Under the pieces are notes generated by a model. It made no database searches and was not told the DNA's origin. It saw only the letters and a program-made list of their open reading frames with translations. From Pirellulales bacterium (GTDB lineage: Bacteria; Planctomycetota; Planctomycetia; Pirellulales; PALSA-1355), in NCBI GenBank assembly GCA_022844125.1, contig JALHMI010000003.1:62001-126000 (forward strand): a DNA stretch of 64,000 nucleotides. Reading direction: 5' to 3'. Below, one piece after another: positions 1-64,000 of the stretch. How positions within the stretch are numbered: the stretch's first letter is position 1; each line of letters opens with the position of its first letter. The position numbers were made by a program, and so were the translations under genes.

Positions 1-1
1 C

Positions 2-223
2 AGGCAGGCGGAGTTGAAGGCGGTCCATCATTTCGACACGCTCCTGGGACCAGTTGCTGGCACGGTTGGGCTGGTGGGCCTGTTGGCCTCCGGCATCACT
101 CGGCGGATCGTGTGGAAAGGAATTACCTACGACATGCGTCCGGGCGGAACCCTGAGCAAGATCGAGCGACCGGACTCCAATCCGCCAAACCTGCAAAACA
201 GCAGCGCACGACGCGCCGCTTAA
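2..223 (+). CDS. Glycosyltransferase, C-terminal fragment (cut by window edge)
   Basis: The frame is open to the left edge of the window, so the start and the catalytic domain are missing. The visible ~73 residues contain a hydrophobic stretch (LLGPVAGTVGLVGLLASGI) followed by RRIVWKGITYDMRPGG. This arrangement, a final membrane segment then a W-x-G-x-x-Y motif, is familiar from the C-terminal ends of membrane-bound family 2 glycosyltransferases of the HpnI/ceramide-glucosyltransferase type. Only that tail similarity supports the call. The downstream radical SAM gene follows after 53 bases on the same strand and may be co-transcribed. Confidence 0.45.
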   Translation, partial: RQAELKAVHHFDTLLGPVAGTVGLVGLLASGITRRIVWKGITYDMRPGGTLSKIERPDSNPPNLQNSSARRAA

Positions 224-276
224 AAACCTAATCGCTTCAAATCAATTCGTCGTGGCACGGCGGAAAGGACTCCCCG

Positions 277-1719
277 ATGCGTGTAGTTCTGTGGGATACG
301 CGAAAGCTGGATGTCGCCAAGGACTTCGCCGGCGGGTACGGCGTCGGCCAGTTCCCTGGCGGCGGCGGTATCGGCGGCCGCATCGTGCGTCACTTCTTCA
401 AACGCGACTACCGGCCGACGGCCCTGGTGTTCGCCTACCTGGCGGCGATCTTTCGTAAGTTGGGACACAAGGTGGAATACGCGCTGGACGACGTGCCCCC
501 GGGCGCGGACCTCTACGTATTCAATCCTTCGTTGATCACGCTGCCGCTCGAACGCCAGGCGATGGCCACCGCGATTGCGAAGAACCCCGGCGCGAAAGTG
601 ATCGTCACCGGAGCCGTTGCACACTCGATGACCGAGGCTTTTGAGGGTCTGCCCGTGACGGTCGTCCGCGGCGAGGCGGAACAGCTTCTCTGGAAGCTGG
701 ACGACGTGCTGAACACGACCGAGGGGTCGATCGACATTGGCAAGGTGGCTGACTTGGACCAACTGCCTCTGCCGGACTGGTCGCCGTTTGCGTATCAGAA
801 GTTCCGCATCGGTTTTGATTTTTCGCAATTCCCAACGGGATTGATCCAGCAGAGCCGGGGCTGCACGCTGAAGTGCAATTATTGCCCCTACATCATCATC
901 GAGAACTCGACGCGGGTGCGCTCACCGGAACTGGTGGCCGCCGAGATGCGCGCCGGCATCAAGATCTATGGTTTCCGCTCGTTCAAATTTCGCGATCCGC
1001 TGTTTGGCGTCGATCGCAAGAAGATCTTTCGCCTGGCAGAGCTGATTGGCAAGCTGCCGACCAAGATTCAGTTCTCCATTGAAAGCCGGATCGACGTGCT
1101 GCGGCCCGACGTGCTGAAGGCTCTCCGCGAAGTGGGTCTGACCAGCATCACGGTGGGCATTGAAACGCCCTCGGAGGAAACACTACGGAAGTACCACCGG
1201 GCGCCCATTCGCGACGATCGACAGCGAGAGTTCGTGAGCCTGTGCCAATCGCTGGGAATTCGGACCGTGGCGGGTTTCATGATCGGCTTCCCGGAAGACA
1301 CCGAGAAGAGCATCCTGGGCGTGCTGCGATACGCGAAAGCGGTGAATCCGACATTTGCGAACTTCAACGTGGTGACCCCCTACCCCGGCACCGAGTTCTA
1401 CGACCAGATCAAGTCGCAAATCGAAACCTTCGACACTTCGAAATACACCGTCTACACGCCGGTGCTGAAGTATCGCTATCTCACGAGCGAGCAGGTCAGC
1501 GAGTTGCACGCCAGGTGTTTCCTGAGCTACTTCTTCCGCGGGCGCTGGTTCTGGGCGAACGGGCCGATCGTGTGGCCGTGGCTGCAGAAGCTGGGGATGA
1601 AGCTGCCGCCGCTGCCGGCCGGCATTCACGCGCACGAGGGTCCGCCGCCGCCGCACTCGGGTTTGTCGGTAATCAACAAGGAAGACTGCAGCACCGACGA
1701 TCGGCGAAACGTGGCCTAG
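277..1719 (+). CDS. B12-binding-type radical SAM protein
   Basis: Predicted 480-residue radical SAM enzyme. The cluster motif is clear at about residue 199 (RGCTLKCNYCPY), i.e. CxxxCxxC, which would bind the [4Fe-4S] cluster that cleaves S-adenosylmethionine. Later motifs of the fold are visible: FSIESRIDVL, ITVGIETPSEETLRKYHR and GFMIGFPEDTEKS. The N-terminal ~180 residues look like the cobalamin-binding-type Rossmann region common in this superfamily (LGHKVEYALDDVPPGADLYVF, KVIVTGAVAH), but the DxHxxG cobalamin signature is not apparent, so cobalamin use is doubtful. ATG at 277 is preceded by GGAAAGGA. Substrate unknown; the partial glycosyltransferase upstream suggests lipid or envelope modification, which is inference. 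Confidence 0.8.
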   Translation: MRVVLWDTRKLDVAKDFAGGYGVGQFPGGGGIGGRIVRHFFKRDYRPTALVFAYLAAIFRKLGHKVEYALDDVPPGADLYVFNPSLITLPLERQAMATAIAKNPGAKVIVTGAVAHSMTEAFEGLPVTVVRGEAEQLLWKLDDVLNTTEGSIDIGKVADLDQLPLPDWSPFAYQKFRIGFDFSQFPTGLIQQSRGCTLKCNYCPYIIIENSTRVRSPELVAAEMRAGIKIYGFRSFKFRDPLFGVDRKKIFRLAELIGKLPTKIQFSIESRIDVLRPDVLKALREVGLTSITVGIETPSEETLRKYHRAPIRDDRQREFVSLCQSLGIRTVAGFMIGFPEDTEKSILGVLRYAKAVNPTFANFNVVTPYPGTEFYDQIKSQIETFDTSKYTVYTPVLKYRYLTSEQVSELHARCFLSYFFRGRWFWANGPIVWPWLQKLGMKLPPLPAGIHAHEGPPPPHSGLSVINKEDCSTDDRRNVA

Positions 1720-1736
1720 CCCGCCATGTCACGCCC

Positions 1737-2087
1737 TCAGTAGAGAAACGTGGTCCCAATAACCACCATCGCGGCGATCACGGCGAACCAGGTGATCGCC
1801 GCGGGTGGGGCTTGCTGGCGGAACTTCAAGACCGCGGCCAACAGGACCAGCGACACGACGGCAGCCACGAACGCGCTGAAGTGCAAGAGGGCGCCGAAAG
1901 TCCGAGCCCGCTCGGCGGCTGGATTATCTCGCGTGGCGAGCACAATCGCACCGCCGACGACACCGCACACGACCGTGGTCATCACCGTCATCATCCAGGC
2001 CACCGTCAGCCCATCGACGGAGCGTGTCTCGCCGGTTTCGCGTTTGATCACGGTTAGCCGCTGGCGCTGGCGAGACTTCTTGGACAT
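1737..2087 (-). CDS. Small three-helix membrane protein, unknown function
   Basis: Predicted 116-residue protein with a basic N-terminus (MSKKSRQRQRLTVIKRETGE) and three hydrophobic segments at roughly residues 28-50, 63-86 and 93-114. It is convergent with the radical SAM gene, with a 17-base gap. No family motif was recognised. It is kept as a real gene because its membrane pattern is coherent and its charged N-terminus obeys the positive-inside rule; no good Shine-Dalgarno sequence is seen. Confidence 0.55.
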   Translation of the reverse strand: MSKKSRQRQRLTVIKRETGETRSVDGLTVAWMMTVMTTVVCGVVGGAIVLATRDNPAAERARTFGALLHFSAFVAAVVSLVLLAAVLKFRQQAPPAAITWFAVIAAMVVIGTTFLY

Positions 2088-2193
2088 GTGCGCGGTCGAA
2101 TGTGGCGTGGGCTTACAGCGGTCAGGTGAGGTTTCCGCCGCAGGGGGCGGCCTGACTCATCATAGCGCGACGCATGCGGTTTCGCTACTCGCG

Positions 2194-2240
2194 CAAAACG
2201 GCGCGGCCCGCGAGAAGCTGACGTCTCGCGGGCCGCGTGC
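2194..2240 (-). terminator. Intrinsic terminator after the Cys-rich secreted protein gene
   Basis: A perfect 14-bp stem (arms 2202-2215 and 2224-2237, 8-base loop) is followed on the - strand by CGTTTTG. It lies 30 bases past the stop of the - strand gene ending at 2268, so it most likely ends that transcript. Confidence 0.7.
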
Positions 2241-2267
2241 GTTTATCTTCTGAACAAACCTGCAGGC

Positions 2268-2735
2268 TTAGCGGCCCCAGGTCGTCACGACGAGATCGCC
2301 GCAGTGCTTGAACGCCACGCGGACGCTGAAGCCGCAGCACCACTCGTACTCGACGATTTCGCGGCCGAGAAAGCCGGTGCCTTGGCACACCTTGGGCTCG
2401 CCTTCGCAGCAAGCAGGCATGCAAACGGGCACGTCGGTTTCACAGCCCGTGCAGGGGTTCTTCACCTTCAACACGATTTGCTTCGGGGGCGAGCAGTCGC
2501 CGCAGCACAGCTTCGGTCCGCGATGGTGATACTTGATGCAGGGCTCGTCGCAGCACACGGGCTCAGGCGTGCAGCAGCTGGGCTCGGGCTTGGCACAATC
2601 ACTGGCAGCAGTCTTCCTGGTCAAGCTGGCCGGTTGGGCTTCCGCACGGCGAACGATCCGGGCTTCGGCCTGATGCGCCACGATGAGCGAGGCCACGAGG
2701 GCCGCACCCAACCACAAACAACGTCGTACGAACAT
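2268..2735 (-). CDS. Cys-rich secreted protein of a planctomycete type
   Basis: Predicted 155-residue exported protein. The start is set at 2735 rather than at the longer frame because GAGGAGG sits 6 bases upstream and a clean signal peptide follows (MFVRRCLWLGAALVASLIV, cleavage near AEA). The mature part has about 18 cysteines, many paired: SCCTPEPVCCDEPC, KLCCGDCSPP, NPCTGC, PACCEGEP, EWCCGF. This pattern, with the conserved YHHRGPK and PPKQIVLKVKNPC elements, matches a family of small secreted or envelope proteins that I recall as multicopy in planctomycetes. Its function is unknown; metal binding or disulfide cross-linking of the cell surface would be guesses. Confidence 0.75.
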   Translation of the reverse strand: MFVRRCLWLGAALVASLIVAHQAEARIVRRAEAQPASLTRKTAASDCAKPEPSCCTPEPVCCDEPCIKYHHRGPKLCCGDCSPPKQIVLKVKNPCTGCETDVPVCMPACCEGEPKVCQGTGFLGREIVEYEWCCGFSVRVAFKHCGDLVVTTWGR

Positions 2736-3088
2736 CAAATCCTCCTCACAAGTAGTTTGCCATCGAAGCCTGCGTTTTGCGGGCATCGACGGTGGTCAGC
2801 GCGTCGCGTGGTCGTGTTGGACCGCACTGGCGACGCTGCAAAAATCCATTTGCCGCCTCCCATGAATGCCTATGAGGTTGCCACATTTTTCGCGAGCCGC
2901 AAGGTCTGCGCAGGCTGCGCATTTGCGCGAGTGGCAGTAAATCTCCAAGATTAAACGACTTATGCGGGTCGAGTTTGGGCAGATTTTCCGAGAATTTCCT
3001 GGCTGGTGGGTGCGCCAGCGTGTTTTTGCTCGGTTGCGGGGTGTGACCTAGATTTGCTAGGCGGCTGCTCCGGCGCTCTTGGCCAGGG
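2736..3088. other. Divergent intergenic region, no gene recognised
   Basis: About 350 bases between the - strand Cys-rich gene and the + strand coiled-coil gene. It must hold two divergent promoters. Apart from the ribosome binding site GAGGAGG next to 2735, I see no convincing element and no RNA gene. Confidence 0.5.
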
Positions 3089-5728
3089 GTGCGGAGCCGC
3101 CGCGCGCCCGGCATCGCGGTCGAAGAAGGACTGCCTGCCGCCCGTCGACAAACATCCAGCGCGATTCGCGAGCTAACGGGTTTGAACGTGTCGGTCGACC
3201 TCTCATTACCACTGAACGCCATCGGACGGCCGCTGCAAGATTCGATTCGCGAATTGCGGCGCGGCTATCAGTCGGTATCCGAGTGCCTTGAACAGACCCT
3301 GGCTGACTGCGAGCAGCGGGGCAGCGACTTGGCGGACTGCCGGCGTCAACTGGCCGAGGCCCGCCGCAGTCTCTCCGAGTATGAACGGCAGCTCGCCGAA
3401 CGCGTCCGGGCCGAGAATGAACTTTCCGGCCGTTGCGGAAGCATCAAAAAGCAGCTCGACGCCAAGAGCGCCGAACTCACGCAGGCGCAGGAAAAGATCA
3501 TTCAGCTGCAGGGCGAGTGCGAGCAGAATCGCCAGCGGCTGGAAATGGCGGCCGAGCAGGCGCAGCATCTGCGCTCGCAAGTCGAGCGGCTGGAGCGTGA
3601 CTATCGCGAAGGTCGCGAAGAGCTAAGCCAGTTGCGCGGACAGTTCGCCCCCTTGGCCGAAGCCGCGGCGGACGCCGTGCGGCTGCGCGGCGAATTGTCG
3701 GCCGCACAAAGCGACCTGGTACGGCTCCGTGAGCAGGTGACCAGCGGCGGCGGTGGTGAAGCACAGTCGCAACTTGTGAATCTGCAGAACGAGCGGATTC
3801 AGCTCCAAACCGAACTGGAGTCGCTGCGACACCGAGCCTCGGAGCTGAGCGACTCGCTGGCCGAACAAAAACGGCAGGCCGACAGCGAACGTGATCGCTG
3901 GAGCGAAGAGCTGCGGCACATGCGTCAGATCATGGAGCGGCAGACCGAAGCCTGGACACAGCGTGCGGCGCAGGCCTCGGAAGACGCCGCTGCACTGGCG
4001 GCCACGCGCGAGCGACTGGCCGTGGCCGAAGCGGAGATCAACCAGGGGCGCGAGCGCCTGTCGCTACAGTCGCAGCAAACCGAACAACTGCGCGAGGAAA
4101 TCCACCGGCTCGAGTCGCAGCGTGAAGCCGCCCGCGACGAGCTCTCACAACTGCGCGGACAATTTGGCCCGTTGAGCGAAAGCGCCGCCGATGCGGCGAG
4201 ACTTCGCGGCGAGCTTTCCGCGGCGCAGGTGGAAATCGCCCGGCTGCGGGACGAGCTTTCCAGTCCGGCCGACACTTCGGAACTGCAGTCGCAACTGTTC
4301 ACGATGCAGAACGAACGGCAACAGCTCCTCGGCGAACTGGAGTCGCTGCGCCGCCGCGCCGCAGATCTGGCTGAAGCGCTCGACGAGCAAAAGCGACTGG
4401 TGCTGGCTGAACGCGAGCAGTGGAGCGAAGAGCTGAAGCACGTCCGCGAATCGCTCGACCGGCAGAGCGCTGCCTGGGCCGAGCGCGGCGAGCAGAACGC
4501 CGTCGACGCAGAAGCCCTGAATGCGGCCCGCGAGCGTGCGATCCAGGCCGAAGCCGAGATCGTACACAGCCGCGACCGGTTGCAATTACAGGTGGAGCAG
4601 AACAGCCAGCTGCGCGAGGAGATTGAACGCCTCGAAGCGAATCGCGAAACGTCCCGCGACGAACTGGCTCAGCTTCGCGGACAGTTTGGCCCGCTGGCCG
4701 AGAGTGCCGCCGAAGCCGCTCGACTGCGCGGAGAACTTTCGGCGGCTCAAAGCGAAATCGAACGCCTACGACTGCAGGTCGCCAGCCCCGCGGAGTCGGC
4801 CGAGCTCTCGCAGGAGCTGTTCGCCAGCCAGTCGGAACGTCAGCGGTTGCAAGGCGAGCTGGAAGCGATTCGCCAGCGGGCCAGCGATCTCACCGAGCAG
4901 CTTGCCGAACAACAGCGCCAGGCGGCCGCCGAACGCGATGCCTGGGGCGAAGAGCTGCGGCATCTGCGCGAGACGCTGGAACGGCAGTCCGAGACCTGGG
5001 CCGCACGCGCGGGTCAGCCGGGCGACGAGTCGGCCGTGGCGGTTGAGCTGTCTGCCGTGTCGGCCAGGCTGAATGCCGCACAGACCGATTTGGCCGCCAG
5101 CCAAAAACAGCTTCAGTTGCAGATGGCGACTAACGAAACGCTGCAAACCGAACTCGCGGAACTGCGCGCGGCCTGGGATGTTGCCCAGCAGGAACTGGAT
5201 CGCTTGCGGAGCCGGTCGCAAGCGACGGGTGTGGTCGACTCGGCCGAAGCCGAGGCACTGCGTGTCGAACTCTCGGCGGCGCAGCATGAGATCCTGCAGC
5301 TTAGCGAGCGACTTGCCTCGACGGCCGATGCCGGACCGCTGCAAGCGCAGCTGCAGGAAGCCGCAAATGAACGACGCCAACTCGAAAACGAACTCGACTT
5401 GTTGCGGCATCGCGGAGCAGAGCTCATCGAACAGCTTGCCGAGCAGAAGCGGACCGCCGCGGCCGATCGCGAGAACTGGAGCGAAGAGCTGCGACAGTTG
5501 CGCAAAGCTGTGGAGATGCAATCCGCAGCCCTGGCGCAGCGCGAGAACGTTGGTCCGATGGTCCCAACGCACCCCAACACCATGACACCGCCGCCATCCG
5601 ACCCGGCCCGCGCGACGCAGCCGCACGGGACAAGCAGCCGAGCCGAAGAGAGCGTGCTCGGCTCGGTGATGGAACAATTTGAGTCCCTGCAAAAGAGCAA
5701 GGTCCGCAAGCTCGCGCCCAAACGATAG
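3089..5728 (+). CDS. Long coiled-coil protein with four tandem ~174-residue repeats
   Basis: Up to 879 residues, almost entirely Gln/Glu/Arg/Leu/Ala-rich coiled coil from about residue 55 to 815, ending in a Pro/Thr-rich linker and a basic tail (SKVRKLAPKR). No signal peptide or membrane segment is seen, so it is probably cytoplasmic. Four related blocks begin at residues ~177, 350, 524 and 701; shared phrases are QLRGQFGPLAESAA, ARLRGELSAAQ, NERxQLxxELExLR and WSEELRxxRxxxERQ. The GTG start at 3089 is uncertain; a TTG at 3182 is an alternative. First gene of a + strand cluster with an FGE-like protein, a Zn-ribbon GTPase and a GAP1-like protein, where it may act as scaffold. That role is inference; SMC-like or kinesin-like database hits would reflect coiled coil only. 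Confidence 0.8.
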   Translation: MRSRRAPGIAVEEGLPAARRQTSSAIRELTGLNVSVDLSLPLNAIGRPLQDSIRELRRGYQSVSECLEQTLADCEQRGSDLADCRRQLAEARRSLSEYERQLAERVRAENELSGRCGSIKKQLDAKSAELTQAQEKIIQLQGECEQNRQRLEMAAEQAQHLRSQVERLERDYREGREELSQLRGQFAPLAEAAADAVRLRGELSAAQSDLVRLREQVTSGGGGEAQSQLVNLQNERIQLQTELESLRHRASELSDSLAEQKRQADSERDRWSEELRHMRQIMERQTEAWTQRAAQASEDAAALAATRERLAVAEAEINQGRERLSLQSQQTEQLREEIHRLESQREAARDELSQLRGQFGPLSESAADAARLRGELSAAQVEIARLRDELSSPADTSELQSQLFTMQNERQQLLGELESLRRRAADLAEALDEQKRLVLAEREQWSEELKHVRESLDRQSAAWAERGEQNAVDAEALNAARERAIQAEAEIVHSRDRLQLQVEQNSQLREEIERLEANRETSRDELAQLRGQFGPLAESAAEAARLRGELSAAQSEIERLRLQVASPAESAELSQELFASQSERQRLQGELEAIRQRASDLTEQLAEQQRQAAAERDAWGEELRHLRETLERQSETWAARAGQPGDESAVAVELSAVSARLNAAQTDLAASQKQLQLQMATNETLQTELAELRAAWDVAQQELDRLRSRSQATGVVDSAEAEALRVELSAAQHEILQLSERLASTADAGPLQAQLQEAANERRQLENELDLLRHRGAELIEQLAEQKRTAAADRENWSEELRQLRKAVEMQSAALAQRENVGPMVPTHPNTMTPPPSDPARATQPHGTSSRAEESVLGSVMEQFESLQKSKVRKLAPKR
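3617..5555 (+). repeat. Four tandem in-gene repeats (519, 522 and 531 bp apart, fourth unit shorter)
   Basis: Units start near 3617, 4136, 4658 and 5189, anchored on the codons for QLRGQF (3629, 4148, 4670) and its diverged copy at 5201. Units 1-3 are similar in both protein and DNA. The fourth has lost the RGQFGPL phrase but keeps LRVELSAAQ, NERRQLENELDLLRHRG, EQLAEQKR and NWSEELRQLR. This points to internal duplication of one coiled-coil module. Confidence 0.8.
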
Positions 5729-5771
5729 GCGCGCGTGCGAAACACCCCAGCGTAAGAGTGAGGCCCCGCTT

Positions 5772-6914
5772 ATGCGAACGACCAGCCCCGACAGTCAGAC
5801 CGGCGTTTTCTCCCGGCTGCCCGAGTGGTTCAACAATTGGCTTGGAGCCAGCGGTAGCTCGCGCATGAAGAGAGAGGCCGACGCCTCGATGCAGGCGGCC
5901 ATTGCAGCCGTTGTGGAGCAGGAGGACGAGGCTCCGCTGGCGCCGCTGCGCACAGGGCGCGAGATCGAATCCGTGGTCGACGAGATGCTCGCCCAGGGGC
6001 GGTACGCACTGCTGCTGCGGCCGCAACTGATCGGCAATCTGTCGCCCGAACAATTGGCCCGGACGCGCGCGGCGCTGGCCGACGGGATGGGCCTTGTGCC
6101 CGAGGGTTTCGTCACGCTGCGTCCACCGTTCACCGACGAGTCGGCCGGCGAAGCGCCGCCGTTGCGGCTCGAGGCGTACTACCTCGACCGCTACCCGGTG
6201 ACAAACAGTCAGTACGCTCACTTTGTGGCCAGCGGCGGCTACGAGCAGATGCAAATCTGGGATCCCGAGATCTGGGCCGCGCTGCTCGATTTCGTCGACA
6301 CGACGGGTCACCCTGGCCCGCGCAACTGGAAGAACGGCCGCTTTCCCCGCGGCGAAGAACATCATCCCGTGGCCGGCGTCTGCTGGTACGAGGCCGTGGC
6401 CTATGCCCGCTGGATCGGCAAACGACTTCCCAGCGATGCGGAATGGGTGAAGGCCGGTAGCTGGCCCGTATCGATTCCTGGTCACCCCCTGCTCTCACGA
6501 CGTTACCCGTGGGGCGAAGCGATGGACCGTTCGCGGGCGAACCTGTGGGGTTCCGGTCCCGGTCGCACGGTGAGCGTGTTCGAGTTTCCTTCCGGAGTAA
6601 GCGTGGGGGGCGTGCATCAGCTGATCGGCAATGTCTGGGAGTGGACAGCCGACGCCTTCAACCTGAACAGCACCGACGCACCGGCCTCCTCGGTGCAAAC
6701 CAAGATGAAGAGCATCCGCGGCGGGGCATTCGACACCTACCTGGACGGCCAGGCGACCTGCCAGTTCCAGAGCGCGGACGTGGCGCTGACGCGGAAGCAC
6801 AACATCGGCTTCCGCTGCGCGATCCATCTGAACGATCTGGCGGATTGGCGCGAGGAGTCGGCCGACGAGGCCGACGAAACCGAAAACAACTCGTTTGCGG
6901 AGAACCCGTCATGA
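5772..6914 (+). CDS. FGE/SUMF1-fold protein without the catalytic cysteines
   Basis: Predicted 380 residues; ATG 5772 follows GAGTGAGG. The C-terminal ~245 residues have the formylglycine-generating-enzyme/EgtB fold signatures in order: YYLDRYPVTNSQYAHFV, HPVAGVCWYEAVAYARWIG, KRLPSDAEWVKAG, YPWGEA, LIGNVWEWTADAF, SIRGGAF and NIGFRCAI. True sulfatase-activating FGEs carry a copper-binding cysteine pair after the RGGS motif. Here that segment has one cysteine only (GQATCQFQ), so it is probably not an oxidase. The N-terminal ~110 residues are novel and partly helical. Its stop overlaps the next start (ATGA, 4 bases), implying coupled translation with the GTPase. A sensor, ligand-binding or scaffold role is inference. 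Confidence 0.85.
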   Translation: MRTTSPDSQTGVFSRLPEWFNNWLGASGSSRMKREADASMQAAIAAVVEQEDEAPLAPLRTGREIESVVDEMLAQGRYALLLRPQLIGNLSPEQLARTRAALADGMGLVPEGFVTLRPPFTDESAGEAPPLRLEAYYLDRYPVTNSQYAHFVASGGYEQMQIWDPEIWAALLDFVDTTGHPGPRNWKNGRFPRGEEHHPVAGVCWYEAVAYARWIGKRLPSDAEWVKAGSWPVSIPGHPLLSRRYPWGEAMDRSRANLWGSGPGRTVSVFEFPSGVSVGGVHQLIGNVWEWTADAFNLNSTDAPASSVQTKMKSIRGGAFDTYLDGQATCQFQSADVALTRKHNIGFRCAIHLNDLADWREESADEADETENNSFAENPS

Positions 6915-7822
6915 ATCGCGGCGTCGCGCTCGAACTAGACAGCCTTCGGTTGGCCCACTACGGCAATCAGATCAGTTGCTTGATCTGCGCCGAGGGCAAT
7001 ACACCGGATGCCGAATACTGCCGAAATTGTTTTGCGCCGATGATCCTGGCGCATCAGGCCCAGTCACATGCCAGCAAGCCGGTGATGTTCGCGGCGCTGG
7101 GCCCCAGCGGCGTGGGCAAAACGGTGTACCTGGGAATGCTGCTCGACATGCTCTCGAGGCAGCCGAAACATTTGCAACTGGCCGCCCGGGGCGGATTCTC
7201 CGTGACGCTCCAGCACAACACGATCGGCGCGCTTTCGCGCTGCGAGTTCCCCACGAAGACGCCCAACGAACCGGATCGCTGGAATTGGGTGCACTGCCAG
7301 CTCCGCAGCGCCAAGCAGAAGCAACCCGTCGAGATGGTGATTCCGGATATGGCCGGCGAGGCCTTGTTCGAGGAAGTCGACCATCCGCATTCCTATCGCG
7401 TGATCCACTCGCTGCTCAGCCGCTGCGACGGCGTGATGATTCTGATCGACGGCACGAAGCTGCAGGCCGGCTCGCTGGATGAGGATTACTTCACGATGAA
7501 GCTGTTGAGCCATCTGACCGAATTGACGACCGATCCGAAGCGGCCCTGGTCGTCGCGCCCCGTGGCATTGATCTTCAGCAAGGCCGATCAGTGTGAATCG
7601 TGCTTCGAAGACCCGCAGGCGTACGCCCAGCGGCATGCGCCGGGACTCTCGCGGATCTGCACTCAGAAGTTTCGGCGGCATCGGTTCTTTGCGGCGGGCG
7701 TGGCAGGAGCGATCGCCAACCGGCCCGTACGCGGCAATCCCTCGCACATGGTTCCGCTGCGCGTGGAACCGCGCGGCATCATCGAACCGTTTGAGTGGCT
7801 GGTGGACAACCTGCGCGGTTAG
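6911..7822 (+). CDS. Zinc-ribbon P-loop GTPase (DO-GTPase2-like)
   Basis: Predicted 303-residue protein starting at ATG 6911. N-terminal zinc ribbon with C23, C26, C37 and C40 (CLIC...CRNC). The GTPase domain has Walker A GPSGVGKT at residues 64-71, a DxxG-type motif PDMAGEA at D146, a hydrophobic strand DGVMILIDG, and SKAD at 223-226 in place of NKxD. The arrangement matches the uncharacterised bacterial double-GTPase type 2 (DO-GTPase2) family as I remember it. Members of that family are found beside GAP1 proteins, as here (7909-9225). The protein has no membrane segment. It is probably the NTP-dependent switch of the cluster, with the zinc ribbon as an interaction module. The family assignment needs a profile search; the GTPase motifs are direct observations. 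Confidence 0.8.
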   Translation: MNRGVALELDSLRLAHYGNQISCLICAEGNTPDAEYCRNCFAPMILAHQAQSHASKPVMFAALGPSGVGKTVYLGMLLDMLSRQPKHLQLAARGGFSVTLQHNTIGALSRCEFPTKTPNEPDRWNWVHCQLRSAKQKQPVEMVIPDMAGEALFEEVDHPHSYRVIHSLLSRCDGVMILIDGTKLQAGSLDEDYFTMKLLSHLTELTTDPKRPWSSRPVALIFSKADQCESCFEDPQAYAQRHAPGLSRICTQKFRRHRFFAAGVAGAIANRPVRGNPSHMVPLRVEPRGIIEPFEWLVDNLRG

Positions 7823-7908
7823 CACGAGGAAGCGCTGCGGGAGTTGCACGGACGGGCTGGCGACAACTTCATCCATAGACGAACGCAATCGGCAAACTGG
7901 GGCCTCTC

Positions 7909-9225
7909 GTGCAAATTGAACAAGCGGTATTCACCTCGGCAAAAACTGATCGGGCCCAGGGCTATCAACTCCTGAGCCGTAGCCCGCACCTGAGCGAGGC
8001 CGACGCTCGCGAGCTTTCAGTCTGGGCACCATCTCACGGATCTCTGCTCGAGCCGGGCGAAGCGGCCACGAGCGCCAACTGCTTTCGGCTTTCGAGCGGG
8101 GCCTTTTGCGTTTCGCGAACTTCGCAGGCCGGCGCGGAATACAGCGGCCGCGGCGAGCTGATCTACACGCAGTTCCTGATCGTGCCGCCGGACATCATGG
8201 TCCGGTTTGCAAACAATCCGTTCGCGATCCTGCGGGCCGCCTCGGCCACGGGTGACTTGTGCGTGCGAGACAACTCGCCGGAAGCACTCCCTCCCTTGCA
8301 GCTTGCCGGGAGAGCACCGGTGGTCGACCTGAGCCTGGTAGCGCAGCTTGCACGTGAGCCAGGTCCGGCGGCGATGGCCGTTTTTCTCGAGCAAGCTGTG
8401 GCGAGCGAGCGGCTGGCGATTTATAGCGAGACGTCGGTGGAGCAGCTTGTGGCCGGGCTATTGAACTTGCTGCCGGTCGAGTGTCGGACGGCGTTTTCAT
8501 TCAGCACGGGATTGAAGTTCTCCACGCTGCGGAACGTGCGATTGTGTGCGATGTCGGCTGACGAGTCCGAGTGGCGCAGCATTGCCCGGCACGGCGTGAC
8601 AACGCTCAAGATTGACCATCAGACCGACTCGCAGGAACAGCGCAGCGGCTGGGCCGGCTGGATCGAGGAGGTGTTGCGCACGGGCAAGCTTTCGGTTCTG
8701 GCGGCGGAACTTGAGCAACCTCGGCCGGGGCTAACCTGCCTCGAACTTGACTCGCTAGGGACTCGCTTGCTGGCGAACTTACACGCGGGTCATTCCCCGA
8801 AACCGGCAATCGCGACGAAAGCCTCGCCGCCGCGGACGGCGCCAGCCAGGACTCAACAGCGGGCGGATCAGCCGCATCCGCAACACACCAGCAGCATGGC
8901 CTTGGAAGAACCCGGGCGCGCCAGGGAGCTGGATCAACTTGCCGAGCGGCTGTCGCAGCAGCCGGCGCCGATCCTGGAGATGCTGGAAAAGATCGACGAC
9001 CTGGTGTTTGCGGCGATCGCCGGCGATACCGGGGCGCTGGCGGAGCTGGAAGTGCTCTGGCCACTCACGGCGTCGGAGCTTGAGCCGGAGCTCGTCGAGC
9101 AGACGCGCGAGCAGTATCTCCGCTGTGCGCTGTCCCTGTGCGGCGACTCGGCCGAAGGCATCGGAGCTCGTCCAGAACGGGCGCTGGCCGCGGTTGACGT
9201 GCTGTGCGTGCTGTTTGAAGAGTAA
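7909..9225 (+). CDS. GTPase-associated protein 1 (GAP1)-like
   Basis: Predicted 438 residues from GTG 7909. The opening (IEQAVFTSAKTDRAQGYQLL, then WAPSHGSLL, FRLSSGAFCVSRTSQAG and GRGELIYTQFL) matches what I recall of the GAP1 N-terminal domain (type N2). AFSFSTGLKFSTLRNVRL fits its middle domain. The C-terminal ~100 residues are helical and divergent. The family is defined by its genomic link with DO-GTPases, and the immediately preceding gene is such a GTPase. Its name reflects that association, not proven GTPase-activating function. It is 86 bases past the GTPase stop and ends 3 bases before the convergent carA. Confidence 0.7.
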   Translation: MQIEQAVFTSAKTDRAQGYQLLSRSPHLSEADARELSVWAPSHGSLLEPGEAATSANCFRLSSGAFCVSRTSQAGAEYSGRGELIYTQFLIVPPDIMVRFANNPFAILRAASATGDLCVRDNSPEALPPLQLAGRAPVVDLSLVAQLAREPGPAAMAVFLEQAVASERLAIYSETSVEQLVAGLLNLLPVECRTAFSFSTGLKFSTLRNVRLCAMSADESEWRSIARHGVTTLKIDHQTDSQEQRSGWAGWIEEVLRTGKLSVLAAELEQPRPGLTCLELDSLGTRLLANLHAGHSPKPAIATKASPPRTAPARTQQRADQPHPQHTSSMALEEPGRARELDQLAERLSQQPAPILEMLEKIDDLVFAAIAGDTGALAELEVLWPLTASELEPELVEQTREQYLRCALSLCGDSAEGIGARPERALAAVDVLCVLFEE

Positions 9226-9228
9226 CCC

Positions 9229-10353
9229 TTACGACTTCGATTCGATCAGTTCCCAGAACTTGTCGAACAGGTAGTCGCTGTCGTGCGGGCCGGCGGAAGC
9301 CTCCGGGTGATACTGCACGCTGAAAGCCGGGAGTTCCCGGTGGCGAACGCCTTCGATGGTCTCGTCGTTCAGATTGCGGTGCGTCACCTTGAGGCACCTT
9401 GGCAGGTTGTCTTCGCGGACCGCGAAGCCGTGGTTCTGCGAAGTAATCTCCACGCGGCCCGTGTCCAGATTCTGCACGGGTTGATTTGCACCGCGGTGCC
9501 CGAACTTCAGCTTGAACGTCTCGGCCCCGCAGGCCAGACTCAGTAGTTGATGCCCCAGGCAGATGCCGAAGACCGGCGTCTTGCCGAGCAGTTCGCGAAT
9601 CGTACCGATCGCGTACTCAAGCGGCTCGGGATCGCCGGGACCGTTGGAGAGAAACACGCCGTCGGGTTTCTGCGCCAGGACGTCGGCCGCCGTGCTCGTG
9701 CCGGGAAGAACCGTGACCTTGCAACCTTGATCGCACAGGTGCCGGGCGATGTTCCACTTCATGCCGTAATCGAGGGCTACGATGTGCCGGGTGTTGGTTC
9801 CGGTTGGACCAGCACCACCGAGTTTGGCCCACGAGCTGAGACGCTCCGTCCAATCGACCGGCCCGTCGGGCACGACCTCGCGCACCAAATCGCGACCCAC
9901 GAGGCCGGGGCTCTGCCTGGCTTTCTTCACCAGGCTCGCATCATCCAGATCGCTGCTCGAAAGCACACCCTTCAGAGCGCCGTGCTCGCGAATCCGACGG
10001 ACAAGGGCCCGGGTGTCGATGCCCGCGATGCCGACAACCCCATGTTTGGCAAGGTAATCATCCAGCCGGCCGCCCGAGCGGAAGTTGCTGGCGATCGAGC
10101 TGGCGTTGCGGACGATGAAGCCGGACAGGTGCGGTTTGGCGCTTTCCAGATCCTCGTCGTTGACGCCGTAGTTGCCGATTTCGGGATACGTCATCGTGAC
10201 AATCTGACCGCGGTAGCTGGGATCTGTGAGGATCTCCTGATAACCGGTCATCGAGGTGTTGAAGCAGACTTCACCGTCGACTTCGCCCGTGGCGCCGAAT
10301 GACTCGCCTGTGAACACCGTTCCATCTTCGAGAGCTAGTTTGGCAACTTTCAT
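9229..10353 (-). CDS. carA: Carbamoyl-phosphate synthase small (glutaminase) subunit
   Basis: 374 residues, full length for the family. It hydrolyses glutamine and passes ammonia to the large subunit for pyrimidine and arginine synthesis. The N-terminal domain has the CarA signature [20 protein letters not shown]. The class I glutamine amidotransferase domain has LSNGPGDP, the nucleophile in GICLGHQ (about C265), [10 protein letters not shown], and the His-Glu pair in QYHPEAS. carB is not in the window, so the subunits appear to be encoded apart. The gene is convergent with the GAP1-like gene and divergent from a candidate small RNA. Confidence 0.97.
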
Positions 10354-10399
10354 GCGTGTGTGCGTTGGGGTGACCTTGTCGCGCTCGCGCGCGGTAAAG

Positions 10400-10577
10400 C
10401 GTTATGGCTGTAGTGATCAGGACCGGCGGAGCGAAAGCAGCACTAAAGTTTCTAGCACTGCTAGCCCGATACGCACAGTACGGCTGTGGGTCTCCGAGTC
10501 AGCGGCCTTGAGTCGCTTTCCCGGACAGCCAACTGAGAGGGTTCTTGCCCCGGCGAGCAGGAGCCCTCTTTTTTTGC
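10400..10577 (+). ncRNA. Candidate small RNA between carA and the SGNH hydrolase gene
   Basis: This + strand stretch has no ORF but ends in a strong intrinsic terminator (10535-10577), and no + strand gene lies upstream because carA runs the other way. It contains further pairing potential: GGCTGTAGTG can pair with CACTGCTAGCC (one bulge), and CTAGCACTGCTAG forms a small hairpin. The 5' end is not defined; 10400 is a guess. It could also be the end of a transcript antisense to carA. It does not match 6S, SRP, tmRNA or RNase P motifs that I can recognise. Confidence 0.35.
10535..10577 (+). terminator. Strong intrinsic terminator without an obvious upstream gene
   Basis: A 12-bp stem pairs 10537-10548 with 10557-10568, with two G-U pairs, and extends through A10536-T10569. 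An 8-base loop and a run of seven T follow the classic pattern on the + strand. On the - strand the T-run would be a leading A-run, so it does not serve carA. Confidence 0.8.
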
Positions 10578-10810
10578 GCGCCCGCTCGGCCAGCAGGCTC
10601 CAAGTGGTGTAAAATCCCGGGCATTATACAGCGATCTTGGCCCGTCGAATAGGATCGCGCCCGAAGCGGATTTCGGCGTTCGGCGAGCGAATTTCAGCTT
10701 GCGGCTTTTCTTGCCCCGCGGCGGGACTTATCCTGATCGCTGCCGTCCGCCAGCCGCGGGCAGCGAAGTCCTTCCCGCTCAGCCCACCTTCCTCGCCCGG
10801 AGCTTTCTCG

Positions 10811-11539
10811 ATGATTCGCTACGCGCGCCCCCGTTTGCTCTGTGTCTTCGCTCTCTCGATGGTCGCGGCTTCGGTGGCGTGGGCTGCCGATCCGCCGTCG
10901 ACCGTCGTGCCTGTGCCGCGCGAAGGGGGCTGGATCCAGCGTCACAACAGTTTCAACGACCGAGTGAAGCAGGGTGATGTCGATCTGCTGTTGATTGGCG
11001 ACTCGATTACGCAGGGTTGGGAAGGGAATGGGAAGGACGCCTGGGCCAAGCACTACACGCCGCGTAAGGCCGTGAACCTGGGTATCGGTGGCGATCGAAC
11101 CCAGCACGTGCTGTGGCGGCTGCAGAACGGCAACATCGCCAATATCAAGCCGAAGCTGGCCGTGCTGATGATCGGGACCAACAATTCGAATGGCAACGAC
11201 AACACGGCCGAAGAGACTGCCGCGGGCATTGAAGCGATCGTCACGAACCTGCGCGACAACCTGCCCGAGACCAAGGTGCTGATTCTGGCCATTTTCCCCC
11301 GCGGTGAGAAGCCGAACCCCCAGCGTGAGAAGAACGCCAAGGCGAGCGAGATCGCCTCGAAGCTTGCCGACGGCCAGAACGTGTTCTTCCTGGACATCGG
11401 CCAGAAATTTCTCACTGAAGACGGTACGCTGACCCGCGAGATCATGCCGGACTTCCTGCACCTCTCGCCGCAGGGTTACACGATCTGGGCCGAAGCAATC
11501 GAGCCGGAAGTGGCCAAGCTGATGGGCGAGACGAAGTAG
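10811..11539 (+). CDS. Secreted SGNH/GDSL hydrolase (PAF-acetylhydrolase-like)
   Basis: 242 residues from ATG 10811, chosen because a signal peptide follows (MIRYARPRLLCVFALSMVAA, cleavage near AWA). The SGNH blocks are complete: LLIGDSITQGW (catalytic Ser), NLGIGGDRTQHVLWRL (Gly), MIGTNN (Asn), and DFLHLSPQGY (Asp/His). The closest recognisable group is the PAF-acetylhydrolase beta/gamma-like esterases, common as secreted carbohydrate or lipid esterases in planctomycetes. The natural substrate is unknown; deacetylation of polysaccharide is plausible given the sugar genes that follow on the other strand. Confidence 0.88.
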   Translation: MIRYARPRLLCVFALSMVAASVAWAADPPSTVVPVPREGGWIQRHNSFNDRVKQGDVDLLLIGDSITQGWEGNGKDAWAKHYTPRKAVNLGIGGDRTQHVLWRLQNGNIANIKPKLAVLMIGTNNSNGNDNTAEETAAGIEAIVTNLRDNLPETKVLILAIFPRGEKPNPQREKNAKASEIASKLADGQNVFFLDIGQKFLTEDGTLTREIMPDFLHLSPQGYTIWAEAIEPEVAKLMGETK

Positions 11540-11551
11540 GTTCCGCCGCCG

Positions 11552-12514
11552 TCACATTCGACGACTGCCCTGAAACCAGCGGACGAAATCGCGCACGCCT
11601 GCGGTGATGCCGACCCTCGGGTGATAGCCCAGCAGACGCCGGGCTTTCGAGAGGTCCGCGCAGGTGATCGGCATATCGCCCGCAAATGCCGGACGGAAGT
11701 CGATCTTGGCCGCCGCGCCGAGTTCGCTTTCGAGCAGCCGGATCAGGTCGAGCATCGCAATGGGCTCGTGATGCCCCAGGTTGATCGCCTGGCCAACTGC
11801 GCCTTCGGCGGTTAGCGTGGCGAGGATTCCATCGCAGACGTCACTGACATGGGTGAAGTCGCGGAGGTAGCTGCCGTCGCCAAACAGCGGAATCGGCCGG
11901 CCCGCGGTGATTGCCGTGGCGAAGACATGAATCGCCAGATCGGGCCGCATCCGCGGTCCGTAGACGCTGAACGGCCGCACGGAGACGGTCGGCACGCCGT
12001 GCACCTGATGATAGTGCCGGGCGGCAAGTTCCGCGGCCTGTTTGCTCACCCCGTAAGGACTGAGGGGCACGCCGAGCGGCGAATCCTCGACAAAGGGTAC
12101 CGGCGAACCCGAACCGTAAATCGTCGACGACGAAGCGAATACGAACCGTTTGACGGGAAATCGCCGGGCCGCTTCGAGCAGGATCAGCGTGCCGTGCACG
12201 TTGGCGTGCTCGTACACCAGCGGCCGCTCAAGACTGGTCCGCACGCCGGCATATCCGCCCAGATGAACGATGTGCTCAAAGTCTCCCTGGCCGAACAGCT
12301 CCACGACCAGCCTCTCGTCGCAGATCGATCCCTCGACGACACGTACCCGGTCGGAAGCGGCAAAGCCGGCGACATTCGCCCGTTTGAGCGCGGGGTCATA
12401 GTAGTCGTTGAAATCATCAAGGCAGACGATGCGGGCGCTCGTGTCGCGCGCGAGCAGGCGCTCGACGAAGTGGCTGCCAATGAAGCCGGCGCCGCCGGTG
12501 ACGAGAACGTTCAT
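11552..12514 (-). CDS. NAD-dependent sugar-nucleotide epimerase (UDP-glucuronate 4-epimerase-like)
   Basis: 320 residues, extended SDR family. NAD-binding TGGAGFIGS at the N-terminus; the phrase DFNDYYDPALKRAN is typical of UDP-glucuronate 4-epimerases of the CapI/GAE type. Catalytic SSSTIYG and SPYGVSK (YxxxK), then RPFSVYGPRMRPD and DFTHVSDVCDGI in the substrate domain. Likely supplies a galacturonate-type nucleotide sugar for surface polysaccharide. The neighbouring polyprenol-phosphate mannosyltransferase is 77 bases away on the same strand. The exact substrate is inferred from one motif and could be UDP-glucose or UDP-GlcNAc. Confidence 0.85.
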   Translation of the reverse strand: MNVLVTGGAGFIGSHFVERLLARDTSARIVCLDDFNDYYDPALKRANVAGFAASDRVRVVEGSICDERLVVELFGQGDFEHIVHLGGYAGVRTSLERPLVYEHANVHGTLILLEAARRFPVKRFVFASSSTIYGSGSPVPFVEDSPLGVPLSPYGVSKQAAELAARHYHQVHGVPTVSVRPFSVYGPRMRPDLAIHVFATAITAGRPIPLFGDGSYLRDFTHVSDVCDGILATLTAEGAVGQAINLGHHEPIAMLDLIRLLESELGAAAKIDFRPAFAGDMPITCADLSKARRLLGYHPRVGITAGVRDFVRWFQGSRRM

Positions 12515-12591
12515 TGCGAACCGCAGTTCGAAGGAAAGGGATGCATCCGGACGAGCTTGTGCAAGACTGCGTCGGGCCTACTGCATTTTAG

Positions 12592-13428
12592 CTACTGGGA
12601 AGTCACGTCGCCCGGGTGCTTCGCCGACGGCGTTTTGCGAGGGTGAGACTTTTCCGTCGCCAGCGAGAGGATCACGCCCAGGGCCGAGAATGCTTCGCGA
12701 GGCGAGATTTTCGATTTGCCATGGACTCGGTCGACAAACGTGATGGGGGTCTCGGACATGCGTGCCCCGAGCAGCTTGAGTCGCCAGAGAATCTCCTCCT
12801 GGAACGAATAGCCACGCGAGCGGATCGCGTCGAAATCGACCTGAGCCAAGAGCGACGTGCGGTAACAACGATAAGCCCCGCTGCAGTCCCGCACGTCGAG
12901 GCCCAGTAGCCGGCGGGCGTAGGCGTTCACGAGCTTGCTCATCGCCTGGCGGTGGAGCGGCCAGCCTTCGACGGCACCTCCCGCGACGTACCGCGAGCCA
13001 ATCATCACGTCCACGGGCGTGCGATCGACGGGCTGCATACCGGCGATCAGGGCCGGCAAATACTTGGGATCGTGGCTGAAGTCGGCGTCCAGGTTCAGCA
13101 CGTACCGGTAGCCGTGCTCAATCGCGTAACGCATGGCCGCGACGATGGCCGTGCCGAGGCCGAGCTTGCCGCTGCGATGCAGGACGTGCAAACGGGATTC
13201 GCGCTCCCGCTGTTCATCGCACCAGCGACCGGTGCCGTCGGGTGAGTTGTCGTCCACGACCAGCACGTCCACCTCGGGCGCAGCATCCAGGATTGCCGAG
13301 ACGAGCCGCGGCAAATTCTCGATCTCGTTGTAGGTGGCCACGGTGACGAGCGTCGCGCGGGCCTCGTCGGCATTCAAAACGAACGGCACTCCAAAGTCGG
13401 TCGTGGGCGTCGCAAGGTTGGTCAGCAT
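12592..13428 (-). CDS. Polyprenol monophosphomannose synthase (GT2, DPM1-like)
   Basis: 278 residues, GT-A family 2 without membrane helices. Sequence signatures: VATYNEIENLPRLV, DVLVVDDNSPDGTG, the metal-binding LNLDADFSHDP, GSRYVAGGAVEGWPLHR, DCSGAYRCYR and GYSFQEEILW, all characteristic of the DPM1/Ppm1 group that moves mannose from GDP-mannose to a polyprenyl phosphate. The product feeds periplasmic mannosyltransferases for glycan or protein glycosylation. Upstream of the epimerase on the same strand, probably one transcript. The C-terminal ~20 residues are basic and may be disordered. Confidence 0.9.
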   Translation of the reverse strand: MLTNLATPTTDFGVPFVLNADEARATLVTVATYNEIENLPRLVSAILDAAPEVDVLVVDDNSPDGTGRWCDEQRERESRLHVLHRSGKLGLGTAIVAAMRYAIEHGYRYVLNLDADFSHDPKYLPALIAGMQPVDRTPVDVMIGSRYVAGGAVEGWPLHRQAMSKLVNAYARRLLGLDVRDCSGAYRCYRTSLLAQVDFDAIRSRGYSFQEEILWRLKLLGARMSETPITFVDRVHGKSKISPREAFSALGVILSLATEKSHPRKTPSAKHPGDVTSQ

Positions 13429-13548
13429 AGCAAGTTGCCGCTTGGACAGGACCGGGGCTGGCAGGCTTCCCTATCGGCCGGGTTCGCCGCTATCTACAAT
13501 CTTAGGTTGCCCCGGCGCCCGAAGTCCTACAACCGTCCCGCCCACTCC

Positions 13549-14796
13549 ATGAGCGTTTCCGCGGAAACTGTCGTGCCGCAATCGGCGGCCGGCCCTTGCG
13601 CCAATCCGCGATCCACCTCCGGCGACCCAGCGATTTACGGCCGCACGTTCTGGATCACGTACGTCGGCAACATGGCGTTCACGATCGCCATGGCACTGAT
13701 GTACCGCTATGCCGACTTCGTGCTTTACCTGGGCGGCACCGAGTGGAACGTCGGCCTGATTGTCGGTGCGGGGATGATTGGCAGCCTTTCGATGCGGCTG
13801 TTTCAGGGCTTTGGCATCGACCACCTGGGCGCGCGGCGGATCTGGCTGTGGTCGAACGTGGCTTTCGTGGTCGTGCTGCTCGCGCATCTCTTTGTGACGA
13901 GCGCACACGGACCTGCGATTTTCATCCTGCGGATCTGCTACGCGACCAGCGTGGCCGGCTGGTTCGGGGCGTCGATCACGAGCATCTCGCGCAGCTTGCC
14001 CCTCCCGCGAACGGCCGAGGTGATTGGCACGCTCGGCACCTCGGGCTTCATCGGGATGGCGGTCGGCCCGCTCCTGGGGGACCTGTTCTGCGGGCATGAG
14101 CCGATCACGCGTGGCAACCTGAATGCGATGTTCCTGGTGGCAGCCGCACTGGGAACCGTGGCGCTCGTCTGCGCGCACCTGGCGACACGGCACGAGCCGC
14201 CACCGCGACGCCGCAAACGGCCGCCGATGATCTGGCTGCTGACGCGCTATCATCCCGGCAGCGTGATGCTGTTGGCAGTGGTGATGGGCGTGGGCCTGGT
14301 GATTCCCACGACGTTCCTGCCTACGTACATCGAACAGTACGGCCTGCAGCACACCGGATTGTTCTTCATGGCGTACAGCGGGACCGCGTTCCTAGCGCGG
14401 TTGGGAACTCGGAACTTTCCGAGCACGGTCGGCATCCGGCCGATGATCTACATCGGTTTGGCCACGCTGGCCGTGAGCTTTCTGTTGTACCTCCCAGTCA
14501 CCAGCCAGTGGGGGCTGTTGCTTCCCGGCGTGTTCGCGGGTATTTCGCACGCGGTGCTATTTCCCAGCGTGACGGCCCAGGGGAGCACGTCGTTTCCGGC
14601 GCGCTATCGCGGTCTGGGGACCACGCTGATGCTCGCCTCGCTCGACATGGGGATGTTGATCGGCAATCCGCTCGTGGGTCGGATGGTCGAGTTCAGCCAC
14701 GCCGCCGGTTGGCCTCCCTATTCGACGACGTTCGTCACGTTGGCGGTGGGAGTTTCGCTGGTGGGGATTTGCTACGCCCTGTTTGCCAAAAGATAG
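13549..14796 (+). CDS. Major facilitator superfamily transporter
   Basis: 415 residues from ATG 13549. The frame is open further upstream to 13435, but the upstream codons look non-coding. About 12 hydrophobic helices with a central cytoplasmic loop rich in basic residues (RHEPPPRRRKRPP). Loop 2-3 carries the MFS-like GFGIDHLGARRIWL. Substrate cannot be read from sequence. The methyltransferase gene follows after 9 bases, suggesting co-transcription. Divergent from the mannosyltransferase gene with 120 bases between starts. Confidence 0.88.
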   Translation: MSVSAETVVPQSAAGPCANPRSTSGDPAIYGRTFWITYVGNMAFTIAMALMYRYADFVLYLGGTEWNVGLIVGAGMIGSLSMRLFQGFGIDHLGARRIWLWSNVAFVVVLLAHLFVTSAHGPAIFILRICYATSVAGWFGASITSISRSLPLPRTAEVIGTLGTSGFIGMAVGPLLGDLFCGHEPITRGNLNAMFLVAAALGTVALVCAHLATRHEPPPRRRKRPPMIWLLTRYHPGSVMLLAVVMGVGLVIPTTFLPTYIEQYGLQHTGLFFMAYSGTAFLARLGTRNFPSTVGIRPMIYIGLATLAVSFLLYLPVTSQWGLLLPGVFAGISHAVLFPSVTAQGSTSFPARYRGLGTTLMLASLDMGMLIGNPLVGRMVEFSHAAGWPPYSTTFVTLAVGVSLVGICYALFAKR

Positions 14797-14805
14797 GATC
14801 ATCGC

Positions 14806-15552
14806 GTGGCTGCGAAGAAGTCATCGCCGGCTTATGACACTGATCTCGCCTTCATCCACGATGCGGGTTTTGGCCACGTGGCCCGGGCCGCGGCGGATGA
14901 GCTGCTTGCCAGGCTGAAGAAGCCGCAGCTAAAGTCGGGCACGGTCGTCGAACTGGGTTGCGGAAGCGGCATTCTCTCGGAGCGCGCCGCTCAGGCAGGC
15001 TACGACGTTGTTGGATTCGACATCTCGCCCGCGATGGTCGAGCTGGCAAGGAAGCGAGTGCCAGCCGGCAAATTCTTATGCCAGTCGTTCGTCGATGCAG
15101 AACTGCCGTGCTGCGTGGCGGTGAGCGCGGTGGGAGAAATCTTCAACTACCTGTTCGACCGCCGCAATTCACTCAGCACAGTCAGCAAAGTCTGGCGGCG
15201 CGTGTTTACGTCACTGGTACCCGGCGGCGTGCTGCTGTTCGACATCGCGCTCGTGGGGCGGATTCCAGCAGGTAAGTTTCGCACCTACTCCGAGACCGAC
15301 GACTGGGCCTGTTTGTACGAAGGCATCGAGCAGGCGGAGAGAAAGACTCTCGAACGTCACATCACGACGTTTGTGCGCGAGGGGGAGACTTTTCGCCGCG
15401 CGAAGGAGTTGCACCGACTGAAGCTTTATGACCGCGATGAGCTTGTCGAGTCGCTCGAGAAGATCGGCTTTCGGGTGCGAACGCTGAAGGCTTACGGTGA
15501 GTGGAAGTTCCCGCCGGGATGGCTGGGTTTTGCGTGCGTGAAGCCCCGTTAA
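14806..15552 (+). CDS. Class I SAM-dependent methyltransferase
   Basis: 248 residues with GTG start 9 bases after the MFS stop. Motif I VVELGCGSGILSERAA and motif II/post-I VGFDISPAMVELARKR define the SAM site; the strand-4 region is VGEIFNYLF, then PGGVLLFDIALVG. No substrate-specific motif recognised. It resembles small-molecule methyltransferases of the UbiE/Methyltransf_25 type. Its place behind a transporter suggests the two act on related compounds, which is inference. Confidence 0.85.
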   Translation: MAAKKSSPAYDTDLAFIHDAGFGHVARAAADELLARLKKPQLKSGTVVELGCGSGILSERAAQAGYDVVGFDISPAMVELARKRVPAGKFLCQSFVDAELPCCVAVSAVGEIFNYLFDRRNSLSTVSKVWRRVFTSLVPGGVLLFDIALVGRIPAGKFRTYSETDDWACLYEGIEQAERKTLERHITTFVREGETFRRAKELHRLKLYDRDELVESLEKIGFRVRTLKAYGEWKFPPGWLGFACVKPR

Positions 15553-15576
15553 CGGCCGCGGCAGGCCGTCGCGGGC

Positions 15577-16524
15577 TTATTTCCCGACGATTGTTCGGTA
15601 GTACTCGATCGAGCGCTTTAGGCCGTCTTCGAACGTGACTTGCGGTTCGTAGGCCAGGCACTGACGGGCCTGCGTGATGTCGGCCAGGCTTTCTTTTACA
15701 TCGCCCACTCGCGCTGCGGCGTGCACGGGTTTGATCGAGGTGCCGAGGTATTCGTTCAGCAGGCCGATGAGCTGCAACAGGCTCGTCGAGCGACCATTGG
15801 CGACATTGAAAGTTCGGCCGCACACGAGTTCTGGCTTGGCATCTGCGGCGAGCAGGTTTCCGTGCACCACGTTTTCGACGAACGTGAAGTCACGCGACTG
15901 GTGCCCGTCGCCATAAATCGTCGGTTGACGGCCGGCGAGCATGGCGGTGATGAATAACGGAATCACGGCCGAGTACTGGCTATTCGGATCCTGCCGCGGT
16001 CCAAAGACGTTGAAGTAGCGGATGCAGACGGTTTCGAACCTGTATGTGGACCAGAAAGCCTGGCAATAAGACTCACCGGCGAACTTCGCGGCGCCGTAGG
16101 GCGAGATCGGAGCTGGCAGATCGGTTTCGCGTTTGCTGCTGGTGGGCTGATCGCCGTACGCGCTGCTCGAAGCGGCGTACACCAGGCGGCGGACACCCGC
16201 CTTGCGAGCTTCGTCTAGCATCGTAAGCGTGCCGGTCACACAGGCGGCATTGGTGGCCAACGGATTTTCGACGCTGCGCGGCACCGAGGCGAGCGCGGCT
16301 TCGTGAAAGATGCAATCGACGCCTTTCACAGCTTTGGCAACGGCCTGCGCGTCGGTGATGTCGCCTTCGATCAGTTCAATGCCGCTGCCGGCGGCCGCGA
16401 CATTCGACTTGTGCCCCGTCGACAGGTCGTCCAGCACGCGAACTTTGTCGCCACGCGCCACGAGCGCCTGAGCAATGTTCGAGCCAATGAACCCGGCGCC
16501 GCCAGTAACCAGAAACGTCCGCAT
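15577..16524 (-). CDS. NAD-dependent UDP-sugar 4-epimerase (GalE/WbpP-like)
   Basis: 315 residues, extended SDR. TGGAGFIGSN for NAD binding, DDLSTGHKSN, HEAALASVPRSVENP (typical of UDP-glucose/UDP-GlcNAc 4-epimerases), YAASSSAYGD, SPYGAAKFAGE (YxxxK), RYFNVFGPRQDPNSQYSAVI and RDFTFVENVV. The FGPRQDP...YSAVIP stretch is common in WbpP-type UDP-GlcNAc/UDP-glucose epimerases. ATG 16524 is preceded by GAGG. Together with the second epimerase at 11552-12514 it suggests dedicated sugar-nucleotide supply for a surface polysaccharide. Confidence 0.88.
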   Translation of the reverse strand: MRTFLVTGGAGFIGSNIAQALVARGDKVRVLDDLSTGHKSNVAAAGSGIELIEGDITDAQAVAKAVKGVDCIFHEAALASVPRSVENPLATNAACVTGTLTMLDEARKAGVRRLVYAASSSAYGDQPTSSKRETDLPAPISPYGAAKFAGESYCQAFWSTYRFETVCIRYFNVFGPRQDPNSQYSAVIPLFITAMLAGRQPTIYGDGHQSRDFTFVENVVHGNLLAADAKPELVCGRTFNVANGRSTSLLQLIGLLNEYLGTSIKPVHAAARVGDVKESLADITQARQCLAYEPQVTFEDGLKRSIEYYRTIVGK

Positions 16525-16676
16525 GAAAGGAACCTCGCAAGGTCGCTATGCCGGCCGAAAGAGCTCGGCGTGGGGCTTTGAATTCTAGTTTACTGCCCAG
16601 AGGCGCACCACCGCCATTATCGCGGAGATATGCACCATCGGCGGCAGCGCAACAGCGGTCCTTGACGACGATTGGA

Positions 16677-17609
16677 TTAGTCGTTGACCACGATGGAGCC
16701 GGCCACGTTCGCCCCGCCTGCCCGGAGGGCGTTGACCGCGGCGGTGGCGTTGGAGCGGCGCGTGTGTAGCCGCGAGAGCACGAAATAAACCGCGTCGCAA
16801 CGGGCGGCCAGCCAGAGGGTTTCCGGCTCGGCCTGATTGGCGGGGCCGATCAGCACCGCCCGGTAGAGCGGCCGCAAGGCGCTCCAGCCGAACTGCGGAC
16901 GCTCAAACGTGGGCACCTGTCCGCTGCCGCGGGCCACGAAGTCGATCCGGGCGACGTTCGTCGGATGAATCAGGTCGGGCCACTGGACCTGGCCGAGCAT
17001 TGCTTCGACCATGCCGGCCCCGGGGCGGGAAACTTGCTTCGACAAGCGACCTTCGCGCAACTCGCCATCGATGAGAAGCACGTCGCCCGCCAGTTGCAGG
17101 GTGAACGCATGAGCGAGTTCGGGCATCGAGAAACACGCATCCGAGCCGCGATCCGCCGAGACAAACAACAGCACGTTGCTGTAATTGTTCGAACCCTGAT
17201 CACAGATTCGAGCAGCCGCCTCGAGGTAGTACTCCGCGGGCTCACCGACAATTGGCAGCGTGCAGCTTTCGAACGCGGGAGCATGGACCGCCGGTCGGCG
17301 CGGCGCCGGCGCCGGAGACAACGTTTTGGGCAGGGACGCTGCTGGTGCGCCGATGACGGCGGAAGGGAGTGCTTCGAGCGGGTCTTCGAGCACCAGCGGC
17401 GGCAGGCCGAACATTTCGACCGCGTCGTCGACAAGAGACGTGGCGTCGTCCAGCAACTTATGCCAATTGATGGGCGAAATGGGCGCTTCGACAGGCGGTT
17501 CGGCCGATTTTTCAACTGCGGCTGCCGTTTCGGGAGTCTGCGGAGCAGCAGGCGGATCGATAGGCGTCCGCGCGTCCAGCGCTTTGAGTGCGTCGAGCAT
17601 CCGTCCCAT
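16677..17609 (-). CDS. BY-kinase/CpsD-like P-loop protein with degenerate Walker A
   Basis: 310 residues; ATG 17609 has GGGAG 9 bases upstream. The second half has the topology of bacterial tyrosine-kinase/CpsD P-loop proteins: a strand LLFVSADRGSDACF where the Walker A loop should be, LLIDGELREGRLSKQ where Walker A' is expected, and VLIGPANQAE at the Walker B position. The lysine of GKT and the invariant aspartates are not in place, so catalysis is doubtful. N-terminal ~110 residues are Pro/Ala-rich. It is the last gene of a - strand set with the ATPase and the Wzz-like protein. A regulatory pseudoenzyme is inferred; a MinD-like or CheY-like interpretation is less likely. Confidence 0.55.
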   Translation of the reverse strand: MGRMLDALKALDARTPIDPPAAPQTPETAAAVEKSAEPPVEAPISPINWHKLLDDATSLVDDAVEMFGLPPLVLEDPLEALPSAVIGAPAASLPKTLSPAPAPRRPAVHAPAFESCTLPIVGEPAEYYLEAAARICDQGSNNYSNVLLFVSADRGSDACFSMPELAHAFTLQLAGDVLLIDGELREGRLSKQVSRPGAGMVEAMLGQVQWPDLIHPTNVARIDFVARGSGQVPTFERPQFGWSALRPLYRAVLIGPANQAEPETLWLAARCDAVYFVLSRLHTRRSNATAAVNALRAGGANVAGSIVVND

Positions 17610-17631
17610 GCCGGTCGTCTCCCAGTGGCTT

Positions 17632-19188
17632 CTAGCCGCGACGAAGTTTCGAGAAGAGCTGCCGAAACTCTCCCGGCCGCGGCTTACTCGCAGTCGCGGG
17701 CCGCCTGGGCAGCGGCGTTTCCTCGATTACGATCTTGGTCCGCTCGGCGGGCGGCAGCGCGATCGGTTTGACTGCCGGTGGCGGGGACGCTGGTGGCACG
17801 GGTGCGGCAATCTTCTCGACGCTGGGCGGTAAGTCCGGTTGCGTCGCCGCGGAAAACGTGAACTCGATTGCCGCGGTCCCGGTCTCCTCCGGATCGTCAG
17901 GCAGCACCGGGTCGCTCGCCGCGGCAAAGGTCTGGATCGTGATGGCCGGCTCCGCGATGTTCGGCTGAATTGTGCCCGCCGAGTTGCCTGGCGGCTGCGC
18001 GCGCCGGGTTTCCAGCAGCGTGCCGATCTGACGACCTTCCCAACTACTGACACGGGGCGCGTCGGCGAAGATCTCGACGTCGGCGGCGTACTGGTTCAGC
18101 ACAAGTTCCTCTTCCGCAAACTCCTCGCTGAACGGATCGCCGAATTCGGGGAAGTCGAGATCGACTTCCGGCTCGAGCATCTTGGCCGGCATCTTCGCTT
18201 CACCAATCGGCTCGACGTGCAGGACTGGCCGGGCGATTGGCAATGCCGGCTGCTGGGCGGGTCGTTCGTCATGCCGGAAGGGAATTGCGTCTGGCGCATC
18301 GCCCTCATCGTGCAGATGCCCGAACTCGACGATGGCGCTGCCGCCATCTTCACACACCGCGCCCGCTGTCCAAGGCGCGGGAAGCTGCTGCAAGTCGGCC
18401 CAGGCCTCTTCGATGGCTTCGCAAGTGAGTTGCGACTCTCCGCCAAGCGAGGCGAGCACCAGGGCATGATCGCAGATCTGGTTGATCAGACGCGGAATGC
18501 CGTCGGTCGCGCGATACACGCTCTGCAGGGCTTCGTCGTCGATCAAGCGGGCCGGATCGCCGCCGGCGCTGGCGAGTTGAGCGCGGACGTAGCCGTAGGT
18601 CTCGGCACGATTCAGGGGTTCCAAGTAACAGCGAGCAGCGATCCGCTGCGCGAAGGACTGCAACTTGGGGCTGGCGAAACGCTCTTCGAGCACTGGGCCG
18701 CCCGCGAGCACGACCCGGACGCGCGGCTCTCCGTTGCGAATCAGGTTCGTGATCAGCCGCACTTCGTCCAGCAGTCGGAATGGCAGCGAGTGAGCCTCGT
18801 CAATAATTAACAGCAAACCCTGGGGTCCATCGGCGGCTGGTTCGAGGAAGTCGATCAGCGAGAGACGCAGTTCGCCCTCGTCGAGGCCGCGGTATTCGAG
18901 CCCCAGGTCGTAGTGAACTTGCTGCAGCAGGGCCTGACAGGACTTCAGCCGACCGCCGGTTAAAAAGGCCACCGCGAAGGGACCGTTGAACTTCTCGGCC
19001 AGCAGGTGACAGAGCAGGGTTTTGCCGGTGCCGGGAGGGCCAATCACCAGGCCGGGGCCTTCACCGCGTTCGATCACCCGTTCCAGTGACCGCCGAGCGT
19101 TTTCGCTCACTTCGGTGGGGTAATAGTTCTTTGGTTGCGGCACGGCAGAGAACGGGCGGGTGCGGAATTTGAAGAAGGCCTCGTACAT
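17632..19188 (-). CDS. ExeA/XrtA-associated-type AAA ATPase with long C-terminal tail
   Basis: 518 residues from ATG 19188 (GGAG 9 bases upstream; the GTG just before it is less likely). The first ~270 residues are an AAA_22/ExeA-type ATPase: YEAFFKFRTRPFSAVPQPKN, Walker A IGPPGTGKTLLC, Walker B LLLIIDEAHSLP, sensor region RVVLAGGP, GIPRLINQICDHALV. This opening resembles the ATPase of the exosortase XrtA/EPS loci as I recall it. The remaining ~245 residues are acidic then Pro/Ala-rich with no recognised fold. It lies 22 bases upstream of the CpsD-like gene and downstream of the Wzz-like gene. Confidence 0.8.
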   Translation of the reverse strand: MYEAFFKFRTRPFSAVPQPKNYYPTEVSENARRSLERVIERGEGPGLVIGPPGTGKTLLCHLLAEKFNGPFAVAFLTGGRLKSCQALLQQVHYDLGLEYRGLDEGELRLSLIDFLEPAADGPQGLLLIIDEAHSLPFRLLDEVRLITNLIRNGEPRVRVVLAGGPVLEERFASPKLQSFAQRIAARCYLEPLNRAETYGYVRAQLASAGGDPARLIDDEALQSVYRATDGIPRLINQICDHALVLASLGGESQLTCEAIEEAWADLQQLPAPWTAGAVCEDGGSAIVEFGHLHDEGDAPDAIPFRHDERPAQQPALPIARPVLHVEPIGEAKMPAKMLEPEVDLDFPEFGDPFSEEFAEEELVLNQYAADVEIFADAPRVSSWEGRQIGTLLETRRAQPPGNSAGTIQPNIAEPAITIQTFAAASDPVLPDDPEETGTAAIEFTFSAATQPDLPPSVEKIAAPVPPASPPPAVKPIALPPAERTKIVIEETPLPRRPATASKPRPGEFRQLFSKLRRG

Positions 19189-19345
19189 CACCCGTACTCC
19201 CTAACTTATCTAGTCGCAATCCTTTAACACCGCGCGCGGCGCATTCGACTCTTTATGGTTCGGCATCCGCAGCGGAAAGTCTCCACCCGCATCGGCCGCG
19301 CGCGGCAAGGTCGCTTGCGACCACTCCCCAGGGGCAAGGGGGAAT

Positions 19346-20494
19346 CTAGAGGCCGAACCAGGAGCGAAGGGTACCGACCGGATCGCTCAACAGGTGCAGG
19401 ACGGCGTCGAAATGAACGACCGCGTAAGCGACGGCGCCGAAAAGCGCGAGTGCTAATGTGATTTGACCAAGCAGGAAGAAGCCGCGTCGCATGCCAGCGT
19501 CGGTGGCACGCGAGTTTCTCACTCCAAAGGGAACGATGCCCACGACCGGAACCGCAAGGGAAGCGGAAACTTCGTCGGCGCTGGCAAACAGCGGGTCCGA
19601 CGTGGCGCGGGCGAGACGAACTGCGGCTAGAGCCGCCAACATCACGGCCAGTGCGAGCGAAGCCAGCGCCAGGGTTTGAGTGCGGGAAGCCTGTTCGTGA
19701 TGCGAGTCAGCTAGGACCGTCGCAGACGAATCGGCCGCTTGATGTTCGACTTTAGGTTCCGTCGGGGAGTGGGATTGGACCCGGTCGGGTGATGGCGCGG
19801 CCATTTCGTCGCGCGCCGCGGGGCTGTGCAGCAGCAGATTGGTAACCGCGGCGAGTCGGTCGGCGGCGGCGGCCTCGGCGAGGCGCGCCGATTCGAGACG
19901 CCTTTCAGCCGTCCGCCAGTTGCCTAGCAGTCGTTGATAGGAGGCGGCATCCAAGGCTGGGCCAGTTGCTGTGGAGGATTCGTCCTGGCTGGGGAGTTCG
20001 GCAACTTCCGAGGTTCGCAGTCGCCCTTGAATCGCTTCAATCCGCGAACTGACCTCGATCACTTCGGGGTGTTCTTCGGTGAGCGTCTCGAGCAACGTGA
20101 CTCGCTTGGACTGCAGTTCGGCGAGTTGGGACTGGAGTTCGTGGCGGTGTTTTGTTTGCTCTTTGAGCCCCGCATCGCTGGCTGCTTCCAGGGCGGCCAC
20201 CTCGCGCTGCGCGTCCAGGTGACTGGAGAGGAACTTGTCTAACGCCAGTCGAGTGCGCTGGGCCTCGGTCTGGGCGTCGAGGGTCTCCTTACGAGCCGCC
20301 GCCAGATCGTAGGTGGCCGCTTCGCGTTCCTGCAGGCCGGCGGCCGCTTGAAACTGCAACCCCTGGGCCAGCGGAGCGAAGCCCAGGCAGGTAAGTGCCA
20401 CGGAGAGCAACACGCGAGTTAAACCGCCGCGCAGCAACTTGAGTGCGCGCTGGCATGCCAACAATCCCAGGGAGGTACGGTTCGCGATGGGCAT
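19346..20494 (-). CDS. Wzz/GumC-like coiled-coil membrane protein
   Basis: 382 residues. N-terminal hydrophobic segment (~25-46), then a periplasmic coiled coil (~50-165) including EEHPEVIEVSSRIEAIQGRL, a phrase typical of polysaccharide chain-length determinants. A second membrane helix (~275-293) is followed by a short cytoplasmic segment with SADEVSASLAVPVVGIVPFG, which matches the linker before the kinase domain in GumC/Wzc-like proteins. Instead of a kinase domain there is a third hydrophobic helix (~335-355) and a short end. It thus looks like a chain-length regulator that has lost its kinase. The kinase-like protein is encoded separately at 16677-17609. Confidence 0.65.
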   Translation of the reverse strand: MPIANRTSLGLLACQRALKLLRGGLTRVLLSVALTCLGFAPLAQGLQFQAAAGLQEREAATYDLAAARKETLDAQTEAQRTRLALDKFLSSHLDAQREVAALEAASDAGLKEQTKHRHELQSQLAELQSKRVTLLETLTEEHPEVIEVSSRIEAIQGRLRTSEVAELPSQDESSTATGPALDAASYQRLLGNWRTAERRLESARLAEAAAADRLAAVTNLLLHSPAARDEMAAPSPDRVQSHSPTEPKVEHQAADSSATVLADSHHEQASRTQTLALASLALAVMLAALAAVRLARATSDPLFASADEVSASLAVPVVGIVPFGVRNSRATDAGMRRGFFLLGQITLALALFGAVAYAVVHFDAVLHLLSDPVGTLRSWFGL

Positions 20495-20591
20495 TAATTC
20501 GGCTGGTCTGGGGAGGATACGGACCCGCTATCGTCATCGACGCTCGAGCTATGCCAGCTTGAAGGCACCCGGCCTGCCAGCAATCGAAAAG

Positions 20592-20597
20592 GTATAC
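20592..20597 (+). promoter_or_regulatory. Candidate -10 element for trpF
   Basis: TATACT lies 35 bases before the trpF start and 5' of GGGAGAGA. No good -35 hexamer is present at the usual distance. Confidence 0.35.
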
Positions 20598-20632
20598 TTA
20601 CGAGTCCGGCGCGGTGGGATTGGGAGAGATCG

Positions 20633-21298
20633 ATGTTTCGTGTGAAAATCTGTGGCATCACTTCGGCTGCCGATGCACGGGCGGCCTGCGAGGCCGGGGC
20701 CGACGCGATTGGGATCAACTTCTTCTCCGGCAGCCCGCGCTATTGCACGCTGGCCCAAGCCCGCGAAGTTGCAGGTGCGGCACAAGCGGGGGTGTGTCGC
20801 GTCGGCGTGTTTGCGAATGCCTCGCTCGCTGAAATTCGCCAGGCGGCCGCCGAAGTGCCGCTGGATCTGGTGCAATTGCATGGCGATGAGACGCCCGAAA
20901 TCATTCGCGACTTGCGGCCTCTGCCTGTGATGCGGGTGTTTCGCTTGCAGTCAGGAACCGAACCATTGTCCCGCTATCTGGACACCTGCCACCGGCTGCA
21001 GGCCTGGCCGCGGATGGCGCTCGTCGACGCGATGTCTGCTGCGGAATATGGCGGTACCGGCAAGACGCTCGACTGGCAGCTACTGGCGGCGCAGCGCAAG
21101 GCATGGCGCGGCCTGCCGCTGGTGCTTGCCGGGGGATTGAAGCCTGAGAATGTAGCCGAAGCGATTGCCGCGGTCCACCCGTGGGCCGTGGATGTGGCTA
21201 GCGGTGTCGAGGAGTCTCCGGGCCGGAAGTCCCTGAGTCTCGTGCGGCAATTCGTCGTCGCGGCCCGTGAAGCTTTTTCGCAGCAGAAGCGGACGTGA
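20633..21298 (+). CDS. trpF: Phosphoribosylanthranilate isomerase
   Basis: 221 residues, a (beta/alpha)8 isomerase for the third step of tryptophan synthesis. FRVKICGIT holds the catalytic cysteine (C7); DAIGINFFSGSPRY, VGVFANAS, VQLHGDE, ALVDAMS with the catalytic aspartate near residue 132, and VLAGGLKPENVAEAI with DVASGVEESPGRK at the phosphate site are all family hallmarks. ATG is preceded by GGGAGAGATCG. It stands alone, not in a trp operon, upstream of ahcY. Confidence 0.96.
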   Translation: MFRVKICGITSAADARAACEAGADAIGINFFSGSPRYCTLAQAREVAGAAQAGVCRVGVFANASLAEIRQAAAEVPLDLVQLHGDETPEIIRDLRPLPVMRVFRLQSGTEPLSRYLDTCHRLQAWPRMALVDAMSAAEYGGTGKTLDWQLLAAQRKAWRGLPLVLAGGLKPENVAEAIAAVHPWAVDVASGVEESPGRKSLSLVRQFVVAAREAFSQQKRT

Positions 21299-21321
21299 AC
21301 CAGTTGGCGAGTGATGGCGGC

Positions 21322-21351
21322 TTGCGACCTTCGGTCTTACTGGAATATCAT
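21322..21351 (+). promoter_or_regulatory. Candidate sigma-70-type promoter for ahcY
   Basis: TTGCGA at 21322-21327, an 18-base spacer, then TATCAT at 21346-21351 (5 of 6 to TATAAT). It is 80 bases ahead of the GTG start. Confidence 0.45.
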
Positions 21352-21360
21352 GGGAAGCGC

Positions 21361-21390
21361 GCGTCTGAGACGCCCCCTCGGTTGAGGGCG
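21361..21390 (+). promoter_or_regulatory. ahcY leader with two overlapping hairpins
   Basis: A 5-bp hairpin GCGTC-TGA-GACGC (21361-21373) shares bases 21371-21373 with a second hairpin, CGCCCCCTC-GGTT-GAGGGCG (about 21371-21390, one bulge). They cannot form fully at once. The leader ends with AAAGGAGC before the GTG. It does not match the SAH riboswitch consensus that I know. Confidence 0.35.
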
Positions 21391-21430
21391 TGCAGAATTT
21401 CACTACTGATGAGTACCAAAGGAGCTTACC

Positions 21431-22744
21431 GTGGCCCAGGTTGAAACCCGCTTGCCGTACAAAGTGGCCGACATGAGTCTGGCCGAGTGGGGTCGCAAGG
21501 AAATCATGCTGGCCGAGAACGAGATGCCCGGCCTGATGGCGCTCCGCGAGAAGTACGGTAAGAGCCAGCCGCTGAAGGGTGCCCGAATTGCCGGCTGCCT
21601 GCACATGACGATTCAAACGGCGGTGCTCATCGAGACGCTCAAGGCGCTGGGAGCCGAGGTGACCTGGAGCAGCTGCAACATCTTCTCGACTCAGGACCAT
21701 GCCGCGGCGGCCATCGCCAAGGCCGGCTTCCCAGTCTACGCCTGGAAGGGCATGTCGAACGAAGAGTTCGATTGGTGCATCGAGCAAACGCTGTTCTTCC
21801 CGGACGGTCAGCCGCTCAACATGATCCTGGACGACGGCGGCGACCTGACCGCGATGGTCCACGACAAGTATCCCGAGTTGCTCCCCGGTATTCGCGGCCT
21901 GTCGGAAGAAACCACGACAGGCGTTAATCGGCTGTACCGGATGCACGCCAAGGGCGAGTTGAAGATGCCGGCTATCAACGTCAATGACTCGGTCACGAAG
22001 AGCAAGTTCGACAACCTGTACGGCTGCCGCGAGTCGCTGGCCGACGGCATCAAGCGAGCCACCGATGTGATGGTCGCCGGCAAGGTCGTCGTCGTGGCCG
22101 GCTACGGCGACGTCGGCAAGGGCTGCGCCCACTCGATGAAGTCGCTCGGCGCCCGGGTGATTGTGACCGAGATCGATCCGATCAACGCCCTGCAGGCGGC
22201 GCTTGAAGGCTACGAAGTCACGACCATGGACGAAGCCGCCGCGGAGGGCAACATCTTCGTCACGGCCACCGGCAATCGCGACATCATTCTCGGCAAGCAC
22301 ATGCAGGCGATGCCGAACGACGCGATCGTGTGCAACATCGGCCACTTCGATCTCGAGATCGACATGGCCTGGCTCAACGGCCAGAAGGACGTGAAGAAGG
22401 TCGAGATCAAGCCGCAAGTCGACCGCTACACTTTCAAGGACGGCCACTCGATTATCGTGCTGGCGGAAGGCCGGCTGGTAAACCTGGGCTGTGCGACCGG
22501 GCACCCCTCGTTCGTGATGAGCAGCTCGTTCACCAACCAGGTGCTGGCGCAGCTAGCGTTGTGGAACGAAACGGACAAGTATCCGATTGGCGTGCACGTG
22601 CTGCCCAAGGCCCTGGACGAAGAAGTCGCCCGGCTGCACATTGGCAAGCTCGGCGTGAAGCTCACGAAGCTGACCGACGCCCAGGCGGACTACATCGGCG
22701 TGCCGGTCGCAGGGCCGTACAAGCCGGAAATCTATCGGTACTAA
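21431..22744 (+). CDS. ahcY: Adenosylhomocysteinase
   Basis: 437 residues; hydrolyses S-adenosylhomocysteine to adenosine and homocysteine to keep methylation running. GTG start with AAAGGAG 8 bases upstream. Signatures: [47 protein letters not shown], the NAD site [26 protein letters not shown], and the C-terminal [10 protein letters not shown] with the conserved Lys-Tyr end that closes the partner subunit's NAD site. Followed by a strong terminator. Confidence 0.98.
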
Positions 22745-22776
22745 GCCGCCGGCCTCACAGGGCGGTTTGACAATCG

Positions 22777-22814
22777 AACAGGGCTTCGGGATAACAACCC
22801 GAAGCCCTGTTTCG
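22777..22814 (+). terminator. Intrinsic terminator after ahcY
   Basis: A perfect 14-bp stem (22777-22790 with 22798-22811), 7-base loop ATAACAA, then TTTCGTT, 32 bases past the ahcY stop. Confidence 0.85.
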
Positions 22815-22890
22815 TTGATAGCAGCCAGTTGCCCACCAGGTTCGGGCGTCACCACCAACGACTCTTTCTTGTAGAAGCACTGCCACCCCC

Positions 22891-24195
22891 ATGCCAGAAA
22901 TCCAAGCCTTTCGCGGACTCCGCTACGACCTCGGCCACGTCGGCTCGCTCTCGGACGTGATCGCTCCGCCCTACGACGTCATCGGTCCGGCGCTCCAGGA
23001 CGAGCTCTACAAGAAGCACCCGGCCAATGTGGTGCGGCTGATTCTCAACCGCGACGAGCCGGGCGACAGCGAGGGTAACAACCGCTATTCGCGAGCGGCG
23101 CAGTTCCTGAAGAACTGGCGGAGCGAAGGCGTGCTGTTCAGCGAGGCCCAGCCCACGGTCTACGTCTATCACCAGACGTTTACCACCGGAGGCGAGACGG
23201 TGAACCGCCGCGGATTCATGATCCGCTGCCGGCTGGAACGATTCGGCGAGGGGAAGATCTATCCGCACGAAGAAACGATGTCCGGCCCCAAGCAGGACCG
23301 GCTGCTGCTGACTCGGGCCTGCCGGGCGAACCTGAGCCAGATCTTTGGACTGTTTCCGGACCCGCAGTCGCAGGTGCAGGAGCTGCTCGAGAAGGCGGCT
23401 GCCAAGGTCGCTCCGCTGGAAGCCACTGACCACCTGGGCGTCGTTCACCGGATGTGGCCGGTGACGGACGTCTCCGTGATTTCGGCCGTGGCCGGCATGA
23501 TGAGCGACAAGCCGATGTTCATCGCCGATGGTCACCACCGCTATGAAACGGCCTGCAACTACCGCGATGAGCTGGTCGGTAAGAAGGGACCGCTGGAGGC
23601 CCACGACCCGGCCAACTTTGTGCTGATGATGTGCATCGGGATGAGCGACCCGGGGCTGCTGGTGCTCCCCACGCACCGGCTGTTTCGCGGTACCGAGGGG
23701 CTGACCGCAAAAGACCTTGCCGCCAAGCTGGGCGACAACTTCAAGATGCAGACCGCCGGCAAAGGCCGCACCAAGGCCAGCGAAGTCTGGGAAGAGATCG
23801 AAACCGGGGACAACCAGGGGACGCTGGGCTTCTACACCAAGGCCGATGACACCTGGACCCTGGCCACGATCACACCGGCCGGTAAGGCCAAGATGGCTGA
23901 GCTTGCCGAGGAGCATAGCGCCGACTGGCAGGGCCTGGGCGTCAGCATCCTGCACCGGCTGGTGGTCGAGAACCTGCTCGGCGGCAAGGACTGGCCGAAG
24001 CCGCGCTACGTGCACCTGGTGGACGAGGTGGTTGAGAACCTGGAAGGGGACGAGTTCTCGCTGGCCGCCCTGGTGATGCCGGCCTCGGTCGACGACATTC
24101 GCACCATCAGTCAGCACAACGAGCGGATGCCTGCCAAGAGCACCTACTTCTATCCGAAGCTGCTCAGCGGTCTGGTCATCAACCCGCTGGAGTAG
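22891..24195 (+). CDS. DUF1015 family protein
   Basis: 434 residues, full length for DUF1015 (sometimes annotated SerC-like, without proof). Family phrases: FRGLRYDL, DVIAPPYDVI, HPANVVRLIL, YHQTFTTGG, RGFMIRCRLE, IYPHEETMSGPKQDRL, NLSQIFGLF and FIADGHHRYETA. Soluble, no signal peptide. Function unknown; often found near genes of serine or cofactor metabolism in other genomes, but here it sits between ahcY and parAB. The parS sites lie in the gap downstream. Confidence 0.9.
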   Translation: MPEIQAFRGLRYDLGHVGSLSDVIAPPYDVIGPALQDELYKKHPANVVRLILNRDEPGDSEGNNRYSRAAQFLKNWRSEGVLFSEAQPTVYVYHQTFTTGGETVNRRGFMIRCRLERFGEGKIYPHEETMSGPKQDRLLLTRACRANLSQIFGLFPDPQSQVQELLEKAAAKVAPLEATDHLGVVHRMWPVTDVSVISAVAGMMSDKPMFIADGHHRYETACNYRDELVGKKGPLEAHDPANFVLMMCIGMSDPGLLVLPTHRLFRGTEGLTAKDLAAKLGDNFKMQTAGKGRTKASEVWEEIETGDNQGTLGFYTKADDTWTLATITPAGKAKMAELAEEHSADWQGLGVSILHRLVVENLLGGKDWPKPRYVHLVDEVVENLEGDEFSLAALVMPASVDDIRTISQHNERMPAKSTYFYPKLLSGLVINPLE

Positions 24196-24233
24196 CTCCG
24201 ATACCCGCCCGATGCTCGGCGACGGTCCCGGCC

Positions 24234-24247
24234 GTTCCACGTGAAAC
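24234..24247. promoter_or_regulatory. parS: parS site 1 (one mismatch)
   Basis: GTTCCACGTGAAAC differs at one base from the 14-base core of the parS palindrome (GTTTCACGTGAAAC). It would be bound by ParB encoded at 25193-26164. Confidence 0.8.
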
Positions 24248-24310
24248 TGTGCGGGCGGAGAGTGGCGCGAAGCGGCAACGCGATCCGCCACAGTCTGCCC
24301 AAAGCCAACA

Positions 24311-24324
24311 GTTTCACGTGAAAC
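24311..24324. promoter_or_regulatory. parS: parS site 2 (perfect core)
   Basis: GTTTCACGTGAAAC is an exact match to the conserved parS core. It lies 77 bases from site 1 and 128 bases before parA, the usual place for origin-proximal parS sites. Confidence 0.93.
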
Positions 24325-24452
24325 GCTTCCGCGAAGTTTCGCGCTGCTGGCACTCGCGATGCACCGGAACTGACGTTTGGCCCACCGCGCGCGCGGGCTA
24401 CAATCTCCCTCCCGAGTCCTGGTGACGGATCCATTGGGCGGAGTGCTGCGCT

Positions 24453-25196
24453 GTGAGTCGCATTTTGTGCGTGGCAAATCAGAAAGGTGGCGTGGGCAAA
24501 ACGACCACGGCGATCAATCTCGCCGGAGCGTTGGCCTACGCTGGCCGGCGCACGCTGCTGGTGGATCTCGACCCGCAGTGCAACGCCACGACAGGTCTTG
24601 GCCAGCGACCGACGGATTGCCACCCGCTCGTTTCCCGCCAGCCGCTGCGCGAGTCGCTGCGCCAGACGTGGATTCCAAACCTGGAAGTGCTGCCGGGCAG
24701 TCGCAGCTTTCAGGATGTCGAAGCGCTCAGTTCCGGCGACGCCACGCACTCGGCGACGCTCGCCCAGCACCTGGCCAGCGGGCTGAACTCGTACGACTTC
24801 GTGCTGATTGACTGTCCACCCTCGCTTGGCAAGCTCACCCAGACTGCGCTGGCCAGCGCGACTGAAGTGCTGATGCCGATCCAGTGCGAATACTTCGCGA
24901 TGGAAGGCCTGGCGCAGATGATCGAAGTCATTCGGCTCGTGATGGACAGCCGGCCGGAGCGGCTCAGGTTTGGCGGAATCGTGTTGACGATGTACGACAA
25001 CACGCTGGAACTAACGCACGAAGTAGATCAAGAGGTTCGCGACTTTTTCGGCGAGATCGTGTTTCGCACGGTCATCCCGCGCGACGTTGCCGTATCCGAA
25101 GCGCCCAGTCACGGGCAATGCGTCATTGACTATGCCCCCCGAGCTCGCGGTGCTCGGGCCTACGTTGAACTTTGCATGGAGGTGCTCAACACATGA
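24453..25196 (+). CDS. parA: Chromosome partitioning ATPase ParA (Soj)
   Basis: 247 residues, GTG start. Deviant Walker A ANQKGGVGKTTTAINLA (K11, K16), Walker A' VDLDPQCNATTGLG, Walker B VLIDCPPSLG, all standard for ParA/Soj. The ATP-bound dimer binds DNA and moves ParB-parS complexes during segregation. Short N-terminus (no HTH) as in chromosomal ParA. It overlaps parB by 4 bases (ATGA), with the parB Shine-Dalgarno GGAGG inside its last codons. Confidence 0.96.
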   Translation: MSRILCVANQKGGVGKTTTAINLAGALAYAGRRTLLVDLDPQCNATTGLGQRPTDCHPLVSRQPLRESLRQTWIPNLEVLPGSRSFQDVEALSSGDATHSATLAQHLASGLNSYDFVLIDCPPSLGKLTQTALASATEVLMPIQCEYFAMEGLAQMIEVIRLVMDSRPERLRFGGIVLTMYDNTLELTHEVDQEVRDFFGEIVFRTVIPRDVAVSEAPSHGQCVIDYAPRARGARAYVELCMEVLNT

Positions 25197-26164
25197 ATCA
25201 ACCCCGAAGACTCGGACGTGGGCTCGAAGCGCTCTTGGGACGGCCGATACCGGCTGCCGAAACACCGGACGTGGTTCATCCGCCGCAGGAGCTGGCATCG
25301 TCGCCGGGCACCTCCAGCGGCGAAGGTGGGCTCCTGCAAGTGCACGTGTATGACATCGAGAACAATCCGTTTCAGCCGCGCAAGGAGTTCGACGCGACGG
25401 CGATCGAAGAACTTTCGGAAAGCCTCGAACGTCACGGCATGATCCAGCCGTTGGTGGCGCGCCGTCACGGCGAGCGCTATCAGCTGATCTCCGGCGAGCG
25501 CCGCCTGCGCGCCGCGATCAAGGCCGGATGGCAAACGGTGCCCGTGCAAGTGCGTGAAGCGGACGACCGGCAGATGAGCGAGGTGGCGATCGTCGAGAAC
25601 CTGCAGCGGAAGGATCTCAACCCGCTCGAAAAAGCGCAGTCGTTCCGGCAGTACTTACAGCGCTACGGATGTACACAGGACGAGCTTGCCGGGCGGCTTT
25701 CCATCGATCGTTCGACGATTGCCAACCTGATTCGGCTGCTGGAACTGCCCGAGGCAATTCAGGCAGCGTTGCATTCAGGAACGCTCACCCAGGGGCACGC
25801 CCGAGCGTTGCTGCCGCTGGGGGATGAGCGCGAGCAAATGGCGTTCTGCCAGAAGATTCAGGACGAGGGGCTCAGCGTGCGGGCGACCGAGGAACTCGTG
25901 CAGATGGCGATCCACGATGCGGACGAGCCGCCGCTCTCGGTGGTGGGCGCCAGCGCCGCCGGTAAGACAAAGTCAAAGGCTCGACGTTCCAGCGACCAGG
26001 TTGCGGCGCTCGAACAGGAACTACGACTGGCGCTGGGGACCAAGGTCGAGATCAAACAGCGAGCCGGCGGCCGCGGGCAGATCGTGGTGCACTTCGCGAG
26101 TGTCGATGAGTTCGAGCGCCTGCGCGCGTTTTTCGTCGACGACGTGCATAGCCGCGCGGGCTGA
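25193..26164 (+). CDS. parB: Chromosome partitioning protein ParB (Spo0J)
   Basis: 323 residues from ATG 25193 (GGAGG 10 bases upstream). N-terminal ParA-activating peptide RRLGRGLEALLG; CTP-binding ParB/Srx core with IENNPFQPRKEFD, HGMIQPLVARR, the CTP-binding GERRLRAA and VENLQRKDLNPLEKAQ; HTH region DELAGRLSIDRSTIANLIRLLELP; then LTQGHARALL and a basic linker to a C-terminal dimerisation domain. Binds the two parS sites just upstream of parA and forms a CTP-dependent sliding clamp. Confidence 0.96.
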   Translation: MNQPRRLGRGLEALLGRPIPAAETPDVVHPPQELASSPGTSSGEGGLLQVHVYDIENNPFQPRKEFDATAIEELSESLERHGMIQPLVARRHGERYQLISGERRLRAAIKAGWQTVPVQVREADDRQMSEVAIVENLQRKDLNPLEKAQSFRQYLQRYGCTQDELAGRLSIDRSTIANLIRLLELPEAIQAALHSGTLTQGHARALLPLGDEREQMAFCQKIQDEGLSVRATEELVQMAIHDADEPPLSVVGASAAGKTKSKARRSSDQVAALEQELRLALGTKVEIKQRAGGRGQIVVHFASVDEFERLRAFFVDDVHSRAG

Positions 26165-26243
26165 ACGACCGAATTTCAATCGGCACGGGTGAACCACAAA
26201 GCGCTACAAGTTGCCCACTACGCCGCCAACAAGGCGTCGCCGT

Positions 26244-26275
26244 CCACAGGTGAGCCGCGACGCGGCCACCTGTGG
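26244..26275. repeat. Inverted repeat in the parB/oxidoreductase convergent gap
   Basis: Perfect 9-bp arms (CCACAGGTG and CACCTGTGG) around a 14-base centre. It sits between two convergent genes, so it may act as a terminator hairpin for either, but no T-run follows on either strand. Confidence 0.45.
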
Positions 26276-26323
26276 CACCTCGTGGCACCATCAACTTCAC
26301 GCCGCAAAATCGGGACAGTCCCC

Positions 26324-27628
26324 TTAGATCGTCGGCAATTCGAAGCCGGCTCGGCGTGGTCGATCGAGTAGTGCATTAGCCTCGTCGTCGCTGACGAACT
26401 GCTCGCGCGCGGGATCCCACTTGAGCGGCCGGCCGACCGCGCGCGTAATATTCGCCAGGTGACAGACCGTCACCGAACGATGACCGATTTCGACGTCGGC
26501 CACGGGCTTTTCGCGCGTGCGCATGCAGTCGAGCCAATTCTGCAAATGCCATCGCGCCTGCCACAGCGCGAGGTTATCGCTCCACTTTCTTTCCTCTTCG
26601 GCAATGTCCAACTTCTTCTTGAGCGCTTCGGCAATGTCGAGCGGGTTCGAAGTGAACTTGTTGCGATTGATTTCGATCTTCCCCTTCTCGCACGTGAACA
26701 CCGCGCCGCCCATCGGCCCGCGGCCCGACTCGCTGATGAAGCTCACCGGCACACCACTCGTGTAGATCATTTCAACCTGGCCGTTGGGACCCTCACTGAG
26801 CGGCTTGAGCTCCACCGGGCCGGTGTCGTCCATGCCGAGGGCCCACTGGATCTGATCGACGCCGTGCGCGCCCCAGTTGGTCATCTCACCGCCCGCGAAA
26901 TCGCGCCACCGCATCCAGGCCATCCAGTCGCCGTGGTAAGGACGCTCAGCGGCCTGATTGAGCCAGGCATTCCAATCGAGCCCGGCCGGCACGTCCTGGC
27001 CGGTGGGATACGGCTGTGGCGAGGCTTCGGCGCCGCCGTAGTTGATCGCACGCACGCTGAGCACTTTGCCAAGCCCGCCGGTGCGCACCAGCTCGCACGC
27101 CACGCGGTTCATTTCCATCGAGCGCTGCTGCGTGCCGACCTGCAGCACGCGGTGGTACTTTCGCACCGCGTTCACGAGCGCGCGGCCTTCGTTCACATAC
27201 AGCGTGAGCGGCTTCTCGGCATAAATGTCCTTGCCCGCCTGCGCCGCGTGAATGCACGGCAACACTCGCTGGAACTCGCCCGTGGCAACCACCACGGCGT
27301 CAACATCCTGGCGATCGAGCAACGGGCGATAGTCCTGATAGACCGGATACTTGCCGCCGGCGGTACTCTTAAATGCCTCCGCACGCGGCAGATTGCAATC
27401 GGCAATGCCGACCAGTTCAGCCGACTCGGGCAGTTGCTGAAGCAACAGCGTGCCACGTCCGCCGACACCAATCGCGCCCACGCGAATACGGTCGTTGGCG
27501 CCGGGTTTACCGGGTGCGGCGAGCGCCGAACGCGGGATGATCGTGGGGATTGCAAAGGCGCTAGCGGCGGCCGCGGAGGTTGCCAGGAACTGACGTCGAC
27601 TACGGAGACGCGGATTGCCGGTTGCCAT
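26324..27628 (-). CDS. Tat-exported Gfo/Idh/MocA family oxidoreductase
   Basis: 434 residues. N-terminal twin-arginine signal (RSRRQFLATSAAAASAFAIP, cleavage near ALAAPG), a common trait of this family in planctomycetes. NAD(P) Rossmann domain with VGAIGVGGRGTLLLQQL and DVDAVVVATG; the conserved AEKPLTLYVNEGR with the active-site lysine; then GGAEASPQPYPTGQDVP and WGAHGVDQIQWALGMD. Acts in the periplasm on an unknown sugar or inositol-like substrate. The TGxxxxxP/WGAHG features match the group with GFO_IDH_MocA C-terminal-type domains. Confidence 0.92.
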   Translation of the reverse strand: MATGNPRLRSRRQFLATSAAAASAFAIPTIIPRSALAAPGKPGANDRIRVGAIGVGGRGTLLLQQLPESAELVGIADCNLPRAEAFKSTAGGKYPVYQDYRPLLDRQDVDAVVVATGEFQRVLPCIHAAQAGKDIYAEKPLTLYVNEGRALVNAVRKYHRVLQVGTQQRSMEMNRVACELVRTGGLGKVLSVRAINYGGAEASPQPYPTGQDVPAGLDWNAWLNQAAERPYHGDWMAWMRWRDFAGGEMTNWGAHGVDQIQWALGMDDTGPVELKPLSEGPNGQVEMIYTSGVPVSFISESGRGPMGGAVFTCEKGKIEINRNKFTSNPLDIAEALKKKLDIAEEERKWSDNLALWQARWHLQNWLDCMRTREKPVADVEIGHRSVTVCHLANITRAVGRPLKWDPAREQFVSDDEANALLDRPRRAGFELPTI

Positions 27629-27695
27629 GTCCGTGGAGCTCGGAAGGGAGAGTTGTGGAAGGCGGCCGTGAGTTTTCCGTGATCTCGGGAGGCTC

Positions 27696-27704
27696 AGTAT
27701 AACA
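27696..27704 (-). promoter_or_regulatory. Extended -10 promoter candidate for the Gfo/Idh/MocA gene
   Basis: On the - strand the sequence reads TGTTATACT, an extended -10 (TGn plus TATACT), 68 bases ahead of the start at 27628. The -35 region is weak. Confidence 0.45.
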
Positions 27705-27773
27705 TGCTTGGTTGCGCGCGAAACGAGAGCCGTTGCGGCCCGCGCTCAAGTGCGCAATCCCGATACGCCGATA

Positions 27774-27801
27774 TGGACATGCGTACACTACACGATATAC
27801 T
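27774..27801 (+). promoter_or_regulatory. Sigma-70-type promoter candidate for the DinB-like gene
   Basis: TGGACA (27774-27779), 16-base spacer, TATACT (27796-27801). The inferred start of transcription gives a leader of about 48 bases. Confidence 0.55.
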
Positions 27802-27855
27802 ACCGGCCAGACGAACCAATCGCCCCTTCAAACGATCGCAATTGGAGACGTGACG

Positions 27856-28362
27856 ATGAGCATTGCGCAAATGTTTCTGCCTGAACTGGAGCAAGAGATC
27901 GCCGGCACGCGCAAGGTGCTGGAGCGCATTCCGGACGACAAATTGCAGTGGAAGGCCCATCCCAAATCGAACACCGTGCAGTGGGTCGGCTCGCACCTGG
28001 CGGAGATACCCGGCTGGGTCGAAGGGACGCTTACCCAGGACAAGTGGGACTTCTCGCCGCCGGACGAGCCTCCCTATCAGATGCCGGTGTTCGCCAGTCA
28101 TCAGGCGATGGTCGAAGAGCTGAACAAGAACGCCGCGACGGCGATGCGGGCGATTGCCGCCACGAGCGACGCCGAATTCATGAAGCCCTGGACGCTGCTT
28201 TTCCAGGGTAATGAACTGTTCACGATGCCGCGCGTGGCCGTGATTCGTGGTTTCGTGATCAGTCACATGATCCACCACCGCGCGATCCTGACCGTGTACC
28301 TGCGACTCTTGGACGTGCCGGTGCCGGCGCTGTATGGCCCTTCGGGCGATGAAGAGGCCTGA
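27856..28362 (+). CDS. DinB-family metal-binding four-helix protein
   Basis: 168 residues from ATG 27856, chosen because GGAG lies at a good distance upstream and a promoter lies at 27774. Four-helix DinB/DUF664 pattern: the first helix FLPELEQEIAGTRKVLERIP, the histidine in TVQWVGSHLAEIPGW, and the last helix GFVISHMIHHRAILTVYLRL with the HxxHH-type ligands. LDVPVPALYGPSGDE is a familiar DinB ending. Possible thiol-dependent transferase or hydrolase; the substrate is unknown. Confidence 0.85.
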   Translation: MSIAQMFLPELEQEIAGTRKVLERIPDDKLQWKAHPKSNTVQWVGSHLAEIPGWVEGTLTQDKWDFSPPDEPPYQMPVFASHQAMVEELNKNAATAMRAIAATSDAEFMKPWTLLFQGNELFTMPRVAVIRGFVISHMIHHRAILTVYLRLLDVPVPALYGPSGDEEA

Positions 28363-28405
28363 CGCGCCGCGAGGCGCCTGCGATCATTGCGCGGCGAAGG
28401 CGCGA

Positions 28406-30181
28406 TCAGAACGTCAGATCGCCGCCCAAGGTGAATCCTTGTAGCCAGATGCTGGTCGTGTTCATCAGCACGGCGGGATCGGCCGGACCGACAAGCGGCT
28501 GGCCGGCGAACTGGCTGGAGTTGACGTTCAGATCGACCTGACCGCCAGGCCGCACGACGCTGGAGACATACGTGAAGTTGTAACCCGCAGTCAGCCTCAG
28601 ACTCGGGAAGAGCTGGAAGCCAAGTTTGGCGTCGACCGAAGGGATCAAGGCGAACTTGTTCTGTGTGACAGTTCCGATGTTGGTGGGCTGCGCCAGCAGT
28701 CCCCCCTCGAAACCTGCAAAGAACATATCGTAAACCGCGGCGGTGGTACCCGCGATCGCCACCTTCTGATTCATGTTGCCCATTGCCAGTCGGGTTTCAG
28801 CGCCGAGCGACCAGCGGTTGCGCTTGAGTTCGGTGCCGATGCCGATTTCGCCGCCGTTGAAGGTATTGGTCGCCGAGAAGCTGTCCGATTGGAGGATGAA
28901 GCCGGCGTCGGGTGGAAACGGATCGAGCACTGTCGACCGCGAAGTCGCAATCGAGAGCGTCTCGTCGAGTTCCCAGTACCGGTAGCCGCCCAGCAGGAAG
29001 ATTCTGCCGGGCGAGTTGTAGGGCCCGACGGCGTAGCGCACGCCGCCCATGGCCGATTGAATGAAGCTGGTTTCTTGGATGTTGATCGTTCCGTCGATGT
29101 TGAACGGCGCCCCGATAGGCGGCTGAAAGTTGGGAAACGCCACGAGCTGCGATGACTGGGCATTCACTAGCGGATTGGTGTCATTGAACGGCCGCGCGAG
29201 CATCGTGGCGCCCGGATCGGTGGAGAAATTGGAGTCGGCCGAAAAGGTGGTCGTCTGGGTGGTGAGGCCGTAATAGCCGCCTTCGAGCGCGAACGTTTGC
29301 TGGTTGTCGAGCCAGACACCGCCGATGCCGCGTCCGCCCCAGCGGAGGCCATCGTTCACCGATTGATTGCCGAACAGTACCGAGGTGGTCGGTTCTCCGA
29401 GCACACCGGCAACGTCCTGGTCGGTGCCCAGGGGCGCAGTTGTGACGAGCGCCGGTAGGCTGTCGCCTTTGACCCACCAACCGAGCGCGTCGAGATTTGC
29501 GTAGTGGCGTGTCGGAGGTGGACAAACCGCAGCGACCATTGGCATCGGCGCCATCGCCGGCATCGGGACCGGCACGACGGTCGTTGGTTGAGGCGTATAA
29601 ATCTGGGTTGCGGGCGCGTACCCGCAGCCAGGATCCGTCTGCGGTACGCCATATTGCGCGAGGTTCGATGCCATCTGGGCCAATCGCTGGAGCCCTTGCC
29701 GCTGGACTGGTGGCTGAGCACCCTGCGGCGCAATGCCGCTGGGGACCGCCATTGGGGTCGCGATCGGCGTCGCTGTGGGAACGGACGCTTCAGTAGGGAA
29801 GCCGACGGCTGGTCCGCTGGGCGCAGCGTACGAATATTCCGCGTGGGCAACCTGCCGCACAGGACTGTTCGGTGAGGCGGCCAGCGAATCGGCCAATCGC
29901 CGCACGCGGCGCAGGATTCGGCGGGCCTCGATGCGCTCGCTGGTCGCGGTGGACTGCGAGACGATCGTGTGCGCTTCGAGCTCGATTGCCGGGAGATCGA
30001 AACCGACACCGCCTGCGGCCTCGGCGCCGGCCAACTGAAGCTCGAGACTGGCCAACTTGTCGGCGATTTCGATCGGCCGTTGAGCGAGCGCCGTGGCATT
30101 CAGCTCGAACAACAATCCGAGCGCAAACATCATCGCCAGGGTGCGAGGCAGCCGTCGTGCGCGTAGACATGCGCCAGTCAT
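28406..30181 (-). CDS. BBP7-family outer-membrane beta-barrel protein
   Basis: 591 residues with a signal peptide (CLRARRLPRTLAMMFALGLL, cleavage near ALAQ). Residues ~30-235 are low-complexity, rich in Pro/Ala/Met, linking to the C-terminal barrel of ~350 residues. The barrel has the BBP7 hallmarks: NLDALGWWVKGDSLPALVTT near its start, GVWLDNQQTFALEGGYYGL, GGVRYAVGPYNSPGRIFLLGGYRYWEL, EIGIGTELKRNRWSLGAETRLAMGN and a terminal GFTLGGDLTF. The family is restricted in my knowledge mainly to planctomycetes and is a useful taxonomic hint. Function unknown; porin or surface scaffold possible. Confidence 0.88.
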   Translation of the reverse strand: MTGACLRARRLPRTLAMMFALGLLFELNATALAQRPIEIADKLASLELQLAGAEAAGGVGFDLPAIELEAHTIVSQSTATSERIEARRILRRVRRLADSLAASPNSPVRQVAHAEYSYAAPSGPAVGFPTEASVPTATPIATPMAVPSGIAPQGAQPPVQRQGLQRLAQMASNLAQYGVPQTDPGCGYAPATQIYTPQPTTVVPVPMPAMAPMPMVAAVCPPPTRHYANLDALGWWVKGDSLPALVTTAPLGTDQDVAGVLGEPTTSVLFGNQSVNDGLRWGGRGIGGVWLDNQQTFALEGGYYGLTTQTTTFSADSNFSTDPGATMLARPFNDTNPLVNAQSSQLVAFPNFQPPIGAPFNIDGTINIQETSFIQSAMGGVRYAVGPYNSPGRIFLLGGYRYWELDETLSIATSRSTVLDPFPPDAGFILQSDSFSATNTFNGGEIGIGTELKRNRWSLGAETRLAMGNMNQKVAIAGTTAAVYDMFFAGFEGGLLAQPTNIGTVTQNKFALIPSVDAKLGFQLFPSLRLTAGYNFTYVSSVVRPGGQVDLNVNSSQFAGQPLVGPADPAVLMNTTSIWLQGFTLGGDLTF

Positions 30182-30379
30182 GGCACAGCCCTCTTTGCAA
30201 TTGATTCAGATGTGACAGCGGAACTGCAAGGCGGGCCGGAAAGGACCGCGGTGCGCAAACGACGGAATTGCCGTACTAGATGGGAGCGGCAGGAATATCT
30301 CAATCGAACGTGCGACGCAAGGGCAACTTGCGTGACGAACCACGTAGGGGGCGAGTGCCCAAATCAGCTCGGGTACCAG

Positions 30380-31552
30380 CTAGCGTGCCCGGCGGCGGAC
30401 CGCATAGCCGTAGGGCGTGGGCCAGACGGGTTCTTGTCCGAGTTCCTGCTGCGCTTTGAGTGCCCAATAGGGTTCGCGCAACAGTTCGCGGCCGATGAAC
30501 ACCAGGTCGGCGTCACCGCCGGTGATGATCTCATTGGCTTGGCGAGGCTCGGTGATCAGCCCCACGGCGCCGGTGCTGATGCCGGCTTCGTGACGAATCT
30601 TGCTTGCGAGCGGGATCTGAAATCCGGCGCTCACCGGAATGCGCGCCTTCGGCACAGCACCGCCAGACGAAACGTCGATCAGGTCGACGCCGATTTTTTT
30701 GAACTCGCAGGCAAGTCGCACCGACTGCTCGATGTCCCAGCCACCGTCAACCCAGTCCGTGCCAGAAATCCGCACGAAGAGCGGCAGTTCGGCGGGCATC
30801 ATTTTGCGCAGGCGTGTTGCTACCATAAGCACCAGCCGCATGCGATTTTCGAGACGGCCGCCCCAGCCGTCGCCGCGGTGATTGGCAAGCGGCGAGAGAA
30901 ACTCGTGCAGCAGGTAACCGTGCGCAGAGTGAATCTCGATGATCTTGAAGCCCGCCTGCAAGGCGCGTCTCGCTGCGGCTTCAAAGGCGGTAATAACTGC
31001 CGCGATCCCGGCTTCGTCGAGCTCGCTCGGAATCGGATCGCCGTCGCTAAACGGGATCGGGCTCGGGCCGATGACCGGCCAGCCGCCCACCTCGGGCGAT
31101 TTCAGACTCGCGCCGCCCAGCCAGGGCGGTTCGCAACTAGCTTTGCGTCCGGCATGTGCGAGTTGAATCGCCGGCACGGCGCCTTGCAGCTCGACAAACC
31201 GTGCGATGCGCGCGAGTGGTTCGATATGCTGGTTGCTCCAGATGCCCATGTCGCCGGGCGAGATGCGTCCCTGGGCTGTGACGGCGGTCGCTTCGACCAT
31301 GACCAGACCCGCGCCACCGACCGCGCGGCTGCCCAAATGCACGAGATGCCAATCGCTGGCCAGACCATCCACGGCGCTATACTGGCACATCGGCGACATG
31401 ACGATCCGATTGCGGAGCGTCACGCCGCGGATCGTGAGCGGGCTGAGCAGGTCGACGTCCGGCACCTCGCGGTCGTGCTGCGCCAAGGCCGGACAGCCAT
31501 GCGGGGTAGCGGCCAACGCGGCCTGGTCTTGAGAGCTCGCTTTCTCGGACAT
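30380..31552 (-). CDS. namA: NADPH dehydrogenase of the YqjM/old yellow enzyme group
   Basis: 390 residues, FMN-dependent ene-reductase fold. SPMCQYSA near the N-terminus (YqjM-type flavin-site cysteine), WHLVHLGSRAVGGAGLVMVEATAV, QLAHAGRKAS, the conserved EIHSAHGYLLHEFLSPLAN, then RGDGWGGRLENRMRL and GGDADLVFIGRELLREPYW. Reduces activated alkenes at NADPH expense; physiological substrate unknown. About 20 N-terminal residues look like an extension. Symbol by homology only. Confidence 0.88.
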   Translation of the reverse strand: MSEKASSQDQAALAATPHGCPALAQHDREVPDVDLLSPLTIRGVTLRNRIVMSPMCQYSAVDGLASDWHLVHLGSRAVGGAGLVMVEATAVTAQGRISPGDMGIWSNQHIEPLARIARFVELQGAVPAIQLAHAGRKASCEPPWLGGASLKSPEVGGWPVIGPSPIPFSDGDPIPSELDEAGIAAVITAFEAAARRALQAGFKIIEIHSAHGYLLHEFLSPLANHRGDGWGGRLENRMRLVLMVATRLRKMMPAELPLFVRISGTDWVDGGWDIEQSVRLACEFKKIGVDLIDVSSGGAVPKARIPVSAGFQIPLASKIRHEAGISTGAVGLITEPRQANEIITGGDADLVFIGRELLREPYWALKAQQELGQEPVWPTPYGYAVRRRAR

Positions 31553-31712
31553 GGGCGAGTGACTTCCAGGGTTCTCGGTTGCGATAGGAACGTTCGCGCC
31601 GGCAATATTCTAAGCGGTAGAGCAAGGGCCGAGTCATCAGGCAGCAATAAAGATCGTGTGATGGCACAATAAACCGGCCCGCCGGGCGAATACTCACGTA
31701 AGGAGCAACCTA

Positions 31713-32396
31713 ATGCAAGTCCCCGCGCGCGCGATGGTCATTGGTGGAGCGGTTTCGATCGTCAGCGCTTTTGGCGGATTGTTCATCGGTCGAATGATGA
31801 TCTATCCCGTCGCCCGAGCCGAGGGGACATTCTTCCAGCGCGTCGCGGCCGAGTCGACGGCCTGGGACTGGGGGCATCGCGTGATGCTGCTGGGGATGAT
31901 CTGCGTGATTCCGGCGACGCTGGCGCTGCGTCACGCCCTGCACGGACGATCGCCCTTGTTGACAGATATCGCGGCCGGGCTGGCCTAATTGGGAGCAGCG
32001 CTGGGCGTCGGCCAATACGCGCTGGATTACGCGATGCTGGCCGCCGCGCGATTGCCGACCGTCGAGGCAGCCGACCAGTTTGACGCGGCGCTGCGCGGGC
32101 AGCCGTTCGTGCAGTGGACCTTTTATCGCCTGCCGGACCTGGCACAAGTGGGACTGCTCCTGTTCACGATCGCACTTTGGCGGCAAGGCCCTGGCTGGAG
32201 ATGGCAGGCCGTGCTGGTCAGCATCGCGGCGCTGACGTCGCTCATCGGTCCGCAGGTGGTCGGCGCGATGGGCGTGCGGATTGCGCTGGGGCTGTGGCTG
32301 GTGGGCTTCACGAGCGTGGCGGTGAAGATCGTGCGCTGCGCCGTGCGGGAAGTTAGCGCGAGCGAGATAGCGCCCGCAGCACCCGTGAAGCACTAG
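31713..32396 (+). pseudogene. Multi-helix membrane protein gene interrupted by an in-frame TAA
   Basis: Two ORFs (31713-31988 and 31989-32396) lie in the same frame, separated only by the TAA codon at 31986-31988. Together they would give a ~227-residue protein with about six hydrophobic segments, and the break falls inside a likely membrane helix (TDIAAGLA | LGAALGVGQYALDYAML). ATG 31713 has AAGGAG upstream; the second half has no start with a ribosome binding site. It is best read as one gene with a nonsense change or a sequencing error. The family resembles small DUF4386-type membrane proteins, with low certainty. Confidence 0.6.
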
Positions 32397-32426
32397 TCGG
32401 CGCGGTCGCGCAATTCCACGAAGAAA

Positions 32427-32502
<76 letters not shown>

Positions 32503-32602
32503 AGGTCGCGACGATCCCCGTTCGCACGGAACCGCCAACAAGGTATCGTAGCACCCCGTTCTGCAGGCGGCAACGCCGAGACGAATCGCCAGAACTTCAC
32601 GG

Positions 32603-34030
32603 CTACTGTTTCACTGCGGGATCGGCGAGTTCCCCTTCGCGGACCGCTGGCGGTTCTTCGGCTTTGAGCCACGAGTCGAATGCTCCGACCTGCCACAGAA
32701 TCACCACCGACACGAGCACCGGTGTCACAAACCGAATCAGGAAGCGCCACGCGATTCCGAGCGCATTGCCGCTGCGAGGCAAGTGGCTGAAACCGCTCAG
32801 GCTGTCTGCCGGTAGTACGAACCAGCCTGCGGCAATCGCAATCAGCAGACCGCCGATGGGGAGCAAGTATCGGGAAACGAGGTCATCGAGACCATCTTGC
32901 AACGTGACCTCACCAACGGTGACGCCGATGGCACAGGCGACCCCCAATCCCCAGACGCAGAGCCCAATGCCGCCGGCGGCTACCCAGCGCGGCAGCTTGA
33001 ATTCATCCACGGCGTATGCCACGTTCACTTCCAACAGCGAAATGGCCGAACTCCAGGCAGCAAAGACAACCAGTCCGAAGAACACGGCGGCCACGAATCG
33101 GCCGCCCGGCATTTCAACGAACAACGCCGGCAGCGTGCGGAACAAGAGCCCCGGGCCGGCCGACGGCTCAAGACCTTCTTTGGCGAACACGACGGCGAAG
33201 ATCACTGCCCCGGCGAGCAGAGCGACTGCGGTATCGAGCAGCGCGATCGCAACGCTGTCGCGAATCACGCGCTTTTCTTCCTTCAAATAAGAGCCGTAGG
33301 TGACCATCGCTCCCATGCCCAGTGAAAGCGTGAAAAACGCATGGCCCAGCGCCTCGAGCACGGCCGACGAGCCAAGTTTGCTGAAGTCTGGCTGGAATAG
33401 AAACGCCAAGGATTGGCCAAGTTCAGCCGTGAATCCCACGTACACCAGCATAGCCGCCAAGATGGCAAACAGGACGGGCATCAAGGTCTTGCACAGAAAC
33501 TCGATACCGGAGTGCACTCCCAGCGTTACGACGCCAATCGTCATCAACATGAAAACCGTGTGGCATATCGTGGCGGTGCTCGCCGTCGTTGACATCGTGT
33601 CAAAAACGTCGGGGTTCCCAAACTCGACCCCCGGAATTGCTCCCACCGCCAAGACGAAGAAGTAGACTGTCCACCCTGCCACTACGGAGTAGAAGGCCAG
33701 CATCAAAAACGACGCGACCACGGCCATCATTCCGGTGAGATAGCTAATCGCAGTGCCGAGCCGGCCTGACTGCCTGGTGAGCGTGCGTAAGGCGCCGAGA
33801 ATGTCGCGACCACCACGGCGGCCGATGATCACCTCGGCATACAAGAGCGGCAGGCCGACCAGCGTAATGCAGCCAAGATAGACCAGCACGAACGCTCCGC
33901 CGCCGTATTCGCCCGTGATGTAGGGGAACTTCCAGATGTTTCCCAGTCCCACGGCGCTGCCGACCGCAGCCATCAGAAAGCCGAAGTTGCTGGCGAAACT
34001 GCCGCGGGCGGATGAGTTCGATTCGCTCAT
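32603..34030 (-). CDS. Sodium-dependent transporter of the NSS/SNF family
   Basis: 475 residues, about 11-12 membrane helices. TM1 carries the unwound sodium/substrate site AAVGSAVGLGNIWKFPYITG, followed by YGGGAFVLVYLGCITLVGLPLLYAEVIIGRRG, the family signature. Later motifs: GHAFFTLSLGMGAMVTYGSYL (TM6) and FAAWSSAISLLEVNVAY (TM8). Substrate probably an amino acid or amine, as for LeuT/MhsT relatives. ATG follows AAGGTG. It is transcribed away from the PEP-CTERM gene. Confidence 0.94.
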   Translation of the reverse strand: MSESNSSARGSFASNFGFLMAAVGSAVGLGNIWKFPYITGEYGGGAFVLVYLGCITLVGLPLLYAEVIIGRRGGRDILGALRTLTRQSGRLGTAISYLTGMMAVVASFLMLAFYSVVAGWTVYFFVLAVGAIPGVEFGNPDVFDTMSTTASTATICHTVFMLMTIGVVTLGVHSGIEFLCKTLMPVLFAILAAMLVYVGFTAELGQSLAFLFQPDFSKLGSSAVLEALGHAFFTLSLGMGAMVTYGSYLKEEKRVIRDSVAIALLDTAVALLAGAVIFAVVFAKEGLEPSAGPGLLFRTLPALFVEMPGGRFVAAVFFGLVVFAAWSSAISLLEVNVAYAVDEFKLPRWVAAGGIGLCVWGLGVACAIGVTVGEVTLQDGLDDLVSRYLLPIGGLLIAIAAGWFVLPADSLSGFSHLPRSGNALGIAWRFLIRFVTPVLVSVVILWQVGAFDSWLKAEEPPAVREGELADPAVKQ

Positions 34031-34634
34031 GGGTCACCTTCTGGATCCGTGCCGGGACTAAAGTGCTTTACGGCGGAAACGGTCTTTCGAGGGATAATAA
34101 CGGACTTGGGATCAACTGGGGAGCAGCAAACCCATGCCCGGACGAGACTTCTGGACTGTTGGCTCTCCCTAAGCGCGCATGTTTAGTAGAATGAGTAAAT
34201 TAGCATAGCAAGGAATGCTTGACAGCCTGGGGGGCCACCACTAGATTGCGGGAACGTTGGCGGGATCCTACACCGCCGTATCTCACTTTTAGCGATAAAA
34301 AAGCATCTCGCTGCGGGGTCCGTTGCCAGTGAACGTGAATTGAGAGCCGCTTCGCGAATTGTCGCAGGCCTCGCACGTTCCTTCGCCCCACGCCCAAGAA
34401 GCGTTTCCGGGTAGTTCGTCGCGCGCCTGACTCGTCGCTTCGCCTTCGCGGTCTCTCCGCCTTCACCGCTCGATCGCCGCTTTGCTTCAGAGTTCTGCAA
34501 ACGGCTGATCCGGCCCACCACGTTTTTCCCTGCGATCGCAACGGCTGTCGATCGCGCGCGCTCCGCTCGTGAGTTGCTGCGCTGCCGGCGAGACCGCGGT
34601 TGCATTCACCCGAAAACCAACCACGACCACTACC
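34031..34634. other. 604-base gap with a promoter and long leader; no gene recognised
   Basis: Divergent spacer between the NSS transporter and the dockerin/PEP-CTERM gene. The ORFs found in it have no Shine-Dalgarno and look random (Arg/Ser-rich). The stretch 34248-34634 would be a ~380-base leader of the PEP-CTERM mRNA, if the promoter at 34219 is real. Confidence 0.5.
34219..34247 (+). promoter_or_regulatory. Sigma-70-type promoter candidate for the PEP-CTERM gene
   Basis: A perfect TTGACA (34219-34224), a 17-base spacer and TAGATT (34242-34247). It lies about 390 bases from the ATG at 34635; it could instead drive an unseen RNA. Confidence 0.5.
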
Positions 34635-35051
34635 ATGATTTGCAATCCGAAATTAACCCTAATGCTGACGGCCGCGCTGATGGCGCTGATCGTTGGGCCG
34701 GCTCTCGCCGACTCGGCGCCTGAGAACCTCAGTTTGCACAATGCCAGTCTGCCGGCGGACGTTGACGGCAACGGCGCCGTCGATGTGACTGACTTGAACC
34801 TGGTATTCCATGTTCTGAAAGCTCACGAAGCAACTCCGCTGGTTGCACCGCTGGAAAGCGAAGCGAGCTATCTCTGGGACACCTCGGGTAACGGCCGCGT
34901 GAACTCGCAGGATGCCCTGATCGTGATCAACTACATGCTGACGGCGCCTGTCCCGGAGCCGACAACCGTGATCACTGCCGGCTTGGCCCTGGCGGGATTT
35001 GCGGGCATCTGCTGGCGCCGGCGGCGGGGTACAGCGGTCGCGCGAGACTGA
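34635..35051 (+). CDS. Minimal dockerin plus PEP-CTERM surface protein
   Basis: 138 residues from ATG 34635, followed by a signal peptide (MICNPKLTLMLTAALMALI, cleavage near ALADS). The mature protein is little more than two dockerin-type calcium loops, DVDGNGAVDVTDLNLVFHVL and DTSGNGRVNSQDALIVINYM, joined by ~25 residues. A PEP-CTERM sorting signal follows: VPEPTTV, a hydrophobic helix and a basic end RRRRG. PEP-CTERM proteins are processed by an exosortase and often sit with EPS loci such as that at 16677-20494. A dockerin without an enzyme may serve as a docking adapter; this is inference. Confidence 0.85.
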   Translation: MICNPKLTLMLTAALMALIVGPALADSAPENLSLHNASLPADVDGNGAVDVTDLNLVFHVLKAHEATPLVAPLESEASYLWDTSGNGRVNSQDALIVINYMLTAPVPEPTTVITAGLALAGFAGICWRRRRGTAVARD

Positions 35052-35118
35052 GCCGTCTTACGTCGGGTCCGCCGGCGGTATAGAATCCGGCGAACCCCTC
35101 AAGACTGCTCGCCCGAAC

Positions 35119-36135
35119 ATGTTTCGCCGCACAGCCCCCACCACCATTCCGCTTCCGCTCTTGATCACGGGCGCCGCCGGCGTTGCTGGCTACAACGCGC
35201 TCGAGTATTTTCGCACGCGCTGTCCAGGCCAGGTCGTGGCGATTCGGCAGCGCGATAATTGGCGGCTGACCGGACCTGGCGTGGTTGCCTGCAACGCGGA
35301 AGACGAGACGGGCCTTGCTCAGCTCTTCGCCGAGCATCGCTTCGCCAGCGTCCTGGACTGTGCCGGAAACTGCGCGCTGAAGTCCTGTGAGCTTGATCCG
35401 GCGATGGCGTGGCGTATCAACGTCGAAGGCGTGCGTAACCTGATCGGACTGGTGAAGCAGTACGAGGCGAGATTCGTGCACCTGTCAATCGACCTGGTAT
35501 TCTCCGGCACAGCCGAGGGTGGCCACGTCGAAACCGATCCCACCGACCCGGTGACGGTATACGGCAAGACGATGGTTGCGGCAGAGGAGTTGATCGAGGC
35601 AGAACTGCCCGAAGCCTGCGTGCTGCGGATTTCGCTGCCGATGGGCATCAGCTTCAACGGCCACGCGGGCGCGATCGACTGGATCCAATCGCGCTTCAAG
35701 AAGTCGCGCCCTGCCACGCTCTATTTCGACGAAGTGCGCACGCCAACGTACACCGACTGTCTGAATCCGCTCTGCGAGACGATGCTCGCCGGCGACTGGT
35801 CGGGGCTTTTTCACGCGGGCGGTCCGCGGCCATTGAGCCTGTACGAAATCGCGCAGATCGTTAATCGCGTCGGCGGCTACGATCCGCGTCACTTACATGG
35901 CTGCCCCCGTATTGCAGCCGGTCCGATGCCGCCGCGGGCGGGTAACGTCACGATGAATTCGAGCAAGCTAACGCAAGCGCTGGGCTATCAGCCGTTCCAC
36001 GCCTGGCCCTACGATGAGCGATGGGTGCCCACACATCCGGAATGGCACTTCGAACGAACCGCAAATGAGCCGGGAAGTGCAGCGCTGCTCGAAGAGGTGC
36101 TCTACCGCAATCCGCGGCGTTCTGGCGAGTGCTAG
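35119..36135 (+). CDS. RmlD/MAT2B-like SDR with the catalytic lysine replaced
   Basis: 338 residues from ATG 35119. Extended SDR of the dTDP-4-dehydrorhamnose reductase group: LLITGAAGVAGYNALEYF for NAD(P), DCAGNCALKSCELDPAMAWRIN, VHLSIDLVFSG (RmlD-type STDYVFDG equivalent) and DPVTVYGKTMVAAEE. The active-site YxxxK should read Y-x-x-x-K, but here Y148 is followed by M152 in place of the lysine, with a lysine at 150 instead. Substrate-domain phrases: RTPTYTDCLNPLCETML and AGGPRPLSLYEIAQIV. Either activity is lost, as in regulatory MAT2B-type proteins, or K150 substitutes. 67 bases follow the PEP-CTERM stop. Confidence 0.75.
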   Translation: MFRRTAPTTIPLPLLITGAAGVAGYNALEYFRTRCPGQVVAIRQRDNWRLTGPGVVACNAEDETGLAQLFAEHRFASVLDCAGNCALKSCELDPAMAWRINVEGVRNLIGLVKQYEARFVHLSIDLVFSGTAEGGHVETDPTDPVTVYGKTMVAAEELIEAELPEACVLRISLPMGISFNGHAGAIDWIQSRFKKSRPATLYFDEVRTPTYTDCLNPLCETMLAGDWSGLFHAGGPRPLSLYEIAQIVNRVGGYDPRHLHGCPRIAAGPMPPRAGNVTMNSSKLTQALGYQPFHAWPYDERWVPTHPEWHFERTANEPGSAALLEEVLYRNPRRSGEC

Positions 36136-36234
36136 CAGTTGGCCCGCCTCGGCTGATCTTGTGAGCCTTACCTCGTTCTGATAGCTACTCGCTGTGAGAA
36201 TGCGCGCCCTGCGGACTCTATTTCGGGACCTGGA

Positions 36235-38541
36235 ATGCGGAGCGTTCCTCCGGCCAATCTAGTTGAGCGACTAAAGCGATTGCACCTCGCAACACCCGCG
36301 CAGGTGTCGGCCGTGGGTGCGCGCGTGCGGCGTCTGGCAGGCGACCTGCTGGAGTTTGAGTCGGTGTGGATCGACGCGCTTGCGCAAGCGACGGTCATTA
36401 CGCCCTGGCAGGCCGCGGAGTTCAACGCTGGACGCGGCGAGCAGCTCGTGCGGGGCAGCTATCTGCTGACCGGACGACTCTGCGATTCTGGATTCGCCGA
36501 GTGTTACCTGGCCAGGCACGTCGAGTCGCAGGAAGTCGTGCGGTTGTACCTTAGCCATCGGCCGCAGCGACCGGTTAGCGAAACGCTGCTCGAACTCAAG
36601 ACGCTGGCCGCTCGCGAACTTGCGGCGGAAGGCTTGCCCGCGATCGTCGACTTCGGAACCAATGGTAAATCGGTGTGGGCGGTGTGCCGCGTCGGCAAGG
36701 GAAATACAGCGTCCGCCTGGCTGGCCGAGAACGGCCGGATGCCTCCAGCCGCGGTGCTGCAAATCGCGCGGGCAATGGTAGAACAACTCCAAACGCTCGA
36801 ACGGCAGGGCCTCGCGCACGGCGACATCAGTACGGCTGGCCTACTGATCGATGGGACGGGCGCAGTGGAACTCCCCGCGCCAGGCTTGCGAGGCATCCTA
36901 CGCCCGCAGGAAGGGATTGGCTTTGCGGAGTTGAGGCCCGAGACCTACGACTATCTGGCGCCCGAACGCGTTACCAGCGGCTCGCCGCCGGACGTGGCCA
37001 GCGATCTGTACGCGTGCGGGGCTGTGTGGTGGCATCTCCTGGCCGGAAGGCCGCCACTGGCGGGCGGCAACGCGCGAGCGAAACTTCAAGCGGCGCAGAC
37101 GGCCCGGGTGATCGACATTCGCTCGATCGCACAGGGTATTCCGAGCACACTCGCCGAGGCGCTTGGCCAGTGCCTGGCGAGCAATCGCGAGGATCGACCC
37201 GCGTCGTTTGCACACCTCGCCGAGAGGCTGGGCCCAGCCACGACCGCGGGGCGTGCGCTGCTTGCCGGCTTGCAGCGCTCGCCGACGGGAATGTGGCAGA
37301 ATCTGTGCCCGGCAGCGCCACGGCAAGTCCGCCGCTCGTCGAACAAATCGCTCGCAGTTGGCGCCGCATGCGCCGCGGTAGTCCTGATACTGGCAACCAC
37401 TACGCTGCTCCTGCGAACTAAACCGTCCGAATCAGTAGCGCCAGATTCGCTGGCCTCCGTGACGAGCGTGAATCCGTCGTTCTCCCCTGCTCCACGACCG
37501 CTAACAATTGAACAACCGAAGGTGGATCCCGAGGTTCGCCCGGCTGCAGCGACCTTGCCCCTCGACGAGCACGTCGAAGCGCAGCGCGTGGTTGAGGACC
37601 TGGTGCTCGCTACCGGCGAGGTGTTGCGGATCGAGTCGCTGGAGCTCGAACCGCGAATGCGAGTGCGGGGACGGGGCGGCCGCAGACCGCTCGTCAGCGT
37701 CCCGGCCGAAGGACTTCTGGTCGACTGCGAAAACGTGACTTTCGAGGGCATCGATTTCATCTGGCAGGCGCCCGCTCAAGCCGAAGGTGCGGCCGCAGGC
37801 GACCGGGCGATCATCCGGCTGCAAGCCCAGACAGTCAACTTTCGCGGCTGCTCGTTCAATGCGCGCACCGCGGCCCCGCCGGCAGCGATTCGCACCGCTG
37901 CGTCGCGCCAGAAGCTCGGCGGATTGGGGGTCGAAGTGATTCTCGCCGACTGCGTGTTCGACGGCGTGCGTTCGGCGGTCGATCACCGCACGCCGGAAGC
38001 CATCGCAACGCGGTTAACCAACTGCCTGTGCGTGGCATCGGGTCCCATCCTGAATCTGGCACGCAGCCCGTCGGAGGACAGCGAGATTAAGCTGCTCCTC
38101 GAAAGCGTGACCACGCGCGGAGACACCGCGGTGCTTGCGATTCAAAACGCGCGCGGTCTGGGCAAGCCCGGCCCGATCGTTGTCACGGCCAGTGGTTGCG
38201 CGCTGGCCGGAACAAGTCGCGACGGACTGATCTCGCTGGTCGACGCGCCGACTAGCGGCCCGCTGATCGATGCGATCCGTTGGAGCGGCCAAGGTTCGGT
38301 CGTGTCACCTCGAATGCCGATGCTCACATCGCAAAGCCCCTCGGGCGGAACGACGCCGCTGGCAGACGATCGATTGGCCGTGGCGGGAATCGTCCGCGGC
38401 GAGCTCGAGTTCGCCGGCCGGGCCGATGGTCCGCCGGCCGATTCGCGCGTGATGCGATGGCAAGTCCCACTGCGGTCGGCGGAACCACCTGGCGCCGATC
38501 CGGATCGACTGCACTCGCTGCGCTCGAAGCGCGACGAGTAG
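36235..38541 (+). CDS. Transmembrane Ser/Thr pseudokinase with beta-helix-like outer domain
   Basis: 768 residues. Residues ~70-345 follow a Hanks-kinase layout but with every catalytic motif altered: loop LTGRLCDSGFAECYLARH, EVVRLYLSH where the VAIK lysine should be, AHGDISTAGLLI instead of HRDLKPxN, PAPGL in place of DFG, but a kept YLAPER and SDLYACGAVWWHLLAGRPP. One membrane helix at ~372-393. The outer ~375 residues have repeated short strands (ENVTFEGIDFIW, QTVNFRGCSFN, VILADCVFDG, TRLTNCLCVASG), suggesting a right-handed beta-helix. A signalling or binding role without phosphotransfer is inferred. Related kinases with intact motifs are abundant in planctomycetes. Confidence 0.75.
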   Translation: MRSVPPANLVERLKRLHLATPAQVSAVGARVRRLAGDLLEFESVWIDALAQATVITPWQAAEFNAGRGEQLVRGSYLLTGRLCDSGFAECYLARHVESQEVVRLYLSHRPQRPVSETLLELKTLAARELAAEGLPAIVDFGTNGKSVWAVCRVGKGNTASAWLAENGRMPPAAVLQIARAMVEQLQTLERQGLAHGDISTAGLLIDGTGAVELPAPGLRGILRPQEGIGFAELRPETYDYLAPERVTSGSPPDVASDLYACGAVWWHLLAGRPPLAGGNARAKLQAAQTARVIDIRSIAQGIPSTLAEALGQCLASNREDRPASFAHLAERLGPATTAGRALLAGLQRSPTGMWQNLCPAAPRQVRRSSNKSLAVGAACAAVVLILATTTLLLRTKPSESVAPDSLASVTSVNPSFSPAPRPLTIEQPKVDPEVRPAAATLPLDEHVEAQRVVEDLVLATGEVLRIESLELEPRMRVRGRGGRRPLVSVPAEGLLVDCENVTFEGIDFIWQAPAQAEGAAAGDRAIIRLQAQTVNFRGCSFNARTAAPPAAIRTAASRQKLGGLGVEVILADCVFDGVRSAVDHRTPEAIATRLTNCLCVASGPILNLARSPSEDSEIKLLLESVTTRGDTAVLAIQNARGLGKPGPIVVTASGCALAGTSRDGLISLVDAPTSGPLIDAIRWSGQGSVVSPRMPMLTSQSPSGGTTPLADDRLAVAGIVRGELEFAGRADGPPADSRVMRWQVPLRSAEPPGADPDRLHSLRSKRDE

Positions 38542-38562
38542 GCAGGCGATCGACTGGCCGCG

Positions 38563-39087
38563 CTACTGTTGCGAGCGCAGGTGGTCGTAGTGCATCAGGC
38601 CCACGAGTGTCTTGGCGTCTTCGATCGTGCCGTCGTACACCATGCGCATGGCATCTGACCAGGAAACGACGAGCGAGTCGATCTGTTCGCCGGCTTCCAA
38701 TGCGGTGGGGCCGGCAGTCAATCCTTGGGCAAGAAACAGGTACATGCGCTCGTTGAGGATGCCGGGCGACATGGTGAACTCGCGGAGCTTCTCAATGCTA
38801 TCGGCGCGATAGCCGGTCTCCTCGATCAACTCGCGATACGCGGTGACGGCGGGATCTTCGTCAGGTTCGAGCGTGCCGGCAGGGAGTTCGATCAGGGTCT
38901 TGCCGACCGCGATACGATAGTTGCGGATGAGGCAGACCTGATCGCCTGCGAGGAGCGGCAGGATCGCGACGGCGCCAGGATGCTGGACCGTGTCCCTGAC
39001 GAGTTCGCGGCCATCGGGTCCTGGCTGGCGGTGCCGAACCACGCGAAAGCGGCGCGTCGCCAGCAGTTCCTCAGGGTCCTCGCTCAT
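38563..39087 (-). CDS. NUDIX hydrolase, ADP-ribose pyrophosphatase-like
   Basis: 174 residues. The Nudix box is complete (GTLEPDE, seven residues, RELIEETGY), with LIRNYRIAVGKTLIELPAG before it, the phrase typical of ADP-sugar pyrophosphatases. Downstream MSPGILNERMYLFLAQGL fits the same group. Hydrolyses ADP-ribose or another nucleoside diphosphate derivative. Convergent with the pseudokinase gene, 21 bases apart. Confidence 0.9.
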   Translation of the reverse strand: MSEDPEELLATRRFRVVRHRQPGPDGRELVRDTVQHPGAVAILPLLAGDQVCLIRNYRIAVGKTLIELPAGTLEPDEDPAVTAYRELIEETGYRADSIEKLREFTMSPGILNERMYLFLAQGLTAGPTALEAGEQIDSLVVSWSDAMRMVYDGTIEDAKTLVGLMHYDHLRSQQ

Positions 39088-39212
39088 GGGTATCTCGCTA
39101 GCTCGGCGCGACTCGTTGATTCACCGAAAGTCGGCTGCTAAGATAGCTTGGGCGGGGCGATTTTTCCAAGCCGTACTAGCGTGCTACCCCCGCCGATTCG
39201 GGTGCGATTCTC

Positions 39213-40244
39213 ATGAGCGATTTGCCCCATTGGAGTCTGCTGTTCGCGCAGTTGCGTCGGATTCATTTGCGAATTCACGCAACGTTCTTCGCCGTGGCCT
39301 TGTTCGCGCTGTACTTGAGTACGAGCCAGCAGGGTCAGGAAATGGCCGGCTACGGACTGCTGTCGATCGCGGTGCTGCTGGTGAGCGTATTGTTTCACGA
39401 GGCAGGTCACATGCTGGCCGCGGCACGCGTTGGGGGGAGCACCGAACAGGTGGTCGTGGGCCCCTTGGGCGGCCTGGCGTTTCCAGAAATCCCGCGCGAG
39501 CCGCAGGCCGAATTGCTGGTGGCACTGGCTGGTCCTGCCGCGAATCTGGCGGCCGTGCTGCTGGCGCTTCCGGTCGCACTGGCCGTGGGACTGAATCCGG
39601 CCGAGCTGATGATTCCCTGGCAGCCTGTCGACCTGCTGGTTGGCGACTGGTGGTTCGTCGGGCTGAAGCTTGCCTTCTGGTGTAACTGGGTGATCCTGCT
39701 TGCCAGTCTGTTGCCCGCTTATCCGTTGGATGGGGCACGCGTGCTGAGGGCCCTGCTCACACCCGCTATCGACTATCGTTCGGCCGGCATGGTGGCCGTG
39801 CGAGCGACCAAGATGACTGCGGTCGTATTGTTGATTCTGGCGGTCGTGCTTCGGAACGAGAAAGCAGCCGAAGTGCTGCCGGTCTGGGTACCGATCGCCC
39901 TACTCGCGATATTTGTCTATAGCCACGCCGCGCTCGAAGCGATCAAGCAGGACGAGACCGATTGGGAAGAGGAGTTGTTCAACTACGATTTCTCGCAAGG
40001 CTACACCAGTCTCGAGCGGACGATGGATCCGCCGCACAAGCCGCGCGGTTCGCTACGGCAATGGATTGAAAATCGTCGCGCCATGCGGCGGCGCAAACGA
40101 CAGTGGCAAGAGCAGGAAGAGGAACGTCAGGTGGATGCCATCCTGATTCGCCTGCACGAGGTTGGGCTCGACGGCCTGACGGCTAAAGAGCGTTCGCTGC
40201 TCAATCGGGTCAGCGCCCGATATCGCAATCGCCAGGGCAGCTAG
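39213..40244 (+). CDS. M50 (site-2 protease-type) membrane metalloprotease with cytosolic tail
   Basis: 343 residues with about five membrane helices. Zinc site HEAGH (H62-H66) in a helix LVSVLFHEAGHMLAAARVGG, then VVGPLGGLAFPE and the second motif LLPAYPLDGARVLRALL with D173, the third ligand. It cleaves within the membrane, probably in envelope-stress or regulatory signalling. The last ~90 residues are cytosolic and charged; the end (VDAILIRLHEVGLDGLTAKE, then a basic RVSARYR) resembles the C-terminal tail seen on some rhomboid proteases, an unusual pairing for M50. Confidence 0.88.
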   Translation: MSDLPHWSLLFAQLRRIHLRIHATFFAVALFALYLSTSQQGQEMAGYGLLSIAVLLVSVLFHEAGHMLAAARVGGSTEQVVVGPLGGLAFPEIPREPQAELLVALAGPAANLAAVLLALPVALAVGLNPAELMIPWQPVDLLVGDWWFVGLKLAFWCNWVILLASLLPAYPLDGARVLRALLTPAIDYRSAGMVAVRATKMTAVVLLILAVVLRNEKAAEVLPVWVPIALLAIFVYSHAALEAIKQDETDWEEELFNYDFSQGYTSLERTMDPPHKPRGSLRQWIENRRAMRRRKRQWQEQEEERQVDAILIRLHEVGLDGLTAKERSLLNRVSARYRNRQGS

Positions 40245-40383
40245 GCTTTCCGGGATTCGCCGCCTGCTCTGGCGCGCGGTATCATTCGCTATTCTCGGCA
40301 TATCCCGTACGATCCGCGCCGGCGCCATGCAACCGAATACCCGACCAGCAAGCCGAATTCTCGGGATGGCGTAAGTTTGTGTA

Positions 40384-40415
40384 GACCGCCACTTGGTGGT
40401 CATGCGATTTTTTTG
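40384..40415 (+). terminator. Weak terminator candidate after the M50 gene
   Basis: A 7-bp stem GACCGCC/GGTGGTC with loop ACTT (one G-U pair), six bases, then seven T. It is 140 bases after the M50 stop and just before the HD-GYP start. The distance between stem and T-run makes it uncertain. Confidence 0.35.
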
Positions 40416-40432
40416 CACACCGGATTTGCGCA

Positions 40433-42079
40433 ATGACTCCCAAGATCGGCATCAATTTCGCATCGAGTTCGCCCGTGCGCGAGCTGAACGATTCCGTGCG
40501 AGCGTGGCATGCCGACTTGCAGTCGCGACTTTCCGGCTGGTTCATCACGGCCTTCGAACTCATCGACGGTCACACGGGTGAAACGCTTTCGGGGCGCGCA
40601 CGGACGACCGATCTCGATCCGCTGGCGCGCGCAGAAATCTGCCGCGCGGTTGCCAGCGGAGGTAAAGCCGAGATCATCGAGGAAAGCGGACCGCTGCTGG
40701 TGCTCGCGATTCCGATTTATGGCGAGGCCGGCCGATCGTTGGTCGCGGTTGCCACATTTGTCGCGGACATGGCCGCGACGGACAGCCAGTTGGCGAGTAT
40801 TGCGCGACAGTTGGGTTTAGCGCCCGATGCGGCGCGGCGCTGGCTTTCGGCGCAGCATGCGTGGCAACCCTCGGTGCTGCAAAACATGGGGCAATTGGCG
40901 ACCGAGCGATTGGCGGCGGAAGGTCGTTTGCGATCTTTGAGCCGCGACGTGCGCGATCTGACGCTCAATCTCTCGGCGACTTACGAAGAGATCAGCCTGA
41001 TCTACCGTCTCACGCAGAACCTTAAACTGACCAGTCGCTCCGACGAATTAGCACAACTGGCGGTGCAATGGCTGGCTGATGTCGTGCCAGCGGAATGCCT
41101 GGCCGTGCAGCTTGTTGGCTCGGAGCAAGCTGAAGCAGCGGAGCGGCCACTGTTGGCGTTTGGCGATTGCCCGCTCACCAGCCAGCAGCTTTCCGAGTTG
41201 CTCGACTGCGTGGGTGCAACGGCCGGCAAGCGTCCGTTGGTGATCAACGACCCGGATTCTGTTCCCGCCGCGTGGCAGTGGCCTGGGGTCCGGCAGTTCG
41301 TGGCGGTTTCGCTGTGCGAAGGAGCGAATTGCTTTGGCTGGTTGGTTGCGATCAATCACACGGCGCAAGGCGAATTCGGAACGGTCGAAGCCAGCTTGCT
41401 CAGTTCGGTGGCTGCGATCCTGGGCATCCACAGTGGCAACGCCGAGCTTTATGGCCAGCAGCGCGAGCTGTTCAAGGGTATGGTCCGAGCACTGACCTCG
41501 GCGATCGACGCCAAGGATCCGTACACGTGCGGCCACAGTGAACGCGTGGCCAAGGTGGCGGTGCGGCTGGCTACGGAACTGGGCTGCGACAACCAAAGCG
41601 TGGACACGATCTATCTCGCCGGCCTGTTGCATGACATCGGCAAAATCGGCATCGACGACCAGGTGTTGCGCAAGCCGGGTAAGTTAACCGAGGCCGAGTA
41701 CGAACACATCAAGCTGCACACAACCATCGGCCATCGCATCCTGAGCGACATCCGCCAACTCGACGAGGTGCTGCCCGTCGTGCTGCATCACCACGAGCAA
41801 TGGAATGGCCAGGGATATCCCGCGGGTTTGGCGGGGGAGAAGATTCCGATGCTCGCCAGAATCATGGCCGTGGCCGATTCGTTTGACGCGATGAGCAGCG
41901 ACCGGCCGTATCGTCAGGGAATGCCGGATGACAAGCTCGACGCGATCTTCCGCGAAGGGGCCGGCAAGCAATGGGACGCGAAGGTGATCGATGGCTTCTT
42001 CCGGATTCGCGAAGAAATGCGCGCGATCGCCGATCGCGGTCCCAAACAGGCTGTGCCGGACGGTCGTGATCTCGTGTAG
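40433..42079 (+). CDS. GAF-like plus HD-GYP phosphodiesterase-type protein
   Basis: 548 residues. N-terminal ~180 residues form an unrecognised sensory region. A GAF-like region spans ~185-335 (LTSRSDELAQLAVQWLADVV, VSLCEGANCFGWLVAINH). The HD-GYP domain at ~345-530 has HSERVAKVAVRLATELG, LLHDIGKIGIDD, HTTIGHRIL and the full HHEQWNGQGYP and DSFDAMSSDRPYR. Full HD and GYP motifs imply activity, probably hydrolysis of cyclic di-GMP. It has no membrane segment. No response-regulator or cyclase partner lies next to it; the promoter region is the preceding 188-base gap. Confidence 0.9.
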   Translation: MTPKIGINFASSSPVRELNDSVRAWHADLQSRLSGWFITAFELIDGHTGETLSGRARTTDLDPLARAEICRAVASGGKAEIIEESGPLLVLAIPIYGEAGRSLVAVATFVADMAATDSQLASIARQLGLAPDAARRWLSAQHAWQPSVLQNMGQLATERLAAEGRLRSLSRDVRDLTLNLSATYEEISLIYRLTQNLKLTSRSDELAQLAVQWLADVVPAECLAVQLVGSEQAEAAERPLLAFGDCPLTSQQLSELLDCVGATAGKRPLVINDPDSVPAAWQWPGVRQFVAVSLCEGANCFGWLVAINHTAQGEFGTVEASLLSSVAAILGIHSGNAELYGQQRELFKGMVRALTSAIDAKDPYTCGHSERVAKVAVRLATELGCDNQSVDTIYLAGLLHDIGKIGIDDQVLRKPGKLTEAEYEHIKLHTTIGHRILSDIRQLDEVLPVVLHHHEQWNGQGYPAGLAGEKIPMLARIMAVADSFDAMSSDRPYRQGMPDDKLDAIFREGAGKQWDAKVIDGFFRIREEMRAIADRGPKQAVPDGRDLV

Positions 42080-42097
42080 CGTGATTCTCCGGGAGCG

Positions 42098-42877
42098 CTA
42101 GTTCTCAAAGTGACTGGCATACATGTTTTTCACGGCTTGGATGCCGAGCCGTAGGGCCATCACATCGCTGCCGTAAGTGACCATGCGGCAGCCCTTTTCC
42201 ACGCAGCGCTCGGCGAAGCTGGGACTGGCCGGAACGATACCCCAGGCTTTGCCGTGCTTGCGACAAGCGCCGGCCACGCGATCGATCGCGTTCCAAACCT
42301 TTTCGTGTTCCGCCTGGCCCAGCACGCCGAGCGATTGCGAGAGATCGGCTGGGCCAATGAACAGCAAATCGACGTCGTCGATGGCCGCGATCGCATCCGC
42401 TTCTTCCAGCGCGCCGAGCGTTTCGATTTGAATTGCGACGAAGTGATCCTGGTTGGCATCCTGCGCAAGTTCGATTTGCGTCTTGTGCGTGAAGTTGGCG
42501 TCCGCGCCCTGGGTGTTCAAGCCGCGCATGCCGCGCGGGGCAAACTTGCACCAGGTGACAAATTTCTCGGCTTCGGCCGCGGAGTTGACCTGCGCGGCCA
42601 TGACGCCGTCGGTGCCGGATTCGAGAGCCTGCGTCACGGCGGCGTAGTTGGTGACGGGCATGCGGACGAAGCTGCCCATATTGCAGGCCCGCCCGACGAG
42701 CGAGGCCATCGTGATCTGCTCGTTCGAGACACCGGCATGTTCAGCATCGACCCAGAAGCCGTCGTAACCTCCGGCCAGCCCGAATAGCTGGAGCGAGACC
42801 GGGTGGAGGAGGCGACCTGCGCAAAAAACGCGAATCTGCCGGTCAGTCGCCAGCAACGACTTGAAAAATCCCGCCAT
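42098..42877 (-). CDS. HpcH/HpaI-type aldolase (2-dehydro-3-deoxy sugar acid or 4-hydroxy-2-oxoacid type)
   Basis: 259 residues from ATG 42877, with CGGAGG well spaced upstream; the TTG three codons earlier is too close to it. TIM-barrel family: GYDGFWVDAEHAG, FVRMPVTNYAAVTQALESG, GVMAAQVNSAAEAEKFV, the arginine/glycine site APRGMRGLNTQG, IQIETLGALEEADAIAAIDD and FIGPADLSQSLGV. It cleaves 2-oxo-aldol compounds to pyruvate and an aldehyde with a divalent metal. Substrate unknown. A palindrome overlaps the -10 of its likely promoter. Confidence 0.9.
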   Translation of the reverse strand: MAGFFKSLLATDRQIRVFCAGRLLHPVSLQLFGLAGGYDGFWVDAEHAGVSNEQITMASLVGRACNMGSFVRMPVTNYAAVTQALESGTDGVMAAQVNSAAEAEKFVTWCKFAPRGMRGLNTQGADANFTHKTQIELAQDANQDHFVAIQIETLGALEEADAIAAIDDVDLLFIGPADLSQSLGVLGQAEHEKVWNAIDRVAGACRKHGKAWGIVPASPSFAERCVEKGCRMVTYGSDVMALRLGIQAVKNMYASHFEN

Positions 42878-42924
42878 GCCGAGCAACCTCCGGAAGCGAA
42901 ACCGTGAGACAGAAACTGCTTATG

Positions 42925-42940
42925 CTCTAAGACGTTAGAG
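42925..42940 (-). promoter_or_regulatory. Palindrome overlapping the HpcH/HpaI promoter
   Basis: CTCTAA-GACG-TTAGAG, a perfect 6-bp inverted repeat with a 4-base centre. It covers the -10 element of the promoter at 42932-42960, so it may be an operator. Confidence 0.4.
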
Positions 42941-42960
42941 TCTACCGAAGCCCCCGTCAA
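42932..42960 (-). promoter_or_regulatory. Sigma-70-type promoter candidate for the HpcH/HpaI gene
   Basis: On the - strand TTGACG (42955-42960), a 17-base spacer and TAACGT (42932-42937), about 55 bases from the start codon. Confidence 0.45.
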
Positions 42961-43256
42961 GCGCTCGCTGGCAGGGCCTTGGAACCAACGAATTGGCAGG
43001 CTCAGAAAAAGTTTTCATCCCGGCGCGAACCCCTGGGCCGATACGTTGTCTTAGTGGTGCCAAGGCTGTTTTCCCGGGTTGAGCGGTCGCTGCCAGCCAA
43101 ACTGGTCTGCCCGTTCGACTTGACCGGAAGCCAGCCCCATGCGAGTGTATTAGTGTGGTGGTGAACGTGTGTTCCCCGCCGCGAGTTTTGTTGTGTCTTT
43201 TAACGGATCCCATCGGGATTCATTTTTCTCACCCGCACGCAGCAAAGGGAACTCCC
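42961..43256. other. Spacer between divergent genes, no gene recognised
   Basis: Roughly 300 bases between the HpcH promoter and the small ORF. No RNA gene or convincing promoter was seen. AAAGGGA lies 9 bases before ATG 43257. Confidence 0.4.
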
Positions 43257-43571
43257 ATGCGTACGTCCATCAACAACATCGTCGCGAACGTCAACGTCTT
43301 TGGTTTTGGCCAAGACCGCGTCGTCGTGTCGTCGTTGCTGGGTACGTGCGCGAATGCTGCGCAGCATCTGGAAACGCGGCACGCCAAACGTGCCCGCGGC
43401 AATGGGGCCAAGCGCGATAAGCGCTATTGGCTCACGCCCGCGGCCACCGCGGCAGTCACGGTTACCGCAGCGATGGCGGCTACCTTGGCCAGGCTCATTA
43501 TGAGTTTGGCCATCGTCGGCCCGCAGCGGTTGGGCATGCGACAAATGTCGCCTGCCCTGGTCCTGGCCTAA
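43257..43571 (+). CDS. Small protein upstream of an ECF sigma factor, unknown
   Basis: 104 residues from ATG 43257 with AAAGGGA upstream. The protein has a mixed N-terminal half (NNIVANVNVFGFGQDRVVVS), a strongly basic middle (RHAKRARGNGAKRDKRYW), and a hydrophobic Ala/Met-rich stretch (~70-95), possibly one membrane helix. No zinc motif of anti-sigma factors is present. It is 167 bases before the sigma gene on the same strand, so it may be its regulator or merely co-transcribed. That this is a gene is likely but not proven. Confidence 0.45.
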   Translation: MRTSINNIVANVNVFGFGQDRVVVSSLLGTCANAAQHLETRHAKRARGNGAKRDKRYWLTPAATAAVTVTAAMAATLARLIMSLAIVGPQRLGMRQMSPALVLA

Positions 43572-43738
43572 GTGCAAAGCCCGTAGCTTCGCACCACCAG
43601 CGACTGAAACCGAAGTGCCCGGCCCGAGCTTACCGGACTAGCGCGAGCTGTTCCGTGATTCGTCTCAGGCCACTTTGCCGTTTACGCGACGCCCCACGCG
43701 TTGCACCAGGTGCATTTCAGCCGGAGAGAGTGAATCCC

Positions 43739-44305
43739 ATGTTAGCCGAATTGATCAGTGAGGAATCCGAAACAAGCCTGGTGCTCGCCGCCCAGGCAGG
43801 CGACCGAGAAGCCTTCGGCGAACTGGCGCGGCGATACGAGCGGTCGGTCTACGCAACTGCCTACCGCCGGCTGAACAACCACGCTGAAGCACAGGAAGTC
43901 AGCCAGGAAGTGTTCGTCCGGGCGATGCAGAAGATCAACCAGCTCCGCGAACCGGAAGCGTTCGGTTCGTGGCTGCAGTCGGTCACCAGCCGGATGGCCA
44001 TCAATCGGGCGGTGCGCAAGCGGCAAACGATTGCCACGGAGCCCGAGACTTTGGCCGCAACCTGCGTCGAAAGTGAAACTCCGCTGTCGGCCGCCTTGGC
44101 CAGCGAGCGGCGGTCGCAAGTTCGGGCGGGCCTCGGCCGGCTGGGCGAGTTGGATCGCGACACGCTGGTGGCGTTCTACGTGAAGGGTCAAAGCCTGGTT
44201 GAAATGAGCGAAGGTTTCCGCTCTCCCGTGGGCACCATCAAGCGGCGGCTGCACGTCGCTCGGAAGCGGCTGGCCAAGGAGCTCGAAGAGCTGGCGCTGG
44301 CCTAG
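43739..44305 (+). CDS. ECF-type RNA polymerase sigma factor
   Basis: 188 residues from ATG 43739 (GGAGAGAG upstream); the frame is open further upstream but without a start signal. Region 2: FGELARRYERSVYATAYRRL and EAQEVSQEVFVRAMQKINQLREPEAFGSWL. Region 4: LGELDRDTLVAFYVKGQSLVEMSEGF then GTIKRRLHVARKRLAKEL, the usual HTH with basic recognition helix. It redirects RNA polymerase to an unknown regulon. A small ORF lies upstream instead of a recognisable anti-sigma gene. A terminator follows. Confidence 0.92.
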   Translation: MLAELISEESETSLVLAAQAGDREAFGELARRYERSVYATAYRRLNNHAEAQEVSQEVFVRAMQKINQLREPEAFGSWLQSVTSRMAINRAVRKRQTIATEPETLAATCVESETPLSAALASERRSQVRAGLGRLGELDRDTLVAFYVKGQSLVEMSEGFRSPVGTIKRRLHVARKRLAKELEELALA

Positions 44306-44332
44306 GGCTTGTCACTTGCCTGGTTAACCTTT

Positions 44333-44375
44333 GGGGATAGGCTCGGCCGGACGCGGCGGTGCCTATCCCCTTTTT
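44333..44375 (+). terminator. Intrinsic terminator after the ECF sigma gene
   Basis: A perfect 10-bp stem GGGGATAGGC/GCCTATCCCC with an 18-base GC-rich loop, followed by TTTTT. Its right arm enters the 3' end of the convergent DUF423 gene. Confidence 0.8.
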
Positions 44376-44755
44376 GCTGCGCTGGCGATGGCACCGGCGG
44401 CGAGGACGAGCCAGCCCAGTATCCAGGCCGAACCGCCGATTGGTACCACCATGATGAACGGCCGCACGTGTGTGGCGAGCCAGGCGTAAATGCCGCCCGA
44501 GAACAGCACGATTCCGAACAGAAAGGTCGCGCCGGCCAGCGTGAGCAACCAATGCGGCTGCCGCAGAATGAGCACACCGACGAGGATCAGTCCCAGGGCA
44601 TGATACATCTGGTAGCGGACGGCGGTTTCAAAGGTTTCGAGCGCGGGGGCCTCGAGCTTGATCGTCTCTTTAAGGACGTGCGTGCCGATCGCTCCGGCTG
44701 CCACGGCCGCCGAAGCCAGCACGGCACCGAGCGCTACCCAGACATTTCCCGACAT
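44363..44755 (-). CDS. DUF423 family small membrane protein
   Basis: 130 residues from ATG 44755, where GGGGGAGGA precedes the start; longer in-frame starts lack this. Four hydrophobic helices. DUF423 (YwdK/YgdD type) phrases: LGAVLASAAVAAGAIGTHVLK, FETAVRYQMYHALGLILVG, GIVLFSGGIYAWL and IGGSAWILGWLVLAA. Function unknown. Its stop lies in the right arm of the terminator of the convergent sigma gene. Confidence 0.88.
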   Translation of the reverse strand: MSGNVWVALGAVLASAAVAAGAIGTHVLKETIKLEAPALETFETAVRYQMYHALGLILVGVLILRQPHWLLTLAGATFLFGIVLFSGGIYAWLATHVRPFIMVVPIGGSAWILGWLVLAAGAIASAAKRG

Positions 44756-44980
44756 GTTTGTCCTCCCCCAATGATTCTTGGATGAGAGACATTCTAGAAT
44801 GCGAAACGTCGCGCTGTCAGTAGTGCGGTCATGGAATGGGCAATCAGCATAAATCGGCAGTGAAGGGCCGAGCACGCGAATGCTGAGCATAAAACAGAGA
44901 GACGCCCACCGAGGGGGGCTTCGGCGGGCGTCTCGAACCCTTTGCAGGGTGTTGCACGAATTTACGGAAGAGGCTCCGGA

Positions 44981-47900
44981 TCACGGGGGAAGCTGGATGC
45001 CCAGTCGTTCTTCTTCCTCTTCCTGAATAATGATGCGTGGCGTAACCATCATCATCAAGCTTTGCGTTTCGCGGCCGATGCCGACGTTCTTGAACAGACG
45101 GTTGATGTAGGGCACTTTGCTGAGGAGCGGTACGCCGAACTCGTTGCGGCCTTCGCTGAGACGCTTGATACCGCCCAGGAGCACCGTTCCGCCATCTGGC
45201 ACGCTAACGGTGGTGATGACCGAGACGAATGAGAAATTCGGCAACTGGACAGTGACGCCGTCATTCGTCGTGGTTTCATCGTCCTTCGTCGCGGTAGAAT
45301 CGCCTGTCGTACCACCGGTGCTTTCGCTCTCGCTGGTGTTCTTGGTAGTCGTAGTCGAGCCGGTAAACTGGAACGTCTCGACATTTTCGGCGATGGACGA
45401 GAACAGGGGCAGGACCGTGAGCCGGACGAATCTGCGATCGTGAGAGATAACCGCTTGCACGGTCAACGCGGTGCCCGTGGAGAGCACGGTGATTACCGGT
45501 TGATAGGCGGCCGCGAAGTCGCCCACGACCGGGATGACGCTGATCACGAATGGCTGCTGCGTGGTGTCAAACACCGAGGCCTGTTGACCGTTGAACAGCG
45601 TCACCTTGGGCGCTTGCAACACGTTGCTGCGGCGGTCTCCCTGTGCCGCCTGCACCAACAGAAACGCTTCCAGGTCGCTCAAGATGGCAAACCCGAACTG
45701 GGCCACGGACACGGGAGTGCCGAACTGGGGCACTGCGAGTGAAGCGCTATCTTGCACGAACGGAATGCTGAGGTCTGGCGTCGGCTGGCCGGTTACCGGG
45801 TTCAGACCGATGACTTCGCGCTTGTTCCGCGGAGGCACCAATGGGTTGGGATCGTTGTTAGCGCTCAGGTTGACGATATTGAAGTCGAAGTCGACGCCGA
45901 TGCGCTCGAAGAACGAATCGCTGAGCGTGATAAACCGGACTTCAATCGTTACCTGCAGATCCTGATTGCGGCGGAGCTGCTCCAAAAGGTCGACAATTTC
46001 CTCGTGCACGTCTTCGGTCTGGCTGATAACGAGGCTCAGATTATTCGCGAATTCCGAGACTGAGCCGGGCCCGCCTACCTCATCCCAGGTTTGAGGTTTG
46101 ACTGTCGTGGTGATAAGCTCGATGAGCGAATCAAAGTCGGCCTGGGCACCACCACCCACTCCGCCTGGCCCCATGCTGATCGGCTGCGACATGCCCGAAA
46201 CCGGGGCTCCACCGCCCCCGGGCATCAGGTTGTTGATCTGGGCCAGAACCGCAGGGTCGACGACGCCCGAGGCATTCGCACCGTTATTGCTTGCCAGATA
46301 GGCCGAACCGGGGCCAAGGCCCATGCCGGCGCCGGTCATGTTGTACGCATCGGCAATTGCCGCCCCCATTCCCAGTCGACCATTGGGGGTAAAGTTTGGA
46401 ATCGGGATCACCAGGTCGGCCACGTCATAAGTCCGCACGACGACCACGGTATCGCGCAGTTGCTCACTGGTGATCTTGAGCACTTCATTCTGGATCACGT
46501 AGCTCAACCGGAGCGGTTCAAGAATCAGATTCAATGCGCTCTTCAGCGAAATGTCCTGCGACAGATCGATGGTGACGGGCGTGTCGCTCGAGACGCCTTC
46601 CTCTTCCAAGCCCTTCGGGTCGAGGTGCAGGTTGACGGCGGACAACTTTGCCAAATGATCCAGCACTTCACTCAGCGGCCGGTCGCGGAATTTCAGCGAA
46701 ACGGGCGTCTTGAGCTTTTGTTCGATCTCAAGCTCTCGCTCACTGCGCCGCGAGCGCACCTTGGCCAGGCGCTCGGACCGGCTCTCGGTCAATTCCTTCC
46801 AGTCGCGAGCGTCGCCAAAGCGATAGGGGTCGCGATCGTCGAACGGCGCGGCACTGTCGTCGACGTTGGTCATCTGCGCCCAGTACCCGTCTTCCTTCGC
46901 CGACTGAATGTCTTGCACTCGCCGGGTGCGTTTGACGAAGGCCGTATTCCAAATGAGCTGCTTGACGACCGGATTTTCCGGATCGAGTTCGCGAGCTCGT
47001 TTGGCGAGCACCTCGGCCTCGGCAAAGCGTTCTTCATCCATCAACTGATTGCAATCGTTGACGAGTTGGGCCAACTTGTCGTCGATGACCAGCCGGTTCT
47101 CAAGCCGGCGATCCACTTCGGCCAGAACGGCCTTGTTCTGCTCGTCGAGCTCAATCTCGGCACGATGCTCGATGATGTATTTGTCGAGGTCGGCGATCTT
47201 GCGATCGATGCGACGGGTGAGAATTCCCTGTTGCTCAACGTTGAGACCCGATGCCTCGACTGCCGAGCGTGCTTCCTTGAGCATCTCCATCGATTGCTTG
47301 GGCTGCTTTTCACGGATCTTGTCGGCGGCCATTTCCTTCTTGGCCAGGTCGTTCGATACCTGACGCGCAAGCACGGCCTGCTCTGAGCTTTGTTCGTCGA
47401 GCAGCATTTCAGGCTTCTCGCCACGCGAAGCCGCCGGCGGGGCTGAGAGCAACTGCATGTGATCCTGCAAACGCTGGGCAGTCGCCGGATCGAGCTGGTC
47501 GCGCAGCTCATAAGCGCGGCGGAAGAATCCGAGCGCCATTTGCGTGTCCTGCTGTCGCAGGGCCTGTTCGCCCTGGGCATAGAGCTGCGCCGCCTCGGAG
47601 GGCACCGCGGCCGCCTCTTCCGGCTGGCTGCTTGGCGCGTCGACCGCTTCGCCCGGCAGCGGCGGGGCTAAAGGAGGCGTCAGTTCGCCTGGCGCGGCTT
47701 CCAATCCTTGCGGAGCTGGCTCGGGTTCAATCGCATCCGGTGGAAGTTCTTCCTGCGCGGCCGCGGCCTGCATCTTGGTGGTGTCACCGCCCTGTTCATA
47801 GACGGCTTGGGCAGCCGGATACGCGGCCGGTTGTGCGGGAGCAGTCGCACCGTTCTGGCGACGCGCGGCCGCAATCCGCTCGGCGAGGGCCTGCGGTTTC

Positions 47901-48841
47901 ACGTCGAACGGGCCGTAGTTTACGCCCATTCCGTCGGCGTGCTGCACAAGGCGGTCGGCTTCATCATAGTCTTTCCAGCGCAGCAGTTGCTGAGCCTGAT
48001 CCATCAGCAAGTCAGCCATCTGTCGGCGTGCGGCCTCGTCCTGGCGGCCTTTGATGGCTTCGCTCAACTGCTGATACTTGCGAATCGCGGCTTCTACCTT
48101 GTCCGGGCTGTCATCGTGAAAACCATAATCCACCCCAAGTTTGCGAGCTTCTTCGACCGCGCTGGCCGCTCGCCGCACGTCGCCGACGGCCAAGGCGCGG
48201 CGCGCCGACAGCAGATGGTAATCGCTCTGGCGACGGTTGCCGTTGACGCCCGCCTGCCCGGCCGTGGGGCCGGGAAGCTGCGTTGACGCGGTGGCTTCGG
48301 CCGTGGGCGTGGCTTCGGTGGAGAGGGGGGCCAGGAGCGGCTTCATTCCGGCGCTGTCCGGCACGGTGAGCGGCGTTTCCTCGGCAGGATCGAGTACCTC
48401 GGTCGGAACACGCGGCGTATTCGTCTGCCGGGCAAGCGGCGCGGTGGGAGCCGGTTCTTGAGGCTCTTCGGGTGTGAACTTCTGGCTGGGCCGCTGCGGG
48501 TTTCGGGAAGCGGTGCGCTGGGCGGCTTTCAGATCGGCTCGCAGCTTGCGCGGGGTATCGCCGAAGTGGAACGCGCCAAGCTGCGGGTTCATTTTTTCGA
48601 TCGTGACGATCAGTGACTCGGCGGCTTCCAGATTGCCGCTCTTGAGTTCAGCGCGGGCCTGGCGCATCAGCGCCGTGGCCTGATCGCGCTCGCTGGCATT
48701 CTTCGACTTGCCGAATTGCGCGACGGCATCAGCCGTCACCAGCAGGGACACGCCGCCATGGACGGCGGCACGTGCGGTCGTCGGCGCCGCTACCAGCAGG
48801 GCCAAAGCGACGAAATGCCAAAGCGATTTCGACGTGTTCAA
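44981..48841 (-). CDS. Type II secretion/type IV pilus-type secretin with TPR-like N-region
   Basis: 1286 residues from TTG 48841, chosen because AAAAGGAG is 8-10 bases upstream and a signal peptide follows (NTSKSLWHFVALALLVAAP, cleavage at ARA). The N-terminal ~650 residues contain three related helical segments with the phrase LGVDYGF or GVNYGPFD and long Pro-rich linkers. A secretin N-domain follows (~740-840: VSLKFRDRPLSEVLDHLAKL). The C-terminal secretin domain ends with VPDGGTVLLGGIKRL and GVPLLSKVPYINRLFKNVG, the pore signature. It forms an outer-membrane channel; the size is about twice that of PilQ/GspD. It is the last gene of a - strand operon with PilM-, PilO- and PilP-like genes. 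Confidence 0.9.
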   Translation of the reverse strand: MNTSKSLWHFVALALLVAAPTTARAAVHGGVSLLVTADAVAQFGKSKNASERDQATALMRQARAELKSGNLEAAESLIVTIEKMNPQLGAFHFGDTPRKLRADLKAAQRTASRNPQRPSQKFTPEEPQEPAPTAPLARQTNTPRVPTEVLDPAEETPLTVPDSAGMKPLLAPLSTEATPTAEATASTQLPGPTAGQAGVNGNRRQSDYHLLSARRALAVGDVRRAASAVEEARKLGVDYGFHDDSPDKVEAAIRKYQQLSEAIKGRQDEAARRQMADLLMDQAQQLLRWKDYDEADRLVQHADGMGVNYGPFDVKPQALAERIAAARRQNGATAPAQPAAYPAAQAVYEQGGDTTKMQAAAAQEELPPDAIEPEPAPQGLEAAPGELTPPLAPPLPGEAVDAPSSQPEEAAAVPSEAAQLYAQGEQALRQQDTQMALGFFRRAYELRDQLDPATAQRLQDHMQLLSAPPAASRGEKPEMLLDEQSSEQAVLARQVSNDLAKKEMAADKIREKQPKQSMEMLKEARSAVEASGLNVEQQGILTRRIDRKIADLDKYIIEHRAEIELDEQNKAVLAEVDRRLENRLVIDDKLAQLVNDCNQLMDEERFAEAEVLAKRARELDPENPVVKQLIWNTAFVKRTRRVQDIQSAKEDGYWAQMTNVDDSAAPFDDRDPYRFGDARDWKELTESRSERLAKVRSRRSERELEIEQKLKTPVSLKFRDRPLSEVLDHLAKLSAVNLHLDPKGLEEEGVSSDTPVTIDLSQDISLKSALNLILEPLRLSYVIQNEVLKITSEQLRDTVVVVRTYDVADLVIPIPNFTPNGRLGMGAAIADAYNMTGAGMGLGPGSAYLASNNGANASGVVDPAVLAQINNLMPGGGGAPVSGMSQPISMGPGGVGGGAQADFDSLIELITTTVKPQTWDEVGGPGSVSEFANNLSLVISQTEDVHEEIVDLLEQLRRNQDLQVTIEVRFITLSDSFFERIGVDFDFNIVNLSANNDPNPLVPPRNKREVIGLNPVTGQPTPDLSIPFVQDSASLAVPQFGTPVSVAQFGFAILSDLEAFLLVQAAQGDRRSNVLQAPKVTLFNGQQASVFDTTQQPFVISVIPVVGDFAAAYQPVITVLSTGTALTVQAVISHDRRFVRLTVLPLFSSIAENVETFQFTGSTTTTKNTSESESTGGTTGDSTATKDDETTTNDGVTVQLPNFSFVSVITTVSVPDGGTVLLGGIKRLSEGRNEFGVPLLSKVPYINRLFKNVGIGRETQSLMMMVTPRIIIQEEEEERLGIQLPP

Positions 48842-49233
48842 GACAATTCTCCTTTTGAGGCTCACGCTCGCCTGAGCATCCTCGCTCGGGACCTTCCGGT
48901 TCGCCAAACGGCGAACTGGGAACGTGGGCCTTGCCTCGAAATTTTCTGCGTGCTTTGCGTTATCCAACCAATGGCGGTTGTACGTGCCCCAATCCGTTCG
49001 ACTTCGGTGTGTGATCCGAAAAACGCGGGGGTTGGGTGGTTAAATGTCTGTCCGCCAGAATTGGTTTTGCGATGAGGTCGCGATAAATATCGGGCCGCGT
49101 AAATTGGGTCAAGGCCACTTGAGAGAAAAGCACGCAGTGCTTAAAGATCGCACCGCGCGGCCGACCACGTCGGAACCATGCCGCCAGCGAGACGCTAGCA
49201 GGCCAATGCGCTCCCAGGAACTCGTCGGGACAA
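48842..49233. other. 392-base spacer before the secretin gene
   Basis: Spacer inside an otherwise tight - strand gene set. It contains a candidate promoter (49084-49112) and the ribosome binding site near 48850. The upstream part has no ORF or RNA gene that I can support. The spacer suggests that the secretin is also transcribed on its own. Confidence 0.5.
49084..49112 (-). promoter_or_regulatory. Promoter candidate for the secretin gene
   Basis: On the - strand TTGACC (49107-49112), 17-base spacer, TATTTA (49084-49089); leader of about 235 bases. Confidence 0.4.
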
Positions 49234-50814
49234 CTATTGCTTTCCGCCGCCGATAGTCCGGCCCTTGAGCGCCTTGCCTTTGGAGTCCTTACTGTCCTTG
49301 TTGTCCTTCTCCGGCGCCGGCTTCTTTTCAGGCTCGATGCGGATAATCGATTTCGCAAACGGCTCGCGATCATCGAGTTCGCTGCGGACGGACATGTTGC
49401 CGCTGGCGTCCAGGATCAGAATTTCGCCGGGGCTGGTGAGTGGAGGATCATGTCTGCGGCGCGTGACATCCTTGCCGCCGTGAATGTCGAGGATCATGAT
49501 GTTCGATTCAAAGCTGCGAGTCAGCTCTTGAGGGGTGTTATCCAAGGGATGCGGCACCTTGACGGTGACTGGCCCCGTGTTGGCGACCGCGCCCCGGCGA
49601 ACTTCGAGCTCTGCTGCCGCCTTGAGACCGGCGTTCGCATCGATGGCCGTGACGAGAATCTTTGCCGTCGGTTCGGTGTATCGCGTGCCGCCATCGACCG
49701 GGCCCGCGATCAAGTCGTGCCCGTCCGGAACGGTGACCACCGCTGTGGGGTCCGTGGGCTGACTGGTGAGCTCGCTCACCTTGGCCGATTCGGGGTTCTC
49801 CAGAAACTGCGGAGCAACGCCGCTGTTCGGGTTCACCATCGAAAGCGTGACTCGATAGCGATACTTGCGCCCCGGTTGAACGGTGTAATCGAAAAGCCGC
49901 AGCAGAACATGCGGCACGATCTCTTGCTCGTCGGCAGGCCGCTGCGGCGGCCGACCTCCGGGAGGGGCGGGCGCTGCGGCAGCGGGAGCCGCTGCCGGCT
50001 TCGGTCCATCACCTGACTCGCTCGCCAGAGGCGTTTTCGGATGCACAACGCTCTCGCCCCACTGACTTCCGGGAACCAGATCGATGAGCGGCTCCGTCAG
50101 GATGGGATGCACGAATTGGGCCTGCACAATGTCACGTTTGGCGTTGTTTTGTTCCGCTGGGGCCGGATTGGCGACCGGTTCCCAGGTGAGTTGATCGGGC
50201 TTTGCCGGATCGACGACCGCGCGTTCCAGCTTCGGCTTGAGGTACTGAGGAAAATCCCGCTTAGGATCGAAATCAACGGCCTCGGCGAAAGCCGCATCGT
50301 ACGCAGTGTGCTGCCTAGCCAGCGGCACGAGTGCCGTCACAACCGCCCAGGGCTGTGCTTTGGCCATCTGTCCGCCACGATTCGGTCCAGCGTCCGCGCC
50401 CGCACCTTTGACCAGAAAGATGTCGACGCCCGAGGCGACGCGGAGTTCTTCGGGACGCAGGACTTCGGGCTGAGCTCGTTTGGCTTTCGGATCGGCCACA
50501 GGACGATTGAGGGGCAAGGCAATGGCATAGCTATCCGCTGGCAAGGGTTCGCTTTTTGCGCGCTCGGCGTAGTTGACGACCTTGACCTGCTCGCGGGCCG
50601 CGTCCCAGGTGGAGTTAGTAACATGATCGCGAACCTGATTGGCCAGCGTCGTCATTCGCTCAGGTTCGTGCTGCGCATCGAGCGTTTCGCGGCCCAGCGT
50701 CGAGTAAACGAGCAGCAGGAAGACCACGCTGACGATGCCAAAGGCAACTTTTTCGCCGTGAGCCAGGAGCCAACCCTTGATGGCGGCCAGGTCGAACTTC
50801 ATCTTGCCCTTCAT
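49234..50814 (-). CDS. Membrane-anchored periplasmic protein of the PilM/secretin operon (PilP position)
   Basis: 526 residues from ATG 50814 (GGAAG upstream). A single membrane anchor at ~20-42 (HGEKVAFGIVSVVFLLLVYS) after a cytoplasmic basic stretch. The rest is periplasmic and rich in Pro/Ala with beta-like segments (HVLLRLFDYTVQPGRKYRYR, GGTRYTEPTAKILVTAIDA) and a Lys/Asp-rich end. No Pfam-like family was recognised. By gene order it fills the place of PilP, the link between inner-membrane proteins and the secretin. That role is inference from neighbours. Confidence 0.6.
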   Translation of the reverse strand: MKGKMKFDLAAIKGWLLAHGEKVAFGIVSVVFLLLVYSTLGRETLDAQHEPERMTTLANQVRDHVTNSTWDAAREQVKVVNYAERAKSEPLPADSYAIALPLNRPVADPKAKRAQPEVLRPEELRVASGVDIFLVKGAGADAGPNRGGQMAKAQPWAVVTALVPLARQHTAYDAAFAEAVDFDPKRDFPQYLKPKLERAVVDPAKPDQLTWEPVANPAPAEQNNAKRDIVQAQFVHPILTEPLIDLVPGSQWGESVVHPKTPLASESGDGPKPAAAPAAAAPAPPGGRPPQRPADEQEIVPHVLLRLFDYTVQPGRKYRYRVTLSMVNPNSGVAPQFLENPESAKVSELTSQPTDPTAVVTVPDGHDLIAGPVDGGTRYTEPTAKILVTAIDANAGLKAAAELEVRRGAVANTGPVTVKVPHPLDNTPQELTRSFESNIMILDIHGGKDVTRRRHDPPLTSPGEILILDASGNMSVRSELDDREPFAKSIIRIEPEKKPAPEKDNKDSKDSKGKALKGRTIGGGKQ

Positions 50815-50872
50815 GACGCATACTTCCAAGTTATGGCGAACTGTGGATATCCAGTCATTCAACTACCCTGGC

Positions 50873-52135
50873 TTAGCCGGCGGATTGCGTTTCGGCCGTG
50901 CCGTTGCCGAGCTTCGCCGGATCGGGAGGATTGAACAGGTAAATGATACCGCTGATCTCAACGGAAACGTCGTAGGCCTCGCCAGGGCGCGCCGCCCCCG
51001 GAGCGGCAGTTGCAGCCGGGCCGCCTTGTCCGCGACCGGCCGGCTGTGACGATCCGCCGCTCGGCGTGATCCGCAACTGGCGCACTTCCACGGGCAGCGG
51101 ATAGTTGGCGCACTCGGTCAGCAGCCGCGTGATCTCGCGCTGGTCCATCACCAACTTCAGATACACCGGCAAGCGTTTGAACTGTTCGGTCTGCGCAGTA
51201 CCGGCTGGCAGCGCAGTGCCGTCTTTCTGCAGATACCGGTCCTGATCCGGCGGCGCCTCGCCACCGTCGCCGGCCGGCGACAGCGATTCCGTGGGCGAGG
51301 ACGAACCTTCCTCGCTGGCGGCAGCGGCGATCTTGTCGATGCGACCTGGCGCCATGCCCTTGGTGTAGAGGTCGGCAGCCTTGGCTCCAAGCCGCAGATC
51401 TTCGATGACTTTGATGTAAGGAACGTGAGGCGCCGCGTCGTTGGTCTTGCGAATGATGTTGAGCAGTGCCTGATAAACCCAATAGTCTTCCTGGCGCAGG
51501 CGAATTTCCAACGAAGTCGGCGCATTGTTACCGGTAAACTCGAGCGACTTCTGCACTGCTTCCTGATTCTCCCACTGGACGCGGACAGGCGCGCTGGGAG
51601 CGGCCGCAACTGCAGCAGCAGGCTTCGCGCCGGGCTGTGGCGGCTGACCGGGAGCGGGCATGCTGCGAGTTTCCGCTCCGAGCGGAGCCGCCTGCACGAT
51701 CTGTGCAAGCTTGGGAAATTCGGCCCGCAACACTTCGGTGCGGTAGTTCTGCCGGTAGAGATCGGGAATTTCCTCGCTGGGGGACCGCGTGGTGATCCAG
51801 GTTTTGAAATCGCTGCCCATCACTTCCGGCCAGGCGAGCACCTTCTTCTGCTGGTCGTAAACGGTGTTCCAGGTGGCTTCTACCTCTTTCTGTTCCTGCT
51901 TGGTCAGCTCCGAAATCGCGGCCGTCCAGTTCTCGTTGGGAGGATTGGCCGTTCCCGTAACGCCAGTCAGCTTCGAAAAAGTGCCGGTGACAGCGCTCTT
52001 GTTCTTCTCATAGTCGGCCGAGAGTGAACCGCGGGCGCTCATCCAGCCGAACGTGCCGAGCACGACCGCCAACCCGCACAGGAGCCAGAAGTGATACTTC
52101 CCGAGAACCGCGAGGAATACTTTCACTTTGTCCAT
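50873..52135 (-). CDS. Membrane-anchored periplasmic protein of the PilM/secretin operon (PilO position)
   Basis: 420 residues. N-terminal membrane helix at ~13-33 (YHFWLLCGLAVVLGTFGWMS), then a helical segment (KNKSAVTGTFSKL), Ala/Pro-rich linkers and a helix-strand region ending in YDVSVEISGIIYLFNPPD. One-pass topology and late ferredoxin-like pattern agree with PilO/GspM-type proteins, but sequence similarity is not evident. Its start codon overlaps the stop of the PilM-like gene by one base (TAATG), so the two are likely coupled. Confidence 0.6.
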   Translation of the reverse strand: MDKVKVFLAVLGKYHFWLLCGLAVVLGTFGWMSARGSLSADYEKNKSAVTGTFSKLTGVTGTANPPNENWTAAISELTKQEQKEVEATWNTVYDQQKKVLAWPEVMGSDFKTWITTRSPSEEIPDLYRQNYRTEVLRAEFPKLAQIVQAAPLGAETRSMPAPGQPPQPGAKPAAAVAAAPSAPVRVQWENQEAVQKSLEFTGNNAPTSLEIRLRQEDYWVYQALLNIIRKTNDAAPHVPYIKVIEDLRLGAKAADLYTKGMAPGRIDKIAAAASEEGSSSPTESLSPAGDGGEAPPDQDRYLQKDGTALPAGTAQTEQFKRLPVYLKLVMDQREITRLLTECANYPLPVEVRQLRITPSGGSSQPAGRGQGGPAATAAPGAARPGEAYDVSVEISGIIYLFNPPDPAKLGNGTAETQSAG

Positions 52136-54279
52136 TACTGAGCGCCTCCCGCGGCGAGCTCCGCCGGCTGATCGCCTTCCACTTTCTGTTTCTTCTTCTC
52201 TTCACGTTCGTTGGACGTCGTGGGCACCCAAGCGAACTGCACGACGAAGTCCCAACGTTTGGCGTCGATGGTCAGATTGCCATCGTTGTCGGGCACTTGG
52301 ACGGGGGTGTACTGCACGTTTTCCGTGAGAATCACCGGGGCGCTGATGCCGAGTTCCTTGATGGGAATCTCGATCTTCGCTCCCTTGGGATCGATGACCG
52401 TTACCACCTTGTTCTGCAGGTTCTCGATCAACGTGTTGTAGAGGTATCGCGACGTGCGATTGAGCGGGTCCTCGTTGTGGAAATGGAAACCGCGCAGTTC
52501 GATAACCCAGCCAGCGCCGGTCGGCCCCGGATCGGGCGTGGCTTCGGCCGGAGCCGACGAGCCGTCTGGAGTGGCGCCGTCCGCAGGCACGGCATTGGAA
52601 TCGTCTGGGGGGGCATTCGAATCGGCGGGCGCACCGTCGGCCGGGGCAGGCTCGCCACCCTCGGCCGGCGCGGCAGGCGCCGCGCTAACTGGGGAGGGCA
52701 TTTTCATCGCGCCCTTGGTCGCGGCGATCCTTTCACCAACGCCCGAGCTGTACCAGGTCGCCAGGTCGGGAAACCATTCGCAGTCCATTTCCGTGATGTG
52801 CAATTCGTTGCGGTCGCCGATCTTTTCCGGACGGGCATCCGGTGGATCGGCAGGCAGGCACTGGCTGAGTGCCATCAGCATCTCGGGCCACAGCCAGCGG
52901 CCTTCGACGTTGCCGACCAGTCCGGCGCCGATTTCGTTGATGCTGGTAAACTCGCCTTTAGCCGTGTCGTAGGCGGTCTTCTTCTGATCGGCTTCGCCTG
53001 CGGCGCTTTCGGCGGCGGCCATGGCCTGCTTGAATTTGTCGGGATGAACGGAGTTCCAAGCACGCCAGTGGCCAAGGAAGTTGATTGTGAGGCCCAGCAG
53101 CAGCGCGGCAACCATGGCCACGGCCCAGGGCTTCTTGTCGCGGATCATCCGCTCGGTGAGCAATTCCGGTGGCAGCAGGTTGGTCGAGAGTTTCGACTGA
53201 TTTAGCCCTTGCAGGGCCAGGCCGTAGCACACGGCAAAGCTGAGCAAGTTCTCCTTGAATTGCGGGGCCTCGACCACGGCCGGACCGACGAGCCCTCGAT
53301 AGCTGGTCACCTCTGACACGTTGTGCCCGAGGTTCTGAGAGAGGTACTTCTGCAGCCCGGCGAGCCGCATGGCGTTACCCAGCGCGATGACGCGGCCAAT
53401 GTTGGCCTCGCGATCGACGCTCTGGAAGAAGTTGATCGAACGCTGGATCTGCGTTAGCAGGTCGTTGAACACCGGCCGCATCGCCTGGTAGACGGCCTTG
53501 GGATCCTCCGCCTGCTGGGCGTTCTTTTTCAGATGCTCGGCCTTGCCGAACGTCAGCCGCAATTGCTTGGTGAGCGCCTTGGTGAAGTGGCTGCCGCCAA
53601 TCGGCACGCTGCGCTGCCAGACCCGGTACCCGTTGGTGACCACCAGATCCGTCGTGTCCGTGCCGAGCGAAATCACCACCACCGAGTCGGGCGGATTCTC
53701 CGGGTCGAACTGATCCGGCGGTGGCAGATCGGCCATCTGGTCGAACACGGTGAAGTTGTAGATCGTCAGCGGCGTGAGCTGCACGATGTCGACTTCGATG
53801 CCGGCGTCTTCGAAGGGCTTGAGCGCGCGCTCGACCTGATCGCGCTTCATCGCGAACAGACCGACTTCGGTCTCCAGCGCGAAGCCGTCCTCGACGCTTC
53901 CCCCTTCCATCTGCTGGTAGTCCCAGACAACGTCTTCCAGCGCGAAGGGGATCTGCTGCCGGGCTTCGTATTTGACGATGTCGGGAATCTTCTTCGACTC
54001 GACCGGCGGCAGCTTGATGAAGCGAGCCAGGCCGCTTTGGCCAGAAACTGAAATGGCGACTTTATCGCCGCGAACGCTGTTGCGCGAGAGAAACAGCTCG
54101 AGCGCCTCGCGCACCAATTCTTCCCGGTCAGCATCGGGCTGACTGAGAAGCATGGGATATTCGATGTAATCGAACGCGTCCGCAATGATCTGATCGTCGA
54201 CTTCGCCGGGGCGGCAGCGCAACGCTTTCAGCGCCGTCTGACCGATATCGATACCCCAAACGGCGTTAGACTTCGCCAT
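52135..54279 (-). CDS. pilM: PilM-PilN-like fusion, actin-like ATPase with periplasmic extension
   Basis: 714 residues. Residues ~1-370 are a PilM/FtsA-like actin-fold ATPase: GIDIGQTALKALR (phosphate 1), SGLARFIKLPPVESKKIPDI, ARQQIPF, VVVISLGTDTTDLVV (phosphate 2, ~203) and VIALGNAMRLAGLQKYLSQ (adenosine). Then NLLPPELLTERMIRDKKPW and a membrane helix at ~382-402, precisely the entry of PilN, followed by ~310 periplasmic residues with a Pro/Ala/Asp-rich linker and GWVIELRGFHFH. PilM and PilN, usually separate and binding each other, are thus joined in one chain. First gene of the operon. Confidence 0.85.
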   Translation of the reverse strand: MAKSNAVWGIDIGQTALKALRCRPGEVDDQIIADAFDYIEYPMLLSQPDADREELVREALELFLSRNSVRGDKVAISVSGQSGLARFIKLPPVESKKIPDIVKYEARQQIPFALEDVVWDYQQMEGGSVEDGFALETEVGLFAMKRDQVERALKPFEDAGIEVDIVQLTPLTIYNFTVFDQMADLPPPDQFDPENPPDSVVVISLGTDTTDLVVTNGYRVWQRSVPIGGSHFTKALTKQLRLTFGKAEHLKKNAQQAEDPKAVYQAMRPVFNDLLTQIQRSINFFQSVDREANIGRVIALGNAMRLAGLQKYLSQNLGHNVSEVTSYRGLVGPAVVEAPQFKENLLSFAVCYGLALQGLNQSKLSTNLLPPELLTERMIRDKKPWAVAMVAALLLGLTINFLGHWRAWNSVHPDKFKQAMAAAESAAGEADQKKTAYDTAKGEFTSINEIGAGLVGNVEGRWLWPEMLMALSQCLPADPPDARPEKIGDRNELHITEMDCEWFPDLATWYSSGVGERIAATKGAMKMPSPVSAAPAAPAEGGEPAPADGAPADSNAPPDDSNAVPADGATPDGSSAPAEATPDPGPTGAGWVIELRGFHFHNEDPLNRTSRYLYNTLIENLQNKVVTVIDPKGAKIEIPIKELGISAPVILTENVQYTPVQVPDNDGNLTIDAKRWDFVVQFAWVPTTSNEREEKKKQKVEGDQPAELAAGGAQ

Positions 54280-54672
54280 TGTCCGATCCCTGTTCCACGT
54301 CGATGTGTATGGTCCGGCTAGCCGCCGGCTATCAACAGGCCAATCGCCCGCGCCAAGCCGTCAGGGTTCCACTGACGACGGCGGTCCGCTGGCCTTGCAA
54401 CCCCGCAATTCGAACGAATCGAGCTGACTAGCTACCGTCAGGGCTGTGCCACCTCTCTTAACCATTCAATTTAGACGTAGGCTCGTCCCAAAGTCAATCA
54501 ATTGCCGGCCGGTTGCAAAGCTTTATGCCACCCGATTTTGAGGCCTGCCGCAAAGCCCTGCGGGAACTCGACGAAGCGGCCCGAGCGGGCTATGGTGGAC
54601 GCTATCCTGGCCCTCGCCAGAACGACCAACTCCCGCACTTGCCGCCGCCCCCTCCGGAACCTGATTATCCCC
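54280..54672. other. Divergent intergenic region, promoters only
   Basis: 393 bases between the PilM-like operon and the GH38-like gene. Holds the - strand promoter at 54468-54497. The part after 54500 can be read in frame with the GH38-like gene, but codon use and lack of a ribosome binding site make that doubtful. Confidence 0.45.
54468..54497 (-). promoter_or_regulatory. Promoter candidate for the PilM/secretin operon
   Basis: On the - strand TTGACT (54492-54497), 18-base spacer, TAAATT (54468-54473); leader of about 180 bases. Confidence 0.45.
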
Positions 54673-57402
54673 ATGAATTTCCGCCAGCTCACGGTCCTGC
54701 TACCCTGCCATAGCCTGGAGGATTTTCCGGCTTATCACGAGGGTGAGGCCGCCGACGAACTGTTGGCCGCCTGGTGTGCACCCTGGCATCCGGCCTTGAT
54801 TGCCGCGGCAGGGGCTCTTCCCACCTGGCAGCGCGTGGACATTCCGCCGGAGAACCTGGTCGAGACGCTGGCCTTCATTCCACCGTTCTGCCTGGATCGG
54901 CTCCCAACCGGGTACGCCGCTCGGGCGGCCGAAGGCGCGGGCGTGCTCGTGTCTGAATCCTCGCTGTCTGCGGCCAATCAGAAGTCACTGGAAGCTCTCG
55001 GAGCACCCGCGCTGGAGATCGACGAGACGCTGGCCGGAGACTTTCAGGCCCTCGGCTTCTGCCGTTTGCAGATCGAACTGCTTACCCGGCAGATGCGCTA
55101 CACGGTGAACGTCGACGAGTCGCACTTTACCGAGCAAGCGCTCGCCGCGGCGCGCGCCACTTGCGAGGGACAAATCGAACAGGCCCGCACGCATTTACAG
55201 CGCTGTTTCGACGCGCTCTATGACGCGCGCAAGCATTTTTATCCAGTCGATGTGTACCTGCTCGACATCACGCTGCTGGCGGAGACCACGCTCGGCCAGC
55301 CGCTCGAAGCGGAACTGGAGCAAGGCGCGCTGCTGAATCTGCTCGCCAGCGGCGAAGTCTTGCAATCGCTCGCCACTGACCATCCAGATTCGTGGCGCAA
55401 GTTGCTGGACGCGGTGAACTATGGCAAGGCCTGCGTCCTGGGAGGCGATGATGTTGAAAGTCCGCTGCCACTGCTGCCCATCGAACGGCTGCTTGAACAC
55501 CTGCGCGGCGGCGTGCTGAAGTACGAAGCGCTCATTGGGCGCCCGCCATACGTTTACGGTCGACGCCGCGCGGGACTGACACCCGTCATGCCGCAACTGC
55601 TGGCAAAGCTGGGCTACCAAGGCGCCCTGCACTTCACGCTGGACGACGGCGCGTTTCCGCTCGGTCCTCAGAGCAAGGTGCGCTGGGAAGGCGTCGAGAC
55701 TAGCGTGATCGATGTTTATGCTCGAGTACCTGCCGAGGCGGCCAAACCGGAGACGTTCCTGGCCCTGTCGCGACTGCTCTCCGATTCGATGGATACCGAT
55801 CATGTGGCGACCGTGGCCTTCGCGCACTGGCCGTCGCAGGCAAGTTCCTGGTACCACATGCTGCGGCGAATCGCGGAGCTCAGCCCGGTGTTGGGCAAGT
55901 TCACGCTGCTCGACGACTACTTCATGCATACGGATATGCCCGGGCGACTGGCGAAGTTCACGGCCGACGACTATCGCACGCCATACTTGAAACAGGCGAT
56001 CATCCGTCGGCAATCCGACCCGATTTCGACCATTGTGGGTGAGCATGAGCGGGCCGCGGAAAAGCTGGCCGTCGGTGCCGTTTCAACAATCGCGCAACTT
56101 TTGGGGGGCAAAGCCGCAGGGGCGAGCGACGCAGATGTTGCGATCGCGGAGCTTTCAGACCGGTTTCCACGCTCCGGGAGTCCGGCCGCGCCGCGGTATC
56201 TGCTGTTCAATCCGGCCCTGGGCACGCAGCGCATTGGCGTTGAATTGTCCGAACTCACGACACTACCCGCGGTGAGTGGGCCTGTCGTGGCGGCCGCGGC
56301 GGCGGGCAGTCGCAAGTTCGCCGTGGTTGATGTGCCGTCGCTGGGCTTTGCCTGGTTGGAAGCAACCGCTGCGGCCCCAATTGCAAGTCGCGACAAATCG
56401 ATCGTAACCGAGAACTCGCTGCGCAACGAGTTCATGGAAGTTCGCATCAGCCGAGCGACGGGCGGCATCCAGGGTTTGTACAACTTCGCTCGTCGCGGAA
56501 ATCAGCTCTCGCAGCAACTTGCTTATCGGATGGGAAGCGCCGGCGGCGAAGCGACATACTCTCTGATGCGCGCAGATAGCATTGACGCGACCGTCGATTG
56601 TTCGGCATATGGGGAAATCGCGAGCCGAGGTGGAATCTACGACGGCGAGCGGCAGTTGGCTCGGTTCGAACAGCGTGTGGGATTGTGGGCCGGTAGCCGG
56701 ACTGTCCAAGTTGAGATCAAGCTGTCAGACGTCGAAGAGCCGCGGGCCGATCCTTGGAACTCGTACCTGGCCGCGCGTTTCGCCTGGCCCGATGAGGCCG
56801 CCACGCTTTATCGCGGCATTGCGGGAGTGCGGCAGGCGACCACCGCGCGCAGGTTTGAATCGCCCGAGTTTATCGATATCGAGAGCGGCACGAGCACGGT
56901 TTCGTTGCTGACCGGCGGGCTGCCGTATCACCGGCGGAGCGAAGGGCGAATGCTCGACTCGCTGCTGGTGGTGCGCGGAGAATCGCGCCGGCAGTTTCGC
57001 TGGGCGCTGGGGGTTGATCTCCCCCATCCGGCCGCGATCGCAATGCAGCACCTCGAACCCAAGATGCTGCGGTTTGAACGCTCCCCTGCCCCGACGGCTG
57101 CCAGCGGCTGGTTCTTTCACGTCGGGGCAAAGAACGTCGTGGCGACCCACTGGGAACCGCTCTTCGACGATGCCGCGGGAAGCGCTGGTGTCGACGCGAT
57201 TAAGGGGTTTCGTGTCCGACTGCTCGAGATCGACGGCAACGCCGGGCGCGTCCCACTGCGGGCGTTCCGCTCGCTGGCCTATGCCCGACAGGTCGACTTC
57301 GTGGGCGAGACGATCCTCGAACTTTACGTCGATGATGATAAAATCATGCTCGATTTCGGGCCCTACGAACTGCTCGAGGTCGAAGCTCATTGGATTCGCT
57401 AA
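54673..57402 (+). CDS. Large GH38-like (alpha-mannosidase-fold) protein
   Basis: 909 residues from ATG 54673; upstream in-frame starts (GTG/ATG to 54502) are possible. The N-terminal ~470 residues look like the GH38/57 barrel (LTVLLPCHSLEDFPAYHEGE, RPPYVYGRRRAGLTPVMPQL, GYQGALHFTLDDGAF, VAFAHWPSQASSWYHML). The C-terminal part resembles the GH38 beta-sandwich (LRNEFMEVRISRATGGIQGL, VGLWAGSRTVQVEIKLSDVE). The usual GH38 catalytic HDxxW and aspartate motifs were not found, so the activity is open. No signal peptide. Next gene cmk follows after 22 bases. Confidence 0.6.
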   Translation: MNFRQLTVLLPCHSLEDFPAYHEGEAADELLAAWCAPWHPALIAAAGALPTWQRVDIPPENLVETLAFIPPFCLDRLPTGYAARAAEGAGVLVSESSLSAANQKSLEALGAPALEIDETLAGDFQALGFCRLQIELLTRQMRYTVNVDESHFTEQALAAARATCEGQIEQARTHLQRCFDALYDARKHFYPVDVYLLDITLLAETTLGQPLEAELEQGALLNLLASGEVLQSLATDHPDSWRKLLDAVNYGKACVLGGDDVESPLPLLPIERLLEHLRGGVLKYEALIGRPPYVYGRRRAGLTPVMPQLLAKLGYQGALHFTLDDGAFPLGPQSKVRWEGVETSVIDVYARVPAEAAKPETFLALSRLLSDSMDTDHVATVAFAHWPSQASSWYHMLRRIAELSPVLGKFTLLDDYFMHTDMPGRLAKFTADDYRTPYLKQAIIRRQSDPISTIVGEHERAAEKLAVGAVSTIAQLLGGKAAGASDADVAIAELSDRFPRSGSPAAPRYLLFNPALGTQRIGVELSELTTLPAVSGPVVAAAAAGSRKFAVVDVPSLGFAWLEATAAAPIASRDKSIVTENSLRNEFMEVRISRATGGIQGLYNFARRGNQLSQQLAYRMGSAGGEATYSLMRADSIDATVDCSAYGEIASRGGIYDGERQLARFEQRVGLWAGSRTVQVEIKLSDVEEPRADPWNSYLAARFAWPDEAATLYRGIAGVRQATTARRFESPEFIDIESGTSTVSLLTGGLPYHRRSEGRMLDSLLVVRGESRRQFRWALGVDLPHPAAIAMQHLEPKMLRFERSPAPTAASGWFFHVGAKNVVATHWEPLFDDAAGSAGVDAIKGFRVRLLEIDGNAGRVPLRAFRSLAYARQVDFVGETILELYVDDDKIMLDFGPYELLEVEAHWIR

Positions 57403-57424
57403 CTTCGGGAACGCCCTCGCTCTC

Positions 57425-58078
57425 ATGATTGTCACCATCGATGGACCGGCCGGCGCTGGCAAAAGCACGATCGCTCGAACGCTCGCCGGGCGGCTGGGTT
57501 TCCGCTTCCTGGACACCGGCGCGATGTATCGTGCGGTCGCCTGGGCGGCGATGGAGCGAGGGCACGACTGGGCCCAGGCTGAAGCGTTGGTAGTACTGGC
57601 CGGCGAGTTGCAGCTCGACGTGGACGAGCAGCATGTGGCCGTCAATGGGCGCGACGTGACTCGCGAAATTCGCACGCCCGAGGTTACCGCAGCCACACAC
57701 TACGCGGCGAATAATCCCGGCGTGCGCGAGATCCTGGTTACGCAGCAGCGGCGCGCGGCCGGGAAAGACGACATTGTGACCGAAGGGCGCGATCAAGGGA
57801 CCGTGGTCTTTCCGCACGCGGAGTGCAAGATTTACCTGACCGCGAGTCCCGAGGAACGGGCTCGGCGGCGGACCAAAGAACTCGTCGCGCGGGGTCAGGC
57901 CACGACCGTCGAGGAGGTGCTGGCCGCGCAGAACCGGCGAGACGCCAGCGACTCATCGCGCGAAGTGGGCCCACTCGTGCCCGCCAGCGATGCGATCGAA
58001 GTCGCCACGGACGGTCTCTCGCCGGACGAGGTGCTCGACCGGCTGGAAGAGCTGGTACGAGGAAAGATGAGCTCATGA
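57425..58078 (+). CDS. cmk: Cytidylate kinase
   Basis: 217 residues. Phosphorylates CMP/dCMP with ATP. P-loop TIDGPAGAGKSTIA, LGFRFLDTGAMYRAV, VTREIRTPEVTAATHYAA (CMP site), RRAAGKDDIVTEGRDQGTVVFP and AECKIYLTASPEERARRR are family signatures. The standard GRDIGT reads GRDQGT. Overlaps plsC by 4 bases (ATGA), so the two are translationally coupled. Confidence 0.96.
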   Translation: MIVTIDGPAGAGKSTIARTLAGRLGFRFLDTGAMYRAVAWAAMERGHDWAQAEALVVLAGELQLDVDEQHVAVNGRDVTREIRTPEVTAATHYAANNPGVREILVTQQRRAAGKDDIVTEGRDQGTVVFPHAECKIYLTASPEERARRRTKELVARGQATTVEEVLAAQNRRDASDSSREVGPLVPASDAIEVATDGLSPDEVLDRLEELVRGKMSS

Positions 58079-58749
58079 CACCTCCCGCCAGGCGCTCGCT
58101 GGGCAATCGAGCCTGGCAGGCATTTCTCAAGTTCGGTTGTCGGCTCGGCGCGGTTTGCGTCTTCAACGTGCGCTGCGAAGGGCGCGATCGCGTGCCGCCA
58201 ACTGGCGGCGGGCTGATGCTCTCGAATCACCAGAGCAATCTCGATCCGGTGCTCGTCGGCCTGGCATGCGATCGCCGGCTGAACTATGTCGCCCGGAAGA
58301 CGCTGTTCAAGTTCGCGCCGTTTCGCTGGTTGATCAATTCGCTGGATGCGATTCCGATCGACCGTGAAGGCACGGGGCTCGAAGGACTCAAGGAAACCCT
58401 CCGGCGGCTGAAGCGCGGCGAGATCGTGCTGTTGTTTCCCGAGGGGACGCGCACGCCCGACGGTGAAGTGCGGCCGATGAAGCCGGGTTTCTGCGCTGTG
58501 GCGCGGCGGAGCGGGTTGCCGCTGTTTCCGGTGGCGCTCGACGGGGCGTGGCAGGCCTGGCCCAGGCAGCGGGTGTTGCCTGGGCGCTCGACCGTGCATA
58601 TTCATTTCGGCGAGGCGATCTCACCGGAGCTGATTCAATCGCTTGACGACGCGCAGCTTACGGCCGAAGTGGAGCGACGAATTCGCGAGTGTCACAAGCT
58701 CGCGCGCGAGGGTCGGCTGCGCGCCGCGCCGCTACTTGCCCTCAAGTAG
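58075..58749 (+). CDS. plsC: 1-acyl-sn-glycerol-3-phosphate acyltransferase
   Basis: 224 residues from ATG 58075. Adds the second acyl chain to lysophosphatidate. Motifs: NHQSNLDP (HX4D, catalytic), then IPIDREG, LFPEGTRTPDG (substrate phosphate site) and LPLFPVALDGAW. Amphipathic N-terminus, no long membrane helix. The cmk-plsC pairing is common in bacteria. Its last 18 bases overlap the 3' end of the convergent lipoprotein gene. Confidence 0.93.
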   Translation: MTPPARRSLGNRAWQAFLKFGCRLGAVCVFNVRCEGRDRVPPTGGGLMLSNHQSNLDPVLVGLACDRRLNYVARKTLFKFAPFRWLINSLDAIPIDREGTGLEGLKETLRRLKRGEIVLLFPEGTRTPDGEVRPMKPGFCAVARRSGLPLFPVALDGAWQAWPRQRVLPGRSTVHIHFGEAISPELIQSLDDAQLTAEVERRIRECHKLAREGRLRAAPLLALK

Positions 58750-60105
58750 CGAAAGCATCTGACCGAAAGCCGTGGCGCCCTCATCGCCGACGTCTTTGAG
58801 CGCGTCATACTCGCGCTTCAGTGGCGTCAGGCTGCCGTCCGCGGCGCAAATTCGCATCATGGCCAGCAGGGGTTCGTTATGGCGGAGGAGATCGAGATAG
58901 CGAAGCATGGCCTTGCGATCGGTCAGCACCGGCTTGGGCAGTAACTTCTGTTCGAGCGCAGTATTGGGTTCCAGCGACCGGCAGGTCATCGTGTAGCCAG
59001 CCGGGTAGGCCTGGCTGTCGGAGAACCGCCATAAAGTCTCGTTGTCGGACATCAGCTCGCCGCTAGTTTCGACCAAAGTGCCGGGCATCTGGTGCTGGTA
59101 CTCGAATTGGCGTTCGGGGCCGAAGTCGGCGCCGTAGATGCCGAGGATACGGACAGCCAGCGGATGTAACGCGGCCTTCATTTCCGCTTCGTCCGAGAAC
59201 TTCTTGGCGAGAACCTGCTTAAAGATGGTGTTCAAACGTTGCGGCTCGACGCCATCCGGCCGGGTCTCGACACCCAGCCATTGCATGAGTTCGGTGATGG
59301 TCTCCGCTGAGGCAGGATCACCATTGCGGCGGCGGAGCCTCTCGACGAACAACTGCTTGATGCGTTGGCCTACGACTTCATTAAGCTCGATGAGCGCGCC
59401 GCTCTCGTCGCGCATCAAAACGCCGTGCCGCTTGAGAATCGTTTCAAACGTCGCGATCAGTACGGCCTCGTCTTGGGGGCGTTTGCGGGTAGCCAGATCG
59501 AAATAAGCATCCGTCAACTCGTGGAACAGGGGTCGCCCTTCCTGGTGCATCCAGTCAACGAGCGGCTGAATGTCGTGATCGTCGCCGTAGGCTTGCTGGA
59601 GGAACTCCTCGGCCAGCGGGATCATGAGTTCTGCCAACTCGTGCCGAGCTTGATGCATGTCGTCGAGCGTCACGACGTCGGTCAGCGTTTCGCGCCAGCG
59701 GTGTTCAGTGACCAGTACGTAGTCGGTGCGTTCGTACTCGCGCTCGAGCGTGCCGTCGGCGATGCCTTCGGGTGCGTCGATGAGCGTTGATTGCGGGAGC
59801 TGGCTGGCCTCGCTGAATTCGCCCCAGGCGGCGAAATAGTCGTGATCTTTGTCGGAAGTTGCGCTGGGCAACTCGGCAATCGCGCTGCGAAACTCGTCAT
59901 GCGGAATCCGAACGGCATAGGTGCTCCCCTGCCACTTGGCAGCGTCGCGAGCTGGTTCCGGTGTTTCCTCGACCGGCTGATAGATCGCGCGGCTCACGCT
60001 GCCATCCGAATGAAGCGTCGTCTCCGCGCGGAAGATTTTCGCTTTGCATCCGCAGACGCAGGATGCCAGCAGGGCCCAGACGAGGCACAACTTAACGCGA
60101 TTCAT
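58732..60105 (-). CDS. Putative lipoprotein, unknown function
   Basis: 457 residues from ATG 60105, with GAGAGGTAC 8 bases upstream; the longer start lacks this. Signal with lipobox LLASC (Cys16), then CKAKIFRAETTLHSDGSVSR. The body is mainly helical and acidic with no recognised domain. The early AETTLHSDGSVSRAIYQP phrase recalls a class of envelope proteins that begin with a beta-strand repeat, but no family is assigned. Confidence 0.65.
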   Translation of the reverse strand: MNRVKLCLVWALLASCVCGCKAKIFRAETTLHSDGSVSRAIYQPVEETPEPARDAAKWQGSTYAVRIPHDEFRSAIAELPSATSDKDHDYFAAWGEFSEASQLPQSTLIDAPEGIADGTLEREYERTDYVLVTEHRWRETLTDVVTLDDMHQARHELAELMIPLAEEFLQQAYGDDHDIQPLVDWMHQEGRPLFHELTDAYFDLATRKRPQDEAVLIATFETILKRHGVLMRDESGALIELNEVVGQRIKQLFVERLRRRNGDPASAETITELMQWLGVETRPDGVEPQRLNTIFKQVLAKKFSDEAEMKAALHPLAVRILGIYGADFGPERQFEYQHQMPGTLVETSGELMSDNETLWRFSDSQAYPAGYTMTCRSLEPNTALEQKLLPKPVLTDRKAMLRYLDLLRHNEPLLAMMRICAADGSLTPLKREYDALKDVGDEGATAFGQMLSLLEGK

Positions 60106-60239
60106 ACAAGTACCTCTCGCCTGTCTAAGCCGGGCCACGATTAGCCGCTTGCGCAGGTGCCTTCCGGAACAAGTCTCGCTATCCTACTAAGAGTATACGG
60201 CGATCACAGGTATTCCCAGAATTTTCATAGAAAACCCCC

Positions 60240-60662
60240 ATGTGGCAGCAACGCACAATCCAGCTTCCGGCCTTTTCCCGCGGTTTTCACCTGGCGACGG
60301 ATCGCGTCGTCGACGCATTTCCGGAGCTGCGCAAAGTCCGCGTGGGTCTGCTGCATGTATTCATTCAGCACACCTCGGCATCGGTCATGATCAACGAGAA
60401 CGCCGACCCCGACGTGCCGGTTGACCTCGAAGCGTCGTTCAATGCGATCGCGCCCGAGGACTTTGACTACACGCACACGATTGAAGGGCCCGACGACATG
60501 CCGGCGCATGTGAAGGCCGCGATGCTCGGCTCCAGCGTGACGGTCCCCGTCGGCGAGGGGCGGCTGCTGCTCGGCACCTGGCAGGGGATTTATCTGTGTG
60601 AGCATCGCAATCGCGCGGCAGGACGCCGGCTGGTGCTCACGCTGCAAGGTGAAGCGGGCTAG
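60240..60662 (+). CDS. yjbQ: YjbQ/UPF0047 family protein
   Basis: 140 residues, full length. Family phrases: GLLHVFIQHTSASVMINEN, DPDVPVDLE, EGPDDMPAHVKAAMLGSSV, VPVGEGRLLLGTWQGIYLCE and HRN near the end. Members have weak thiamine-phosphate synthase activity in vitro; physiological role unclear. Divergent from the lipoprotein gene; ends 16 bases before holB. Confidence 0.95.
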   Translation: MWQQRTIQLPAFSRGFHLATDRVVDAFPELRKVRVGLLHVFIQHTSASVMINENADPDVPVDLEASFNAIAPEDFDYTHTIEGPDDMPAHVKAAMLGSSVTVPVGEGRLLLGTWQGIYLCEHRNRAAGRRLVLTLQGEAG

Positions 60663-60678
60663 CGCTGCCGCCTGAGCC

Positions 60679-61755
60679 TCACATGCCGCCGTAGCTGGCC
60701 ACTGGCTGCCCGGACAGGATTCTCGCGAGATCGTCTAACCAGCACTCGAGCAGCGTCGTCTGATGCGCGTTGCGATCAACGTGGTTCAGTGCTTCAAGCG
60801 ACCGCTCGATGCAATCTGCGGCTGTCTCGGCGTCGCCCGGTTGTTTGTTGGCCGCTTGCAGGACATAACGGCGCAACTCGTCGTCTCCAAGCGGATCGGC
60901 GCCGGCCCGCACACGCAAAAGTTGCCGGTGAAACTCCACGGCAAAGCCAATCAACTGCCGGGCCCGAGCGCGTCGTGGCTGAGCTTCCTTGCCGGCGGTT
61001 TCCACGAATGGCACCAACGACGCCGCGAGCTGCACGCTGGCGAACTGCGGAGCCGCAAGTGCCTCGAGCAATGTGGAGCGGAATGCCCACAGGTCCTCAT
61101 CCGCCAGAGCAACGGCGCGCTCAATGCTCCCCTCGGAAATGCCTGCCAGTCGTTCGGCCTCGGCCGCATCGGCAGCCAGTCCGCGCGCGAGCAGTATCTC
61201 GGCAACGGCTGCCGGATCCAGAGGGCGGAAACGAATGAGCTGCGCGCGCGAGCGGATCGTCGGCAGTTGCCGTTCGGGGCTGGTGCCAATCAGGATCAGC
61301 ACCGAGTTCGGCGGCGGCTCCTCAAGCGTCTTGAGCAGGCAGTTCGCGCCTTCTTCATTGAGATGGTCCGCATCGTCGATGATCGCGATTTTGCGGCCGC
61401 CCATGAACGGCTTCAGCGCGATATCGTGGCACAATCCTTCGCGCATCCGATGTTCTTTGTCGCCGATCAACAGGGACACCGGAATGTCGCTCTTTTCGGG
61501 CGGCTTTTCAATGATGATCAGATCGGGATGCGTGTGTGAACTGGCCTGCACGCACGAATCGCAGCGACCACAAGGATTCAGCTCCGCGCCGGCGTAGGGG
61601 CATAAGAGTGCTTGGGCCAGGCGTTCGGCGAACAGCCGCTTGCCGATGCCCGCGGGACCGGCGAAGAGGAAAGTGCTTGCCAACCGGCCGCGCCCCAGCG
61701 CGCGGCGGAACTGCTCAATCACTTCATCGTGCCCTTGTACTGCCTGCCACGTCAT
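60679..61755 (-). CDS. holB: DNA polymerase III delta-prime subunit
   Basis: 358 residues. AAA+ clamp-loader subunit: AGPAGIGKRLFAERLAQAL (Walker A with Arg after Lys), zinc module CGRCDSCVQASSHTHPDL, IAIIDDADHLNEEGANCLLKTLEEPP, and sensor region LIGTSPERQLPTIRSRAQ. The GK-R P-loop agrees with delta-prime, which does not hydrolyse ATP. Loads the sliding clamp with DnaX and delta. No immediate tmk neighbour. Confidence 0.93.
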   Translation of the reverse strand: MTWQAVQGHDEVIEQFRRALGRGRLASTFLFAGPAGIGKRLFAERLAQALLCPYAGAELNPCGRCDSCVQASSHTHPDLIIIEKPPEKSDIPVSLLIGDKEHRMREGLCHDIALKPFMGGRKIAIIDDADHLNEEGANCLLKTLEEPPPNSVLILIGTSPERQLPTIRSRAQLIRFRPLDPAAVAEILLARGLAADAAEAERLAGISEGSIERAVALADEDLWAFRSTLLEALAAPQFASVQLAASLVPFVETAGKEAQPRRARARQLIGFAVEFHRQLLRVRAGADPLGDDELRRYVLQAANKQPGDAETAADCIERSLEALNHVDRNAHQTTLLECWLDDLARILSGQPVASYGGM

Positions 61756-61825
61756 CCGTGTGCTTCCTGTTGCTCATCCCAGAATCAGTCGCTCGGCTCA
61801 TTGTAGCGGTAAAGTTCGCCAGCGC

Positions 61826-61870
61826 AACGACAAGCCCCAAGAGCATCCGGCCAGGGACGCTCCTGGGGCC
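61826..61870 (-). terminator. Terminator after the first Hsp20 gene
   Basis: An 11-bp stem (61834-61844 with 61859-61869, one G-U pair) followed on the - strand by TTGTCGTT, 29 bases past the Hsp20 stop at 61899. The T-run is poor. Confidence 0.6.
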
Positions 61871-61898
61871 GTCAAGAAATCCTCGCTGGGCCGCCCGC

Positions 61899-62300
61899 TC
61901 AGCTGGCGACCTTGACCGCGATCTTGCGCGGCTTGGCGGCTTCGGCCTTCGGCAGGTGGATTCGCAGGACGCCGTCGGCATACTCGGCCGAGATGCCATC
62001 GACGTCGATTTGCTCGCCAACCTGGAACGAACGATAGAAGCTGCCGATGCCGTACTCCCGAAGCAGGAACCGCTGGTTGGCCGCGTAGCGCGGCGCCACG
62101 CGGGCCTGAACGGTCAACACGCCCTCGGCGAAGTCGATATCCAGCGAATCGCGCTCGACCCCGGGAACGTCCATCACCAGGGTGAGCTCGTTCTCACTCT
62201 CCAGGATGTCGACGTTCGGTCGATAAGCGAGACCCGAATTGGTCGGCTGCTCCGCGGTCGGGGTTTCCTGCACTTGTGGTTCTTTGGTTTCACTTGTCAT
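61899..62300 (-). CDS. Hsp20/alpha-crystallin small heat-shock protein
   Basis: 133 residues with CAGGAGC before the ATG. Alpha-crystallin domain: YRPNVDILESENELTLVMDV, PGVERDSLDIDF, the A-x-x-x-x-G-V-L motif YADGVLRIHLPKAE, and the family RxxxxxF element FLLREYGIGSFYRSF. ATP-independent holdase. Second gene of a pair; the intergenic gap with the other Hsp20 gene is 89 bases. Confidence 0.95.
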   Translation of the reverse strand: MTSETKEPQVQETPTAEQPTNSGLAYRPNVDILESENELTLVMDVPGVERDSLDIDFAEGVLTVQARVAPRYAANQRFLLREYGIGSFYRSFQVGEQIDVDGISAEYADGVLRIHLPKAEAAKPRKIAVKVAS

Positions 62301-62389
62301 GGATTGATGCTCCTGTTCTCTGAACGTCGCGATCAGGGACGACGCGACAGGGTCGTGTGATAAAGTGAGGTCTGTTGCGAATCGTTTGC

Positions 62390-62833
62390 TTACTCCGCGG
62401 CCCGGATGGCGATCTTCTTGGGCTTTGCGCTTTCGGCCTTGGGGAGTTTCACGAGCAGGACGCCGTCGCGGAGACTCGCTTCGACGCGCTGGGCATCGAC
62501 TTCAAACGGGAGGCGGACAACACGATTGAACTGCCCGGCCCCGCGCTCTTGCCGGTGAAACGCGACGCCTTCGCCAGCCATCGTGCTGCGGCGACCTTGA
62601 ATCGTGAGATCGCCGACCATGACCGAGATGTCGAGATCGTCGGACTTTACCCCGGGAAGCTCGGCTTCGGCGAACAGCGAGTCGCCGTCCTCCCAAACGT
62701 TGAGCGCTGGAAAACCTGCCGCGGTGGGCGCCACGGGACGACTGCCGCGACCGAAGAAGTCCTGAACCAACCAATCCATCTCATTCCGAAGTTGGGCGAC
62801 CGGTGAACCCGTGTTGAGACGCCTGAGTACCAT
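62390..62833 (-). CDS. Hsp20/alpha-crystallin small heat-shock protein
   Basis: 147 residues from ATG 62833 (GGAGG 8 bases upstream). MVLRRLNTGSPVAQLRNEMD is a typical Hsp20 amphipathic N-terminus; then FPALNVWEDGDSLFAEAELP, GVKSDDLDISVMVGDLTIQG, GQFNRVVRLPFEVD and DGVLLVKLPKAESAKPKKI. Only moderately similar to its neighbour, so an old duplication; both share the LPKAExAKPxKIA tail. Probably co-transcribed with the other; stress-responsive by family. Confidence 0.95.
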   Translation of the reverse strand: MVLRRLNTGSPVAQLRNEMDWLVQDFFGRGSRPVAPTAAGFPALNVWEDGDSLFAEAELPGVKSDDLDISVMVGDLTIQGRRSTMAGEGVAFHRQERGAGQFNRVVRLPFEVDAQRVEASLRDGVLLVKLPKAESAKPKKIAIRAAE

Positions 62834-63009
62834 GGGAATCGACCTCCGCATTGTGAGCCTTGTCTCTAGTTCAAAAAGGGCGAATTCTCGCGCCCCGGCT
62901 TCGGGCTCGGCGGTCCGCGCCCGAACGGGACGGTGTGCTTGAAATGACTGGATGCGTGGCATCCGATCCGTTAGTTAAGCAACGGGAATGCCAAACGCGA
63001 CGCACTATC

Positions 63010-63022
63010 GCAAGTTACTTGC
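63010..63022. promoter_or_regulatory. Short palindrome upstream of the Hsp20 pair
   Basis: GCAAGT-T-ACTTGC, perfect 6-bp arms. It is 177 bases from the Hsp20 start, so an operator role is possible but unproven. No CIRCE sequence was found. Confidence 0.3.
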
Positions 63023-63065
63023 AGCAAGGCACTTAGGGCGAATAGCAATTGCCGATGAAAGAGAC

Positions 63066-63106
63066 AAGCGGCCTGCCAAAATGACAGGCCGCCTGCTTTT
63101 TTGAAA
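63066..63106. terminator. Terminator hairpin between the surface-protein and Hsp20 genes
   Basis: 8-bp stem GCGGCCTG/CAGGCCGC with a 9-base loop. On the + strand it is followed by TTTTTT; on the - strand, the direction of the gene ending at 63118, by TTGTCTCTTT. Most likely it ends that - strand gene. Confidence 0.6.
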
Positions 63107-63117
63107 CGTCGTTTGGT

Positions 63118-64000
63118 TTAGAGAGTCGAGAGCGACAAATCCAACTCCGCGTCCTCGTCGTCCTCCGCTTCGGCGACGACCAGCGATTCAGCGTCGACCG
63201 GTTCGAGGATCAAGCTGGCAATCGCCGCGTCGACTACCGCAATCGGCGCCGAAACGGTGGCGGCCGGCAATGCCGCCAGTGGTTCGGCTGGCGGTACGAC
63301 CACCGATTCGATGGCGAGCGCCGAGGCTACCGCCGACTGAGAATCGTCGGTATCGGCCGCCATCGGGTCTCCCGGCGGCGTCCAGGTAAGGTTCCGCGTC
63401 AGGAAGCCGGCATTGAAACGTGCGATTAGTTCATCGCCGGCACTCACGGCGCCATCCTTATTGAAGTCGTAGATATTTGTGAGGGGTTGGAGGAACGACG
63501 GGTTATTGCGCGTGGCGAGGGCGTCCGCGGCGGCGGTGGAAACAATCGTGGGTGGCGAATTAATGAATGTATCTCCAAGGCGGCTACCGAAGAAGAACAC
63601 GTCGCTTGCGGCCAGGTTCGTATTGGTGTTGAACCCACCCAGTGTGTCGTTGCCTTCGAAGATTACCTGCAGCCAGGTATTTTCAATGGCATTATTGGCC
63701 CAAATGATCGTGATCCGGTCGCTGCCGCCGACACCTTCGCCTGCACGCACGCTAACGCTCACCGGGGCGGGCGCCTCGGTCCAGGCGCCAACATCACTGC
63801 TCGTGCCCACCTTGAATGTGAAATCGGCGGCCGTGATCGCGCCGGCCGTACCGTCGATGTCAACCATGATGCCATTGATGCCCTTGGCATAGCTGCTGAA
63901 CGCCGAGGTGGGAGCCGTGATGCTGCCAGTGAACTGCAAGGCGACCTTGTCAGTCGCGATCGCATTGTCGTCGGATGGATTCGCGCCGGTTGTATTCCCA
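63118..64000 (-). CDS. Large dockerin-type surface protein, C-terminal part (cut by window edge)
   Basis: The frame stays open to the right edge, so only the last ~294 residues are seen. It has a beta-sandwich-like region (GINGIMVDIDGTAGAITAAD, TIIWANNAIENTWLQVIF), then SSL-type FLQPLTNIYDFNKDGAVSAG with a calcium-loop/dockerin-like motif DFNKDGAVSAGDELIARFN, and an acidic/Ala-rich end (EAEDDEDAELDLSLSTL). This ending is typical of giant planctomycete extracellular proteins. No PEP-CTERM signal, so anchoring or sorting is by another route. Function unknown. Confidence 0.7.
   Translation of the reverse strand, partial: GNTTGANPSDDNAIATDKVALQFTGSITAPTSAFSSYAKGINGIMVDIDGTAGAITAADFTFKVGTSSDVGAWTEAPAPVSVSVRAGEGVGGSDRITIIWANNAIENTWLQVIFEGNDTLGGFNTNTNLAASDVFFFGSRLGDTFINSPPTIVSTAAADALATRNNPSFLQPLTNIYDFNKDGAVSAGDELIARFNAGFLTRNLTWTPPGDPMAADTDDSQSAVASALAIESVVVPPAEPLAALPAATVSAPIAVVDAAIASLILEPVDAESLVVAEAEDDEDAELDLSLSTL

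Follow-up and report, generated by a model that had tools for sequence, protein, structure and literature searches.

The window, a 64,000-nucleotide stretch of Pirellulales DNA, contains a four-gene locus that we interpret, with a probability of roughly 0.55, as a lineage-specific, chemosensory-type GTPase signalling module. It encodes, in order, a repeat coiled-coil protein, a protein of the formylglycine-generating enzyme (FGE) fold, a zinc-ribbon GTPase, and a GAP1-type protein. The FGE-like protein is an obligate partner of the GTPase. In a sister clade the module directly follows chemotaxis-type sensor genes, an arrangement that points to a signalling output instead of an antivirus weapon. 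Both the pairing and the link of a DO-GTPase module to a chemosensory operon are new.

Organization of the locus

The four open reading frames lie on the forward strand between about 3182 and 9225 (Table 1), and the module is present once in the source genome. An earlier note on this DNA described four same-strand genes with a 4-base overlap between the FGE-like and GTPase genes; the gene ends agree with this description. The span given there, 3089–9225, is correct at its 3′ end. The true start probably lies downstream of the GTG that opens the reading frame at 3089, and TTG 3182 or GTG 3188 is preferred for its better fit to ortholog L036.

The GTPase matches both DO-GTPase1 (2.9e-13) and DO-GTPase2 (4.3e-12) above the curated cut-offs, in line with the predicted family assignment. 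Its orthologs are 50–84% identical in the alignment and retain all nucleotide-binding motifs. The motifs GPSGVGKT, PDMAGEA, and SKAD and the single Cys4 ribbon, which had been read from the window, are conserved among the orthologs. DO-GTPases usually contain two zinc ribbons (PMC7159879), whereas the window GTPase has one. A weak match to DolB (0.016) was dismissed.

Table 1. Features of the module, in window coordinates.
Feature	Position	Strand	Evidence
Repeat coiled-coil protein, ~848 aa	3182..5728	+	ORF; Fez1/EzrA/SMC-type coiled-coil matches; orthologs directly 5′ of FGE-like gene
Coiled-coil internal repeats, spacing 519–534 nt	3614..5551	+	Repeat families D1–D3, 64–78% identity
Coiled-coil C-terminal motif ESVLGSVMEQFESLQKSKVRKLAPKR	5648..5725	+	C-terminal alignment; motif model
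FGE-sulfatase-fold protein, 380 aa, predicted non-catalytic	5772..6914	+	PF03781, 3e-42; Cu-cysteines absent
ATGA, FGE-like stop/GTPase start, 4-base overlap	6911..6914	+	Sequence
Zinc-ribbon DO-type GTPase, 303 aa	6911..7822	+	PF19975/PF19993; ortholog alignment; AlphaFold small-GTPase fold
GTPase Cys4 zinc ribbon (C23, C26, C37, C40)	6977..7030	+	Invariant alignment columns
GTPase P-loop LGPSGVGKT (G1)	7097..7123	+	G64, G69, K70, T71 invariant
GTPase G3 PDMAGE; G4 SKAD	7343..7360; 7577..7588	+	D146, G149, K224, D226 invariant
GAP1-type protein, 438 aa	7909..9225	+	PF20013, 1.8e-16; AlphaFold pLDDT 84.5; Foldseek; domains separable

Distribution, inheritance, and chemosensory linkage

The gene-neighbourhood survey that the earlier note had proposed finds the four-gene order widespread, in about 20 families of Pirellulales and beyond; the set is not confined to this genome. 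Within the order, 78 of 197 genomes contain both the GTPase and its FGE-like partner, and 0 genomes contain just one of them. The FGE-like gene lies directly 5′ of the GTPase gene in 125/125 loci where the contig allows (56/56 and 69/69, from overlapping sets). The presence of the module in the order is patchy, with 12 changes versus 15.2 in shuffles, as expected of an accessory trait. In the phylum-wide GTPase search, few candidates were scored for each genome, and a later contig scan found members in Isosphaeraceae; the search is therefore not evidence of absence outside the order.

The module tree groups the loci by genome family, and most strong splits are shared with rpoB. Synteny extends to the flanking carA and Cys-rich genes in about 20 loci, and the module is absent from the phage, plasmid, and viral collections searched. 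Its inheritance is mostly vertical, which is new here.

In 20 loci, genes for CheA and a receiver-DUF4388 protein are located upstream on the same strand, joined by an MCP gene where the contig reaches. These loci belong to Isosphaeraceae (including Singulisphaera acidiphila DSM 18658), Planctomycetaceae, and a Pirellulaceae branch, and are split from the stand-alone loci with 99% support in the tree. The upstream genes in this sister clade encode an MCP, CheA, a receiver-DUF4388 protein, and an FHA/coiled-coil protein. Of the genomes with the chemosensory layout, 7/7 contain the receiver-DUF4388 protein, versus 0/62 of those without the layout. The window belongs to the stand-alone clade, whose loci lack the chemosensory half and in which no receiver-DUF4388 homologue was detected at E 1e-25; a chemosensory link would thus reach this clade by homology.

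Comparison with conflict systems

DO-GTPase/GAP1-N2 systems were previously described as conflict systems, and planctomycete examples with FGE domains were among them (Kaur et al. 2020, PMC7159879), so the FGE-like member had a precedent that the earlier note did not foresee. The proposal came from genomics alone, and no biochemistry is reported in the single paper of the searched library in which these systems are named. The window module resembles these systems in that a Zn-ribbon DO-GTPase is followed by a GAP1 protein with an N2 domain, and FGE (FGS) proteins occur in the planctomycete examples. It differs in containing one GTPase with one Zn ribbon, an obligate FGE-like partner, an extra coiled-coil gene with a C-terminal motif, a GAP1 protein without recognisable GAP1-C, and no FNIII component, as FNIII repeats match none of the four proteins in Pfam. 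It is also constant, mostly vertical in inheritance, and linked to CheA and MCP genes in one clade. Chemotaxis, CheA, longin, and DENN are unmentioned in the text of Kaur et al. 2020 (PMC7159879).

According to the conflict model, the GTPase and GAP1 would act as a threshold-setting pair, and the FGE domain would serve as an effector directed against invaders, either as a decoy or as a binder. Such a defence role is unlikely for the present module, even though the families are identical, FGE effectors of planctomycete GAP1-N2 systems have been named (PMC7159879), and the module is patchily present among relatives. Conflict systems are marked by a variable effector, but here the composition is constant, and one and the same FGE-like partner occurs in 78/78 genomes and at every locus where the contig permits. 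Conservation of the FGE-like protein is among the highest in its C-terminal third, the region subject to diversification in DGR-linked FGE proteins. The mostly vertical inheritance, the syntenic housekeeping flanks, the lack of a PADLOC match of note, the absence from viral, phage, and plasmid collections, and the CheA/MCP linkage in the sister clade likewise argue against defence. The earlier suggestion of signalling or cell organisation instead of defence gains support from the chemosensory operon, vertical inheritance, and absence from mobile elements.

The coiled-coil protein

A coiled coil of 142–876 residues with a conserved C-terminal motif is encoded at nearly all loci where the contig allows. 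The internal repeats reported earlier for the window protein are real and present in 3–4 copies. The C-terminal motif, with the family consensus DPVLxSVMAQFExLQKDxxxRR, is new; its model matches 96 loci, and most remaining loci carry diverged forms.

A long repeat coiled coil of variable length with a conserved terminal motif might also belong to a structural or cell-organisation device, in which it forms filaments or a scaffold whose assembly is controlled by the GTPase. Matches to EzrA and crescentin-type profiles fit this proposal, but they are below the cut-off and largely compositional. The sixfold length range is difficult to reconcile with such a device, and a few lineages (L096) lack the coiled coil yet keep the FGE-like and GTPase genes. 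We regard the structural role as quite improbable and favor the signalling module.

The GAP1-type protein

The earlier note had linked the GTPase with GAP1. The profiles of both families match, but the invariant pair consists of the GTPase and the FGE-like protein, and some lineages have a truncated GAP1 or none. Pfam assigns the fourth protein to GAP1-N2, whereas GAP1-M matches only at 0.049, below the cut-off, and GAP1-C is not matched. The protein is composed of an N domain (residues 1–129, GAP1-N2), an M domain (about 140–300), and a C-terminal helical domain (about 336–438). Its N and M region can be aligned with long GAP1.

A GAP1-N domain is encoded downstream of the GTPase in 118/129 loci where the contig allows. 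One family lacks GAP1-N. Its short fourth gene (117–135 residues) was considered as GAP1-N alone, but the alignment and domain models identify it as the C-terminal helical domain alone. GAP1 is not detectable in L095, L096, and L105. Given these losses and reductions, GAP1 is not essential.

The N domain of the AlphaFold model has the strand and helix order ββ-α-βββ-αα. Most Foldseek matches of the protein are longin/DENN GTPase regulators, namely FLCN, Lst4, C9orf72-SMCR8, GATOR1, and DENND10, with weak scores (best E 4.5e-4, TM-scores 0.27/0.34 for that match). The comparison with the Lst4 longin domain gives probabilities of 0.93–1.00 and TMt values of 0.43–0.50. TagF displays no similarity by sequence profile. 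The predicted fold is thus nearest to longin/DENN-type regulators, albeit with weak scores, and a longin-like fold would be new. Like the eukaryotic longin-DENN-dDENN regulators (PMC3521125), the predicted GAP1 structure has a longin-like N domain, a middle α/β domain, and a C-terminal helical domain in sequence, and these regulators are its Foldseek neighbors. However, no sequence similarity between the two was detected, their structural scores are weak, and the bacterial GTPase partner does not belong to the Rabs. If the longin-like fold holds true, longin-type GTPase regulators would gain a large bacterial family.

The FGE-like partner

The FGE-like protein shares the FGE-sulfatase fold with the formylglycine-generating enzyme/EgtB family. 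It differs from that family in lacking the copper cysteines and a DinB domain and in having a fixed GTPase partner. The RGGA[FY]DTY segment is strongly conserved, but in the aligned module orthologs it lacks both C-terminal cysteines that bind copper in FGE, which supports the earlier designation as a pseudoenzyme. EgtB carries its iron histidines in the DinB domain. That the protein is a new type of active enzyme gated by the GTPase is very improbable: FGE-fold relatives with other chemistry (EgtB, SenA, OvoA, and PvdO) and the conserved segment speak for it, but the copper cysteines are missing, Pfam matches no DinB domain, and the alignment contains no invariant Cys or His.

Proposed model of a probable signalling module

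In the signalling model that we infer, the zinc-ribbon GTPase would be the switch, and the FGE-fold protein its obligate, non-catalytic partner that binds a target or ligand. GAP1 may dock on the GTPase through its longin-like N domain and alter the nucleotide state as a GAP or GEF. The coiled coil, which varies in length, would act as a spacer or scaffold, and its conserved C-terminal helix may dock on one of the three other proteins of the module. In the sister clade, the module would form the output half of a chemosensory-type operon composed of an MCP, a CheA hybrid kinase, a receiver-DUF4388 regulator, and an FHA/coiled-coil protein.

Such an output half would work like the Frz-RomR-MglA/MglB polarity circuit of Myxococcus (PMC6785124) without being a member of it. 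The parts in common with the sister-clade operon are a chemosensory kinase, a response regulator, a small GTPase, and a longin/roadblock-type GTPase-binding regulator, the last assigned for GAP1 by predicted fold only. However, the module GTPase belongs to another family and carries a Zn ribbon, and the regulator is predicted to be longin-like, not roadblock. Pfam finds DO-GTPase and GAP1-N2 in the module proteins and neither MglA nor roadblock. The FGE-like and coiled-coil proteins have no Mgl counterpart.

More tentatively, the module may represent a GTPase circuit that is under chemosensory control but unrelated to MglA/MglB, and whose zinc-ribbon GTPase is acted on by two proteins, a bacterial longin/DENN-like regulator (GAP1) and the obligate FGE-fold pseudoenzyme. 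If this view is extended to all GAP1 proteins, they might be bacterial longin-type GTPase regulators, and not all DO-GTPase systems would serve defence. The clear partner pair and a gene order that connects the module with a known kind of signalling pathway make the effect of GAP1 on the GTPase directly testable. The subfamily is compact and constant, and is present in the cultured strains Blastopirellula marina and Singulisphaera acidiphila.

The module and its components

The window carries four open reading frames on the plus strand in the order proposed by the earlier note, namely a repeat coiled coil, an FGE-like protein, a zinc-ribbon GTPase and GAP1. The FGE-like and GTPase genes overlap by 4 bases, as claimed. 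Profile searches uphold the proposed families: the FGE-like protein matches FGE-sulfatase (3e-42), the GTPase matches DO-GTPase1 (2.9e-13) and DO-GTPase2 (4.3e-12), and the fourth protein matches GAP1-N2 (1.8e-16). The window genome contains one copy of the module.

The coiled-coil gene of the window contains 3-4 degenerate repeats of ~522 nt each. The coiled-coil proteins range from 142 to 876 aa among loci, some of these lengths coming from contig edges. Their C-terminal motif, with the consensus DPVLxSVMAQFExLQKDxxxRR, is detected by a motif model in 96 loci and occurs in a diverged form in most others. The GTPase conserves every G motif and the four ribbon cysteines, and its AlphaFold model (pLDDT 80.6) structurally matches Der, MglA, Rac1 and Arf-type GTPases. 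Where true FGE has its copper-cysteine region, the FGE-like protein has an RGGA[FY]DTY segment. The C-terminal third of the FGE-like protein is conserved, in contrast to DGR-diversified FGE proteins (PMC7159879).

GAP1 varies in domain composition by lineage (N+M, N+M+C, or C alone, the last restricted to one family and its relatives) and is undetectable in three loci (L095, L096 and L105). The invariant core of the module is thus the GTPase and the FGE-like protein.

The AlphaFold model of GAP1 (pLDDT 84.5) displays an N-domain of order bb-a-bbb-aa. Its best Foldseek matches include TagF (4.5e-4), FLCN/FNIP2, DENND10, GATOR1, C9orf72-SMCR8, the Lst4 longin (prob 1.00, TMt 0.45) and a Lokiarchaeota longin, all with weak scores, as well as some PAS/LOV and Bcs1 chains. 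Sequence profiles do not support a relation between GAP1 and TagF. Zhang et al. 2012 (PMC3521125) connect longin domains with MglB-like GAPs. On that basis it is plausible that GAP1 binds the GTPase, and the longin-like fold is a lead at this stage.

Recurrence and inheritance

GAP1-N2 proteins are present in 36 of 58 relatives and form two size classes, one long (mostly 600-1100 aa) and one short (close to 450 aa). The neighbourhood survey suggested by the earlier note reveals that the four-gene order recurs among relatives, at nearly every short-class locus. Long-class proteins of about 740-1100 aa occur in other genomes of the order (L065-L071), with this module's proteins not nearby.

Within the order, the GTPase profile is positive in 78 of 197 genomes, representing 55 of 103 genera; the FGE-like profile is positive in the identical 78 and no others. 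At loci with enough contig on the relevant side, the GTPase gene has the FGE-like gene directly upstream (56/56 and 69/69) and GAP1-N downstream (47/57 and 71/72); the paired counts come from two overlapping locus sets that share some genomes. A scan of named genomes yields 80 module loci, nearly all labelled planctomycetes, with a few MAG records of other or no lineage label. Carriers include Blastopirellula marina DSM 3645, Singulisphaera acidiphila DSM 18658, Aquisphaera insulae and Tautonia sociabilis. No module member was found in the viral contigs, phages and plasmids searched.

The tree of GTPase plus FGE-like protein recovers most genome families, and 10 of its 14 strong splits are also in the rpoB tree. 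In each of the two strong conflicts, a single genome family (f2 and f10) is held together by the module tree and not by the rpoB tree. Distances correlate with those of rpoB at r = 0.51 (GTPase) and 0.39 (FGE). The downstream carA and the upstream Cys-rich gene are syntenic in about 20 loci. Presence across the order is patchy, which we read as mostly vertical descent with losses. The FGE-like and GTPase genes are gone from genome G020 (locus L059, a stretch containing no N), where the coiled coil abuts GAP1. Both the coiled-coil motif and an invariant Ser of GAP1 look degraded there.

Chemosensory link and functional reading

Chemosensory genes precede the module on the same strand in 20 loci from Isosphaeraceae, Planctomycetaceae and a Pirellulaceae branch. 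They encode an MCP, a CheA hybrid kinase (Hpt, HATPase, CheW and receiver domains), a receiver-DUF4388 protein and an FHA/coiled-coil protein. Some loci show an incomplete set because the contig or the locus ends there, and not every locus has a recognisable FHA part. These loci separate from the stand-alone loci with 99% SH-aLRT, and their clade also holds L259, L262 and L269, where the upstream genes are not seen. The receiver-DUF4388 protein was found in 7/7 genomes with the chemosensory layout and 0/62 without it. We take DUF4388 to be a PATAN-type domain. PATAN receivers in cyanobacteria link chemotaxis-like systems to type IV pili (PMC7690835).

Kaur et al. 2020 propose that such systems act in conflict (PMC7159879), and this remains a live rival. 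For this subfamily we favour a signalling module over a conflict system, because its composition does not vary, the pairing is obligate, descent is mostly vertical and gene order links it to chemosensory genes. The module resembles the Frz-RomR-MglA/MglB circuit (PMC6785124) in layout, but is not a member of it.

The FHA/coiled-coil protein ends in a conserved segment, LRxHLxEIHxxE ... SRLxKLW (L103, L104, L106, L107, L111, L263-L278), and some Isosphaeraceae copies are without the FHA part.

Flanking genes

Relatives of the Cys-rich gene occupy the same place in 21 loci; a Pfam search with the window protein gave no match. A FliM-like gene adjoins or is near the module in Blastopirellula-type genomes. 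In five loci it lies beyond GAP1 in convergent orientation, with a gap of a few to about 150 bases between the two.

Features in and around the module in the window and in related loci (L-numbers)
Feature	Location	Strand	Remark
Small Cys-rich, probably secreted protein	window 2268-2786	-	divergent from module
Small membrane-type protein	window 1737-2087	-	relatives at same place in 11 loci
FliM-like gene	L250:10343-11473; L059:1678-2772; also L037, L040, L125, L126		judged by eye
Adjacent coiled coil and GAP1	L059:8768-10915		natural loss of FGE-like/GTPase
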